A DNA stretch of 64,000 nt from Haematococcus lacustris (Eukaryota; Chlorophyta; Chlorophyceae; Chlamydomonadales; Haematococcaceae), in assembly GCA_030144725.1 (NCBI GenBank), contig JASKMD010000006.1:3682977-3746976 (forward strand). The letters run 5' to 3'. The translations under genes were made by a program, and so were the position numbers. Shown here one piece after another: positions 1 through 64,000 of this stretch (within the stretch, counting starts at the first letter, position 1; each line of letters opens with the position of its first letter). The notes beneath the pieces are model-generated. The model saw only the letters and a list, made by a program, of their open reading frames with translations, made no database searches and was not told where the DNA came from.

Positions 1-1432
1 AGCTCTCTCAGCACCCAACGACGCAATTCCCGACGTCCCTCTTCCCTCTTCCACCCCATGTGCATGCGATATCGCTCACAATGTTTGTTGGTCAGTTTGC
101 CCTTGCCCTTGCCCTTGCCCTTGCCCTTGCCCTTGCCCTTGCCCTTGCCCTTGCCCTTGCCCTTGCCCTTGCCCTTGCCCTTGCCCTTGCCCTTGCCCTT
201 GCCCTTGCCCTTGCCCTTGCCCTTGCCCTTGCCCTTGCCCTTGCCCTTGCCCTTGCCCTTGCCCTTGCCCTTGCCCTTGCCCTTGCCCTTGCCCTTGCCC
301 TTGCCCTTGCCCTTGCCCTTGCCCTTGCCCTTGCCCTTGCCCTTGCCCTTGCCCTTGCCCTTGCCCTTGCCCTTGCCCTTGCCCTTGCCCTTGCCCTTGC
401 CCTTGCCCTTGCCCTTGCCCTTGCCCTTGCCCTTGCCCTTGCCCTTGCCCTTGCCCTTGCCCTTGCCCTTGCCCTTGCCCTTGCCCTTGCCCTTGCCCTT
501 GCCCTTGCCCTTGCCCTTGCCCTTGCCCTTGCCCTTGCCCTTGCCCTTGCCCTTGCCCTTGCCCTTGCCCTTGCCCTTGCCCTTGCCCTTGCCCTTGCCC
601 TTGCCCTTGCCCTTGCCCTTGCCCTTGCCCTTGCCCTTGCCCTTGCCCTTGCCCTTGCCCTTGCCCTTGCCCTTGCCCTTGCCCTTGCCCTTGCCCTTGC
701 CCTTGCCCTTGCCCTTGCCCTTGCCCTTGCCCTTGCCCTTGCCCTCCCCTGTTGCTCCTGCCCTTCTGCCTCTACTGCAGCTCTTAGCACAGCAGCCACT
801 GCTGCCGCGGCAATAGCTGCTGCCGCTGCTTGGTGCTCTTCCAACCTGCACAACATCAGCAATAGAGGACTATGAGGCTAGTGACAAGCATGACGGTAGT
901 AGTAGTACAATTGCTGGGTGATGGTGGGGCCAGCACTCACTTTGCAGGTTGGGAGGGCAGTTGCTGCTGCTGCTCATCGGCCACCCGCAGCGTGGCAAAT
1001 CTGTTACTGGTAGTCAGCAACGCTGTGGGGGCTGCAGTGTGTCCCCATTCAGCTGTGACTCGTGTGGCCGAAGTATGCGCGGCTGGCTGCCATGCGCGCT
1101 CTTCATGGTGGGTGTAATGCTCACACAATTCTCCCACAAAGGCTGCCCAGCATGTGGCAGCGGGGGTGTTGTAAACCACTTGCTGGCTCCACCACACCTC
1201 TGCCCCCCCAGTGAGAAGCCCACTCCCCGTTTCTTGTTACCCATAACCTTCACTGGCCTACACATTGGCAAACACAATTACAGCTCAGTTTCTGCATATT
1301 TTTGAATGATTCTTGCGGTTTGTGGTTGCTCGAGAGCCACAGGCATCAATGTATGGATTTTCTTGTGCGAGACTGCGATTCTGCAAATTGCACCTGGCAG
1401 CAATCCGCCGTCGCGGTCACGCCTCCATATCT
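1..1432 (-). mobile_element. Degenerate family A DNA transposon fragment, split by a hexamer array
   Basis: Bases 1-96 match the interior of the complete family A element at about 50075-50165 almost base for base. Bases 1310-1430 match that element's right-hand interior near 52017-52105. On the minus strand, about 1277-1221 encodes a start resembling the element's coiled-coil ORF: a short Cys/Arg stretch, then a KKRGV block, as at 51962. No terminal inverted repeat is present, and similarity stops abruptly near 1430. I infer a decayed copy whose middle was replaced by a (TTGCCC)n expansion. Reading frames across it are not credible genes. Confidence 0.7.
97..744 (+). repeat. (TTGCCC)108 hexanucleotide array
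   Basis: 648 bp of perfect TTGCCC units, exactly 108 copies by position. It starts inside the family A sequence, at the point where the intact element reads GTTTGCCAAAG, so the seed was probably one TTGCC-like word in the transposon. Because the unit is six bases, several frames on both strands stay open and give Leu-Pro, Ala-Leu and Ala-Arg dipeptide ORFs; these are artefacts of the repeat. Confidence 0.97.
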
Positions 1433-1683
1433 GAAGTGTAAGCAAAATACAGGATCAAATAATTCTTCATAATCCGGGTTGATATTGGGTCCTCATCAGG
1501 TCAATCTTACATACATAGCCAGATTTGTATAGTCGCCCTCATTTGCTATCACAATAAGCAGCATACCATGTCTCTCAATACAACGACCTCATTGTTCCGC
1601 AGCAACTCATGCATAGTAAAAAGTTGATACTGTGTACCCAGGGGCTGGAGGGTGCAAATAAGGGGATGGTGCACAGAGTGATG

Positions 1684-2065
1684 TGCTGGCCATATGGGGG
1701 TAGGGCGCCGCGCTGGCCATATGGGGGTAGGGCGCCGCGCTGGCCATGTGAGGGTAGGGCGCCGCGCTGGCCATGTGAGGGTAGGGCGCCGCGCTGGCCA
1801 TATGGGGGTAGGGCGCCGCGCTGGCCATGTGAGGGTAGGGCACCGCGCTGGCCATATGGGGGTAGGGCGCCGCGCTGGCCATGTGGGGATGGGGGTAGGG
1901 CGCCGCGCTGGCTGTGTGAGGGTAGGGCGCCACACTGGTCATGTGAGGGTGAGGGTAGGGCGCCGCACTGGCCATGTGAGGGTAGGGCGCCGCGCTGGCC
2001 ATGTGGGGGTGGGGGTAGGGCAGGGTTGCAGGTAGGGCAGGGTTGCAGGTAGGGTAGGGTTGCAG
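1684..2065 (+). repeat. 27-bp minisatellite
   Basis: About a dozen head-to-tail units of roughly 27 bp, each with CTGGCCATATG or CTGGCCATGTGA followed by GGGTAGGGCGCCGCG. Some units carry an extra GGGGTG. The end decays into shorter GGGTAGGGCAGGGTTGCA units. The 27-bp length keeps several frames open on both strands; no gene is inferred. Confidence 0.95.
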
Positions 2066-2214
2066 GTTGCATGGCGAGAGAAGGGCGCCATGGGAGTGGC
2101 AGGGATGGAGACGCCGCTAGTTGGGCAAGCGACCGGCGTGTAGTAGCCCACAGACGGGTGGTATAAGGGCTCATTGGGTGCAGAGGGGTAGGCAGTGTCA
2201 TGATTGGCAATAGC

Positions 2215-3039
2215 CTAGATGATAGCACGCCTACTAGCAACTAGCAAGCATGTTGCACCACCCACCTCTCCTGCGGCATAGGCAGCCTTGTCATGCCCAT
2301 CCACCAAATCTCGTAGCTCCTTCCACACACCAGTCTTGGCCAACAGGTTAGGCCTCTCCGCCTCCGGAATGTTGGTGAAGCGGTTCAGCCTGCTATGCTC
2401 AAAAATGATGGCACGCTGCAGGTTGGTGATGCGCAAAGAGATCGACCGGGCATTGAACTTGCCCTTGCTCTTGACGTTGCGAGCGTCTGCAATTGTAACA
2501 AGTCATGTTTGTGACATGCATATGGTGCAGATACAAGGATGGGCTGGGTACAACTAATATGGGTAGCAGTAAACATATAGCATCACCTACTTGGCACAAA
2601 GATGGACATGACTGCACACAATAGCTTGGGGGTCTTGTAGTAGGCATCATGAAAGTGCTTCGCCCTGTCAGGTGGTGATCCCAGGACGGCGTCACCAAGA
2701 AATTTCTTCATCACTGCCAGCTGCAAACGGCAGAGACGGCAAGTTGATATCAGTACTGCATAGATTTGATGATATCCACTTGTGCAACTATTGCTCTACA
2801 TGCTTTCTCTTGCCTGGACTGATGTTGGGACGTCCCCGGAGACTGGAAACTTATCCATCAAGAGAAGAGTAGTCATTGCAAGCATTGTAGTGTTTGTCCA
2901 GAAGCAACACCATCCAAGTACCAAGCCCTCTTAGAAATCCAGAAGTCCCTAGGCACTGCAAGATCTCGTCATAAGTAAAAGTCAATTTGAATCTCATATG
3001 ATCTTGCATGGAGAAAAGAAACACAAACCTACCATTCAT
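2215..3039 (-). CDS. Unrecognised minus-strand gene, 3' exons
   Basis: Two exons join cleanly: 2591-2720 (acceptor TTTGCAG, donor GTAGGT) and 2215-2486 (acceptor TTGCAG, stop at 2215). Their reading phases agree (43 codons plus one base, then two bases). The joined tail of about 134 residues is charged and hydrophilic, with an LAVMKKFLG start, an ISLRITNLQ segment and a VWKELRDLVDGHDKAA helix near the end. An upstream exon may lie at 2851-3039, with LTFTYDEILQCLG, but its junction is unclear. I do not recognise the family. Given the transposon-rich surroundings it may belong to a mobile element, but no transposase motif is visible. Confidence 0.5.
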
Positions 3040-3129
3040 CCTAGCTGAGTGCCTGGACTGTTACAGAGCTGCACGCCGCAGCGGGGCGTCGCGGTTTGAC
3101 CTCTTGGAGTTCAGTATACGCGACAAAAA

Positions 3130-3590
3130 GTGACGGTACATTTGTTCGAGCCATTTTACCTGACCTTGTGGGACCTGACCACAGGCATCAATGTATGGAT
3201 AATCTTGTGCGAGACTGCGATTCTGCAAATTGCACCTGGCAGCAATCCGCCGTCGCGGTCACGCCTCCATCTTGGGAGAGGGTCTTGATGCGTGCTAGGA
3301 CGCAGCAGCACTGTTGTGTGCTGACCTGAACATTGCAATGTCCAGTCCAAATGCGAAATTCACGTCGAGCTGGGTCCAGGCTACCTATACTAGTCGCTAA
3401 GATTGCATGCGAGGCTCCAGAACACGTCGCGTCTTGGGGGCCAGCCACCCGGCAAACCGCTGGGGCTGGCTACACTCTAGTCAGGCCATCGCCAGCTCAT
3501 CGCACCAATCGGCGACCTCATCCGTGCAGAAATGAGTTAGATGTTATCTCTTGAGCCATGGGGGTGCAGCCAATGGCGGGGGTGACCAGC
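3130..3590 (+). mobile_element. Family A transposon, solo right end
   Basis: Aligns with the right end of the complete element (about 52025-52436). It ends with the same terminal inverted repeat, GGGGTGCAGCCAATGGCGG...GTGACC, closing at 3590. It lacks the transposase region and a matching left end in cis. Confidence 0.85.
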
Positions 3591-3603
3591 AGTCGCAAAT
3601 ATT

Positions 3604-3788
3604 ACCTGCGAGGCTCCAGAACACGTCGCATGTTGGGGGCCAGCCACCCGGCAAACCGCTAGGGTTGGCTGCACTCTAGTCAGGCCATCGCTAGCTCATC
3701 GCACCAATCGGCGACCTCATCCGTGCAGAAATGAGTTAGATGTTATCTCTTGAGCCATGGGGGTGCAGCCAATGGCGGGGGTGACCAC
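3604..3788 (+). mobile_element. Second, tandem copy of the family A right end
   Basis: About 184 bp that repeat 3407-3590 nearly perfectly (few substitutions) and again end in GTGACC at 3788. The direct tandem arrangement suggests unequal exchange or aberrant transposition at the right end. Confidence 0.88.
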
Positions 3789-4314
3789 CTTGCTAAAGCC
3801 CAATCACTTGCAGAGGTGCACAAACACAACCAGCCTCAAGAGCTGCTCAATTTCATTTTGCCAGCGACGGCAGCGGCAGCAGTATCGTGACTATGCGCAA
3901 GGCGCGGGGTGGTCGGCGGTCGCTGTTACCACTGCTGCTGCTGCTGCTGCTGTTGGGCCGACTGTCATCGGACGACGAATTTATTGCAATGGGCGCACGC
4001 AGGGAAATGAGCGGAAATGTTGGTCAAAATTTGAACACCTCGCCTCGCCTCGCCTGTCTCGCAGCATTGAAATCGCAAAATTCAAAAACGCCACATGCAG
4101 CCACATGGAGCCTCGCCTCGCCTCGCCTCGCCCCATTGTAATCGCGGCCTTACGTGACACGATTCGCACGCTGTTGTGTCGCAGGGACAGCGCACAAGCC
4201 ATACCAGCACTATCGAGCAAATTACCAGCACTAGCACTAGCACTAGAACACATGTCGGGGGCAAATTACTAGCACTAGCACTAGAACACATATCAGAAAT
4301 TCAAATTTTTGAAA
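3789..4314. other. Intergenic low-complexity stretch
   Basis: Contains a short CTG run (3934-3955), CCTCG repeats (4039-4133) and a CACTAG repeat (4205-4290). The open frames here follow these repeats and show no recognisable protein. Confidence 0.6.
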
Positions 4315-4321
4315 AGCTGAG

Positions 4322-4554
4322 CCGCTGAGCGCGATTGCTATTCGCCGATCACAGCCCCACTAAGCAGGCCAATCCCGGCACAATGCGACCAGAACTCCCA
4401 ACACCCTCGCCCGCCCCGGCACAGGTGCACATCAGCCCGAGCAGCCCGCTAGCATCGCTCTGGTGAGCTGCACCGCCCTGCGCAAGAATCGCTGAAAAAC
4501 TCCTAAAGATTAGTCAGATAGTTATCAGGGGTGCAGCCAATGGCGGGGGTGACC
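4322..4554 (-). mobile_element. Family A transposon, left end in reverse orientation
   Basis: This is the reverse complement of the complete element's left end (49460-49680). The segment ATAGTTATCAGGGGTGCAGC runs into the terminal repeat and closes with GTGACC at 4554. Its outer edge faces the same way as the right ends at 3590 and 3788, so it cannot be their partner. Confidence 0.85.
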
Positions 4555-4820
4555 TTGTAAGATCTTTCCTTGCCAAACCAAGCGGGCAGTCACAGTCACG
4601 GTGCAGGGCACAGTCTAGGCTGGTGTTAATGACCACGCATACAATGCGAATGCACCTGAGGTCTCTCACATCTGCGACACATTTGATCACCCCCTGTTGA
4701 GCGACAGCGGGACTGCATCGTGCCGCCTGGCTTCGCCCCTGCCATCCCCGTTAGCCAGCGAAGCCCGCAAAAGGTGACGCTGACACTTCTCTTGTCAAGA
4801 TCAATTTGTCAAGATCACAA

Positions 4821-5880
4821 CCAGTGATGGGTAATACAAGATACGTCTATCAATACCGATACGTATTTTTGTATAATATAAAAATACACGTACCGTACTC
4901 TCCCTTCTGATTCCCTATCCCGAATCGTTTTTTGTCCTTCGGGAAACCGGGAATGATTAAACAATGTTATTTTTTGGTCGTTTGGGAAGTAGTCAAACAA
5001 TCAGTTGACCTTGACGAAAGAGCCAGCAATGAACCAGTCTGTGGTCCGGGGTATCCGCTCCGCCGACGCAGCTGGTAATCTGCACCGCGAGCTCCTTATG
5101 CACGATGAAAACCGCTTCCAAATGTCTCTCAACCGTCAAGCGGCGATTATTGAGAAGCGACTACCCGACTAACTTTGGGCCTTCTCCACGCCTCAATTAT
5201 GCCGCGTCGCCCAGCACACCTCCTGCTCTCGCACGCACCAGCAAGGCGCATGAGAACTGGTGGCATCCAGCTAGGATTCAGCCCACCCTGCAAGGGGGAG
5301 GCGGGCCAGGCTGGGGTGAACGGCTGGTGCGGCGGGCCAGGCCGGGGTGGCAACTAGGGTGGCTGCTTTGCCCCGGGCAAGGTCTAGGGAGGTGGGCCTG
5401 GCTGGAGCAAAGGCTGGGGTTACAGGACAGGCAAGGGTGGCAACCAGGCTGGCAATTATGGCGAGGGGGGAGGCGGCCGCTCACACACGGGTAGCCGGCC
5501 AAGGCGGGGTTCTTGCTCTTGCCAAGGCAGCAGCATGGGTGGCTGCAGAAGCACACAAGTCTGAATACTCCAAGGCAAATGATGAGATATGCCGCCACTG
5601 CCAGCAGACCACGACGTTATAAGCGAGGTTGAGTGCCCCATGTGACGTGGTCAGGTGATAAGGATTGATGCGAGATAATAGTCGTGGGAGGGTCGATTAT
5701 TTCTATGCACGAAGACGTTCTCAAAACTAACTTTCGACGTACTTTGGCCATCGGGGAATTTGAAACACTAAACAGTATGGCTCGGGAATAATACTTTAAG
5801 CATACTTTCCGAGGCCTCGGGAATCATAAGGGAGAGTACGGTATCGTATTAAAAACTACAATTGCCGGCCGGCAACTTGC
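4821..5880. mobile_element. DNA transposon remnant with hAT-like terminus and inverted arms
   Basis: Begins CCAGTGATGGGTAATAC, which resembles the CAGTG/CAGGG...GGG termini of hAT elements. About 26 bp at 4890-4915 recur inverted at 5818-5843 (24 or so matches), giving a subterminal inverted repeat. In between, an ATG at 5031 opens a 47-codon helical ORF with HRELLMHDENRFQ. Further on (5500-5640) is a sequence shared with 40565-40800 and, inverted, with 41060-41260. No intact transposase is present. The assignment to hAT rests only on the terminus. Confidence 0.5.
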
Positions 5881-6465
5881 GTGGGTGCCTTCGAAGCAGC
5901 TGCTGATTCAGAACATTACAATTTGTCGCCTTTCATTACAAATTTTTACACCCACGGGTCCGGACGGTCTTTTACGGTATGGGCCAGCTGGGACCCACCT
6001 GGCCTTCCATCACAAGCCTGTCTACAAAAGAGCCATAGTCCAGGATTGACAATCATACTTCAGCAGCTCTGTATCCACGTGCCACTCCATGCTCTAGGGC
6101 CAGACTTGCAAGCTGCATCCCAGCACATACGGGATGGATGGCGCTGACCTATGCAGCACATGCAGGTTGCCGAGTATGTCCTAGAGAAGCTCTAGGCCCC
6201 CAGCAAGACGAGAAGACTGATCAGGCACACAGGAGCAGGCTGGCTGGCTGGCTGGCTGGAGAATGGTCCAGGGCTGTTCAAGAGTTTAAGGGGCCAGGGC
6301 TGTTCTAGGTACTAGGCTACCAACAGCTCGAATTACAGATAACGCAGCTCCTAGTAGCAGGGGAATGCGCTGATGCCTCCTGTAAGCCAGCGGCCCTGTT
6401 CTGGCAGAGCTGCCACTGGGCCCAGCAAGCCCTGTGGCTGCGGTGGCACCTGGCCAGGCTGCTGC

Positions 6466-8262
6466 TCAGGCACGTCCCACACGCTTCTTGACTGCAGTGG
6501 CTTTTGGGGCTGCAGCTTCCACAGCGGGGGCAGCCAAAGCAGCGCTTTGCTTTAGCGCCTTCATCTTCTTGACCACCACCATCTTGCGCATAATGAAGCT
6601 GCACAGGGCAGGAATTGCAGTAACGCATTGCACAGGCCCTCCTTCAGGCATTGCAAGTGATAGACTGCTGGTGGCGGGGTCACCAGGTCAAGGTGCTTTT
6701 CAGTATCAGAAGGTAGCACCATGCAGGTATGGGGCTGGATATGCTTTTGATACAGCAAGGCGGGGCAGAGGTGTGGTGAGCGGCAAAGGTGGTCTAAACT
6801 GGCATAGGGCCCTGCTTCACTGATGGCTGCAGACTATCCCTGCACTCCCTGCTACACATAGCACATGCGCGGTAAGAGTAAGACTCAAATTTGGGGTATA
6901 GCAGGCATAATCCGATCATGAGACAGAGTAAGCTGTGTGGGTCACTAGGCACTAAGGGCCGCAGCCTCCTCACTTGTGAATGCAGAAGGCGGTGCCCCCA
7001 GCCGTGATGAGCAAGCCCACATCCAGCACGAGCTCCAGCGCTGTCATGGTCCCCAGCCAGTGCGCTGCGCAGGGCATGGCAGGACGCCTGACTGGATTTG
7101 GTGAAGGCGCAGTCCAGGAGATGGCGAGCACAGCTCCACACAGGCCAGCAGTGCAGCAAGGACTTGTCGCTGCTCCTAGTCTGTGCCGCGCCCTGAATGC
7201 CATGCTGCTGGCTGACACTGCCATACAGCATCTTTCCCCAGTACACTGAAGGGGAACCATCGCAGTATGTGAACATGCGTGGGATGCTGCAGAGCATACG
7301 GGCTATGCACGCTAGGTGCATGCCTGACCCAACTCAATCATGGTCGCTGAAACCCTTGCCCCACCCCCCTCCCATGCCTTTGCCTCTGCCCCTGCTTCCA
7401 GCCCTGCCACTGACCTCCCTGCCAGCCGTGCTCCTCATGCAGCACCTTCCACAACCGCCGAGGGTATTGTTGCTGTGGGGTGTTCATGTTGTGATACTTG
7501 TACATCAGCGCGATGTGCTGCACAGGCAAGCAGGCAGCACGTTGCTGCTCTACCCACTCATGCATTCCAGCTGCAACCAGGCGGCTAGGTGGTCGCTGGC
7601 CCCAACATGGGAGCCAGCTGCTGCAATCTCACGTAAGCATGAGGCAGGCCTGTGCTGGTCCGGTGTGGATGCTGTGCAGGCCAGGCCAGGCTGAACACAG
7701 CACAGCCATCCCAGGCAAAGTCGAGGTAGCAGGGCAATGGTGAGCAAAGGAGGCTGGCATGGTAGCCTTACTGCTGCAGTCTTACTGTTAGGCGCACTTA
7801 CTGCTCCTGTCAAGAAGATCATGAAAACGTTGGTGATCTTGATGCCTGTCAGTGACTCACGGCTGGTGCCCGGGGCAGCTGCGGGCATGCAGGTGCATGA
7901 CAGATTGCTTGTCGTGTTGTGCAATTGTAGGCTTCAAGGGTTGAAGAAGGCGCAGCAGCACATAAGGCAAGTCACCCTTAAGCTGAAGAGCTGGATGATG
8001 CAGTAAACATCATGCAAGCATGCATTGCTGAACATCTTACAGAATGTCCACACCAGGAGTGCCATCAAATAAAGACCCCCAAAGGTGAAAGGTGGAAGCT
8101 CTGGGTAGAATCCTGCAGCGCGGGGTCAACTAGAGTGTGTAGACCCGGCTACCTAAGATGCAATTGCTCATTTTGCTCAGCGGCTGCTATACCAAGGTAA
8201 TAGTAGGGCATCATCGCCCATGCAATCTTGCCCACGATGAAGATGGACTGCGGAGGCGAGGC
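6466..8262 (-). CDS. Predicted polytopic membrane protein, unrecognised
   Basis: Several minus-strand segments read as exons of a membrane protein, in gene order from high to low coordinates. They are about 8160-8255 (FIVGKIAWAMMPYYYLGIAA), 8030-8105 (FGGLYLMALLVWTFCKMF), 7925-7985 (LKGDLPYVLLRLLQP), 7745-7860 (IKITNVFMIFLTGAVSAPN), 7440-7530 (HIALMYKYHNMNTPQQQYP), 6975-7060 (MTALELVLDVGLLITAGG) and a Lys/Ala-rich C-terminus near 6466-6600 ending KKRVGRA. Hydrophobic runs alternate with polar loops and the tail is basic. Exon junctions were not all resolved and I do not recognise the family. The opposite strand shows no comparable coding signal. Confidence 0.45.
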
Positions 8263-9630
8263 AATTAGCGGCCAAGTTACATGCAGGCCATGCTGGTCCG
8301 TTGACCTGGTATGCACCGCACCGTTATGTGCAACAGCAGCCATCCGGCTGCTCGCCAGATTGGCATGCCTTTGTATGCTGTACATGCAGCGCCCGCGCAA
8401 TTCTCGTCAAACCGCTCCTTGCCAAATGTTATGCCGGAGGTTTCAGGACAGTAACCCACCACTCTCAACCTGCTCACGGTACTGGTGATCAGACCCATCA
8501 GTCCCCTGAGGTCGGGTCATGGCAGACCTTGGAGCTTCTGTCAGCCAACGTTACAGTGCGATAATGGTTCAATAAGTAGCGCGCAACGCAATGGAACAGC
8601 ATCGTGAGCCGCATCTACGGACATCACACATCGGACACTTTGAACGCGGTCGCATTGCAGCTCATTGCTTGGCATGGCTGTTGAAGCTTCACTATATATA
8701 TTGTACCCACCTCTTGCGTCCATCCTTTCTGCGGCCCGGGGTGGGGTCCCCGCATACCTAGCGAGGGAAGACAGGCCACGGGTCCCAGCAGGTCAGTGCA
8801 CCTGGTTAGCCTATTCATCCAGCAACAGGTCTACGTAGCCGACAAGGTCTGTGCATGGTGTCGGGCCATGCCTTGCAGGCGGACGGACCCATGCAGGCAG
8901 ACTCCCAGCTCTGCACCCCACTCAAACACACCACACTGAAACCACAGTCACTGTCAGGCAGACATCATGCAGCAGCAAGCAGCAAATCAAGGCAAAGGGC
9001 GCGCCACACGTAAACAAAAGGGAACCTGCCAAGGTACTGATGGTGTGGTCTTAATGGATGCCTGTCTCAGTGCGCATGCCCAACCCTGCCTAATGCCCAG
9101 CCCCTCTATTGCTCATGCATCAACAAGCAGTGTCTAGCGGTGTAGCTCAACCTCCCACTCAGCCCTGTTCCCCTGAGGCCACTGCTTTGCAGCTTGTCGC
9201 CATATGTCTGTGGCACTACACCCATATCCTGCATGGCACCCCCGCAGGGCCCAGCACTGCGGCACCTGGTCATGGGTGCAGCACTCTACGCTGTGTCACG
9301 GCTGGCAGCAACCCTGGTAAGTCCACCCAGCTGCCTGCACGGGGCAGGGCAGGGCAGGGCAAGGCAGGGCGGGGCGGGGTTTCCCTCCCCATCTTAGCCC
9401 CACCTTTACCCTGCACATGGCCCCTTGTGTTCATGTGCCTTCCACCTGTTCATCTGTCTGCACATTTCAGCAACTTGCCTCATTAGTGAGGCGGGGGTGA
9501 GACAGCAGCAGCAGCAAGAACAGCAGAAGGCTACAGGACGGTGCTGTGTGCAGCAGCTGCAGCCGGATCAGCACAGAGCCAGGCTCAGGGGCGCGTGTGC
9601 ACTAGCAGTGGTGGACGTGGTGAAGCAAGG
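8263..9630. other. Intergenic stretch, no firm gene
   Basis: No protein family is recognised. A possible plus-strand terminal exon lies at 9247-9319, after CCCCGCAG and before GTAAGT; it reads LRHLVMGAALYAVSRLAATL. A GGGCA run occupies 9341-9380. Otherwise nothing notable. Confidence 0.4.
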
Positions 9631-9631
9631 C

Positions 9632-10577
9632 ATGCTGCAAGTCAAGCAACCCAGGCCCCACTGGCTGCTGCCGCAGGTCCGTGGCGCCTGGCAGCACTGG
9701 CGGGGCCCTCAGCTCAGCCCAGGGGCGCCCAGCCTAGTGTGGCTGCGCAGCGACCTGCGGCTGCAGGACCACGAGCCCCTGCGGCACGCCTGCCTGCAGG
9801 GCGGCCCGGTGCTGCTGGTGTACTGCTTTGACCCCCGGGACTACAGTAAGGTGTACAGGCCAGCGGGGCTGCGGGGCACAAGTGTAGAGGGCAGGGGTGG
9901 AGGGCGTGTGGCGGTGAGGGCGTGTGTGTGGATCGGGGGCCTAGGGGGGCAGAGGCCAGCGGGCTGCGGGTGCAAGGTGCAGGGGGCAGGGGTGGGGTGC
10001 GTGGGCGGGAGTGGGGGTAGGGGTGAAGGTGGGTTGGGGAGGGCTTGGGGAGGGAGTGGAGGGCGTGTGTTATGGAGGGCGTGTCTTGGGGAGGGGGTGT
10101 GTCTGCAAGGGGGTGGGGTGGGGAGGGGATGGAGAGTGCAATTGTAGGAGGGGGCTGGGGTGTGCGGAGGGTGTGGGAGCAAAGGGGAGGGCTGGGGCGG
10201 TTGGCAAGAGTCGAGGATAGAGGAACACCCGCCTGCTCCTGCCTCTTGTGTGAGGCTCAGCTGCAGGCCTCACCACCTTGGCTGCTGCCCCTCCACCTGG
10301 CAGCGATTGTACACATGCGTGCCAGCACCTCCTTGCACAGCTGCCCACTGCCTGAGCTGCTGCTGCTCCAGCTATGCAGCAGACCACCCTGGGAAGTGGT
10401 GATGGCACTACTGATGCCGCTGCCCTCCATCGCCTCGGCTAGTGCACATGGCACATACGCCAGCAGTAGTGGTGTGAGGGCGTGCATGGTGACCTGCACT
10501 GCTGTTGCTGACACCGCCGCCGTTGCTGCTCCCGCAGCCGCTCCTAATGCTCCAAGTGGTGCTGCTGCTGCTGCTGC

Positions 10578-10615
<38 letters not shown>

Positions 10616-13393
10616 CCGCCACTCCAAATGGTGGTGGTGCTGCTGTTGTTGCTGCAGAGCTGCACTGGCTTCAGCCCTACCAGCCACCAGCGGGCCAGCT
10701 TCCTGCTCGATTGCCTAGCGGACCTGCGGCATCGACTGCGGGCGCGAGGGGCGGACCTGATTCTGCGCAGGGGCCAGCCTGAGCAGGTGCTGCCCCGCCT
10801 GCTGGCTGAGCTGGGTGCGCGCCATGTGTTGTGCCATTGGGAGGCTGCCCCAGAGGAGCAGCAGGTGGGTTTGGGGGGCAGCAGCAGGTGGGAGGGGGGG
10901 CAGCAGCAGGTGGGAGGGGGGGCAGCAGCAGGTGGGAGGGGAGGCAGCAGCAGGGCAACAAATGCTAGTCGAGCAGGGTAGATAAGGACCTTTGACAAGC
11001 ATTAGGGGCGAGGAGCGTGGCGCTGGAGGCAGGAAGTGAGCGTAAGCTGCTGGCTATGCAGCAGTCAGGCCTGGGTCTCAGGGCAACGGGTGAGGAGTTG
11101 ACCTGGGGGGTGAGGAGTGAGGAGCGAGGGCGGTGGGTGAGGAGTTGGGCTGGGGGTGGGCGATGGGAGGAGCAGAGGGTTATGGTGGGCAGTCACTGGG
11201 GTGGGTGCCGGCTGCTGTGTATGGACTAAGGTGGAGAGGGCGGTGGCCCAGGCGGTGGCGGCTGAGGGCGGGCAGCTTTTGGGCTTCTGGGGCGCCTCCA
11301 CCTTGCACCACACACTGGACATGCCCTTTCAGTGAGTGCTGGGCGGCAGGTGTGACCAGGGCCATGCAAGGTGTGACGAGGGCTGGTCAGGGTGTGACCA
11401 GGGCCAGGCAGGGTGTTACTGGCCAGCATATGGTCTGTGAGGCACAGAGGCTAGTGGCCCCACACTGCTGCCCATCACACCTCAACATGGCCCCTCAACA
11501 CGGCCCAGGACATGGGGGTTCATTAATGAGACCTCACAGACCATGCAGTAATTCTTTGTAGGCTGCCAGACAGGGATGCCAGCAGCTGAGGCTTGGTGCG
11601 CTGCGGCCTTTTAGAGGGAGGCCCTGCTCTACCTGTTGCGGCAAGGCAGTGTCTAGGGCAGCACCTCAATCACAAGGCAGCATTCCAGCCACACGGCTGC
11701 CCCTTAGCTCCACATCAGCGCATCCGCATTGCACGCTAGCATGAAACCAGCCACCAACCAAGGTGCATGTGGGTGTGGGAGCATGTTGAGCGCAGGCTGG
11801 ACTCCATGCCTGCCACCTACACAGCGTTCTGTGATGCGGTGAAAGGCATCCCAGTGCGCCCTCCCTGCCCTGCACCCGACAGCTTCAGCCTGCCCACCAG
11901 TGCAGGGAGGTGGGTGAGGCTGGATCTTGGACATGGGGCAGCTGCAAGTGAGGGCCGCCAGCTGGAACCCCTCCTGGGGACCTTTCCTAGGAACCCTAGT
12001 CAGACCACCCTTGTTTAATAACCTTAGTCAGGGAGTGGCTGGATTCAGGAAACCCTGCTGGGGCATTGAGGCAGGAGTCACATTGGAGCATCATGGAGGG
12101 AGGGGGTGAACCGCTACGCTGCCCCCTCATTTCCTGGCTTCTCAGCCCCCCTTACTCCTCCGCCTCGCCTCACACCTGCTCGCTACCAGCTGCCTGGCTG
12201 GGCTCCTGGCCAGCTGGGCCTGCTAGCCTGCCAGGAAGCTCAGCAGTCCCACCATGCCTCCCAAACTACAACCACCTGGTCTGACTAGGAGTAGAACCCA
12301 CGACCTGTGGGGTGCGCCCGACTAGAAGCATGGCAGGGATCCCAGCAACCAGCACCCCTTTGAGCTCCACCAATCCCATATGCCGCAGGATGCCAGGTGA
12401 TGTTCGAGCATATCACACAATTTTAAATGATGCATGTGCTGCCAACAACTGCAACTTCTGTTCCCTCTGCTGTGCAGCTTGACGCATGTTGGCAGGCTTC
12501 CTAAGTTGCCTGAGCTGGGTTTCCCGTCACCTTCTCCAGCAGCCAATGGACCTCTGGCCGGCCTCAGAGGGGGAGAGACGGAAGGCTTGCAGCAGCTGGC
12601 CCATTGGACCTGGCAGGGGGCAGCCAGGCTGTGCGGTGGAAGTCAGGAGCAGCAGCAGAGGCAGCAGCAGCGGGGGCAGCAGGGGCAGGGTCAGCAGCAG
12701 CAGCAGAGTGGAGCTCCTGTGCAGCAGATCAGCCCCTGGCTGGCACTGGGGTGCTTGTCCCCTCGCCAGGTGGGAGCATGCTGAGCTGCTGCTGGCAGGC
12801 CGAGTAGGGTCACGTAGTCTCACGTAGGGTAGAGTAGTCTCACGTAGGGTAGAGGCTGGGGAGGGGCCCTGCAGGCAGTAAGGCAGTCAGCCACATCATC
12901 GCATGGCTGCTGCATGTGCCTCCCCCATGCCACTGCGCCGCTGATGTCATGTGCGGCAGCTGATGCTGTGCAAGCATGGTGGTGGTGATGCTGTGTTGTG
13001 GTGCACCCGCCCAGGCAGTCTTAGACAGCGCAGTCAGGCTACTGCTGCCGACAGTCAGGCTCACAACAGCAGTCACAGGCCCCTCCCTGGCCTGCACTTC
13101 AGCACCTGCTGCACACCGTGATTCGTGCAAAATGTACCACCACCGTTATCATCACCATCACCATCGCCATCATCACCGCCATGGTCATCACCGCACTTGC
13201 CCTGATGACAATGAGGGTGCTGGTTCCACAGTATCATTCTGGTGTGCATAGCACATGTTGCAGTGTGATGAAGTGTGATGGTGGCGCCGTCATGCGTCTG
13301 TGCACAGGTTTACCGCCAGCTGCAGCAGCAGGTGCAGCAGGCGGGGACTGACAGCTGGGTAGTGATGGAGCTGCTTTGGAGGGACTACTTCAG
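9632..13393 (+). CDS. CRY-DASH-like cryptochrome/photolyase, 3'-truncated
   Basis: Six exons keep phase: start region to 9850, 10658-10864, 11231-11331, 11796-11909, 12496-12769 and 13308-13393. The first encodes LVWLRSDLRLQDHEPLRHAC and YCFDPRDY, the photolyase alpha/beta N-domain. The second has HQRASFLLDCLADLRHRLR and RRGQPEQVLPRL, typical of CRY-DASH. Later exons carry LPFQ/MPATYTAF, ISPWLALGCLSPRQ and VMELLWRDYF, the start of the helical FAD domain. The rest of that domain (the RGRQ-type FAD-binding motif and the DWRxGA and NWGNW blocks of the family) was not found before the next gene at 15401. Exon 5 carries a Gln-rich insert encoded by CAG repeats. The start is uncertain: 9632 is one in-frame ATG, and the frame is open upstream. 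It is either a truncated pseudogene, a shortened protein or a local assembly loss. Family members bind FAD and an antenna and repair or sense UV/blue-light damage. Confidence 0.75.
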
Positions 13394-13529
13394 GTCAGCA
13401 GCACCTCCCAAGAGGATTCACTGCATGCTGGCTGACTCCACGAGTATAAGTATGATTGTTTGACTGTGAAGATGACTGTTGGACTAAGAATATGATTACG
13501 AATTATACTGTTCGATTATGAGTACCGTA

Positions 13530-13715
13530 GTGATACGCCCTGTTGGTGATTTCACCAAATCAATTTGTCACCAAATTGTATCTCCTATTGTTTGAGCATG
13601 GATTTTGAGTGAAAATTCGTTGAGCTGTTTTTCGTCACCATATTGTATCACCTTCTTTTTGAGCTTGAAATCTGGGTTTTCACCAAATCTGCGTATCACC
13701 AACAAGGCATATCAC
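13530..13715. mobile_element. 186-bp MITE with TA target duplication
   Basis: The left end GTGATACGCCCTGTTGGTGA and the reverse complement of the right end, GTGATATGCCTTGTTGGTGA, differ at two of 21 positions. TA dinucleotides flank both sides (13528-13529 and 13716-13717), the signature of Tc1/mariner-type insertion. The AT-rich interior has no ORF and contains further CACCAAAT words in both orientations. It sits just after the last detectable exon of the CRY-DASH-like gene. Confidence 0.85.
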
Positions 13716-13717
13716 TA

Positions 13718-15400
13718 TGGTATGAGTATGACTAATAGATTATGAGCTTGACTAAGTGAATGTGAGTATGCACCAAGTCTAGGAGTACGTATGTTGCAGC
13801 AGTGCCGACAGGCGAATGTCATGAAGTAATAATGACAATGATGATGATGGTGATGATGAGGATAAGGATGAGGATGAGGACTGCGTGCCAGGTGGTGCTG
13901 TTCCTGACCCCTGCCATGACGACAAACATGCACATCAGCGGGGCATTTGCAGCAGCAGGTGCAGTGGGAGCAGCAGGTGCAGTGGGGCTGTACTAAGCGA
14001 CTACTGTCCAGCACGTGACCTTCACCTACTCCATGTGCATCGCATGATTTTGGGTGACACAGGCGGGCTGTGTCTCGTGCTGCTTGGTGAACCCTGTGCA
14101 GGTTGCTGGCCATGAAGCACCACACGCCAAGGCACGACGACTGGCGACAAAGGCACACAGCTGACCCAGGAGGGGTGCCACTCTGTGTGTGACAACACAG
14201 CTGCCGGAGCTCGACATGGGCAGCTGCTAGTATCAGTAGAAGCAGCAGCAGCATGTGCTGTTGACAAAGCAACCTCAACGGTTTATAATGGGGTTCGGTT
14301 TTGCTGTTCAAACTGTTGATGTCTTCCCATCGTGTAGAGATTTTATTGAGTTGAGCGTTATTTGGCCGGTCGCGCCCCTATTAAGAAGGCTTTGGGTGGT
14401 GCGTTCCCAATGGCCGGCAGGCTGGCGTACAGGCTCGCACCTTTGCTGGGCACATGCATGTGGCATTGCCAGCATGGTATAAACTTCAAAGCAACTTGCC
14501 GCCACCATTGCTGCCTCCGACGCCGCTGTACTCGGATACCGACTTCAACCCAAGCCCCGCCTGCTGCCCCCTGCTGCTGCTGCCCCCTGCTGCTGCTGCC
14601 CTCAGGCAACCAACTCTTGGCCGCTTGGCTAGAACTATATGAGCCCAGGATAGCTAACCTGCTTGAACTGCAGCTGGCAGCAAGGGGTGTGAATGAGCCA
14701 GCATGTCATGTGCCTCCAAAGGGCACCTCCAATACTTGCCATAGCGTGGCTGCCACCTGATAAGGCACATGGCAGTGGTGTTCTCACGCCGCACATCTAT
14801 GGACGCTGACGCTGCTGTTTCTCTTTGCACACAGCAGCAGACCACAATGCCCTGCCAGCCCGCCATGTAGCTCATTGCTCCCCATGTTGGCATCATCTGC
14901 GATGTCCACCCCCCTCTCTGGCTGCGCTGCATTGGGTGAGATGGGGGAGGGCCCTGGGAACGCAAGACACCAGCCACCTGCCACCCAAAACTGGTCCCTG
15001 CCCCCACGAGCTGTCCAATCCTCGGCATACTCCGACCTTTGGGGGTTGGCTTGTATCCACCCAAGCCCTACCTCCTTAGTCTATTACTACCCCCACAAGA
15101 TGTCCCCCCAGGATGTCGCCCCCTTCACCCCACAAGGTGTCTTGAGCGGGGTGGGATAATAGCGCCAAACAATGTCAACAGCTGTGCCCTGCTTCTGCAG
15201 TGGTACAAGACCTGGTGGCGCGAAACTGTCAAGTTGTTGAAGGTCACTCCAAACCCCACTCCAGTTGGCAATTGTGAAGCCCGATGGTACCGCACTGACA
15301 GCCGGATGTGGCCTGGATGATCTCGCGGCACACTCTCGTCACTCGACATGATGCGACATCTTTAGCTAGGTTTGCCAGGAGGCCACGACACCCTTTGGTC
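13718..15400. other. Intergenic stretch between CRY-like and hydrolase genes
   Basis: I searched for the missing cryptochrome exons here and saw none. There is a degenerate GAGTATGACT-type repeat (13718-13790), a GATGATGAGGATAAGG purine run (13835-13880) and short GCTG runs near 14570. An open frame at 14605-14757 encodes LLAAWLELYEPRIANLLELQ but belongs to no family I know. Confidence 0.5.
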
Positions 15401-17274
15401 ATGGTTACGGCTCATGAAACGCGAGTGGAGTTCTTGAACACGCAACAGAACAAGCTCGTTGGTGTTTTTTGCGATGCCGGTAGTGCGGAGGTGGTGCTGT
15501 TATTACACGGCTATGCAGGTGAGGTAGGAATCTAGCGGCAATTAGCTCGATGCAAGCCTGGGCAACCTGGATGCATGCTTGTGCAAGCTATTGTCTGACC
15601 ACAGCCAGCAAGGATGGGGGCTTCCTTCCAGCCATGGCAAAAGCCTTTGCACAAAAGAAGCTCAGTACTCTGCGCTTTGATTTTGCTGGCAACGGAGAAA
15701 GTGATGGTGCGTTTGAGTTCGGGAACTACGCCCAAGAGGTGAGGTGTAGCAAGGCACTGGTTGGCTGTTGCAGCTGTGGACCTGGCAGCTGCAGCAGCGC
15801 ACAACATACCTCCCAGGCCTGCGGGTTTTGTAGATGCATTGACGAACCACAATCCTTCACTGTCAAACACCAGCCATCAGCATTGCTTGAAAGGCCGCAT
15901 CAGCAATCACGCACTGCTACTACCAGGTATCTTGACCCAGCAGCCGCAGTCAGCTGCACTGACCCAAACCCGCATGACCTCAGTGGCGGCTGCTGTTGCG
16001 TGAGTGCAGACCTCAGACACGCGATGCGCTGTTCAATACGTGAGGGAGGCACTGAGCAAGAAGGTTGTTGCTGTGATTGGTGAGGGTCCATGGTACGAGC
16101 CCCAGGGCTTTCAACCCGTACACACACCTTGACTCACACATATACTAGCAGCTGTGCACCAACCCTTGTGCGTCGGCCAGCTGATGTCAAAGCACTTACA
16201 GTGGCTAAGGCCAACGTCTCGCTGCACAAGACCAGCGTATGGGCCTAGGCCTGCTCTGAGCATTTGATGGGTAGTGCTGATGCTGCTTTGATGCCTCCAG
16301 GGTGCTGCACAGGCTTTACGTCCACCTCCAGCCTTTGTAGGGGCTGCTGCCGGGTGTCAGGAGATTATTATTTTTTACATCATGCAGCAGGCCCACATCA
16401 TGCAGTGCTGCGTGTGCAGGCCACAGCAAAGGTGCCAACGTGGCCCTGTTGTACGCATCTCATTATGATGATGTGCCCCTTATCGTGAACATTGCTGGGC
16501 GCTTCGACATGAAGCGAGGCATCAAGGTGGGTGGGCTGCACAACATCAGTCTGCATGACAGCAGCCAGGAGGCGAGCAGAAAGGGCTGCAACACTCGCTG
16601 CGATGCCAGGCTTGCCATGCATGCATGTGCCACGGCATGCAAGGTTACAGTTGGCTGTGTGCAGCATACGGCCCATTCCCACTGACCAGTCCTGACCTGT
16701 ACTGCCGTCATGCAGGAAAGGTTTGGCGAGGAGGTCCTGGCCAAAGTGGAGAAGCTGGGTCAGGTGCCAATGACTGTGACCACTGACACTGGAGGTACTG
16801 TGAAGTGGCTTCTGACCAAGAAGGCAAGCAGATGCAGAGCAGCAGCACTACAGATGCTCGTCATAGTCAGCCAACTTGGCAGCTGTGGGCATGGTGCATT
16901 GCAGAGTTTGGCTGAGCGCATGCAACTGGACATGGAGGCAGCGGCACGCCGCATCACACTCAGTGAGGTGCTCACAGTGCATGGCACAGCAGACACTACC
17001 ATTCCTCCAAAGGACGCAGAAGCTTTTTCCAGGTGAGGCTGTGCGTGTTGTAACTGAGCAGCTAGCAGAAAGTCCATGGAACCCACCTATTCATGCCCAA
17101 GACATGCACAGTGGCTGGCGTCCTCAAAGACACAACCGTGTTTTGCTTTGCAGGTGTATACGGCAGCACTGCTGCTGGATGCTGGAGGGTGCAGATCACT
17201 GCTTTCGAAGCAAGGCACACACTGACCAGATGATTCGCAAAGTGGTAGAGTATGTACACCAAGGCCTGCTATGA
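15401..17274 (+). CDS. Alpha/beta hydrolase (plant esterase-like), seven exons
   Basis: Exons are 15401-15518, 15605-15738, 16010-16079, 16420-16526, 16716-16823, 16905-17032 and 17154-17274. All phases agree and give about 261 residues. The order matches a plant serine-hydrolase family: LVGVFCDAGS and LLLHGYA, then RFDFAGNGESDG, the nucleophile elbow GHSKGA (Ser110), IAGRFDMKRGI, VHGTADTTIP (Asp209) and EGADHCF (His237), so the catalytic triad is complete. Intron 5 has a GC donor (AAG|GCAAGC). ATG 15401 fits the family's start; an in-frame ATG at 15308 would add 31 residues that could be a transit peptide. Substrate and compartment are not readable from sequence. The gene ends 211 bp before the channelrhodopsin ATG on the same strand. 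Confidence 0.88.
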
Positions 17275-17485
17275 CCCACGGCGGCAAGCAAAGGCCTGCT
17301 TGGCAGCGGATGAGCATTTGGCAATGCCTGTTTGTTCGTGAGTGCCCGACCGACCGTGAGGGACCGAAAACCCGGCTCTCTCATGACATCCCTTCGCTAC
17401 CCTTCACACGCGTCCTTCACACATTTCCACACTTGCAATTGGTTTTGACCAGAGTGCATTGGATTCTCCGTAGGAGAGGCTCGAC

Positions 17486-20400
17486 ATGTTGTCAAACATG
17501 ATGGGTTACTCGCTCCTGGCTGCGTTGACTTTGCTTTGTGTCTCCCCCTATCCTCGCGCGGAGGCCAGCTTGAGCAAGTTTAAGCTTCTTTTTGACGAGG
17601 GTCCAGGGCTTGTGCCGAATAGCACCGTTGCGTACGGAGAAGAGATATACCGGGGATTTCACACACTTGAAGCCAATAGCGACTGGGTTGTTGGTAAGCA
17701 ATGTATGGGACGATTGGCCTAGATGCTAGAAGGCATTACTTGGTCATACATGGAGGCGGCCTACTCAATGCCATGTGTACATTTGGCCTTGCATCCGCCA
17801 ACATGCTGTCAATCCGCTGTGCGCAGGACCTCGCGATACATGTTACTGTGAGAAGTGGGCTAAGAGGTAAGCTGCGGCTACAATGTTAGCATTCCCCTTT
17901 CCCCCTCCCCCCCTACCCTGTGCGCTGAGCTATCCGCGACCTTGCCGTTGCAGCCATGGCACGAAGGACGAGAAGCTCGGCGCAGTCGTTGCCATGGTAA
18001 GGGCGATGACGAGCTCCAGCTCAAGACGTTTGGGGCATACTCATGAAAATAGGCCACTGCACTGCCTTGCAGTTTATTGTATTCGGCTCTTGTGTGGGTG
18101 CACTCATCTTCTATGGCGTCGCAGCATGGCGCAGTACATGTGGATGGGAGGAGGTGTACGTGTGCGTCATTGAGTGTGAGTGAGAACGCCTCAGTGCCCA
18201 CATCCACATGTGCAACCCTACATTCGACACCAACAAGCACGGACCACTTGATGCTCTGCAGTGTGTCATGTGCTCATTGCAATCTTCCATGAGATTGAGT
18301 CCCCATCAACGCTGTACCTCAGCACCGGTAACCAAGTCCTGTGGCTGCGCTATGCGGAGTGGCTGCTCTCCTGTCCAGTCATCCTGATCCACTTGTCAAA
18401 TCTTACGGGTAGGGGCGGCAGCAGCAAGCCTGTATGTGTGCTGTTAGTGATGTCAGCAAAACCAGGTTCCCTTCATTCATTCTGTATTCATTCCGTATTC
18501 ATTGCAGGCATGAAGGATGATTACTCCAAGCGCACCATGGGCCTCCTCATCAGCGACATTGGCACCATTGTGTTTGGGACCACTGCTGCCATGAGCCCAC
18601 CAGGTTACTTGAAGATCATCTTCTGGTTCTGTGGGCTGTGCTATGTGAGTTGTGCACTAAGCACCGCACAAAACTGCCTTTCACAGCAATGTACCAGCAG
18701 TGTGCCTTGACAGTGTTCTTTATGTTGTTCTCTGTGCAGGGTATGATCACCTTCTACTTGGCTGCTAAAGTGTACATAGAGGTGTGTACATGTAGCAGTA
18801 CACTGTCATGATTCCACGATGGTATGATACGCCAGCGTGGCACGTCACTAGCAGTTAGCTAGCATGTCCTCCCGCCCTGCAGGCCTACCACACCGTGCCC
18901 AAAGGCATCTGCAGGAAAATAGTACGCGCCATGGCATGGGATTATTTTGGGTGCGAGACTGGTCCACTCCCACCAGCCCACCCAGCCCCTCTCATTGTCA
19001 TCTGTCCAACAAGACTGACGAGGCCAGCAACACATCTGCTGCACTGGGCTGCGGCTGCAGGTCTTGGTGTATGTTCCCCATTCTGTTTGTGCTGGGGCCC
19101 GAGGGCTTTGGCCATATCTCCGCCTATGGGTCAGTGATCGCCCACCAGGTCCTGGATATCACCAGCAAGAACTTGTGGTACGTCAGGCCTCTTGTTGCCC
19201 GGCCGCCTAACACCACCACCTGCAAGACCCTCCACCTCCTTCACCCTTACTTGTCAAGCCCTCAATAACTCTCCATCAGTTGTTCAGTAGCCGGGGGGGG
19301 CAGTGCAGTGACTGGTCTCCATGACTGCATGGCAGTCACCAGGAAGCCACAGGACCGACTTCACAGCAGCAGCAGTTGAAGCACAACCTACCAACCGCTG
19401 GAGACCATTCTGCTACAGCTGCCCCCCTTCCCCCTGTCACCACCACCAGCGAGACCCTCCACCCTCTTCCCTTCTCAAGACCTGTCCATAACAATACATG
19501 GCTCCTGCGGGCCATGGAGGGGCATGTCGGTACTGGCCTGATGTCGGTGCTGGCCTGTGTTGCTTGCATGTGCAGGTCGCTGATGGGCCACATGCTCCGC
19601 GTGAAGGTCAGTGGCAAACCAAAAGTGTCACTAGCCGGCTGTGGCTGTCACTATTTGTCAGTTGCAGGCAGAGCAAGCTCTAGCTGACAGCTGGCGGCAA
19701 GGCTGGTTATTGCAATAGTGTGACATTGTGATGACGGAGGAGGTGTTACATTGTCAGCATTGTCAGCAGAGCATGTGTAAGGCAACAGCGCAACGTCAGG
19801 TAGTGGTCAGGTTAATGCTGGGTCAGCTTCCACTCTTACTGAGCAGTTCATCAAAACCCTTCCACATCCTTACAATGTGTTGCTGCTGTCATGCAGATCC
19901 ACGAGCACATCATCGTGCATGGCAACATCACCAAGAAGACCCAGTTCACGGTAAGCTTAAGCACCAGCCACCACACTGTTGCCATGTGCTCAATGGGATG
20001 CTAAATACTGTTTTGTCCTGCAGCTTGCTGGGGAGCCTGTTGAGGTGGAGGAGTATGTTGACACAGACAACATCAAACCAGAAGAAATGGACCAGGTCCA
20101 GGACAAAGGCACCCAGGCCATAGCCAACCGGCAGTCATTCATGGTCATGCGCAACCGCATGCAACAGCAGGTATGCTATCAGCAGTCTTAACTCATCTGC
20201 TGCCATCTACATGGCAGGCATCACCTCGCCACTACCTGCCGTCGCCCTGTTCGTGGCACCTTCCTATTTGCCCTTGACGCCTTGCACATGCTCTGCTCGC
20301 TCTGCTGACGCTGACTGCTGACACTTGCCGCTACCACCACCACACTACCAGCCCCAGTCCTGCCCTAGTCCTAACCCTATCTTCATGCCTGCCATGTTAA

Positions 20401-21559
20401 AAGGGTGTGGAGGTGCATGCTTCTCTGAACCCCAACGACCGTGACCAGACGGAGATGGGCATGATGGGCGGAGCAGTGACCATGGGTCAGTGGGGCATGG
20501 GTGGCACCGGCAGCAGTGGGATGGGCCTGGGCATGGTGGCCAAGGCGATTGAGGAGCCAGCAGCCAGGGTGGGCCCAATAGACCCTGGGCGGGTCATCCT
20601 GTGCTTGCCCGACGCTGCGCTGGTGGACTTCTGGCGCGTCCAGGTAAGCTGCTAGTCACGGACAGTGTGAGCCATATTTTCAGACTCTCTTGGCTGGCTC
20701 AGTAGCCTCCTATGCAGCTTGTCATGATGAAGTAACATCTCACTTGAATCACTGAATTTGCTTTGCTCAAGATCTGCACTAGTATGAACTGCTTTGCATG
20801 CATTTCTCCTTTGCTGGAGTTCTGCAGCATGGCATTGCCCGTATCACACCCTGTTTTCACCTTTTTGGATCATTGTCACCTCCCTGTCTGCTGCAGTTCT
20901 CCTCGCTGCCCGCCTCCTTTGAGGTGTACCCCTCAGTGGGCCAGGACATGGCCATGCAGCTGGTGCAGCAGTCCCTGCAGCTAGGCGGTGCCCAGTTCTG
21001 CGACTTTGTACTGCTGTCCCCAGACTTCCTGCAAGACCGCAGCCCCTCTGGCCTGGTGGCGCGCCTCAAGATGCAGGGCATGAGGGTGGCTGCCTATGGC
21101 TGGCAGCCAGCTGGGCAAATGCGGGAGCTGGTAGAGGGCAGCAACGTGGATGGCTTCCTGGAAGGCCCCACAGCCCCTCATGGCATCAACCGGACTCAAT
21201 TCACCACCCTGGTGTTCCGCATGCAGCAGCTGAAGAAGATGGCCTCCATGGCAGGGATGGGTGGCATGCCAGGCATGGCCAGTCTTGTGCCTGCCCAGCC
21301 CTTCCCAGCTGCAATCAACACTGTGCAGACCCCGCGCCAGATGGGCCAAATGCCAGCTGCTTTCCCCGGGCAGGGCATGGGCACCCCCACCACTGCCAAC
21401 CCGCTGTTTGCACCAGTCTCAGCCAGCCAGCCCACCTCACCCCTTTCACCTGGCCTGGCGGCACCTGCCCAGGCGGGGGCAGGGGCGGAGGGCGAGGCTG
21501 CCATGATGCAGCAGCTCATGGCTGAGATCAACCAGCTGCGGGCGGAGCTACAACGGTAA
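17486..21559 (+). CDS. ChR: Channelrhodopsin, light-gated ion channel, 14 exons
   Basis: Exons: 17486-17693, 17827-17866, 17954-17996, 18073-18175, 18262-18408, 18508-18644, 18740-18781, 18883-18950, 19061-19177, 19576-19606, 19897-19950, 20024-20170, 20404-20643, 20897-21559. Every phase agrees, giving about 679 residues. A signal peptide (1-27) and an NST glycosylation site (45) precede TCYC, whose two Cys form the intermonomer disulfides in the family. Seven helices follow. Key residues, with Chlamydomonas ChR2 equivalents: E131 (E90), counterion E164 (E123), gate pair C169/D197 (C128/D156), D295 (D253) and retinal Lys299 (K257) in DITSKN. Differences: H134 for K93, A138 for E97, S168 for T127, and one extra residue after helix 4 (MSPPGY). 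The C-terminus keeps the conserved GRVILCLPD...FEVYP...DFVLL module of algal channelrhodopsins. In flagellate algae these proteins sit in the eyespot membrane and drive phototactic currents; ion selectivity here is not proven by sequence. Confidence 0.96.
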
Positions 21560-22139
21560 GCTGGTGTGACCAGTGTGACGGTCACCAGCACATGCGTCAC
21601 ATCAAGTGGTGGCCATGAAGTGGCCAGCATCGCCTCTGTCATGACATGATGGTAATCAACCACATAGGTTATTCAACTCACCAACTCTTAGTCATAACCA
21701 TCAATTGCATATGCATCTGGTCATCTGCATGTGCATGGGTTCTTTGCAATGATGATGCCATTCCACATGCTGCACTCATCATTCATGCAACCCCTCAATG
21801 CTCCACCACCGCCATAACCCTGTTGCACATGGAGGTTACTGAAGGTCATATGGTCATTACTCGGCATCATGGTGTGGCAAACGCCCCTTTTTGATAGATT
21901 ACGTCACTTATCTCCACTGCAGCACACTGCTCTCGTGATCCAGCCAGCGTTCAGGTACCAGGCATACTAGCCAACGCTATGTCAGACAATACCCCCATGT
22001 CATGATGTCATTTAATTCACATCTTTTAAATGTTTTCATCCGTGTTCTGTGGACGCTTTGAGTGTGCCGCCTCCTGTCAGATTTCCTCATCAAGAGTTCA
22101 TTAGGGTGATGTGGCTTACACCGCTTAAGCCGTCAGCCG
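21560..22139. other. Region downstream of the channelrhodopsin
   Basis: No gene recognised. The stop codon of the upstream gene overlaps a good splice donor (CG|GTAAGC at 21556-21561), so an alternative 3' exon could lie here, but I see no clear continuation. CATGATG-type words are frequent. Confidence 0.5.
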
Positions 22140-22490
22140 TTAGGCTGCTAGGCCGCCCTCCCCCTCAAGGGGTTCGGGACTTTCTGAAACGCACTTCATA
22201 GCAAGGTGCACAAACAAAGGTGCACATGGGCTCAACATGAAGTCATGCAAGTTCTCATTGTTGTTCTGTAAAGTCAAGGCAAACTCCGGCTGCTCCCTGA
22301 TGGAACTCGTGGCAGTGCACTCAAAGATGAAATGCATGGCGTCATCCACTACCCCCTCTGTGCATCTGGTGCATGTGCGATCAATGAAAGTAACCCCCTC
22401 AAACCGAGCCTTCTCCACCCCCAGACCGCTGTTGCCTAACCTGAACCTAGTCAGGCTCGTGCGAACTTCTGTAGAATCATCAAGAGTTCA
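22101..22490 (-). mobile_element. Non-LTR retrotransposon (LINE) 3' remnant
   Basis: The minus strand encodes a 92-residue end containing CTRCTEGVVDDAMHFIFECT. This CxxC...H...C pattern is typical of the zinc-binding segment at the end of LINE reverse-transcriptase ORFs. The stop is followed by a short 3' tail ending AAGCCACATCA. The same tail recurs at 61474-61540, which supports a LINE 3' end. All upstream RT sequence is missing (5' truncation), as is usual for LINE copies. Confidence 0.75.
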
Positions 22491-23445
22491 AAGAGTAGCC
22501 CGCTGTGCGTAGGTGTTGGCACCCTTGTCCTAAATGCATGGAAGCAACTGTAAGTCTCGTGTGTTGATGCGTTGGAGATGCACACTAGTCGTCAGTCCGA
22601 TACGTGGCTTACACAGTGGAAGGAGACACTCGGGACGGCCACCATGCCACGCAGTAACATGGGTGCTCTAGGCGGTCAAACCTAGCTTCAGTCAAACACT
22701 TCATCCCACGTGGCAGCTGCCAACAAGGTGGAGCCACCGAGCCTTGACCAACAACCAAGACTGGCAAAACCAATGCTTGCTAATGCGAACGCCATCATCA
22801 TTGCCAACTGTTTAAGAGCCCCACATCACTGTCTAGTCCAGCTCCTCCTTGTTGACGATGCCATCCAACAATCCGGCCCTGCTTGTAAGCAGGTCAGACG
22901 GCTTCAACTGCGCACAACAACAAGGGGTACACCACACATCACATCTTGCATGGGATGACTGTCCCAATGCAGTGGCCCCTCTTACTCCATGATGGTGATG
23001 GCTGACACCCCTCCTTGAGACATTGGGCTGCTTTGCCACCCTTTCCCTCCAAGGCCTTGGCGCCTCTAGCTCTGCCTGCCTGTCATGTCTCTAGTTTGCA
23101 TGCTCATCCATGGAACCCTTCACTCCAATGGATAGAGTCTGATGTCAGACGACACAGTGTGATGCAATGCATTTCAAGCCTGCAGTGCGCAGCAGTGTAT
23201 TTTTGTTCGCGCTGTATCTGGCGTTCGCTATGAAATGCCATGTTGTAGATGTCATTTTGCGCTATGAAACAGTCACTTTGTGAGGTGCAATACCGCACAT
23301 CGCGCTATGGAAATGACTTTTGCGTTATCTTGTACCTGAGCAGATCTGGTGTGCATGACCCACCACATATGTCATGTGTGCAGGACGCACAACATAGCCA
23401 CAACGGATGCGTGTGCACCTGTCATGACATGACTCCATGCAGCCA
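22491..23445. other. Intergenic stretch, no gene recognised
   Basis: Open frames at 22710-22958 (+) and 22833-23039 (-) show no family motif. 23150-23330 contains several GCGCTATG and GAAATG words, but no clear repeat boundaries. Nothing else is seen. Confidence 0.4.
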
Positions 23446-26400
23446 TCAGTGCTCTGCTGTGTGCAGGACGACAGTGCTGCACAGCCTGGCTACACAGCTG
23501 CTGTAGTATGTGCTCACCGCCTCGCTTGCCGCGATACGCATGCGCTGCTGGCGGCTCAGCTTCACGCCCGCTGCATCCTCGATCATCTTGAAGGCTTGGG
23601 CGTTGAACTGCACCTCCTCTGGGGCGATGTCATTGTAGACCTGGCAGCAGCAGGCCCCAGCCCACATGTGTCTGGCCTTTGCAGCTGCACATCAGGCGGC
23701 TCAGCAATGGCAGACTAGGAGCTTCAGATGTACTCCTGCTGGGAGGTGGGCAGGGTGTGTGGGCTCATCCTGCTCGCAGGGCTTACATGGTGCTGCCATC
23801 ACCCATGGCAGGACTTCCACACCCTCCTCAAATGCTACCGACCTGGTGATGTGTGACACACTGTCACACTGTGGTTGTGATGCAGCAGAAGACTGCATGG
23901 CCAATATAAACAATAGACGGGATGGACTGGAGGGGCAGGTGGGTCCCAGTGTACACTACGAGGCAAGTGTGACTACCAAGCAGATATGACTAGCAGGCAG
24001 CTGTGACTAGCAGGCAGCTGTGACTAGCAGGCAGCTGTGACTAGCAGGCAGGTGTGACTAGCAGGCAGGTGTGGCTAGCAGGCAGGTGTGGCTAGCAGGC
24101 AGGTGTGGCTAGCAGGCAGGTGTGGCTAGCAGGCAGGTGTGGCTAGCAGGCAGGTGTGACTACCAGGCAGGTGTGACTACCAGGCAGGTGTGGCTACCAG
24201 GCAGGTGTGACTACCAGGCAGGTGTGACTACCAGGCAGGGGTGACTACCAGGCAGGTATGACTACCAGACTGGTGGCCTAGCGGTGAACAACAACAACAA
24301 CAGTTTTAACCCTTTCCCAAGCTCACAGCCTGGATCCTTTCCCTAGGTCCCAGCCAATAGCTGAAGGTGATCACACTGCTGGCCAGGTGGGGGTGTGCTG
24401 GTGGGCCTGACCCTGTTCTTGTTGACCCAGCCCTCAATGGGACCGTTCCAGGCGCGGGCGCCGATGAAGAAGGGGTTGTGCAGCCGCTCCTCCATGTCAA
24501 AGTACCAGGGACCCAGGCCGTAGGAGCCTGCCCATCGCAAAAGACACAGGGTCAGGGGTGGATAAGTCATGAGCCAAACCATTACCAAGAACCCACTAGC
24601 GTTAAACCTCAACCCAGGTCCTGGGACCTTACGCCTAAGGCAAGACACAGGGTTGGGTGATAGACCAGAACTAAATGCCCTATGCTACAGATGCACCCTT
24701 TGCCACAAATACCATCAGCCAGAAAGGACAGCTTCAGTAACGCAGGGAAGCAGATGCATGCACGGCTTGCTAGCTGCTGCTGCTGCTCACAACGCTGCGG
24801 TTGCGGCTGATAACTTATACTGCTGTTGCGGGTGATATTTGAGGTGTCAATATAGGCGTCAATATTTTTCCATAACTCGGGTCAGTTTACCGAGGCCGCA
24901 AAGTGCTAGCAGCCAGATCCGCGTGTTCCCGCAAGTGAAGCGGAAGTCGCGAGTGTGTTGTTGCATGTATGGCTTGCACGTCGCAACTTGCAAGTCGCGA
25001 GTTATTCAAAAACAGCTTCCTTCCGCAACTGATGCAACCTCAACGTAGCCAATGCGACGCTACGCGATAGCTTAGCGAACACATTGCCAGGCTGGCATGT
25101 CTACTTATAAGTGCCAGGCTGGCATGTTGACTAGAAGCTACGTCTTTCGTCGTTTTTCAGGAGTAAGCCGCTTAGGAGAGGGATGAGGTTATAGGCTAGT
25201 TGGCGCAGTCGATATGTGTCGACCGGCAAAGCATAATGGTCGAGCGGCAAAGCATAATGGTCGAGCGGCAAAGCATAATGCTCGAGCGGCAAAGTGCACT
25301 TCTTGATAATTGTCGAGCGGCAATTGATAATTGTCGAGCGACAAAGTACGATTCTCGCAGTCAATGTCGGAGAGCGTCTATAGAGCGGCTGTGTTGAGAA
25401 GGGTTGGTGATAGTGTTGGTCAACGTGAGATATGGTGTTGGTCAACGGGGGAGGGGGGCGGTTACGGGATTGGGGAACCTCAAATATACTAGATAACCGC
25501 CTTGACCTCGCGCACTATGCGAACTAATGGTCTCGTCCTCGGCTCTGCTACCATACATCCCTCGGCTACGCCTCGGCATGTATGTCCGCGCCACCTCGGC
25601 CTCGGCCATTATTTTCGCATAATGCTCTCGGACCGCCAATTATCTACTACCTAAGGGTGCTGCTGCAGCTGTGGCTGTGGCTGGAGCTGCTGTGCTGCTG
25701 TGCTGCTGCGGCTGCTGAGGTTGTGTGGGTGCTGGCAATGCTTTGGCGCCTGGCAGTGCTGCTGCTGCTGCTGCTGCTGCTGCTGTAGGGTGCTTAGGTG
25801 GAGCACTGCACACTATGGTCCTGCCCCTGCTCTCTCACCGTAGTAAAAGTGCTTCATGCGCTCCTTGTCCCACTCCTCCACCTCGAGGCGGCGCAGCATG
25901 GCCGCTGTCAGCAGCCGCTTCTCGTCTTTGTAGTCATCTGTCACCAGGCCCTCGTCCACCTCCCTCACAGCGTCCTGCAGGTCCTGCTGGATCTGCACAC
26001 CACCCAGGCCACATGGAGCTGAGGGTGAGGCTCACTGGGCACCCCAGCTCCCTCCCCCTAGGTGGCCCTACCATAGGCCCACCCCAGCCCCCCATATGCC
26101 CATGTACCCATGCACCCATGTACCCATGCAAGCCACTATCCTTGTGCTGCTCGCAGTTTTCCTGCCGCCGCTGCTGCTGCTGCTGCTGCTGTTGGCTCTG
26201 ATTTGATCATGATGAGGCTGGTTGCCCAGCACCAGTATCCTCAAGCAGCCCTTGAACGCTTTAATTCAGGGAGAGGAGCATCACTGGGTGGTGAGGGAGG
26301 GGGTAGGGCCTGCTGCCTGCTGCCAGCATGCTGCCATCTGTAAGCTCCCTGTAGGCCACCTGCTAGATCATACCCCACTAACCCACACTTGTGGCTTCCT

Positions 26401-26983
26401 ACCTGGTCACATTTCACCTTCCTGCCTGGTCACACTTACCATACCTCACATACGCTCCCCTCCCACCATGTCCTCCCACCCACCCCCCTTCCCTGACCCC
26501 CACCCTGCCCACCCCCTCACCCACCTGCTGCTCGTAGTCATCGCCCAGCAAGTTGCGCATGTAGTAGTCATGGCCCTCAGACAGGGACATGCGGGCCAGG
26601 CGGTACTCCAGGCCTTTGGAGTCGGACACCACCCTGGCTGCCCTATGCAGCACCAGGGCCACCAGCAGGGGCCGGGCAGCATGGCGCAGCAGCTGGGTGC
26701 TCAGCTGCAGGGCGGCTTGCCCGACGTCCTCCACTCGCCACACCGTACGCTGCAAGCTGTAGCCCCGTAGCCGGGCCTGAGGGCAAGGGCAGGGGCAGGG
26801 GCAGGGGTGGGGAGGCATGTGAGGGTCAGGGCTTGGGAGGCAGGGGAGGGTCAGGGCCAGCATCAGGGTCAGAGGCAGGGCTGCGGACCAGCAGCTGCAG
26901 TTGACTCCTCTGACTGGCTTATTGGTCTGGCTGGCTCTGCCCTCTGCCCTCTGGCTGGCTGGCTCCTCCTCCTGGCTGGCCCC

Positions 26984-27016
<33 letters not shown>

Positions 27017-27733
27017 CCCCTGGCTGGCTGGCTCCTCCTCCTGGCTGGCTGGCATTGAATTCCTCTGGCCTGCCGCTGCATTGAGTCCCTGAAGGCTGCA
27101 GCGCCGCACACTGTGGGCCTGCTTCCGTCAGGCGCCCCTGCACTGCAGCGTCTGCCGCCTTCTGCCCCGACAAGCACCTGGCTTGGGTCATGCCAGGGGT
27201 GATGTAGCCCTACAACTGCTCTGCTGCCAGGGTGGAAACTCCCGTAGCTGTGAAGGTATTGGTGAGAAGTCTGGGAAGCCTCAGTGACTGGGAAGCTTTG
27301 GCATGGCATGGCAGGAAATGGCACGGCTACTGAGACCACTGAAGCAGTGCTATGGCCGCTAGTAAGCCTTGGCATGGCTATCGTGGACTTGGCTGGTCGA
27401 CACTGGGTGCCATCTGCTGCTGCCTGCTACTGCTACCATTTGTGGTAAAAACTATGCTACCTATTATGATGAGTGGACTCCTGCGTCTGCTGGGCTGTGG
27501 CACTGTCAGCCGGACTGTGTCAGCTGGACTGTGTCAGCTGGACTGAGTCAGCTGGACTGTGTCACTGCAGCGTGTGGCCTGGACTCCTGACTGCCCACCC
27601 CGGTGTTGACCCAGGCCTGACCTGGCGCACTAGACCGCGAGCCGCCTGCAGCCCAGCAGCCAGCAGGGAGCGCAAGCGCACCACAGGGCCGGGCCCACGC
27701 TGCTGGGGCGCAGAGGCCGGGCTGCCTGCTGGC

Positions 27734-27765
<32 letters not shown>

Positions 27766-28643
27766 AGGCACCCCTGCGCGCAATGAGGGGGGCCAGGACA
27801 GCGGAGTGCATGTCTAGCCCAGCACACAACATGGCGTGGCGTGAACTAAGCAGGGCGGCTTGCGGCCAAGCAGCCTGACGTGCGGGTGGCCTGACCCCAC
27901 CCTGCCCGTACGCTTTTGGCCCCCTCCCCTTGCCCCAGCCGCCTGGTCAAGCAGGCTGACGGCTTGAAGCTCCTAAGCGCTACGGTGGTGGGGTGAGCCA
28001 TCACCTTGAACCATGATGAGGGGGCGGTCTGACCCTGACACAGCACCAGGGGTCAGCATGGACACAATGCCCCAATCCCAGCACTCCTTCCACCCCTCAG
28101 CCATCAGGTTCAACACCCAGCTGCGACCCTGGCTTGTCTGCACTGAGACCCTCAGGCCCCAGCCCCTGCCCCTTGGCCTCACCCCGCCCCACCTGCCTGC
28201 TCCCTGCCCCTGGCCCCGTCCCAGGCCCCCGCCCCACCCGCCTGCCACCGCGTCCACATACACCGGCAGCAGGGCTAGGAGGTCCTCCGGGTGCACTGCC
28301 ACAAGCTCCGCATCCTCAGGCACCAGCGCCCCCAGCGCCTCCACCAGCTCCGCATCACCCTCCTCGCTCACAGCCCCCGTGTAGCCCCCGCCCTCCTCAT
28401 CCAGCCCCAGGCGCTGGTTCAGGGCGCTTGCCCTCTGGCCCAGCACTTCGTCAGTGAAGCCCAGGGCGCCGTGCTCATCCAGGCCTACCTTGTCAGTGAA
28501 CAGGTCTGGCAGCATGCGCTGGGCGGTCTGCAGAGGGGACAGCGGCGGCAGGGTGAGACAGGGCAGTGGTGACAGGCCACGCCACCACCGCCGCCGCCGC
28601 AGCAGCAGCAGCAGCAGCAGCACTGGCAGCTGCAGCAGCAGCA

Positions 28644-28676
<33 letters not shown>

Positions 28677-29936
28677 CTGGCAGCGGCAGCAGTGGTGCTG
28701 GCAGCAGCAGGAACGGTGAGGACGGTGACAACAGCAGCAGGAGGGCATGACGCAGCAGCAGGGGCGGGCGGGTGCGGGTGTGAAGTTGTTGGACCACCAC
28801 TTCCAGGTGGCAGCTGCAGCCCCAGCCAACACGGCATGTGGGCTGCTGGCAGCTAGTGCCCTAGTGGGGAATGCATCAGCAACTAAGCCAGCTGCAGTCA
28901 GGACAGTCAGGGTAGCTGCTGGTACGCAGGCAGGCAAGGCAGGCGGGCGGGCGGGTGGTGGCGTGGCCTGTCACCACTGCCCTGTCTTAACCTGAACCTA
29001 CTGCAGGTGGGACTCACCAGCGCCCCCAGCAGGTCAAACACATAGCTGGCAGTCTGGACCCCCTGCAGCTGACCCTCAGCTCCCTTGGCGGCAGGACCGA
29101 CCACCAGGCACAAGGGAGAGTCCACGTCCCCATCCTGCGGGGTCAGCGGCCAGCGCCAGGCCAGGCTGCAGGTACGCAGGCCAGAGCCGTCCCTGGGTAA
29201 CAGCCTGTTGTGGGGCTGGTGGCGTCAGGGTCAGTTTCTAGGGTCAGGGTCAGGGTCAGGGTCAGGGTCAGGGTCAGGGTCAGGGTCAGGGTCAGGTCAG
29301 GGTCGGGCTGCCACATTCCATTCCCTGCCATGTCTGAGAGCCAGCTGCAGCAGCTGAGGAAGCTACTGCGGGTGCAGTAGGTGCTGCAAGTATCCTGTTC
29401 TGGGTGTTTTGCTCATCCTGGGCTGAGAGCTGGCCTGGCTGTGGGAGAGATGAAGTGTTCAGACAGTGAAGGAGTGTTGAGACAGTGACTGCACGCTACA
29501 GCGGCCTGCAGACCTTGTAAGCGGTGCGCAGGTTCAGCAACTCCACATGGCTGTAGTCTGAGAAACCAACCAGCTTCAACAGTACTTCCCGAATGAGACT
29601 AGCAAATGCGCTCAACGCATCACCCAATACGCTGTTCTCTTCGGCAGCGAGTGCCTGGCAGATGAGGGAGCCAGGCAACATTAAGGCAAAGCCAACCTTG
29701 CTCGCTGCTCTCCCCTGGACGCTTGCTGTTAACTCCACACCTCGACCAATGCTTCTGGGTCGTAATGCAGCACCACTGCCACCGTGGAATCGGCCTCCGC
29801 CATATCCAGCGAACCTAGCGGCGGCGAAGTGCGATCGTAACGTCAATCCCGCATCGATCAGCCCAAAGCTGGAGCGGCTACTGGTCGCCCAGACTTGTAT
29901 AAGCAATCGCATTGCCTTCGTTTGTTCTAGCGTCAC
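23446..29936 (-). CDS. Unrecognised multi-exon gene, possibly organelle-targeted
   Basis: Minus-strand coding segments lie in order: 29515-29936, 28995-29130, about 28245-28530, 26525-26765, 25835-25992, 24400-24535 and 23490-23645. They carry, in turn, an Arg/Ser-rich N-terminus then LSAFASLIREVLLKLVGFSD; SPLCLVVGPAAKG and ASYVFDLLGAL; RMLPDLFTDKVGLDEHGALG; GLEYRLARMSLSEGHDYYMR; RRLEVEEWDKERMKHFYYG; GLGPWYFDMEERLHNPFFIG; and PEEVQFNAQAFKMIEDAAG. The basic, Ser/Arg-rich start would fit a mitochondrial or plastid transit peptide. The acidic middle and aromatic C-terminal part look like a conserved globular protein, but I cannot name the family. Exon edges are approximate. Large introns hold a 17-bp minisatellite, a family C repeat and CAG arrays. 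It may be more than one gene. Confidence 0.5.
23958..24268 (+). repeat. 17-bp minisatellite
   Basis: About 18 tandem copies of GTGTGGCTAGCAGGCAG and its variants (TGTGACTAGCAGGCAG, GTGTGACTACCAGGCAG). Variant units are clustered in blocks, which suggests local amplification. It lies in an intron of the minus-strand gene. Confidence 0.95.
24835..25650 (+). repeat. Interspersed repeat family C, copy 1
   Basis: Shares its whole length with 37241-38013 and 57535-58224. It starts ATATTTGAGGTGTCAATATA and ends GCCAATTATCTACTAC. The centre has four or more near-tandem GTCGAGCGGCAAAGCATAAT units. Near the end is an imperfect hairpin, CATACATCCCTCGGC with GCCTCGGCATGTATG. There is no ORF and no terminal inverted repeat that I can see, so the class is unknown. 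Confidence 0.85.
26937..27052 (+). repeat. (CTGG)n tetranucleotide tract
   Basis: CTGGCTGG runs interrupted by CTCCTCCTC and CCCC blocks, in an intron of the minus-strand gene. Confidence 0.85.
28596..28735 (+). repeat. CAG/GCAGCA trinucleotide tract
   Basis: Interrupted CAG repeats with ACTGGCAG interruptions. Similar short CAG/CTG tracts occur at 10555-10620, 12650-12712, 25755-25787, 26166-26190, 53428-53500 and 62805-62935. Confidence 0.9.
29240..29302 (+). repeat. (GGTCAG)n hexanucleotide tract
   Basis: About ten tandem AGGGTC units. It resembles a telomeric word in composition only; green-algal telomeres use TTTTAGGG or TTAGGG types. Confidence 0.92.
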
Positions 29937-30560
29937 TCCTTTCCTCCTGTACCCGGCACACTGGGCATTATTTGAGATGCGCTGATATGAGGACTATGCA
30001 AAGCTGAATGTCACGGCTACCATGTTTGGGTCACCGTAGTGGCTGCAAGAGCGAGGTCCACGCATACTATCAGAGTGGTAGGCTGCGCTTGCTGTCCTGC
30101 CCGGAACCCTGCAATGAGCTGCTCCGCCCTGACACTTGACAGCTGAGCTCGGGTGCCTTTGTGGAGCAGTCATCAGGCAAGGACTAAGCCATGCGTGGAA
30201 TCGCCCTACCAGCTACCTATCTAGCCAACCTAGCCTAGGGACGGTGACGGCAGCAGTGGCCCATCTATCAGCCCAGCGGGCAACAAGCACCAATGCGAAG
30301 GCAGAACCAGAACCCCTCATACGGGGTGGTGTTCTGTTTGTGCAATAGTACGCTGCCACAGCGCTGTCACATGCACCAGGTGGTGTTGATTGGCCCCACA
30401 GCCATTGTGGGTGACATCAGCGTGCTGGCAGCCCTACGCAAGCGCACCGCAAGCGATCAGGCAGCCACGGCGGTGCAGGCGTACACTAGTGCCTGACCCC
30501 TATGACAATAGTTGGCATGACAAACATGCATGACAAACATGTGCAAGAGGGGCCCCTCAC
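29937..30560. other. Intergenic stretch
   Basis: No firm gene. An open plus-strand stretch at 30379-30498 encodes VVLIGPTAIVGDISVLAALR after a TGCACCAG that could be an acceptor. No family is recognised and it may be chance. Confidence 0.35.
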
Positions 30561-30561
30561 A

Positions 30562-31460
30562 CTACTGTGCCACAGGCACCTGCTGCTGGGCCTTGGTTGC
30601 ACGGTCTTGCAGCTGCATGTGACCCAGCAGGAGATACTCCTTGCCCTTGGCGGGCAGCTCAGGTAGGCTCAGTGCCACCAGCACAACCCCAGCGGGCAAG
30701 TGTCTATGTGCAAGTATGTTGCCACACTGTGTTGCCACACAGGGCATGGGCGCCTTCCACCAACACTGTTGCCTGACCCTCAGGCTTCAGCGGGCGCCAC
30801 TGGCGCTCCCCTATGCAATTAGGCGCTGCAATGTAGTCCCTGTCTACCTACCGACCGGCCTGCGATGCTGAGCCACTGGGCTTGCCCTCAGCCTGCCCCA
30901 GGCTTGCCCTCAGCCTGCCCCAGGCTTGCCCTCAGCCTGCCCCAGGCTTGCCCTAGGCTTGCACCAGGCTTGCCCTAGGCTTGCCCCAGGCTTGCCCCAG
31001 GCTTGCCCCAGGCTTGCCCCAGGCTTGCCCTAGGCTTGCCCCAGGCTTGCCCTAGGCTTGCCCCAGGCTTGCCCTAGGCTTGCCCTAGGCTTGCCCCAGG
31101 CTTGCCCTAGGCATGCCCTAGGCTTGCCCCAGGCTTGCCCTCAGCCTGGCCTTTGCCCTTGTTGGGCTGGGTGGGCATGTCTGCCTGCTCAGCCTCGGTG
31201 TGCTTTGTGCGCTGGGCCCTGCCTGTGAGGCTGCTGCCTGTGTGGCTGCCAGGTTGCGTGGGGGCTGCATGGACGTGAGCTGACCCGGCTGGTGCTCAAG
31301 TCATCCACCAACACCACCCTGTCCCACCGCCGATCAGTACCCATGGCCTCACACACCACTCTTTGCAGCAGGCGCACAGCACCACACTGCACCCCAGCCA
31401 CTCACGGTGCCGATGCCAGCTGCCCTGAAGAAGCTCACCAGCTGTTTCACACAGCGATAG
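30562..31460 (-). CDS. Possible minus-strand gene fragment, unrecognised
   Basis: A minus segment at about 31290-31460 reads continuously and includes AVRLLQRVVCEAMGTDRRWD followed by RVVLVDDLSTS. The hydrophobic-DD-STS pattern recalls the PRPP loop of phosphoribosyltransferases, but that is weak. A second segment ends at 30562 with LPELPAKGKEYLLLGHMQLQ. Splice connections were not resolved, and a minisatellite separates the two. Low confidence. Confidence 0.25.
30884..31145 (+). repeat. 11-bp minisatellite
   Basis: More than 20 tandem units of AGGCTTGCCCC, with AGGCTTGCCCT as a variant, beginning with longer CTCAGCCTGCCCC units. Confidence 0.95.
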
Positions 31461-31469
31461 CGCTCCTAG

Positions 31470-32005
31470 GATAACCCTAGCTCCTCAAGCTCCTCCAGCT
31501 GCAGTCATGCACGTTGTGACTTTCACAATTCATAGATCTGTAAGGGTTGAAGGCCGGCCGTCGCTCCCTCTGCAGAGTTGCTAGTTTACAGCTTCATGTG
31601 CGTGGTGCAGACGGGGTGCAGGGTACCGGCTGTGAAGCCTACCTCGCTGCCTTGCCATAATGCCTACTCGGGGGACAATACATATCGTGTTGAGTCCCAT
31701 CATTGTGCGTGGCAACAACAGCGCCAACTGCATCCTCGCTCATCTTGACGGCCTCATCCACGCGATGCTGGTTTCACAGCAGCTGGCTAGGCTCAGGGTG
31801 CGAGGCCCAACCACAAGGTTGACGGGTCACGTGCGCTGGAACCAGTGCCACCAGCGCAGCTGACCTTCATGTTACCTGTGAGTGCCAAACTTTATTTTGG
31901 TGTGTAAGGGCGGCCTGTACTTGGTGCAGTGGGCTGACATGCCTAGCGGCACCCCCTCCACGCACACACCTCCTCGGGCAGGCCGCCACTGTTCATGGGC
32001 TGCCA
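31470..32005. other. Intergenic stretch before the GC microsatellite
   Basis: No recognisable gene or repeat. Short open frames have no family signature. Confidence 0.45.
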
Positions 32006-33105
<1,100 letters not shown>

Positions 33106-33711
33106 CCCGCTGGGAGGGGGCTGGGAGTGTGCTGGGAGGGGGTGGGAGGGGGGATGGAGGGCGAAGCTGGGGCTGGGAGCAAGGGGTGCAAGGGGGCAGG
33201 GTCTAGGCCGTCCTAGTGGGCTAGTAATATTTGCAAGGCAAAGGCAGGTCGAGCCAAAGTCATTTCCGGCTGGCCTGATTGATGAACTGCCGTGTTTTCT
33301 TAGCATACAACATGCCGGTTTGTGCAAGGGGGCCCCTTATTCTGTATGGCTGTCTAGAAAGAAATGCACCTCGCTGCGATGTCGCGTGTCAACTCGCCCA
33401 ACGACGGTCCTCCGACACCGCCTAAAATGTGATTGTACTTCCGGCTCGATAGTAGGCGCAGTTAACACACTGATGTCGCTACTTTCTGATCTGAGTCACA
33501 ACGAACAGCTACGCAGCCTGTGGCTCGGAACGGGAATGAGTGCGTCGGTTGGGCGAGAATGATTCAAAGTTCAAAAATTGCTCTAACCGAACACCCGGAA
33601 GCTGTGTGAACCTAACACCTCAACAGACAACTGCCGCTCAAGGGCCAGGCGCAAGGGTCCCCACAGCCCTCGTGCTGCTCCAGAACAAGCAAGGTTTTTT
33701 TAATGTTTCCA
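33106..33711. promoter_or_regulatory. Upstream region of ankyrin-kinase copy 1
   Basis: No upstream coding exon seen. Around 33640-33695 the sequence GGGTCCCCACAGCCCTC and its neighbours match the region just upstream of copy 2 (52640-52690), so the 5' leader was duplicated with the gene. No TATA box is assigned. Confidence 0.4.
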
Positions 33712-34423
33712 ATGTTTTGCTTCAGGGGCACAAATCGTGCCATCTTAAAAGCCATCGAAGATGGAAGCCTCACGGATTTGCAGCTCGCGTTGGAGGTCCG
33801 CGCATCTTGCAGTTTCCCACTCGGGGGGCTCCAATGCTGACCTTGTTTTTCCTGCCTTGGTCACCTCGCACGGTCCAGGGCGGCGCTGCTAGGCTGAACG
33901 AGGGCAACAGCGACGGGGAGACGCCCCTGCACATAGCGGCCGGGCACCCCACTCACCCTGACAGCGTATGTGCAGCGATGGTCAGGGAGCTGCTGGAGCG
34001 ATTGGCCGACCCATCGCAGCAAGACAATGTGCGTGAGTGTGGAGGGGAGGAGTGCCTGCCTGCGGCAGGGATGGAATGGATGCCCGGGACAGAGTGGTGG
34101 TGGTTGATCACTTTACAATCGGCTCATGACAAGCTCATGACGGCAGAGAGATGTTGTGCGTGTGGGTGCGGCATGAAGGGCTGCCTGTAGCTAAGGCTCA
34201 GCTGGTAGTGCAACTAGTGGAGAGGAGGGGAGGGGGAGGGGTCCAGGATCTTAGGCTGTGAGACAGGTGCCTGGCCTGCACTTGCACTGCCTGCTCGCCC
34301 TGCGCCCCCTGCTGCCCTGGCACCTGCCCACATGCCTGACCTGGTGGTGACGGTAATAACGTATCCATTGCATCAACTGTCTCGCAGCTGCCACTTCAGT
34401 GCATTCTTCAATAGGGCTGTGGT

Positions 34424-34457
<34 letters not shown>

Positions 34458-37400
34458 GCGGGTAAGCTCACTGCTGCTTCAACCTGTTCTCGCCCTGCCC
34501 CCTTCCCCCTTGGCCCCCTGTTGCTCAGTTGCACGCCCCCCCTTCCCTCCCCCTCCCCTGCAGGAAGGCTGCACCGCGCTGCACAAGGCTGCCCAGCAGC
34601 GTCATGTGGGGGTGATGCGCTTGCTTCTGACCCACAGCCCCCACCTCATCTCAATCCCCAACCGAGCAGGGAAGACCGCCATGGACATCGCTTACAACCG
34701 CCCCTCCACCCCCAGCAGCCATGGCCCCTCCCACCCCACCCACCCCAGCCCCACCCACCCTGCCGCACCCACCCACCCACCCAGCCCCACCCACCCATGG
34801 CCGTACAACATCCTGCCTGCCCCTCCCATTGGCATACCCCGCCTGAGCCCCGCCAAGGGCCCAGTCATGCCCCATGAGACAGCTAGGCCTACCACCTACT
34901 TAATCGTGACCCCCCAGGCGTGCCCCAACCCCAGGCATGAGCCTGCCCACGTGCGGCAGATGCAGCAGCAGGCCCCTTCGGCAGATGCAGCAGCAGGCCA
35001 CAGGGCGTCCCAGGTGGCCCAGAACCACCCAGGGAACCCCTCCCCTTACGATCAGCCTCACCGCGCCACCACCGCCCCTGCCTCCACCCTCCTCGCCACC
35101 ACAGACGCTGACTCACCATTGCAATCGCAGCCAGAGGGGCTGCCGCCGTGGCTGTCCCTGCCCTGTGCCCCACACACGCCTACCCAGCAGTCCCAGGCGG
35201 GCTTCAGGGCGGTGCAGCCCATGGCGGGGCTGCTGGCTGAGATGCCCAAGATGAGGGTTGGCACCGGGGGAGAGGAGGGCGATGTGCAGGGGCCGGGCTC
35301 CAGCCCCTGGCAGCAGCAGATACCCAGGCAGCGGCGGCAGCAGCAGCAGCAGCAGCCACCGCCGCCGCCGCCGTCGCATCAGCAGCAGCTTCCCCATCAG
35401 GCTCAGGTAGAGTCGCAGCCATTGCAAACTTCAGAAAGCCTCAGCAGCTGCTTGACCATGGGCAACGAGTATACCCTGGAGCAGCTGGAGGAGGCAACCA
35501 ATGTAGGCCACCGACTCACCCTCACACACTCACTCCCTGGAGAACTGCATGGCTTGCTAGCACTTGGTTGGTGAAGGGACTTGCCCCAGGCAGTCGCCAG
35601 GTCTGGCGGGGGTCCTTGATGTGTAGCTCACGGTAGAGGCTCACGGTGACACAAGAGCCGGCGCACCAGGCTGGGGGGGCGGGGCGGGGCGGGGCGGGGC
35701 GGGGCGGGGCGGGGCGGGGCGGGGCGGGGCGGGGCGGGGCGGGGCGGGGCGGGGCGGGGCGGGGCGGGGCGGGGCGGGGCGGGGCGGGGCGGGGCGGGGC
35801 GGGGCGGGGCGGGGCGGGGCGGGGCGGGGCGGGGCGGGGCGGGGCGGGGCGGGGCGGGGCGGGGCGGGGCGGGGCGGGGCGGGGCGGGGCGGGGCGGGGC
35901 GGGGCGGGGCGGGGCGGGGCGGGGCGGGGCGGGGCGGGGCGGGGCGGGGCGGGGCGGGGCCCTTCTTCCCTCACAATTCCCTATCCTTGGGTGCCAGGTG
36001 GGCTGTTTCTGCCACAGCTGTGGAGTTGCGGTGTGAAGTGTGGGAGGAAGGGCAGGGGTGTGTGCGGTGCTGGTGGCCACAGAACTTCAGTGAAGCAAAC
36101 CGGCTAGGTCAAGGCGGCTTTGCCGTGGTGTACTCTGGCTACCTGCAGCAGCTGCATGTGGCAGTGAAGAAGCCAAGCACCAAGTTAGACCCAGAGGTGG
36201 GGGCGGCAGCAGGCGGCAGGTGTGAACAAGAGTGGGAACGAAGGGGCAGGCAGGGGCAGAGAAGGTAAGGGAAGGCAGGGGAGTGGTGGGGAGGGTTGAG
36301 CTGAAGTGTCCCCAACCACCCCTGTGGCTGCATCCAATCTTTCCAGTCCAGTGTGGAGCGGGTGGTGAGAGAAGTCAGCAGGTCATGTGTGGTTCGCAAG
36401 GAGGGTTGAGGGTCTAGGTCTGGGGCAGCGTGGATGAGGCGGGAGGACGTGGCTGGCTCGAGGGCAGGCTGCCGTGGACCAGGAGCAGGACTCCTTCAAC
36501 CTACCACCCTGCCAGTAGCAGCACAAGCACAGCTGCCATCCTTACTTCTCACTAGCCCAGATCCAGTAGCCCAGATTCAGTGACTAGCCTAGACTGTAAT
36601 GCGACGTACAGTGTGACAAGCTTAGATGGGTTATAAAGAGTGTGCAGCTGGCAGGGTAACCCAGGGTTTAATACCCAGCATCACCTCATCTGGCAGCCTG
36701 CGCCAGCCCCGTTGGGTGTTTGGCTGGAACGCCCTGCTTTCTTACTCACGTTTTCCTGCTTGCTCACCTGCCTGCTTTTCCCACTGCCTGCGTACCTGCA
36801 CCCCAGCCTGCCTGCCTGCACCCCCGCTCCCCCTGCCTGACCTTGCCTGTGTAGAGCATTCGCCATTTCAAGGTGGAGAGCAACGTGTTGTCCACCATCA
36901 ACCACCCGAACATCATCCCCCTCATTGGCACCTGCCCTGAAGAGGTAGGCGGCATGGACCACAGCTTGATCTGAGGCCAGGCACCGCAAATGCTAGGCTG
37001 CAAAGAGGGGGGGTGGAGGGGGCAGGCGGGGGGGAGGTGGTGGGTGGATGGGTGGGGGGGGGGGCTGGCAGTGTCTCAACAGCCTGATGCATACCTTATC
37101 GTCAGGGAGCTGGGCGGCACTAGGCCGATTCCCTCGACGAGTTGGGCATGCCCTACCCACACCCTTCATGCACTGGGGGATCCAACAGTCAGTGGTGGCC
37201 CTGGCACACAAGCGCATGCCCTCGTTGTGATTATAAGTATATATTTGAGGTATAGGGGAAAATATAGGCTTCAATATTTTTCCATTACTCGGGTTAGTCA
37301 TACAAGGCTACAAAGTTCTAGCAGCCAGATCCGCGTGTTCCGCAAATGAAGCGCAAGTTGCGAATGTGCTAGTTGCATGTATGGCTTGCACGTCGCAAGT

Positions 37401-40400
37401 TGCACGTCGCGAGTCGTTCCAAAACCACTCGCTTACGCTATTTATGCAACCCCAGCGTAGCCAATGCGACACTATAAGATAGCTTAGCGAACATGTTGCC
37501 AGGCTGGCATGTTGACTAGATGCTACGTCTTCCCTCGTTAGTCAGGAAAAGCCGGAGAGGAACGGGGTTAACAAAGGCTAGTTGAGGCAGTCGATATGTG
37601 TCGAAATGTGTTTTTGATAAATGTTGAGCGGCAATTGATAAATGTCGAGCGGCAAAGTGCACTTTTTAATGATTGTCGAGCGGCACTTCATAATTGTCGA
37701 GCGGCAAAGTACGATTCTCGCAATCAATGTCGGAGAGCGTCTATAGAGCGGCTGTGTTGAGAAGGGTTGGTCATAGTGTTGGTCAACGGGAGATATGGTG
37801 TTGGTCAACGGAGGAGGGGGGCGGTTACGGGTTTGGGGAACCTCAAATATACTTAATAACGGCCTTGACCTCGCGCATTAAGCGCACTAATGGTCTCGTC
37901 CTCGGCTCTGCTACCATACATCCCTCGGATGCGCCTCGGCATGTATGTCCGCGCCACCTCGGCCTCGGCCATTATTTTCACATAATGCTCTCAGGCCGCC
38001 AACTATCTACTACGTATTGTTGCTGTTATTATTGATGTTGATTGTTTCGATACGCCATATACATGATACAGAAATACACGTATCGTAATAAATAAAATAA
38101 CAGAGCCGGCCGGGAAGTTGAGTGGATGCCTTCACAGGAAGCTGTTTTGTACCGAGGGGGCACGCTGTGCTCTCTTGTGACACTAGCGGGGCTAGTCTGA
38201 GCCGAATTCGAGCTGGGCTGGGTTACTCCTCGTTGTTTGCGTCGCTGCCGCTGCACTCTTCACTGCCTGCTTCTGAATTGTCGCCTCCGAGTCTGACCAG
38301 GGCAATCACGGGTGGCTCCGCTGCAGAACTCGGCGTGGCAGTAGTTGCACGCCATGCTATGGCCGTGGGGCAACTTCGCTAAGGTGACATGTCACCACTC
38401 GGGGCTGGTTTGCTTTGCGCCGTCGCCGTCCTGCCCAGCCATCAAGGACAGGCTGCGGGACTGGCTGCGCTGCTCCTAGCTGCTCCTTTCCCGCGTGACA
38501 TGTTGCCTCTGTATTGCTGCATTGTATCGATACAAAAATTACACGTTTTTCCCGTATTTTCTCGTATCGCATGTACCAATACACGTAGTACCCATCACTG
38601 GTTTTTTTCCTTTCCTTTTTACTCCTTTTTACTCCTGGCTGTCCACCTCCTTCAGGGCATCCTTGTCTACAAGCTGGCCCCCCTGGGCTCCCTTCACGAC
38701 AACCTGTTTGGCGCAGATCAAGGGCCAGGGGACTACTCCTTGATGTGCCCAGCCACTGCTGGCGCCCCGCCCCAGGCAGGCAGCTCAGCGGGGGCCAGCA
38801 GCCCCTTTGCTGCACCTGCACGCAGAAAGCACCCGCCCCTGACCTGGAAGCAATGCATCAAGGCAGGTGGCTTGCAGGCAGGGGTGGCGCAGGTTGAGGA
38901 TGGTAGGGGAGGGGGCTGTGGGGTGGGAGGGAAGACGGGGGTGGGCTGAGGGTTGGGAGGGGTGGGGTATGGTGAGCGAGGGCTAGGGAGGGAGGGGGGG
39001 GCCTGGGAGGATGGGGAAGGCCAGGGAGGGCAAGGAAGGGTGGAGCAGAGAGAGGGGGGGTAGAGAGGTGGGAGGGTGATCCCACCCCTGCCCTGCTGAC
39101 AGCCAGGTGCGGAGTGTGGTGTGATGTGGTGTGCTGTGATGTGGTGCAGGTAGTATGGCATGTGGCGCGCGGTCTCGTTTTCTTCCACTACAAGGGACTG
39201 GTGCACCGCGACATCAAGGCAGGTGTTGTGTGGGTAGGCTAGACTCAGGGTGGTGTAGGTAGGCATTCTCACAAGCCGTGCCAACAGGCTCGGTGGGCCC
39301 CCAACTGGGCCCTCCGCAAACTGTTGTTTTGCCCTGCCGGATCCGCGAACGAGTAAGCAATGTGATTTTCAACAAAAATACGGAGTGGTCAAACAATTAT
39401 ATGGTAATCGATGCACCGCTGCATGGTTCGTGACATCAGTGCCGACGACGCAGCCAAAAATGCTTGACCAACACAATGGAATGCTCCATCAAAGGGCTCT
39501 CAATCGTAAAGATGCGGCTGTCTAGAAGCGTGGTTCGGGTAGACCTCGCAAGCTGTCTAGCATTGAGCTGCTGCTAGCCCGCGACCCTGCCGCGTCGCCA
39601 AGCACGCCCCCTTCTCCCAACCGACCCGGCAGGTTACATGAGAGTTTGTGGCACGCCCCTCAGCATCCGGCACATCTCGCAAGCCGTGCCAGTCTGCGGC
39701 ATTTACAGCCCAACTGTCAAGCATTTGACGCTCACACAGCCTGAGACGTACAACAAGCTGCCCGCGTCCACACTTAGGGTGTAGTAACAAAAGGGCGCCC
39801 TTACAAAGCTCATAACAGAGGCCCGGGCGAGCCCGCTGCGGGGCTTTGGGCATCACCATCCATCCACCGTCGGCAGGAGAGCCACTCTGAACACATGAAT
39901 TGCAACCCATCAGCACATCAATGGCATGGGTGACCTCGTCCTTGGTGGGTACAAGAATGGCCCTCTGCGTGCCTTTGATGACAACAAGCAGCGAGCAGTC
40001 TTGACTGAGATGGGCCGCTTGTTTGATCCCGTGCTTAAGGTTCCGCAACTGCTCCAAGTGTCCAGGCAGATGCAGTGGAAGATGATGCAGCGGTGCAAGC
40101 CAGCGACCTGGAGGCAGCGCTGCTGGCATGGCCTGTCCATAAGCCACTACCAGGCATGATGGTTGCCATGGAGGACTCCCCCTTGCTTACAGAGCAGGTA
40201 GCTGGGAGTGATGTTCAGTCCATGATGAGCCGGATGAGCCGGTGAGCAGTGGTCTGCCATTACAAGAGCCATGCCAATAGCCAAGCCTGCAGCCAAGCCA
40301 CCTACAACAACGGCAGATGGTCCACCCTTGCTCATACGTGGCAGGCCATTGAGCTCCAAAACCAAGCTTAAGCCAGCACCAACAGCACAAGCCGCTCCCA

Positions 40401-43400
40401 CACGCAAGTAGGCACGGTTGGTGTGAAGCACTAGCAGCAGCGCCAACAGCAGCAGCGCCAACAGCAGCAGCGCCAACAACAGCAGCGCCAACAATAGCAG
40501 CGGCGACAACATCAGCAACGACGATGGCAGTGCCAGCAGCGAGGGGTGGGGAGTTGGCAAGTTATCAGCTGGGGCAGCCTGGCCGCGCCAGGTTAGCTGT
40601 TAGGGTGGGTGGGCAGGCCGGGGCAACAGCTCGGGGAGCTGGCCGGCTACTAGGGTGCTTGCCTTGGCCAAGGCTGTGGCATGGGTGACTGTTAGGGCAC
40701 GCAAGTTTGTGTGTTTGGAGGAGGATGAAGAGATATGCCGGCCCTGCAAGCAGCCACAGCGGCACCATGACTCCATGGGGGAGGTTCAGTGCCCTATCTA
40801 GTGCAAAGTACAAACGGTGACTTGGTGCACAGAGATAGTGCCCTTGCATAGTGGCTTTGACTCGGTGACCGGGTGGCTTGACTTGGTGACCTGTAAAAGA
40901 AGTGTGTAAACCACGGAGGATTGACATGTTATGCAAGGGATGGCTGCCCAAGATATTTGTAAGCACACCCACATCCGCAAAACCGAGTTTTGCTGTAATG
41001 TTTGCATTTGGAAAGGTAAACATATTTATTTTTCTAATTACTGACCACGTCACACGGGGCACTGAACCTCGCTCATAAAGTCGTGTTCCTCCTGCCGCTG
41101 CTGGCAGTGGCGGTATATCTCATCATCTGCCTCGGAGCATTCAAACTTGCGTGCTCCTGCAGCCACCCATGCTGCTGCCTTGGCCAGAGCAAGCACCCCG
41201 CCTTGGATGGCTGCATGTGCATGACCGGCCGCCTCATCATGACATTATGGCCTGCTGCATCTGCTGCCACTCGAGCTGCCAAGGGTTGCCATGCCTTCAC
41301 ACGCTTCAGCTTGCCACCGGGGGTGCTGAGATCTGTCATGCCCTCGTAGATCAGCTGCATTGGAAATTGTTGGAGCAAGGCATGCTAGGTTCAGCCAGCC
41401 CATCAGGGGTTGAGCTAACTGTATCTCAAGTGTGACTTCTGTTTTAGGCTCCGCTCAGTGACGTAGTGCTTTACTGTGTTTGTCCGGTGAAGCGCTGCCT
41501 CTTAGCGAGGGCCTCTTTCTCTTTCAGGTGGGCTTTATACTTGCTATAGTGTGTAACTGTGTTTGTCCGGTGAAGCGCTGCCTCTTAGCGAGGGCCTCTT
41601 TCTCTTTCAGGTTATGGGCCCACCGCACGGGTGCGGATGGTAAAATCAGAGGCAGACGTCAGCGCTCCAGCCGAGCAGCCACAGATGGCAGTCCTTATGC
41701 CACAGCCACTGCCCCTGAATGAAGCCACTTCGTTTGTCGAATGGCGACATGGGGCGATGGGCCAGTTGAGGCTGGCCGGGCTGTGGAAGGCCATTGTTGG
41801 CGAGGACACGGACCCAGTTCGCTGTGAGCGTGCGTATGCGTGGCTGCTGTGCAACTGCAAGTCGCACTACTTGCGACTTGTAGTGGCAGCCGAGACAGCA
41901 CCTGCAGCCTGGAAAGCCCTGCTGGCGGACCAGCAGCCGGACAGCTATCAGCTGTGGGAGCAGCTCAACAGCTTGCAGATGCAGCCCGGTGAGACTGTGG
42001 GGCAAGTGCACAGCAGGCTGTTGGAGATTGTGTGGCAGCTGGCAGCGGTCAAGGAGCAAGTCAGCGAGCCCCAGCAGGTCATGGCCTTGTTGAAGGCCAT
42101 GCCTCCCCTGCCGCAGTATGAGAATGCAAGGGACTTCATCACATTTGGGTCTCTGCGCTCCCCGCTCTCCCTCACCGAAGTCAAGCGCACGCTGCAGATT
42201 GCAGAATCCCGTGCGCAGCAGGCTGGAGTGTCAGCCCAGCTGGCTGCAGTGCGTCTCCGGGGTAAGGGTGGGGGTGGTGGGGGTGGTGGGGGTGGCAGCA
42301 GCAGCAGCGGCAGCAGCAGCAGCCGCACGCAGCCGGCTGCCGTGCCGGCAGCCTCCTCCTCATCCTCAGCCGCACCGTCACGCCCACGGGCAGCCGCCAA
42401 CGTCAAGTGCTTCAAATGTGGCAAGCGTGGCCACTACGCACGAGACTGCCCAGACCCCGCACGAGATGGTGGTATGGCGGGGACTGGGGCTGGTGGTGAG
42501 GGAGGTGGTGCAAGCGGGGGTGGTGCGGGTGGTTGGGCTGGTGCGGGCAAGAGCAGCAGTGGGTCAGCCGGGCTATCCCGCGTCACCCTCGCTGCTGTGC
42601 ATGCGGGCACACTGAGCCATGTGGCTGATGCAGCCCCCCCCTTGCCTGCCTGCATGCCTGCTGAGGCAGGTGTGGGAGTGGGTGGGGCTGAGGTGCATAG
42701 CTGCAGCGCAGAAGGGGGCAGTGTGGTCAGCTGTGGGGACATGACCTGCTGTTGGAGCCATGCAGTAGGGCTCTCCCCTATGCTGCCCTGTGTGGTCGAC
42801 AAGCATGCCTCTCTTGCCCCTGAGCCAGCTGCAGAGCCAGCCTTGCTAGCTGTTGCCTCTACCCAGCAGCTGGACAGCAGCATGAGGGTGTGGGTGGCAG
42901 ATTCTGGGGCTAGTCACCACATCACCCCTGAGCGCACCTTGTTGCATGGGTATCAAGGGTTTGCGCAGCCAGTCCCTATGGGGCTGGGCAAGAGCTCAGT
43001 GCAGCTGTATGCCTATGGGAAGGGCAGGGTGCGGCTGGCAGTGGATGGGGTGAGGATGGAGCTGCAGGATGTGTTGTGGGCTCCAGAGGCCAGCACCAAC
43101 TACTTCTCCACCCTCGCAGCAGCTCAGAAGGGCTGGGAGATCAGGCAGTCAGCTGACAGCATCACCATGCAGTCCAGCAAGGGGGAGGTGGTGAAAGGCA
43201 AGGTGGTGGGCAGGCAGTATCAGCTCAGCGGTAGCGCGCAGCCTGCTGTGGTGGCATGTGAGCCGCCCGCCTCAGCGCAAGCTGTGACTGCAGTCACACC
43301 GCAGCTGCTGCATGAGCGGCTGGGCCATCTCAGTTACCGGGCCATGGGTGATATGATCAGCAAGGGGATGGTGGAAGGGGTGGAACTCAGCGCGGGGCAG

Positions 43401-46400
43401 TGCAGAGCAGCAGGTAGTGGGGTGTGTCCTGGCTGTGCAGCGGGCAAGCTGCACCGGCGTGTAGCCGACACGCTGCCCTCCCTTGCTGCCCGGGTTGCAG
43501 CACCCTGCGACCTTGTGCACACTGATGTGTGCGGTCCCCTCCGCATTCCCAATGCTGCTGGCTACTGCTTTGTGCTCACCTTTCTTGATGAGCACAGTGG
43601 GCTGTCACTCATAGCCCTTCTCAAGGCCAAGTCAGAGGTGCCAGCAGCCATCAGGGATGCAGTCGAGTGGTTTGAGACACAGGGGGGCCGCAAGGTCAAG
43701 GTGTTGTGCAGCGACCGGGGAACTGAGTATGTCAACCAGGCTGTCAGGGAGTTCCTCAGTGGGAAAGGCATCATCCACCAGCAGACCGCCCCGTACAGCC
43801 CGCAGCAGAATGGCAGCGCAGAACGCCTAAACCGCACGCTGTTTGAGAAGGGTCGGTGCCTGCTGTACAGCAGTGGGCTCTCAGTTAACTTCTGGCCCTA
43901 TGCCTTGCGCTTTGCCAATTATGTGCGCAACCTGTCCCTGGTGCGAGGCAAGGCGGGCACTCCCTGGGAGCTGTTCTGGGGGGTGCGGCCAGACCTGTCA
44001 GCGCTGCGGGTGTTCGGGGCACGGGCGTATGCCCACGTGCCCGAGCACATGCGCAGCAAGCTGGGCAGTAAAGCGGTGCAGGGGGTGTTTGTAGGATATG
44101 AGCTGAGCAGCAAGGCTTACCAGGTGCTGCTACCTGGTGGCAAGCTCTTGATCACCAAGGACGTGGTGTTCGATGAGCTTAACCGGGGGCCGCCCACCCG
44201 GGAGGCAGACCTGGCCATGCACTTGCCACAGCCTGAGCCAGAGCCGGGGGTGCTGGTGCCGCATGCTGTGCATGTGCTGGTTGAGGTGCAGTTGACTGCA
44301 CCGCCGGCAGCTGTACCAGCTCTGCTAGAGCACGCGCCAGCACCACCAGGTGGTGCAACCAGCAGCGCAGGAGCTGACAGCGGCAGCACCGTAGGGGCTG
44401 GCACCGGCAGCAGCGCAGGGGCTGGCATCGGCAGCTACGCAGGGGCTGGCAGCAGCAGCAGCGCAGGGGCTGGCAGCGGTAGGGGCACAGAGGCTGATGG
44501 TAGCGGTGTGGGCACAGGGGCTGGCAGCAGCGCAGGGGCTGGCAGCAGCGCAGGGGCTGGCAGCAGCGCAGGGGCTGGCAGCAGCTCAGGGGCAGGCAGT
44601 GGTGCAGCTGGCAGCCGCGCAGGGATTGGCAGAGGTGCAACTGGCAGTGGTGCAGTAGTGGCTGAGGGCAGCAGTGGTGGTGGCGCTGTCGTGCGCCAAT
44701 CTAGTCGGTTGCGGGGTATTCAGCCTGAGTTTGCGGGGGTCAGATCCGTGGCTGTGGCGGAGCTTCCTGCAATTGTCTATGGCTCTCTTTGGTCTGCGCC
44801 GGGCCCGACGGGCGTGGCATGCACTTTCAGGGGAGGAGCTGGAGCAGCTGGAGCAGCTGAAGCAGCTGGTTTCCACAGCCTCACCTGCACACAGCTATCT
44901 AGCCACTATGATGCAGGGTGTGTTGGCTGATCTGTCTCTGGGCTCTGCTGTGGTGCAGCCTGTCACCATCATGTGTGACAATGAGGCTGCTCTCACTCTG
45001 GTCTAAGAACATTGATGTCCTTCATCATTTTGTGCGTGAGCGGGTGGCGCGTGGTGAGCTGGTCTTCAAGTTCTGTGGCTCTGCAGCCAATGTGGCTGAT
45101 GTGTTCACCAAGGCTCTGCCTTCTGTCAAGTTTGGATTTTGCAAGGCTGGTATGGGGATGGTGAAGCTCTGACGTAGGCTGAGACCCAGTGGCTTTGGTG
45201 TTCAGTTTAAGTTGTGAGGTCTGATGGCCTGGCCTGAGGGGGTGTGTTGGAGCAAGGCATGCTAGGTTCAGCCAGCCCATCAGGGGTTGAGCTAACTGTA
45301 TCTCAAGTGTGACTTCTGTTTTAGGCTCCGCTCAGTGACGTAGTGCTTTACTGTGTTTGTCCGGTGAAGCGCTGCCTCTTAGCGAGGGCCTCTTTCTCTT
45401 TCAGGTGGGCTTTATACTTGCTATAGTGTGTAACTGTGTTTGTCCGGTGAAGCGCTGCCTCTTAGCGAGGGCCTCTTTCTCTTTCAGAAATACATGCCCA
45501 GAGGCCTTGGGAGTGAGGCACACTGTGATGCCCTTCTTCTGCTCGGCGACGATTAGACAGTTTGCGAGGTCTCCCAGGTGGTGGTTTCTTAATCACTGCC
45601 GCTTGACGATCGCGTGACTTTGGAAGCGTCGTTCAGATTATCAGCTACGTCAGCGGCACGGATGCCCCGGACTACAAACTGGTCCATTGCTGGCACTTTC
45701 GTCAAGGTCAACTAATTGTTTGACTACTTCGCGACGACCTCAGCTGGCCCTTGCCCCAGGCTCCCTATCCAACCCCCCCTCTGCCACCCAGTACGAGCCT
45801 AGTGTCTGCCTGCTGTTGCCTTGGCCTAGGCCACCTGCTGCTGCCTTGGCCTGGGCCACTTGCTGTGCTGCTCAGAGCTGGGTAGGAGCTGGTGTAGGCC
45901 TGGTCATCTGTAGGCTGGACCCTGGCCCCCTGCCCTGGCGCTACCCCCCCTAGGATCTCTATGATGCCCAACACTGTTGTGTGGCCTGCAGCCCCACAAC
46001 ATCCTGTTGTCAGAGAACAAGAAGGGGCCGGTGGGCATGCTGGGCGATGTGGGCCTGACCAAGCTGGTGAAAAAGAAAACGAACGGCAACGACCCGTCAC
46101 GCCTGGTAGGAGGGGGGACGGCAGGGAAGGGGGAAAGGCAGGGGCGGAGGTACAACAGGGATGTGGGGAAGCATGGGCGGGGGATGTTTGACGAGCAGTA
46201 GCAAAGGCAGGCTAACACTCCTTGGCAAGGGTGGAGAAGAGAGGGCGGGGAGGTGGGCAGCGCTTGGCTATGGAGGGCGGGGCCCTGGTCCTACGGCACT
46301 GGGATGATGAGGAATGTAGGTGGCAACAGCGATGGCAACAGCAATGGCAGCAGCAGTAGCAGTGGGTTGGTGGTTTGCACCACGTGCACCCCTTCAGTGT

Positions 46401-47837
46401 TCCATCAGCCCTCTCCTCCTCAGCTTGGACACTGCGTAGAGGAAGCCGAGCTAAGCGGCACAGTAATACAAATGGTGTAAATGGCAGATGTCTACATGCT
46501 CCACGCTGATGGTGCACCGGCTTAGCATTCCCGACTATGCCCCAATTCTTCCACCTTGGTGTGTGACTTCTGACGTGTTTGCCGTGGGATTGAACATCAA
46601 CTTCATGGCCCTATTTGCGATCGTTTCAATAATAAACTCGTACTCATTCACCTCAGCCACCGCACTCAGATAGGCTTAGTGAGGATATACATGGGCTGTT
46701 AGTTCGAGTAGTTGAAATAGTTCGAGCAGTTGAGAGTGTCTGCCTTGTCAGCTGTCATTAGGACCGCAAAAGCAAGCGCACGAGCCCATTGCCCATTGCA
46801 GTGTGGCAGTTGCACCCTAGCAATCGCACATTGGGAGTCGCTACCATGGCACAGTGGCAATGGCACACTGAAAATGGCACACTGGCAATTGCATGGTCGA
46901 TAAGGCGCAAGCCACCACCACCAGCGTGGAGTTTGTTGGTAACAGACGAACGCTAGCAATAATGAATGCGTACTCGTTACCTCAACCACCGCACTAAGAT
47001 AGGCTTAATAAGAATGATACATGGGCTAACCCTGGAAACATATAAACGCTAGATACTACAATAAATCCTTATATTGTATTGAAGACGTGACTGACAACAG
47101 GACCCATATGCATGATTGTGTGCCCCTGTGCTGCAGGCGGGTACCCTTGGCTATGTGCCGCCAGAATGCCTGGATGAAGTGACGGGGAAATGGGACATCT
47201 ATGCCTTGGGTCAGTCCTACCCCACCCCCTCCCACCCCTCAGGCCACATGACAGCCACCTTGCTGCCTTAAACGCACCTCATCTGCTTGGCAGGCTGCTC
47301 TGGCAAGGCAATCCCTCTTTTCAGCCACACCAACACCACCCCTATGCCACACCAAGCAACCCCACACCACCACCACCACAAACGCCCTGGTGACCCCTTG
47401 GCGCCCTGGCCATCCCTAGGCATACAACAACTCACCTTCAACGTGCCTCATTTGTTTGGCAGGTCCTGCAGCTCAGGGGCAGTGGCAGGACACTGTCGGG
47501 CCATACACCCACTTCCCCGCCATGGCCGGGCAGCAGGCTGCAGGGGCCCTGGTGGCTGCCTTCAGCCCCTTGCCCCATGTCCCCATGTGCTGTGTGGCTG
47601 ACCTGGCTGGTAGGCTGGGTGCAGGGTGCACAACTGCCTCTGCCTCTGCCATGCACCTGCGCTGCACCGCCCTGCAGGCATTGTGCTGCTGCAGCTGGTG
47701 AGCAAGGACAGGCTGGTCAAGGGCGGCCAGCTGAGGAAGGCGATGATGGCTGCCTACAATGCAGATGCAGCCACCTTCACCCAGGTGGGCGGGTGGGCGG
47801 GCGGGCGGGCGGGCGGGCGGGCGGGCGGGCGGGTGGG

Positions 47838-47873
<36 letters not shown>

Positions 47874-48518
47874 CGACGAGGTAGAACACGGCTCTGCAGC
47901 CTTGCCCACAAGAGCTCTGGTCCCAAGCTGTGCAGCCCTAGCCATTAGCACTGGCTTGGCCCACACCATGCCACACCAGCCTTGACCAGCCTCACCTGGA
48001 GGTCGGGGTACATCAGCTGAAGGCACAGGGCATGCGTGGTATGGGATATGCTTAGTACTGCTGCTCACCACCTTGGCAGTGCCTGCTGCTTGCTGGCGGC
48101 TGCAGGCCATAGACCCCCGCTGGGCTGACGCCCCAGACGCCGCCAAGCAGCTCATGGCCCTGGCCCTGAATTGCACTGAGAAAGAGTGAGAGCTTGCCCC
48201 TGCCCCTGCCCCCACCCCTGCCCCCACCCCTGCCCCCACCCCTGCCCCCACCCCTGCCCCTGCCCCTGCCCCTCCCCTGCTCTGCTCAGCTCATTGCGTT
48301 CCTGTCAGGCTGATGAAGTTGCTCATATCAGCTACCAAGGTCCGTGTTATTGCTGCTGCAGTCCCGCTTGCCGGCCTACGGCTGAGGAGCTAGCAACCGC
48401 TCTGCTGGAGATGAAGCGAGGGGCATCCATCAGCACAACCTCCGCCTCCAGCGCAAGCCAGGTGCAAGTCATCGCACACAGCACAAGTGACCCTGCTCAA
48501 CTCGCAGCAAATGGGTGA
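33712..48518 (+). CDS. Ankyrin-repeat Pelle/RLK-type protein kinase, copy 1
   Basis: Exons: 33712-33795, 33879-34028, 34564-35502, 36083-36196, a likely 15-nt microexon 36347-36361, 36855-36944, 38656-38862, 39150-39218, 45992-46105, 47137-47209, 47678-47784, 48106-48185, 48362-48518. Phases agree throughout (about 732 residues). Residues 29-78 and 79-120 hold ankyrin repeats (GETPLHIAAGHP; CTALHKAAQQRHVGVMRLLL). A Pro/Gln-rich linker follows, then YTLEQLEEATNNFSEANRLG, the classic entry to plant Pelle kinases. Kinase residues: LGQGGFAVVY loop, VAVK Lys420, alpha-C Glu442, HRDIKPHNILL (Asp554), DVG at 575-577 instead of DFG, and GYVPPECL. No signal peptide or transmembrane helix is visible, so it is probably cytoplasmic. 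The catalytic Lys, Asp and Asn are intact despite a 6.8-kb transposon-filled intron. Partners and substrates are unknown. Confidence 0.88.
35676..35960 (+). repeat. (GGGGC)57 pentanucleotide array in a kinase intron
   Basis: 285 bp of perfect GGGGC units in the intron between the linker exon and the first kinase exon of copy 1. The same intron of copy 2 has only a short imperfect stretch (GGGGCGAGGAGGGGCGGGG, 55105-55139). Confidence 0.97.
37241..38013 (+). repeat. Interspersed repeat family C, copy 2
   Basis: Collinear with copy 1 from ATATTTGAGG to CTATCTACTAC, with fewer GTCGAGCGGCAA units. It lies in the intron of kinase copy 1 between exons 36855-36944 and 38656-38862. Confidence 0.85.
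38040..38601. mobile_element. DNA-transposon remnant with hAT-like right end
   Basis: Ends ACACGTAGTACCCATCACTGG, the inverse of the 4821 terminus. It also shares GCCGGCCGG...GTGGATGCCTTC with 5868-5895. No coding capacity. It lies just before a kinase exon. Confidence 0.5.
39357..41367. mobile_element. Decayed DNA transposon with pogo/CENP-B-like transposase pieces
   Basis: About 39890-40160 (+) encodes HQHINGMGDLVLGGYKN and TEMGRLFDPVL, matching the transposase tail at 62985-63537. 39420-39680 resembles 5030-5280. 40565-40800 (+) and 41060-41260 (-) are inverted copies of one segment encoding RHCQQ...EVQCPV-type ends. 40432-40500 has a GCGCCAACAGCAGCA repeat. Frameshifts and stops abound. 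The right part of this insertion continues after the Copia element (45492-45740). Confidence 0.6.
41363..41367 (+). other. Target-site duplication GAAAT, left
   Basis: GAAAT directly precedes the 5' LTR and recurs directly after the 3' LTR (45487-45491). Five base pairs is the usual duplication for Copia elements. Confidence 0.93.
41368..41609 (+). repeat. 5' LTR of the Copia element (242 bp)
   Basis: Starts TGTTGG and ends TTTCA. Identical by eye to 45245-45486. Contains an internal direct repeat of about 55 bp (TGTTTGTCCGGTGAAGCGCT...CTCTTTCAG, twice), perhaps part of promoter or polyadenylation control. Confidence 0.95.
41610..41624 (+). other. Primer-binding site, initiator tRNA-Met anticodon-arm type
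   Basis: GGTTATGGGCCCACC abuts the 5' LTR. It is complementary to the anticodon stem-loop of plant-type initiator tRNA-Met (GGTGGGCCCATAACC), not to the 3' CCA end. This is the half-tRNA priming mode known for Drosophila copia. Confidence 0.75.
41631..44930 (+). CDS. Gag-protease-integrase polyprotein of the Copia element
   Basis: 1099 residues. Residues 20-190 resemble the Copia gag (UBN2-type) domain. A Gly/Ser tract precedes a CCHC knuckle CFKCGKRGHYARDC near 260. The protease has VADSGASHH (catalytic Asp424). The pre-integrase zinc region has HERLGH and CPGCAAGK. The integrase triad is Asp632, Asp695 and Glu731, with the usual 35-residue spacing between the last two. A Ser/Gly/Ala-rich spacer of about 150 residues follows. 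After SSRLRGIQPEF the frame runs off without an RT domain and stops at 44930. The start is the first ATG after the primer-binding site. Confidence 0.93.
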   Translation: MRMVKSEADVSAPAEQPQMAVLMPQPLPLNEATSFVEWRHGAMGQLRLAGLWKAIVGEDTDPVRCERAYAWLLCNCKSHYLRLVVAAETAPAAWKALLADQQPDSYQLWEQLNSLQMQPGETVGQVHSRLLEIVWQLAAVKEQVSEPQQVMALLKAMPPLPQYENARDFITFGSLRSPLSLTEVKRTLQIAESRAQQAGVSAQLAAVRLRGKGGGGGGGGGGSSSSGSSSSRTQPAAVPAASSSSSAAPSRPRAAANVKCFKCGKRGHYARDCPDPARDGGMAGTGAGGEGGGASGGGAGGWAGAGKSSSGSAGLSRVTLAAVHAGTLSHVADAAPPLPACMPAEAGVGVGGAEVHSCSAEGGSVVSCGDMTCCWSHAVGLSPMLPCVVDKHASLAPEPAAEPALLAVASTQQLDSSMRVWVADSGASHHITPERTLLHGYQGFAQPVPMGLGKSSVQLYAYGKGRVRLAVDGVRMELQDVLWAPEASTNYFSTLAAAQKGWEIRQSADSITMQSSKGEVVKGKVVGRQYQLSGSAQPAVVACEPPASAQAVTAVTPQLLHERLGHLSYRAMGDMISKGMVEGVELSAGQCRAAGSGVCPGCAAGKLHRRVADTLPSLAARVAAPCDLVHTDVCGPLRIPNAAGYCFVLTFLDEHSGLSLIALLKAKSEVPAAIRDAVEWFETQGGRKVKVLCSDRGTEYVNQAVREFLSGKGIIHQQTAPYSPQQNGSAERLNRTLFEKGRCLLYSSGLSVNFWPYALRFANYVRNLSLVRGKAGTPWELFWGVRPDLSALRVFGARAYAHVPEHMRSKLGSKAVQGVFVGYELSSKAYQVLLPGGKLLITKDVVFDELNRGPPTREADLAMHLPQPEPEPGVLVPHAVHVLVEVQLTAPPAAVPALLEHAPAPPGGATSSAGADSGSTVGAGTGSSAGAGIGSYAGAGSSSSAGAGSGRGTEADGSGVGTGAGSSAGAGSSAGAGSSAGAGSSSGAGSGAAGSRAGIGRGATGSGAVVAEGSSGGGAVVRQSSRLRGIQPEFAGVRSVAVAELPAIVYGSLWSAPGPTGVACTFRGGAGAAGAAEAAGFHSLTCTQLSSHYDAGCVG
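44730..45172 (+). pseudogene. Broken RT/RNase H remnant of the Copia element
   Basis: A second frame (to 45006) has LFGLRRARRAWHAL, a shard of the RT thumb side, then IMCDNEAALTLV from RNase H. A third frame continues NIDVLHHFVRERV...NVADVFTKALP to 45172, the RNase H end. The polymerase core with the YxDD-type active site is deleted, and a frame break lies at about 45003. Confidence 0.85.
45245..45486 (+). repeat. 3' LTR of the Copia element
   Basis: 242 bp, no difference from the 5' LTR seen by eye. Preceded by a purine-rich tract, TGAGGGGGTG (45235-45244), the likely plus-strand primer. Confidence 0.95.
45492..45745 (-). mobile_element. Right part of the host DNA transposon
   Basis: 45650-45740 is the approximate reverse complement of 4985-5065 (GTCAAGGTCAACTAATTGTT and neighbours). 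The Copia element therefore split an older DNA transposon of the 4821 type. Confidence 0.55.
46629..47027 (+). repeat. Direct repeats of about 68 bp around a 260-bp insert
   Basis: 46629-46697 and 46959-47026 share ACTCGTTACCTCAACCACCG-type sequence and end in ATACATGGGCT. The spacing could reflect a small retroelement or a tandem duplication. It is inside an intron of kinase copy 1. Confidence 0.6.
47785..47874 (+). repeat. (GGGC)n-(GGCA)n tetranucleotide tract
   Basis: Starts immediately at the splice donor after the exon ending at 47784. A second tract of CCCCTGCCCCCA units lies at 48197-48280, just after the next exon. Confidence 0.92.
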
Positions 48519-49459
48519 TGTGGCAGTGGGTTGGGTTTGAAACCTGCCCAAGTCACACCTTTCGCCAGTGTGTAGCCTGACCTGGCTGCGACAGGGCCGC
48601 ACTTTCACCAGCATGTGGGTGGCGGTCTTGATTGCCAAACTGATGGCGCTCTTGAGAGCGTGTGAGAGGCGTGTGCGTATCCATGACGGCATCTGAGGCT
48701 GCGAGGCGCACACGCCCCATAGCTTACGAAGCAGGTGGTGGCGCATGAGCTAAAGCCAGGCACCAGCGATCAGAATCCCGCAGCACCAGCGACCCGCGTA
48801 CAGATAGACGCGACGTGTGACTAACGGGTGTGACTTAGCGTACAATAGCCGCGGGGCAGGTAGCGGTAGTGGCGGTTAGGAACAGGTAGGCCAGGCTGCT
48901 GGCAGGATGTCCCACGGCAAGGAGGTTGGGCGTACGCAACGCTCCCATAAACATGATATCGAGCTGTTGTCGGCAGGTTATGGTTGTGGCGGGAGTGGCA
49001 AATGGTTCAGCTACGAGTTGCGAAGCCTACCTGTAGTATAGGTGTACGACTGCAGAAAGTATGCAAGTCTGAGGATCGATAGGTATCCGGCTACTGAAGG
49101 CTGCACAGGTTGCCTGGGCACCATTGAAGAGGTTGCCTTACACTATGAGGTTTGAAGCATACCTACTAGGGCGGTTCCCCTCACCCAGCTAATGTTGATA
49201 GTAGAAGAATAGCGAGCCAACCATACTAGCTCATATCAGCTCCCAATCGTTGTTACGCCTTCGTTCGCTTCCTAACGCGATGCCTGCACCTGTCGGCTCT
49301 ACGCCCCCTGCCCACCTGGTTGATGCTGCGCCGCCGGAGGCCGCCTCCTAAACACATGCTTGCACGCATGCATGTACCTGACTCACATCACGTGCAGACG
49401 GTGCAGGCTTGTGAAAACGGTGCAGTTTTCATGAAGTTTTGCACTGAAATCTTTCACTT
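48519..49459. other. 3' flank of kinase copy 1
   Basis: 48530-48900 matches the 3' flank of copy 2 (61230-61670), including GCCGCACNTTCACCA. The duplication unit therefore extends beyond the stop. No other gene is seen. Confidence 0.6.
49456..49459 (+). other. Target-site duplication ACTT, left
   Basis: ACTT precedes the left inverted repeat, and ACTT follows the right one at 52437-52440. Confidence 0.8.
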
Positions 49460-50004
49460 GGTCACCCCCGCCATTGGCTGCACCCCTGATAACTATCCGA
49501 CTGATCTTTGAAGGTTTTTCAGCGATTCTTGCGCAGGGCTGTGCAGCTCACGAGCGCGAGGCTAGCGGGCTGCTCGGGCTGATATGCACCTGTGCCGGGG
49601 CGGGCGGGGGTGTTGGAAGAGGGGGTCGCGTTGTGCCGGGAATGGGCTGCTTAGTGGGGCTGTGATCAGGAAACAGCTATCGCGCTCGGTGGCTCCGCGG
49701 CATGGACGCTCGAGTTTATTTTGTGTCACGTGACCCCATGTCAAATTTTACAAAATGTGGGCCTTTTTGCAGTCCACTTAACTGTCCAACCAGGAAGTCA
49801 AATGCTGGGTTGACAAGCTTGATTGGTTCTTTGTGTGAAGTACCAACGTGTCCCTTTGACAAATGCGCGATGCCCTCCTTTGTGGGCCGTCTGTGCTGCT
49901 GTAAAGTTGACTCTCATGCACCATGCACCCAGTGACAATCTCGGCCATTAGTACGCCATTAGTACGGGCCGCTGGTGATGCTCCAAAGTAGACCCCCGTG
50001 CATC

Positions 50005-51474
50005 TTACACCCAGCCATATCCATTGTCCGCCTCATATTCAGCCTCCAGCTGCTCACTTTGCAACTCTCTCAGCACGCAACGACGCAATTCCCGACGTCC
50101 CTCTTCCCTCTTCCACCCCATGTGCATGCGATATCGTTCACAGTGTTTGTTGGTCAGTTTGCCAAAGCACACCTCATCATGCAGCAAATCGAGATGGTAC
50201 AACATCAACAATGCATAACACTCTTCGTCTTCCCTCACCTCCTTCACAGTGTCTTGAAACATGGGCATGGGCATAAGTGGGGTGGTAGTGTCAGGCTTCA
50301 TGCACGGCAGGCATGGCACACTCATGCACATGTTGCACGCACAACCAGCCATGGCCCATTGAGGCTGGTCCCCGTCAGGTGTGAACACCATGCGGTGCAT
50401 CGCCCTGCACCCCTTCACATCTTTATGCATGCGTTCCACATCAGCCTCAGACATGCAGCATACAGTTGCTTGCCTAGCGTCGTCCACCACGAGATAGCGC
50501 CGAAACATGATGTGGCCACGTTGCCTGTGGCTGGCACTAGTGTCTTGTGCATGGCATGGCACAGCAAAATGCTTGTTAGCCCATTCAGTCAGCACAGCAG
50601 CCCCACACACTTTCCCCACCAGCTCAGGATGCACTAACATCTGCTCCCTCCACTCCCTCTTAATCACGCCACCCTCAGAGTCATGCGTGCTCTTGAAATG
50701 CGATGTGGCACCATATGACCATTGCACAGGCACCCCAAACCTATTGGCTAGGTGCCAATGCAACCTGATGGCCTTGGCCCCCTTGAACTGTGATGCACAA
50801 CCATCTGACCACAAACACAGCTGCCTCATGTCCATCTTGCCCACCCACCCCTCTCCATCATCCCTCCCATCACCCAACCCATCGGGGTTGCTGGCCACAC
50901 CCAAGATGCCATCCGGTGTGTTCTGCACAGCGGCACAGTGCCCCGGTGTGTACTGCACAGCGGCACAGTGCGCCCTAAAGGTGGCACGCTGATGCTTGGC
51001 AAGGTATTGATGCCACAATTGCTTCTGCATGAGGTCATTCAGGCCAGCCACCAACCCCCCTAGCGTGGTTTGGACTGTGGCCAACTCTACGCCTTGCCCA
51101 TTGTCCAGCTTATTGAACTGACGATACTGCAGCTGCACACCCTCACACCCCGACTTCACGCCCACCTTCCTATCCTTGCAGGCATCACACGTACGCTGCA
51201 AGCAGGCCAGGCTGGGCTTGGCGCCAACCTTGCATGGGCACACAAACCAGCTCTGCACTGTGGCATAGTCCAGGTCAACCCTCATGGCTGCGCCCCCAGT
51301 TGTGCACCCTGCTGCAGCCGCTCCCCCTCCTGCAGCGCCTGCAGCAGCCCTGGCATTCTGGGCATCACTCACCAACTTCTCCAGCCCACCCTCATCTAGC
51401 ACACCTGCATCTAGCACACCAGCCAGGTCTTGAGCGTCAGCGTTGGCAATGTGCTCAGCCAGCAACACATGCAC
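50005..51474 (-). CDS. Family A transposase-like protein
   Basis: 489 residues from the annotated ATG, but the frame is open further upstream through a Ser/Asp and Gly run. A cysteine cluster (CPCKVGAKPSLACLQ...CDACKDRK) lies near residues 75-100. LWSDGCASQFKGAKAI and, some 30 residues on, ATSHFKSTHDSEGGVIKREW match the SDGxxSQxK...ATSHxK...DGxGGxxK pattern of a poorly named group of DDE-like proteins known from animal genomes. The two motif aspartates are intact. The C-terminal part (PCLPCMK, EEDEECY, CFGKLTNKHCERYRMHMGWK) is highly charged. The superfamily assignment is inferred; the transposon ends support a transposase role. Confidence 0.72.
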   Translation of the reverse strand: MHVLLAEHIANADAQDLAGVLDAGVLDEGGLEKLVSDAQNARAAAGAAGGGAAAAGCTTGGAAMRVDLDYATVQSWFVCPCKVGAKPSLACLQRTCDACKDRKVGVKSGCEGVQLQYRQFNKLDNGQGVELATVQTTLGGLVAGLNDLMQKQLWHQYLAKHQRATFRAHCAAVQYTPGHCAAVQNTPDGILGVASNPDGLGDGRDDGEGWVGKMDMRQLCLWSDGCASQFKGAKAIRLHWHLANRFGVPVQWSYGATSHFKSTHDSEGGVIKREWREQMLVHPELVGKVCGAAVLTEWANKHFAVPCHAQDTSASHRQRGHIMFRRYLVVDDARQATVCCMSEADVERMHKDVKGCRAMHRMVFTPDGDQPQWAMAGCACNMCMSVPCLPCMKPDTTTPLMPMPMFQDTVKEVREDEECYALLMLYHLDLLHDEVCFGKLTNKHCERYRMHMGWKREEGRRELRRCVLRELQSEQLEAEYEADNGYGWV

Positions 51475-51524
51475 CTCACCACCCCCCCCCCCGCTGTCGC
51501 TCCCGCTGTCACTGTCGCTATCAT

Positions 51525-51962
51525 CTAGTGGCTGTGGGTCTTCTGGCTAAAGTCCACCTGCTGCTGCTGCAGCTGGTGCTGCCGCTCAGTTAACTGATGC
51601 TCCCATTGCAGCAGAGCTGCCCGCTGCTGCGCCACCAAATCAGCAAGTTGCTGCTCCTTGCGCTGAAGCTCACTCCGCTGGAGGTCCTGGAGTTGTTGCT
51701 GTAGTTGCTGCATGCGCTGGTTGTGAGCAAGTGCCCTGTGCTGCAGGTCTGCCTGTAGCTGGTGCAACTGCGCACCAGCATCAGCTTGGGCCTGAGCCTC
51801 AGCAGCAATAACCCCTGCTTGCGCCCCAATCTCAATGGGACCAGCAGCCTTTGCAGCCCTCCGCTGTGCCGTAACCTCCCTCGCTTTCTGCACATTGGCA
51901 CAGTTAGCCTTCACTCCCCTTTTCTTGTCAACCATGGCTTTCACTAGCCTGCACAAACGCAA
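51525..51962 (-). CDS. Family A coiled-coil ORF (N-terminal part of the transposase gene)
   Basis: 145 residues: a KKRGVKANCANVQKAREVTA basic start, then about 100 residues of heptad-like Gln/Leu/Ala coiled coil. It ends ...FSQKTHSH and a stop. The alternative frame through the same bases reads PEDPQPLDDSDSDSGSDS and then runs without a stop into the transposase ORF. One indel near 51540 therefore separates the two, or a programmed shift or small intron does. It probably gives DNA binding or oligomerisation. Confidence 0.65.
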   Translation of the reverse strand: MRLCRLVKAMVDKKRGVKANCANVQKAREVTAQRRAAKAAGPIEIGAQAGVIAAEAQAQADAGAQLHQLQADLQHRALAHNQRMQQLQQQLQDLQRSELQRKEQQLADLVAQQRAALLQWEHQLTERQHQLQQQQVDFSQKTHSH

Positions 51963-52697
51963 ACATAGTTATCAGCTCAGTCCCTTCATGTTTCTGACTA
52001 AATTTTACTGCCCATTGTTGCTCGGGAGCCACAGGCACCAATGCGTTCAGCATCTTGTGCAACCTATAATTCGACGGCTTGCACCTGCCAGCAATCCGGC
52101 GTCGCAGTCATGCCCCTAGCTTGGGAAAGGGTCTCAATGCGTGCTGTGACGTAGCAACACTGTTGCGTGCCGACCTGAAAACTTGCAATGTCCAGTCACG
52201 ATGCGAATTCACTCCGCGCTGGGTCCAGGCTGCCTAAAGCAGTTGCTAGGAGTGTCTACGAGGCCCAAGAACACGTCGCATGTTGGGGGCCAGCTACCCG
52301 GCAAACCGTTGGGACTGGCAGCACACTCGTCAGGCCACAAGCAGCCCATCGCACCAATCGGCGGCTTCATCCGTGCAAAAATGAGTTAGATGTTATGTCT
52401 TGAGCCATGGGGGTGCAGCCAATGGCGGGGGTGACCACTTGCAGAAATGCAACGTTTCACTGCAACAAATGAAGTCCCGGTAGCACCCAGCACCCGGCAG
52501 CACCCAATGAATAAGACGAGTTACATGTGCGTCCTGTGAAGTTAACAATACAACAGTCAACTGAACAACTGATAGTGCGACCCACACGGGTGCGGCCCCG
52601 AACATAAAGCACCTAAACATATTCCAGCACAAGGGTCACGCGTAAGGGTCCCCACAGCCCTCTTGCTACTCCATAAAAAACAAGGGTTTCAATCCCG

Positions 52698-55600
52698 ATG
52701 GGGCTTCTTAGCTTCATTGGACCAAATAGTGACATCTTGAAAGCCATAAAAGCTGGCAGCCTAGCGCAATTGCAGCTCGCGTTGCAGGTCCGCGCATCTT
52801 GCAGTTTCCCACTCGCGGTCTCCGATACTTACCTTGTTTTCCCTGACCTTGTCGCTTTGCGCGGCCTAGGGCGGCGCTGCTAGGCTGAACGAGGGCAACA
52901 GCCGCGGAGAGACGCCCCTGCACATAGCGGCCGGGCACCCCACTCACCCTGACAGCGTATGTGCAGCGATGGTCAGGGAGCTGCTGAAGCGTTGCGCCGA
53001 GCCATCGCAGCAAGACAATGTGCGTGTGTGTGGGTGGGTGGCAGGAGTGCCTGGTATCACAGCCAGGGAAGGAATGGATGCTCAGGACATAGAGCTGGTG
53101 GTTGATTACTTAATGGTCAGCTTACGACAAGCTCAGAAACAGGGAGGTGTTGTGCATGTGGGTGCAGCATGAAGGGCTGCCTTTAGTCGAGGCTGATCGG
53201 GAAGTGCGCCTGGTGGAGGGAAGGGTCGGGGTATGCTGGGGTCGGGGTCGGGGTCCAGGGCCGGAGGATGTGAGACAGGTGCCTGGCCTGCGCTTGCACT
53301 GCTTGCACACACTGCTTGCACTACGCTCCGTACCCTGCTGCTTTGGCACCTGTGCATATGCCTGTCGGCAGCATTGGATCCCATGCCATCAGTTGTAACG
53401 GGGCTGCCTCTTCAGTCTCTTAGCGGTAGCTGCTGCCGCTGCTGCTGCTGCTGCTGCTGCCGCCGCCGCCGCCGCTGCTGCTGCTGCTGCTGCTGCTGCT
53501 GATTTGGCGGGTAGACTCGCTGCTGCTTCAACCTTGCCCTCCTCGCCCTGCCCCTCCACCCCTTGCCATCTCCTGGCCCCCTTTTTTCTCAATTGCACCG
53601 CCCCCCTTCCCCTCCCTGCAGGAAGGCTGCACCGCGCTGCACTGGGCCGCCCAGCAGGGCCACCTGGGGGTGGTGCGCGTGCTTCTTGTCCACAGCCCCC
53701 TCCTCAACTCCATCCCCAACCGAGCAGGGCGGACCGCACAGCAGCTGCTGCCCGCCGACACCGCGGACGAGCGCCGCTCCCCCAGCCACCATGGCCCCTC
53801 CCACCCCACCCACCCTGCCCCATCCTCCTCCCCTCCCTGGCCAAACCGTCAGTCCCCAGGTCAGCTGCACGCAGGCCCGCCCACAGGTCAGCACCGCACC
53901 CCGCCTGCCCCTCCCACTGGCATTCCCCGCCTGAGCCCCGCCAAGGGCCCAGTCATGCCCCATGTGGCCATAAGGCCCACCAACCCCAGGCATGAGCCTG
54001 CCTGCGTGCAGCAGCAGCAGTACCAGCAGCAGCAGTACCAGTACCAGCAGCACCAGCAGCACCAGCAGCACCAGTACCAGCAGCAGCAGTATCAGCAGCA
54101 GCAGCAGCAGCAGCACGAGTCCCCCCACATGTGCCCCAGCCCCAGGCATGAGCCTGCCCATGTGCGGCAACAGCAACAGTACCAGCTGCAGCAGCAGCAG
54201 CTCCCCCATCTGCAGCCGGCCAGCCAGTGGGGCTACGCGGCCAACGCTGTGCAAGGGCCAGGCTCAGGCACCCCAGGCACCTCCTCCCCAGACAGCGCTC
54301 GCCTGCTCAGCCACTACCCCAATGTCACCAGCAAGTTCGACTTGCTTCCGGGCACGGGCCTGGCCTCCCCTGCCTCCAACCCCTTCCCCCTAGCTAGCCG
54401 TGGGGCGTCCCCGGTGGCCATAGGGCCCCCCAGCACCCCCCACCCCTACGACCAGCCTCACCGCGCCACCACCGCCCCTGCCCCCACAGACGCTTACTCA
54501 CCCTTCCAGTCGCAGCCAGAGGGGCTGCCGCCGTGGCTGTCCCTGCCCTGTGCCCCACACACGCCTACCCAGCAGCCCCAGGCGGGCTTCAGGGCGGTGC
54601 AGCCCATGGCGGGGCTGCTGGCTGAGATGAGCAAGATGGGGGTCGTCACCGGGGGAGAGCAGGGCGATGTGCAGGGGCCGGGCTCCAGCCCCTGGCAGCA
54701 GCAGATACCCAGGCAGCAGCAGCAGCCGCAGCAGCCGCAGCAGCCGCAGCATGAGCCGCCGCCGCCGCCCCATCAGGCTCAGGTAGAGTCGCAGCCATTG
54801 CAACCTTCAGAAAGCCTCAGCAACTGCTTGACCGTGGGCAACAACTACACCTTGGAGCAGCTGGAGGAGGCAACCAATGTGGGCCACTGACTCACTCTCT
54901 CACTCGCTCACACACTCACACCCTAGAGAACTGCCTGGCTTGCTTGCACTTGGATAGTGAAGGGACTTGCCAAAACGCATGCCCTGGCTGCAAGCCTAGT
55001 GCCCAGTGTGTAGTGCCAGGGTCTCGCCAGGCAATTGAAAAGGTCGGATGGGGGTCCTTGTGATGTAGCTCACGGTATAGGCAGTGACACCAGGGGGCTG
55101 GGTGGGGCGAGGAGGGGCGGGGAGGGGCGGGGCGGGGTAGGTGAGGGTGCGGGTGGGTAGAATAGGTGTGTGTGCGCAGGTGCCTGTGCATTGAGCTGGA
55201 CCCTGAGGTTCAGTCCCCGGCCCCTGTGTGCCCAGGGGTCAGGGTGTTGAGGGCGGGAGGAAAGAGAGGGGTGTGTGCGGTGCTGGTGGCTGCAGAACTT
55301 CAGCCAAGCAAACCGGCTGGGTAAAGGCGGCTTTGCCTTGGTGTACTACGGCTACCTGCAGCAGCTGCATGTGGCGGTGAAGAAGCCGACCACCAGGATA
55401 GACCCAGAGGTGGGGGCGGCAGCAGGCAGGCAGGGGCGGGCAGGAGGCAAGCAGGGGTGGGAAGCGAAGGGCGGGTTCGGGCAGGGGCAGAGAGGGCAGG
55501 AGAAGGTAGGGTAGGGAAGGGGTGAGGAGGGTTGAGCTGAAGTGTCCCCGACCACACCTGTGGCTGCATCCAATCTTTCCAGTCCAGTGTGGAGCGGGTG

Positions 55601-58600
55601 GTGAGAGAAGTCAGCAGGTCATGTGTGGTTGGTAAGGAGGGTTGGGGGTCTAGGTCTGGGGCAGCGTGGATGAGGCGAGAGGATGAGGCTGGCTTGAGGG
55701 CAGGCTGCTGTGGATGGGGATCAGGACCCCTTCAACCTACCACCCCGCCAGTAGCAGCACAAGCACAGCTGCCATCCTTACTTTTCACTAGCCCAGATTC
55801 AGTAGTCCAGATCCAGTGACCAGCCTAGACTGTAATGTGATGTGAAGTGTGTGCAGCTGGCAGAGAGACCCAGGGTTTGCTCCTGCCTGTGCAGGGCATC
55901 CACCATTTCAAGACGGAGTGCAAAGTGTTGTCTACCATCAACCACCCGAACATCATCCCCCTCGTCGGCACCTGCCCTGAAGAGGTGGTTGCCAGAGACC
56001 ACAGCCTCAGCTCAGGCCAGGCACCGCAAATGCCCGGCTGGGAAGAGGAGGCTGGGGGGCAGGCAGGGCGGGAGGTGGGGGCTGGCAGTGCCGCAGCGGC
56101 CTGATGCATACCTTTTCACCATAAGGGAGTTGGACAGCACTAGGCCAATTCTCGGACCCAGCTGGGCATGCCCTACCCACGCCCTGCATGCAATTAGCGG
56201 TCCCAATGGTGGCCGCGTTACACAAATGCATGCCCAATTTTGTGTTTATGTTCTTGTGCTTGTTACTTGATATTTGTTGTTGTTGTCATCGTCGCCGTGG
56301 TCGTCGTGGTCGTCGTGGTTTTTTGTTTGTTTGTTTATATATTATTTTTTCTTTTTCTTTCTTTTGTTTCCTTCTCTGCACTCCTGGCTGTCCACCTGCT
56401 GCAGGGCATCCTTGTTTACCAGCTGGCCCGCTTGGGTTCCCTCGACGACAATCTGTTCCGCACGGACCAAGGGCCAAGGGCCAGCACCCTGCCCCTAGCG
56501 GGCAGCTCAGCAGGGGGCGCCAGCCCCTCCACTGCACCTGCAGCCGGTTCACACCGCCCCCTAGATTGGAAGCAATGCATCAAGGCAGGTGGCCTGCGGG
56601 TGGGGTTGGTGCAGCTTTGGTGCGATAGGGGAGGGTGTTGTGGGGTGGGAGGGAAAACAGGGATGGCTTGAGGTCTGGGAGGGGTGCGGGATGGTAGGTG
56701 AGGGCTAGGGAGGATGCGGAAGGTGAGGGAGGGCAAGGAAGGGGAGAGAAATGTGGGAGGCTGGTCCCACCCTCCCCTGCTCTGTTGGCAGCCATGTGCT
56801 GGGAGTGGCGTGGTGTGGTGTGGTGCAGGTTGTGTGGCATGTGGCGCGCGGTCTCATGTTCCTTCACTCCATGAGAGTGGTGCACCGCGACATTAAGGCA
56901 GGTGCCGTGTGAGTAGGACTCAGGGTTGGGGAGGGGCAGGGGGTGCAAGGGGGGGTAGGGGCAGGGCCCATACCTAACATTCTCACGAGCCGCGCAAGCC
57001 GGCTCGGTTGCCCCCCGGCTAGGACTTGCCAACACCATTCCCACTCCCCCTTCCCCACCCTACCCCTACCCCACCCACCCCTCACCAACCATCCAGGGTG
57101 CACAGTCACTTGGCTAGTACTGGCCACTGCTTTGCCTTATGTCATTTCTCAACTTCTAAGACTTCTCGTTTCTCGAGGTTCTCGTGATTGTCAATCACTT
57201 CGTGGTTGCAGTCGATGAGCATATAATGTGTAGAGCTGTGCCCCTGGCGTCGGTCTCGAGCGTTCACTCGGAAGTGCTTCGGCCGAGGTCGTTTACAAAC
57301 CCGGAAAAGTTTCGTCATCGCAGTTATCCTCATCATAAAAATTCTTACTTCCCCCGTAATGTCAAGGGACATACTAGATAACCGCCTTGACCTCGCGCGA
57401 GCCAATGGTTTCATCCTCGGCTCTGCTACCATACATCCTTCGGCTGCGCCTCGGCATGTATGTCCGCGCCACCTCGGCCTCGGCCATTATTTAATTACAT
57501 AATGCTCTCGGACCGCCAATTATCTACTACATAAGTCGGGTCAGTTTTCCAAGGCTGCAAAGTGCGAGCAACCGACTCCGCGTGTTCCGCAAGTGTACCA
57601 CAAGTCGCGAGTGTCGTACTTGCATGTATGGCTTGCACGTCGCAAGTTGCAAGTCGCGAGTCATTTCGAAACATCGCGCTTGCGCAACTAATGCAAGCTC
57701 AACGTGGCCAATGCGACTGCACGCGATAGCTAGCGGGAATGTTGCCAGGCTGGCATGTATATTTCTAATTGCCAGGTTGGCATGTTGACTAAAAGCTACG
57801 TCGTACGTCGTTAGTCAGGTAGACGTAAGCCGGTTGGGAGAGACATGGGGTTGGGAAAGGCTAGTTGAGGCAGTCGATATGTGTCGAACGGCGAAGTACG
57901 CTTTTCCATTAATCTCGAGCGGCCACATGCGCTCTTTAATTAATTGTCTGGCGGCAAAGCACGCATTGCCGAGCGGCGCAGTATGCTTTCCACGGTAAGT
58001 GTCAGGAAGCGTGTGTCGAGCAATTGCTTTGCGAATGCGTTGGTCGTAGTGTTGTTCAACGTGGGATTGGGGCAGTTACGGGAATGGGGAACCTCATATA
58101 TATTGAATAACGGCCTTGACTTCGCGCGTAAAGCGAACTAATGGTCTCGTCCTCTGCTCGGCCACCATACATACCGCGCCACCTCGGCCTCTGCCATTGT
58201 TTTCGCATAATGCTCTCGGACCGCTTCAAAAGCTGGCGTAACTAACGAAGAAAGGAGTGTGTTGCACGGATTCATGCCAGAGTGTGAATTGCAACTTCCA
58301 CTATGTCAAAGTGCACTCGTGGAAGAGATCGCACTATATGTGCCACCTAAGGGTACCTTTTTGTTTGTTGGCTGGCTTCCTCTTTGCATGTGCAACCCAC
58401 TGCACAGAACGAAATTGAAGTGGTTTAGGAGATCCCGATGGATGCGGGTCCTTCAGTACTGAATGCACATGTAACCCATCTGTACAGATATTGCATGTTT
58501 TGGGGGGCATCTGCTTGCATTTGTACACATGGAAGGCTCAAAAGCCTCGCATCTTCTCAAGATGTCTTTCAGGAGGGGTAGCTCAGCCTTCTTTACCGTG

Positions 58601-61193
58601 ATTGCAATATTCATGAGCGTGTTGCCGTACTAGCAGCTCCGCATCATACTACGTTTGCCATTGCTTGCTTAGCACGACGTCAATCTGCTCAAGCATGTCA
58701 GGCACAATCCCACCCTCCCGCCTGGGCCACCTGCTGCTGCCTTGGCCTGGGCCACCTGCTGTGCTGCTCAGAGCTGTGTAGGAGCTGGTGTGGGCCTAGT
58801 CGACTGTAGGCTGGACCCTGGCCCCCCTGCCCTGGCGCTTACCCCCCCCTAGGATCTCTATGATGCCCAGCCCTGTTGTGTGGCCTGCAGCCCCAGAACA
58901 TCCTGCTGTCAGAGGATAGAGAGGGCCCAGTGGGCATGCTGGGCGATGTGGGCCTGGCCAAGCTGGTGCAAGACATAAAGTACGGCAGCGACCCGTCACG
59001 CCTGGTAGGAGGGGGGGAGGCATGGAAGGGAGGAAAGGTGTGGGCGGAATGACAGCAGGGGGGTTGGGAAGGCAGGGGCGGTGGACGACAGATGAGCGGT
59101 ATCAAAGGCAGGCTCATAATCAATGGCAGCGGCAAGGGTCAAGAAGACAGGGCCAATAATGGGCTCAAAGGAGTTGAAGGGTGGCAAGGAGCGGCAGCCG
59201 CAGCAGCAGCCTGGTAGCTTGCACCACATTGACACCTCTGCTGTCCCACCAGCTTCTCCTCCTGAGCTTGACATGGACAACAGAAGCCAAGCCAAGTAGC
59301 ACACCGTAAACTACAAAATGTAATTTTCGGATGTCTACATGCTTCACGCTACTGGTGCACAGGCACAGCGTTCCCAACTGTGCCTCGGTGTTTCAACCTT
59401 GAGGTGTGACGTCTGAAGTATCTGTTTGAAACCGAAAATGGACTTCATATGAAACAAGATATCATAGTGGCATGATCGTGCCGGGTGCATGGTGCATGGG
59501 TTGCTGGCCACTGCCCTGTTAGTGCCCTTGTGTTCCAGGTGTGTACCTTTGGCTATGTGCCGCCGGAATGCCTGCATGAAGTGACGGGGAAATGGGACAT
59601 ATATTCCCTGGGTGAGTCGCACATCACCCCCTCCCTCCCCTCAGGCCACCTTGCCGCCTTCAACACGCCTCATGTGTTTGGCAGGCCGGGTTAGCAGGGC
59701 AGGCCTCCTCTTCAGCAACACCACCCTTACACAGATAAGCACCTAAGTTGATTCAATTTGACGCGGGGGGTGGCATAACTCATCACTTGCTTGGATGAAA
59801 CGAATGCAACTCTTATCCTTGGAGAGATCTAGAAGTCCTCTAGCTGCTGATGCCCTCAGCTCAGTATAATTGTAAAGGACTGGAGACTTATGACTTGGCC
59901 AGTGGGATACCCCCCAAAAACCGTTTTTTCCAAACTAAGTGCACTTATGTTGAGATGCTCAAGTACAAACATTTTTCAGGAGAAACTTGTGTACGCGACA
60001 CCAAGCTACCCCACACCACCACCACTATCATCGTGCTGCTGTCAACGCCCTAGTGACCCCTTGACGCCCTGGCCACCCCTTACACACAGCGCCCCAGCTT
60101 CCTTATCGACGTGCCTCATCTGTTTGGCGGCTCCTGCAGCTCAGGGGCCGTGGCAGGCCACTGTCAGGCCGAACAATCTAAGCCGAACACAACTTTGCTG
60201 CTAAGGCCGGGCAGGGGGCTGCAAGGGGCCTGGTGGCTGCCTGAGGCCCGTTCCCCATGTCCCGGTGTGCTGTGTTGCTGTGTGGCTGACCTGGCTGGCT
60301 GGCTGCTGGCTGGGTTCAGGGTGCACAACTGCCTCTGCCTCTGCCCTGCACCTGCGCTGCACCGCCCTGCAGGCATCGTGTTGCTGCAGCTGGTGAGCAG
60401 GGATAGGCTGCTGAGGGGCAGCCAACTGAGGACGGCGATGCTGGCTGCCTACAAAGCAGATGCAGCCATCTTCAACCAGGTGGGCGGGCGTGCCTTGACC
60501 AGCCTCACCTGCGCCTGACCTGGAGGATGGGGCACTTCAACTGCAGGCAAACGGCATGCAAGGCACGCAAGCGGGACATCCTGTGCTGCTGCCTGACGCC
60601 TTGCCAGTGCCTGCTGCTTGCTGGCGGCTGCAGGCCATTGACCCCCGCTGGGCTGATGCCCCGGATGCCGCCAAGCAGCTCACAGCCCTGGCTCTGCAGT
60701 GCACTGAGAAAGAGTGAGAGCCTGGCCCTACCCCTACCCCTACCCCTGCCCTGGCCCTGGCCCCAGCTCCGGCCCTGGCTTGGGTCCCTGGCCTTGTCTG
60801 GGTCTTGGCTGGCAATTCATGCTGATATTGCATACAATGATTACAACATGGCGCTATTTATGTTACATACCAAGAAATCTACAAGCGTTGTGGAAACTCA
60901 GGATGTGACATTGCGTGCATGAAATATGATGGGTGGGTGAGTGGTTGCGTGGGTATCACGGTTTGCTCAGCTTAGCTCATTGCGTTCCTGTCAGGCTCAT
61001 TGCGTTCCTGTCATGCTGCTGAACATGTCATATCTAGCAATGTCCGTGTTGCTGCTGCTGCTGCTGCTGCTGCTGCAGTCCCAATCGCCGGCCTACGGCT
61101 GTGAAGCTAGCAGCTGATCTGCTGAAGATGGATGAACGGGCATCTATCGACACCATCACGAGCTCCAGCGCACCCCATAGCGCACAACACTAG
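52698..61193 (+). CDS. Ankyrin-repeat Pelle/RLK-type protein kinase, copy 2
   Basis: Exons: 52698-52787, 52870-53019, 53622-54878, 55296-55409, likely microexon 55583-55597, 55895-55984, 56405-56584, 56829-56897, 58891-59004, 59539-59611, 60373-60479, 60634-60713, 61079-61193. All phases agree, giving about 817 residues. Same plan as copy 1: ankyrin repeats (GETPLHIAAGHP; CTALHWAAQQGHLGVVRVLL), a longer Gln-rich linker (CAG runs at 54008-54115), then NFSQANRLGKGGFALVYYGY, VAVKK, HRDIKPQNILL, LGDVGLAKLV (DVG again), GYVPPECLHEVTG. The last exon is shorter than in copy 1 and diverges at the end (SSSAPHSAQH). The long linker exon (419 codons against 313) is the main difference between the copies. 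No membrane segment is visible; the role is probably intracellular signalling. Confidence 0.88.
57371..57530 (+). repeat. Interspersed repeat family C, copy 4 (3' end only)
   Basis: Matches the last 160 bp of family C, ending GCCAATTATCTACTAC, immediately followed by copy 3. Confidence 0.82.
57535..58224 (+). repeat. Interspersed repeat family C, copy 3
   Basis: Runs from GTCGGGTCAGTTTTCCAAGG to GCATAATGCTCTCGGACCGC. It lies in the GC-AG intron of kinase copy 2 (56898-58890). Diverged in the central GTCGAGCGGCAAAG units. Confidence 0.8.
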
Positions 61194-61473
61194 TGACCCT
61201 GCTCAGGTCGCAGCCAATACCGTCGCTGGGTGACGTGGCAGTGAGTAGGGCTTGAAAGCTGACCGGGTCACACCTTCCGCCAGTGTGAAGCCTGACTTGG
61301 CTGTAGCAAGGCCGCACATTCACCAACGTGTGGATGGCTGTCTTAATAGCCAAGCTGAAGGCACTTCTTGTAAGCGTGAGAGAGGCGCGTTGCGTGTATC
61401 CCTGCCGGCATCGCACAGGTGCGAGGCGCCTGGGCCCCATTGCTTACGAAGCAGGTGGAGGCGCATGAGCTGA

Positions 61474-61540
61474 TGATGTGGCTTACACCGCATAAGCCGT
61501 CAGCCGTTAGGCTGCTAGGCCGCCCTCCCCCTCTAGGCAT
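61474..61540 (-). mobile_element. LINE 3'-tail fragment
   Basis: GGCTTACACCGC(A/T)TAAGCC through GGCCGCCCTCCCCCTC is nearly identical to 22108-22170, the 3' tail of the LINE remnant. Confidence 0.85.
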
Positions 61541-61744
61541 GAGCTGACGCCGGCCACCAGCGAACATGCTTTGGCGATACAACTGGATGTGCCGTGTGAC
61601 CGACGGGTGTGACTGGGCGTGTAGTAGCTGCAGGGCAGGTAGAGGTGGTGGCGCCTTGAAACAGGTAGCCCACGCTGATGCAGTCCCAAGGAAAGGCAAG
61701 CGGTGCATTGATTCTGGCGAATGAAAACATGCCGGCACAAGTGA
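61541..61744. other. 3' flank of kinase copy 2
   Basis: Similar to 48745-48925 downstream of copy 1; marks the right edge of the duplicated unit, next to the pentamer array. Confidence 0.6.
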
Positions 61745-62792
61745 CCCCGCCCCGCCCCGCCCCGCCCCGCCCCGCCCCGCCCCGCCCCGCCCCGCCCCGC
61801 CCCGCCCCGCCCCGCCCCGCCCCGCCCCGCCCCGCCCCGCCCCGCCCCGCCCCGCCCCGCCCCGCCCCGCCCCGCCCCGCCCCGCCCCGCCCCGCCCCGC
61901 CCCGCCCCGCCCCGCCCCGCCCCGCCCCGCCCCGCCCCGCCCCGCCCCGCCCCGCCCCGCCCCGCCCCGCCCCGCCCCGCCCCGCCCCGCCCCGCCCCGC
62001 CCCGCCCCGCCCCGCCCCGCCCCGCCCCGCCCCGCCCCGCCCCGCCCCGCCCCGCCCCGCCCCGCCCCGCCCCGCCCCGCCCCGCCCCGCCCCGCCCCGC
62101 CCCGCCCCGCCCCGCCCCGCCCCGCCCCGCCCCGCCCCGCCCCGCCCCGCCCCGCCCCGCCCCGCCCCGCCCCGCCCCGCCCCGCCCCGCCCCGCCCCGC
62201 CCCGCCCCGCCCCGCCCCGCCCCGCCCCGCCCCGCCCCGCCCCGCCCCGCCCCGCCCCGCCCCGCCCCGCCCCGCCCCGCCCCGCCCCGCCCCGCCCCGC
62301 CCCGCCCCGCCCCGCCCCGCCCCGCCCCGCCCCGCCCCGCCCCGCCCCGCCCCGCCCCGCCCCGCCCCGCCCCGCCCCGCCCCGCCCCGCCCCGCCCCGC
62401 CCCGCCCCGCCCCGCCCCGCCCCGCCCCGCCCCGCCCCGCCCCGCCCCGCCCCGCCCCGCCCCGCCCCGCCCCGCCCCGCCCCGCCCCGCCCCGCCCCGC
62501 CCCGCCCCGCCCCGCCCCGCCCCGCCCCGCCCCGCCCCGCCCCGCCCCGCCCCGCCCCGCCCCGCCCCGCCCCGCCCCGCCCCGCCCCGCCCCGCCCCGC
62601 CCCGCCCCGCCCCGCCCCGCCCCGCCCCGCCCCGCCCCGCCCCGCCCCGCCCCGCCCCGCCCCGCCCCGCCCCGCCCCGCCCCGCCCCGCCCCGCCCCGC
62701 CCCGCCCCGCCCCGCCCCGCCCCGCCCCGCCCCGCCCCGCCCCGCCCCGCCCCGCCCCGCCCCGCCCCGCCCCGCCCCGCCCCGCCCCGCCC
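61745..62792 (+). repeat. (CCCCG)~209 pentanucleotide array
   Basis: 1048 bp with no interruption visible, the same pentamer as 35676-35960 in the opposite orientation. All frames are open, producing Pro/Ala/Arg and Gly/Ala/Arg ORFs that are artefacts. Confidence 0.97.
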
Positions 62793-62804
62793 ATGATGCC
62801 CCCC

Positions 62805-62935
62805 GCTGTTGCTGCTGCTGCTGCTGCTGCTGCCCCCTGCTGCTGCTGCTGCTGCTGCCCCCCTGCTGCTGCTGCTAATGCTGCTGCTGCTGCCGGCCCC
62901 CTGCTGCTGCTGCTGCTAGTGCTGCCCAGGGCTGC
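62805..62935 (+). repeat. CTG trinucleotide tract
   Basis: Interrupted GCTGCTGCT runs separated by CCCCCTGC blocks, directly following the pentamer array. Confidence 0.9.
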
Positions 62936-62984
62936 TGTTGGTGTCATCACCACCATCATTGCATGGTGATTGCTATTTGATAAC

Positions 62985-63537
62985 TCAGGTGCTAGACACC
63001 GCCATCAACCGCCCTTTCAAGCACAACATCAAGCAAAGCTTTATCCAGGACAGCGTGCAGCAGATCTCGAAGCAGTTGCACGATGGCGCAATCCCAGCCG
63101 CAACCAAGCTGGACCTCAGCTCCAGTTATCTGAAGCCACTCAGTTTGATGTGGGCGCTCACAGCCCACCAGCACATCAGTGGCATGAGCGACCTCGTCCT
63201 CAGCGGCTACAAAAATGCTGGCACTCTCCGTGCGTTTGATGTCAGCTACCAGCAAGCTGCAGTGAGTGAGATGCAGCGTTTGTTCCCGGTGCCGCTCCGG
63301 GAGGCCACACCCGCAGTGCCAGAATCCCTGATGGTGTTCGTTGAGGAGCAGAATGCAGGCGCAGCTGAGGATGATGCAGCTGTGCAACCCAGTGACTTGC
63401 ATGCACCGCTACAAGCTCGGCCTGCAGGGAAGCCACTGCCAAGCATGTCCCTGCCTATGGAGGACTCTCCCCTGGTGACACTCAGGCAAATTAGTAACAG
63501 CATTTTTGAGATTCGGAGCCTCGGATTTGGTACATAG
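62985..63537 (+). pseudogene. Pogo/CENP-B-like transposase C-terminal fragment
   Basis: After AACTCAG the frame encodes VLDTAINRPFKHNIKQSF, the conserved DVxxNKPFK block near the end of DDE_1 (pogo/CENP-B-like) transposases. Then follow KLDLSSSYLKPLSLMWALT and HQHISGMSDLVLSGYKN, shared with 39890-40160. It stops at 63537. The DNA-binding domain and catalytic DDE region are absent upstream, where the satellite begins. Confidence 0.75.
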
Positions 63538-63609
63538 TCAAATGAAGGCATTGTAAGATTGGGGGTTGAAACTAAAATTCGTGATTTTGCGCGGTTGGTG
63601 AGATACGGC

Positions 63610-64000
63610 CATGCTACAGTACTGTAGATGTCTACAGTACTGTCGGGGTACCTCGCGAGTACACGAACAGTACTGTAGATGTCTACAGTACTGTAGATGT
63701 CTACAGTACTGTAGGTGTCTACAGTACTGTAGGACCTCGAGGTACCTCGAGAGACCATTTACAGTACTGTAGACATCTACAGTACTGTAGACATCTACAG
63801 TACTGTAGACATCTACAGTACTGTAGGTACCTCGAGGTGCCTCGAGAGACCATTTACAGTACTGTAGACATCTACAGTACTGTAGACATCTACAGTACTG
63901 TAAACCTCTACAGTACTGTAGACATCTACAGTACTGTAGACATCTACAGTAATGTAGACATCTACAGTACTTCGAGGTACCTCGAAGTACCTCGAGAGAC
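63610..64000 (+). repeat. Palindromic CTACAGTACTGTAG satellite
   Basis: Up to about 16 copies of the perfect 14-bp palindrome CTACAGTACTGTAG, mostly spaced by ACAT or ATGT to make 18-bp units. They are separated at intervals by CCTCGAGGTACCTCGAGAGA, itself palindromic. The array runs off the window end. Confidence 0.93.

What the first reader, a model, noticed from the sequence alone, without database searches (positions are those of the whole stretch)
17486..21559. Intact channelrhodopsin gene with unusual pore and active-site residues
All 14 exons join in phase and the retinal lysine (K299), counterion E164, gate pair C169/D197 and D295 are present. Against Chlamydomonas ChR2, three positions that shape gating, conductance or the Schiff-base environment differ: E97 becomes Ala138, K93 becomes His134, and T127, next to the gate cysteine, becomes Ser168. 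There is also an extra residue after helix 4. Such changes could alter conductance, proton selectivity or kinetics.
Basis: partly seen in the sequence, partly recalled or inferred. Interest (0 to 1): 0.9.

Follow-up and report, generated by a model that had tools for sequence, protein, structure and literature searches.

The report
Ordinary Haematococcus light-gated channel gene
This is an intact gene for a light-gated ion channel (channelrhodopsin) of the green alga Haematococcus lacustris; the residues that looked unusual are shared by a known branch of such channels, so it is a good new member rather than a new kind.

Summary
Fourteen exons at 17486-21559 (+) join in phase into a 679-residue protein with 13 GT-AG introns. 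A second copy in the assembly, taken as the other allele, keeps every exon length and intron splice dinucleotide. Sequence and predicted fold match ChR2/C1C2. The host is Haematococcus lacustris: a deposited model, QJQ45_014527, is 100% identical but lacks the first 96 residues.

The word 'unusual' does not hold. His at the K93 site marks one clade of 9 of 64 aligned channelrhodopsins (support 99/93). K93H, E97A and T127S occur together in 6 of 64 rows: the window gene, its allele, a Haematococcus paralogue, BsChR1, AgChR and a Dunaliella protein; all six have the extra residue. BsChR1 is 86% identical over the 7TM query.

Best reading: a light-gated cation channel of the Dunaliella/Brachiomonas/Chloromonas branch, one of at least three channelrhodopsin genes in this alga. 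His134 may replace Lys93 as partner of the gate glutamate Glu131, making gating pH-dependent and conductance proton-biased; that last part is inference. New member of a known kind.

The parts
17486..17693 (+). exon 1: start codon, hydrophobic leader (by eye) and N-terminal region
   Evidence: same length in the second copy
17827..17866 (+). exon 2 (CYC stretch of the N-terminal region)
17954..17996 (+). exon 3
18073..18175 (+). exon 4: helix 1 and start of helix 2 with E123, E124, E131 (ChR2 E82, E83, E90)
18262..18408 (+). exon 5: H134 (K93), A138 (E97), E142 (E101), counterion E164 (E123), S168 (T127), C169 (C128)
18508..18644 (+). exon 6: helix 4 with D197 (D156) and the extra residue placed at P211
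18740..18781 (+). exon 7
18883..18950 (+). exon 8
19061..19177 (+). exon 9: helix 7 with D295 (D253), retinal-binding K299 (K257), N300 (N258)
19576..19606 (+). exon 10
19897..19950 (+). exon 11
20024..20170 (+). exon 12: cytoplasmic linker
20404..20643 (+). exon 13: linker and start of the C-terminal alpha/beta domain
20897..21559 (+). exon 14: C-terminal alpha/beta domain, low-confidence stretch, final helix, stop codon

Best explanation
The gene encodes a light-gated cation channel of the chlorophyte channelrhodopsin family in Haematococcus lacustris. It belongs to the branch that also holds BsChR1, AgChR, CsChR and a Dunaliella channelopsin. Retinal bound at K299 isomerises on light, with counterions E164 and D295; the C169/D197 pair sets closing; the pore is lined by E123, E124, E131 and E142. 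In this branch His replaces the lysine that, in one published gating model of ChR2, stabilises the deprotonated gate glutamate (E90 in ChR2, E131 here), and a small residue replaces E97 in the outer pore. The likely effect is an outer pore whose charge depends on external pH, hence a proton-biased cation current. It probably serves phototaxis and the photophobic response in the flagellated stage. Shown: gene structure, family, clade, predicted-fold similarity, selection on the 7TM part. Inferred from homology: light-gated cation current, cellular role. Inferred more weakly (about 0.3 on its own): proton bias and pH dependence. The confidence below is for the cation-channel claim.
Against: No expression or photocurrent data. 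The proton selectivity reported for DsChR1 may come from its non-carboxylate counterion position (passages) rather than from the His/Ala pair: in my alignment the D. tertiolecta protein has A at the E123 site and E at the D253 site, while the window protein keeps E and D. I did not identify DsChR1 itself among the retrieved sequences; D. tertiolecta stands in for it. One H. lacustris record of the paralogue (P0004) reads Y, not H, at the K93 site, so that position is not strictly fixed even in the genus. Most other gate residues checked equal those of ChR2, which argues for a ChR2-like, non-selective channel.
Confidence: 0.88

Rival explanations
1. It is a light-gated channel with ordinary ChR2-like cation selectivity; the His/Ala/Ser changes are neutral lineage markers. 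(A rival to the proton-bias part only.)
For: Of the central- and inner-gate residues checked (S63, E82, E83, E90, H134, N258, R268) only S63 differs, as C104; the His arose on one branch and was inherited.
Against: The K93 and E97 sites are K and E in most rows (41 and 48 of 64) and lie in the pore, so a change at both at the base of a clade is unlikely to be without any effect (inference).
Confidence: 0.5
2. An anion-conducting channel: loss of E97 and change of K93 alter the outer pore enough to pass chloride.
For: Non-carboxylates at several TM2 glutamates are typical of anion channelrhodopsins (PMC8406140 passages).
Against: Four of the five TM2/loop glutamates and the counterion E164 are kept; the same passages say all ACRs then known lack the counterion carboxylate. 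In the tree it lies among chlorophyte channelrhodopsins.
Confidence: 0.03
3. A decaying or non-functional copy.
For: Several near-copies of rhodopsin genes exist in the assembly and the deposited model is truncated.
Against: No stop or frameshift in either copy; omega 0.085 against the paralogue.
Confidence: 0.03

Closest known systems
BsChR1 (nr entry 'BsChR1 [synthetic construct]', P0049; PMC12558739 passage, gives BsChR as of Brachiomonas submarina)
   Same: 86% identity over the 286-residue 7TM query; H, A and S at the K93, E97 and T127 sites, extra residue, both counterions
   Different: Different species; only a 351-residue construct is held
Haematococcus lacustris 'channelopsin 1' (P0003), paralogue B
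   Same: 80% identity over 99% of the query; 220 of 234 residues in 97-330; same pore residues
   Different: Separate gene at other places in the same assembly; dS about 1.55
AgChR (Asteromonas) and Dunaliella tertiolecta channelopsin 1 (P0006)
   Same: H, A, S and the extra residue
   Different: Counterion E123 site is S or A, D253 site is E
CsChR (Chloromonas subdivisa)
   Same: H at K93, same clade
   Different: G at E97, T at T127, no extra residue
CrChR2 / C1C2
   Same: Predicted fold and most gate residues; best PDB matches
   Different: K93, E97, T127, S63; no extra residue (CrChR2)

Membership tests
Microbial (type 1) rhodopsin | seven transmembrane helices with the rhodopsin domain | tested here: met
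Microbial (type 1) rhodopsin | retinal-binding lysine in helix 7 | tested here: met
   K299 aligns with ChR2 K257
Chlorophyte cation channelrhodopsin | groups with chlorophyte channelrhodopsins in a tree | tested here: met
Chlorophyte cation channelrhodopsin | gate glutamate E90 in helix 2 | tested here: met
   E131; E in 64 of 64 rows
Chlorophyte cation channelrhodopsin | five TM2/loop glutamates (E82, E83, E90, E97, E101): typical of most members, not required | tested here: inconclusive
   4 of 5 kept; E97 is A138. PMC8818676 passage says 'most'
Chlorophyte cation channelrhodopsin | counterion carboxylate (E123) and DC pair (C128, D156) | tested here: met
   E164, C169, D197
Chlorophyte cation channelrhodopsin | light-gated cation current | not testable with these tools
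   needs electrophysiology
H93 branch (BsChR1/AgChR/CsChR/Dunaliella) | His at the K93 site and position in that clade | tested here: met
   9 of 64 rows, one side of a branch, 99/93; one change in 100% of 200 bootstrap trees
Anion channelrhodopsin | non-carboxylate at the counterion position | tested here: not met
   E164 kept; criterion from PMC8406140 passage

The most novel reading that the evidence does not exclude
The window gene and its paralogue are natural members of an 'H93' branch in which a titratable histidine and a small residue replaced the lysine/glutamate pair of the outer pore near the base of one clade. This would give a family of channels whose gate glutamate is stabilised according to external pH: a proton-biased, pH-gated channel that keeps both counterions, unlike the Dunaliella protein.
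Probability: 0.25. Interest if true: 0.45.

Novelty: new member of a known kind. Interest (0 to 1): 0.2.

Why it matters
It gives a complete gene model, supported by two copies, for a Haematococcus channelrhodopsin that the deposited annotation truncates. It shows that the K93H/E97A/T127S set is an inherited branch trait. Because the window protein keeps both counterions that the Dunaliella and AgChR proteins have changed, comparing them would separate the effect of the outer-pore pair from that of the counterion.

Tried and rejected
Considered and rejected: pseudogene (both copies intact); mis-splicing artefact (second copy keeps the structure; paralogue exons match P0003 codon by codon); anion channel (counterion kept); a unique active site.

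Led nowhere: tRNA and Rfam (gathering threshold) scans of the window gave 0 and 0. NCBIfam gave 0 families for P0003 and P0020. A paper search for BsChR1 found one paper, on codfish genomes; Brachiomonas with channelrhodopsin found only PMC12558739. Two papers wanted for original data were not held (recalled as Klapoetke 2014 and Zhang 2011, not read). PMC5668261 has no 'CsChR' as a whole word. A search for HpChR1 gave two papers; the passage seen in PMC12558739 only names HpChR1 of H. pluvialis, so I cannot say whether it is this gene, B or C; PMC9935685 was seen in listings only. The main text of the genome paper PMC7617258 has 0 occurrences of 'rhodopsin'. The C-terminal domain was not folded or searched on its own; the VIA-align rows mostly spanned residues 1-239 of the model, so nothing is said about its relatives. 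Pfam gave 0 families at E 0.01 for 5 of 7 neighbouring pieces, one of them the upstream gene piece.

Rows before the 64-row counts: of 110 database proteins (P0002-P0111), 62 were used, plus the window protein and its second copy. The 48 dropped: P0002 (same gene); fragments or misjoined models P0004, P0005, P0024, P0027, P0032, P0039, P0041, P0050; constructs P0028-P0031, P0034, P0055, P0058-P0060, P0068; and, for economy, P0066, P0081, P0082, P0084, P0086, P0088 and P0089-P0111. P0004, dropped, has Y at the K93 site. Residues of the rows dropped for economy were not tabulated.

Full report
What is there. The stretch 17486-21559 (+) holds a 14-exon gene. I rebuilt it from the sequence: all 13 introns are GT-AG, all joins are in phase, and the product has 679 residues.

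Where it comes from. P0002, 'hypothetical protein QJQ45_014527 [Haematococcus lacustris]', is 100% identical over its 583 residues. Its longest contig, 16,549,500 bases, has the length of C373, on which the window lies. P0005 (QJQ45_005425) sits on a contig of 23,763 bases, the length of C471. So the window's assembly, 307.9 Mb in 597 contigs, is very probably the QJQ45 one. The deposited model begins at M97, inside helix 1, and omits exons 1-3. P0003 and BsChR1 have an N-terminus like that of exons 1-3 (read), so the longer model is the better one.

Second copy and paralogues. A copy at C373:5.58 Mb (L009) has the same 14 exon lengths and intron splice dinucleotides; 29 of 2040 exon bases and 10 residues differ, and 96.5% of 4579 ungapped columns of the region are identical. 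In residues 97-330 there are 10 synonymous and 0 amino-acid differences. I take it as the other allele: passages of PMC7617258 support diploidy and mention a 309 Mb assembly of strain SAG 192.80. Both copies lie on one scaffold, which is odd for alleles; [quoted passage not shown] A second gene, B (P0003; 541 of 673 aligned residues identical; 220 of 234 in 97-330), is present at four places (L010-L013), giving 669, 671, 669 and 669 of 677 codons of P0003 in that order. A against B (L013) has dS 1.55 and dN 0.132, omega 0.085; for the 7TM part omega is 0.025 (dS is near saturation, so these are rough). A third gene, C, matches P0020 at three places on C175. NCBI also holds an A-like misjoined model (P0050, contig of 74,193 bases) and a B-like one (P0004, 54,833 bases) of H. 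lacustris; these contig lengths differ from those of the six contigs hit, which points to another assembly with both genes. Which strain was not shown.

Relatives. Two protein searches gave 110 proteins (47, with only the 7994 candidates sharing most words scored; 71 at E 1e-20 or better, 63 of them new). The nearest named one is BsChR1, 86% identical over the 7TM query. In a tree of 64 rows, 63 different, H at the K93 site is one side of one branch (99/93; one change in 100% of 200 bootstrap trees): the window protein, its second copy, B, BsChR1, AgChR, Dunaliella tertiolecta, CsChR and two EukProt proteins (P0011, P0012). A at the E97 site is in 6 of 64 rows and S at the T127 site in 17 of 64; all three together in 6 of 64. 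The extra-residue column is filled in 11 of 64, including all six. Against uniformity: CsChR has G and T at E97 and T127, P0011 and P0012 have S at E97 and M at E101, and the dropped P0004 has Y at K93. The A/B split falls after the split from BsChR1 (100/96), and gene C is sister to BsChR2 (100/99).

How it likely works. By homology: light isomerises retinal on K299, the Schiff-base proton moves to the counterions, helix 2 tilts and cations pass along E123, E124, E131 and E142. A passage of PMC5577340 describes a model in which K93 stabilises the outward-flipped, deprotonated E90. His134 would take that part here, and its charge would depend on external pH; this is inference. Another passage of that paper names DsChR1 of Dunaliella salina as proton selective and contrasts Chrimson, whose proton conductance is high also at neutral pH. 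DsChR1 lies in the same branch if its sequence resembles that of D. tertiolecta, which I did not test; and its non-carboxylate counterion position (passages of PMC8406140 and PMC8818676) could equally explain its selectivity.

Verdict. The residues are a branch trait already present in named channels, so the interest is modest. Whether this very protein has been recorded in a patch clamp is not known to me. The searches showed no such report in the titles and abstract openings listed (20 of 81 papers, 20 of 223) or in the passages seen; they cover open-licence papers only. Papers used were seen as passages, none as whole text.

Noticed in passing
window 17486-17996 against P0002: The deposited model QJQ45_014527 starts at M97 inside helix 1 and lacks exons 1-3; P0005 and P0050 look like misjoined or partial models of such genes.
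   Followed up: yes
G000:C373 at 3.70, 5.58, 7.78, 9.01 and 11.77 Mb; C471: Both copies of gene A and three of four copies of gene B lie on one scaffold in mixed orientation, which suggests haplotypes joined in one scaffold or real duplication.
   Followed up: partly
G000 C49 (3 places), C64 (2), C74 (3); L014-L016, L020-L024: Further PF01036 matches that the three channelrhodopsin queries did not hit at E 1e-3; probably other microbial rhodopsins, not identified.
   Followed up: partly
window 22106-22475: A repeat of about 370 bases, 97% and 95% identical to stretches downstream of the paralogue in L011 and L012.
   Followed up: no
window 41631-44930 (+): 1099-codon open frame with copia-type gag, zinc knuckle and integrase domains: an LTR retrotransposon.
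   Followed up: no
window 31872-33327: G+C rich, strongly skewed stretch with long overlapping open frames on both strands, probably repetitive or low-complexity.
   Followed up: no
window 34399-35574 (+): Open frame with weak ankyrin-repeat matches below the curated cut-offs.
   Followed up: no
window protein residues about 440-580: C-terminal part modelled with good confidence as an alpha/beta domain, without a Pfam match at E up to 1; much of it is conserved in the consensus of the 27-row alignment.
   Followed up: partly
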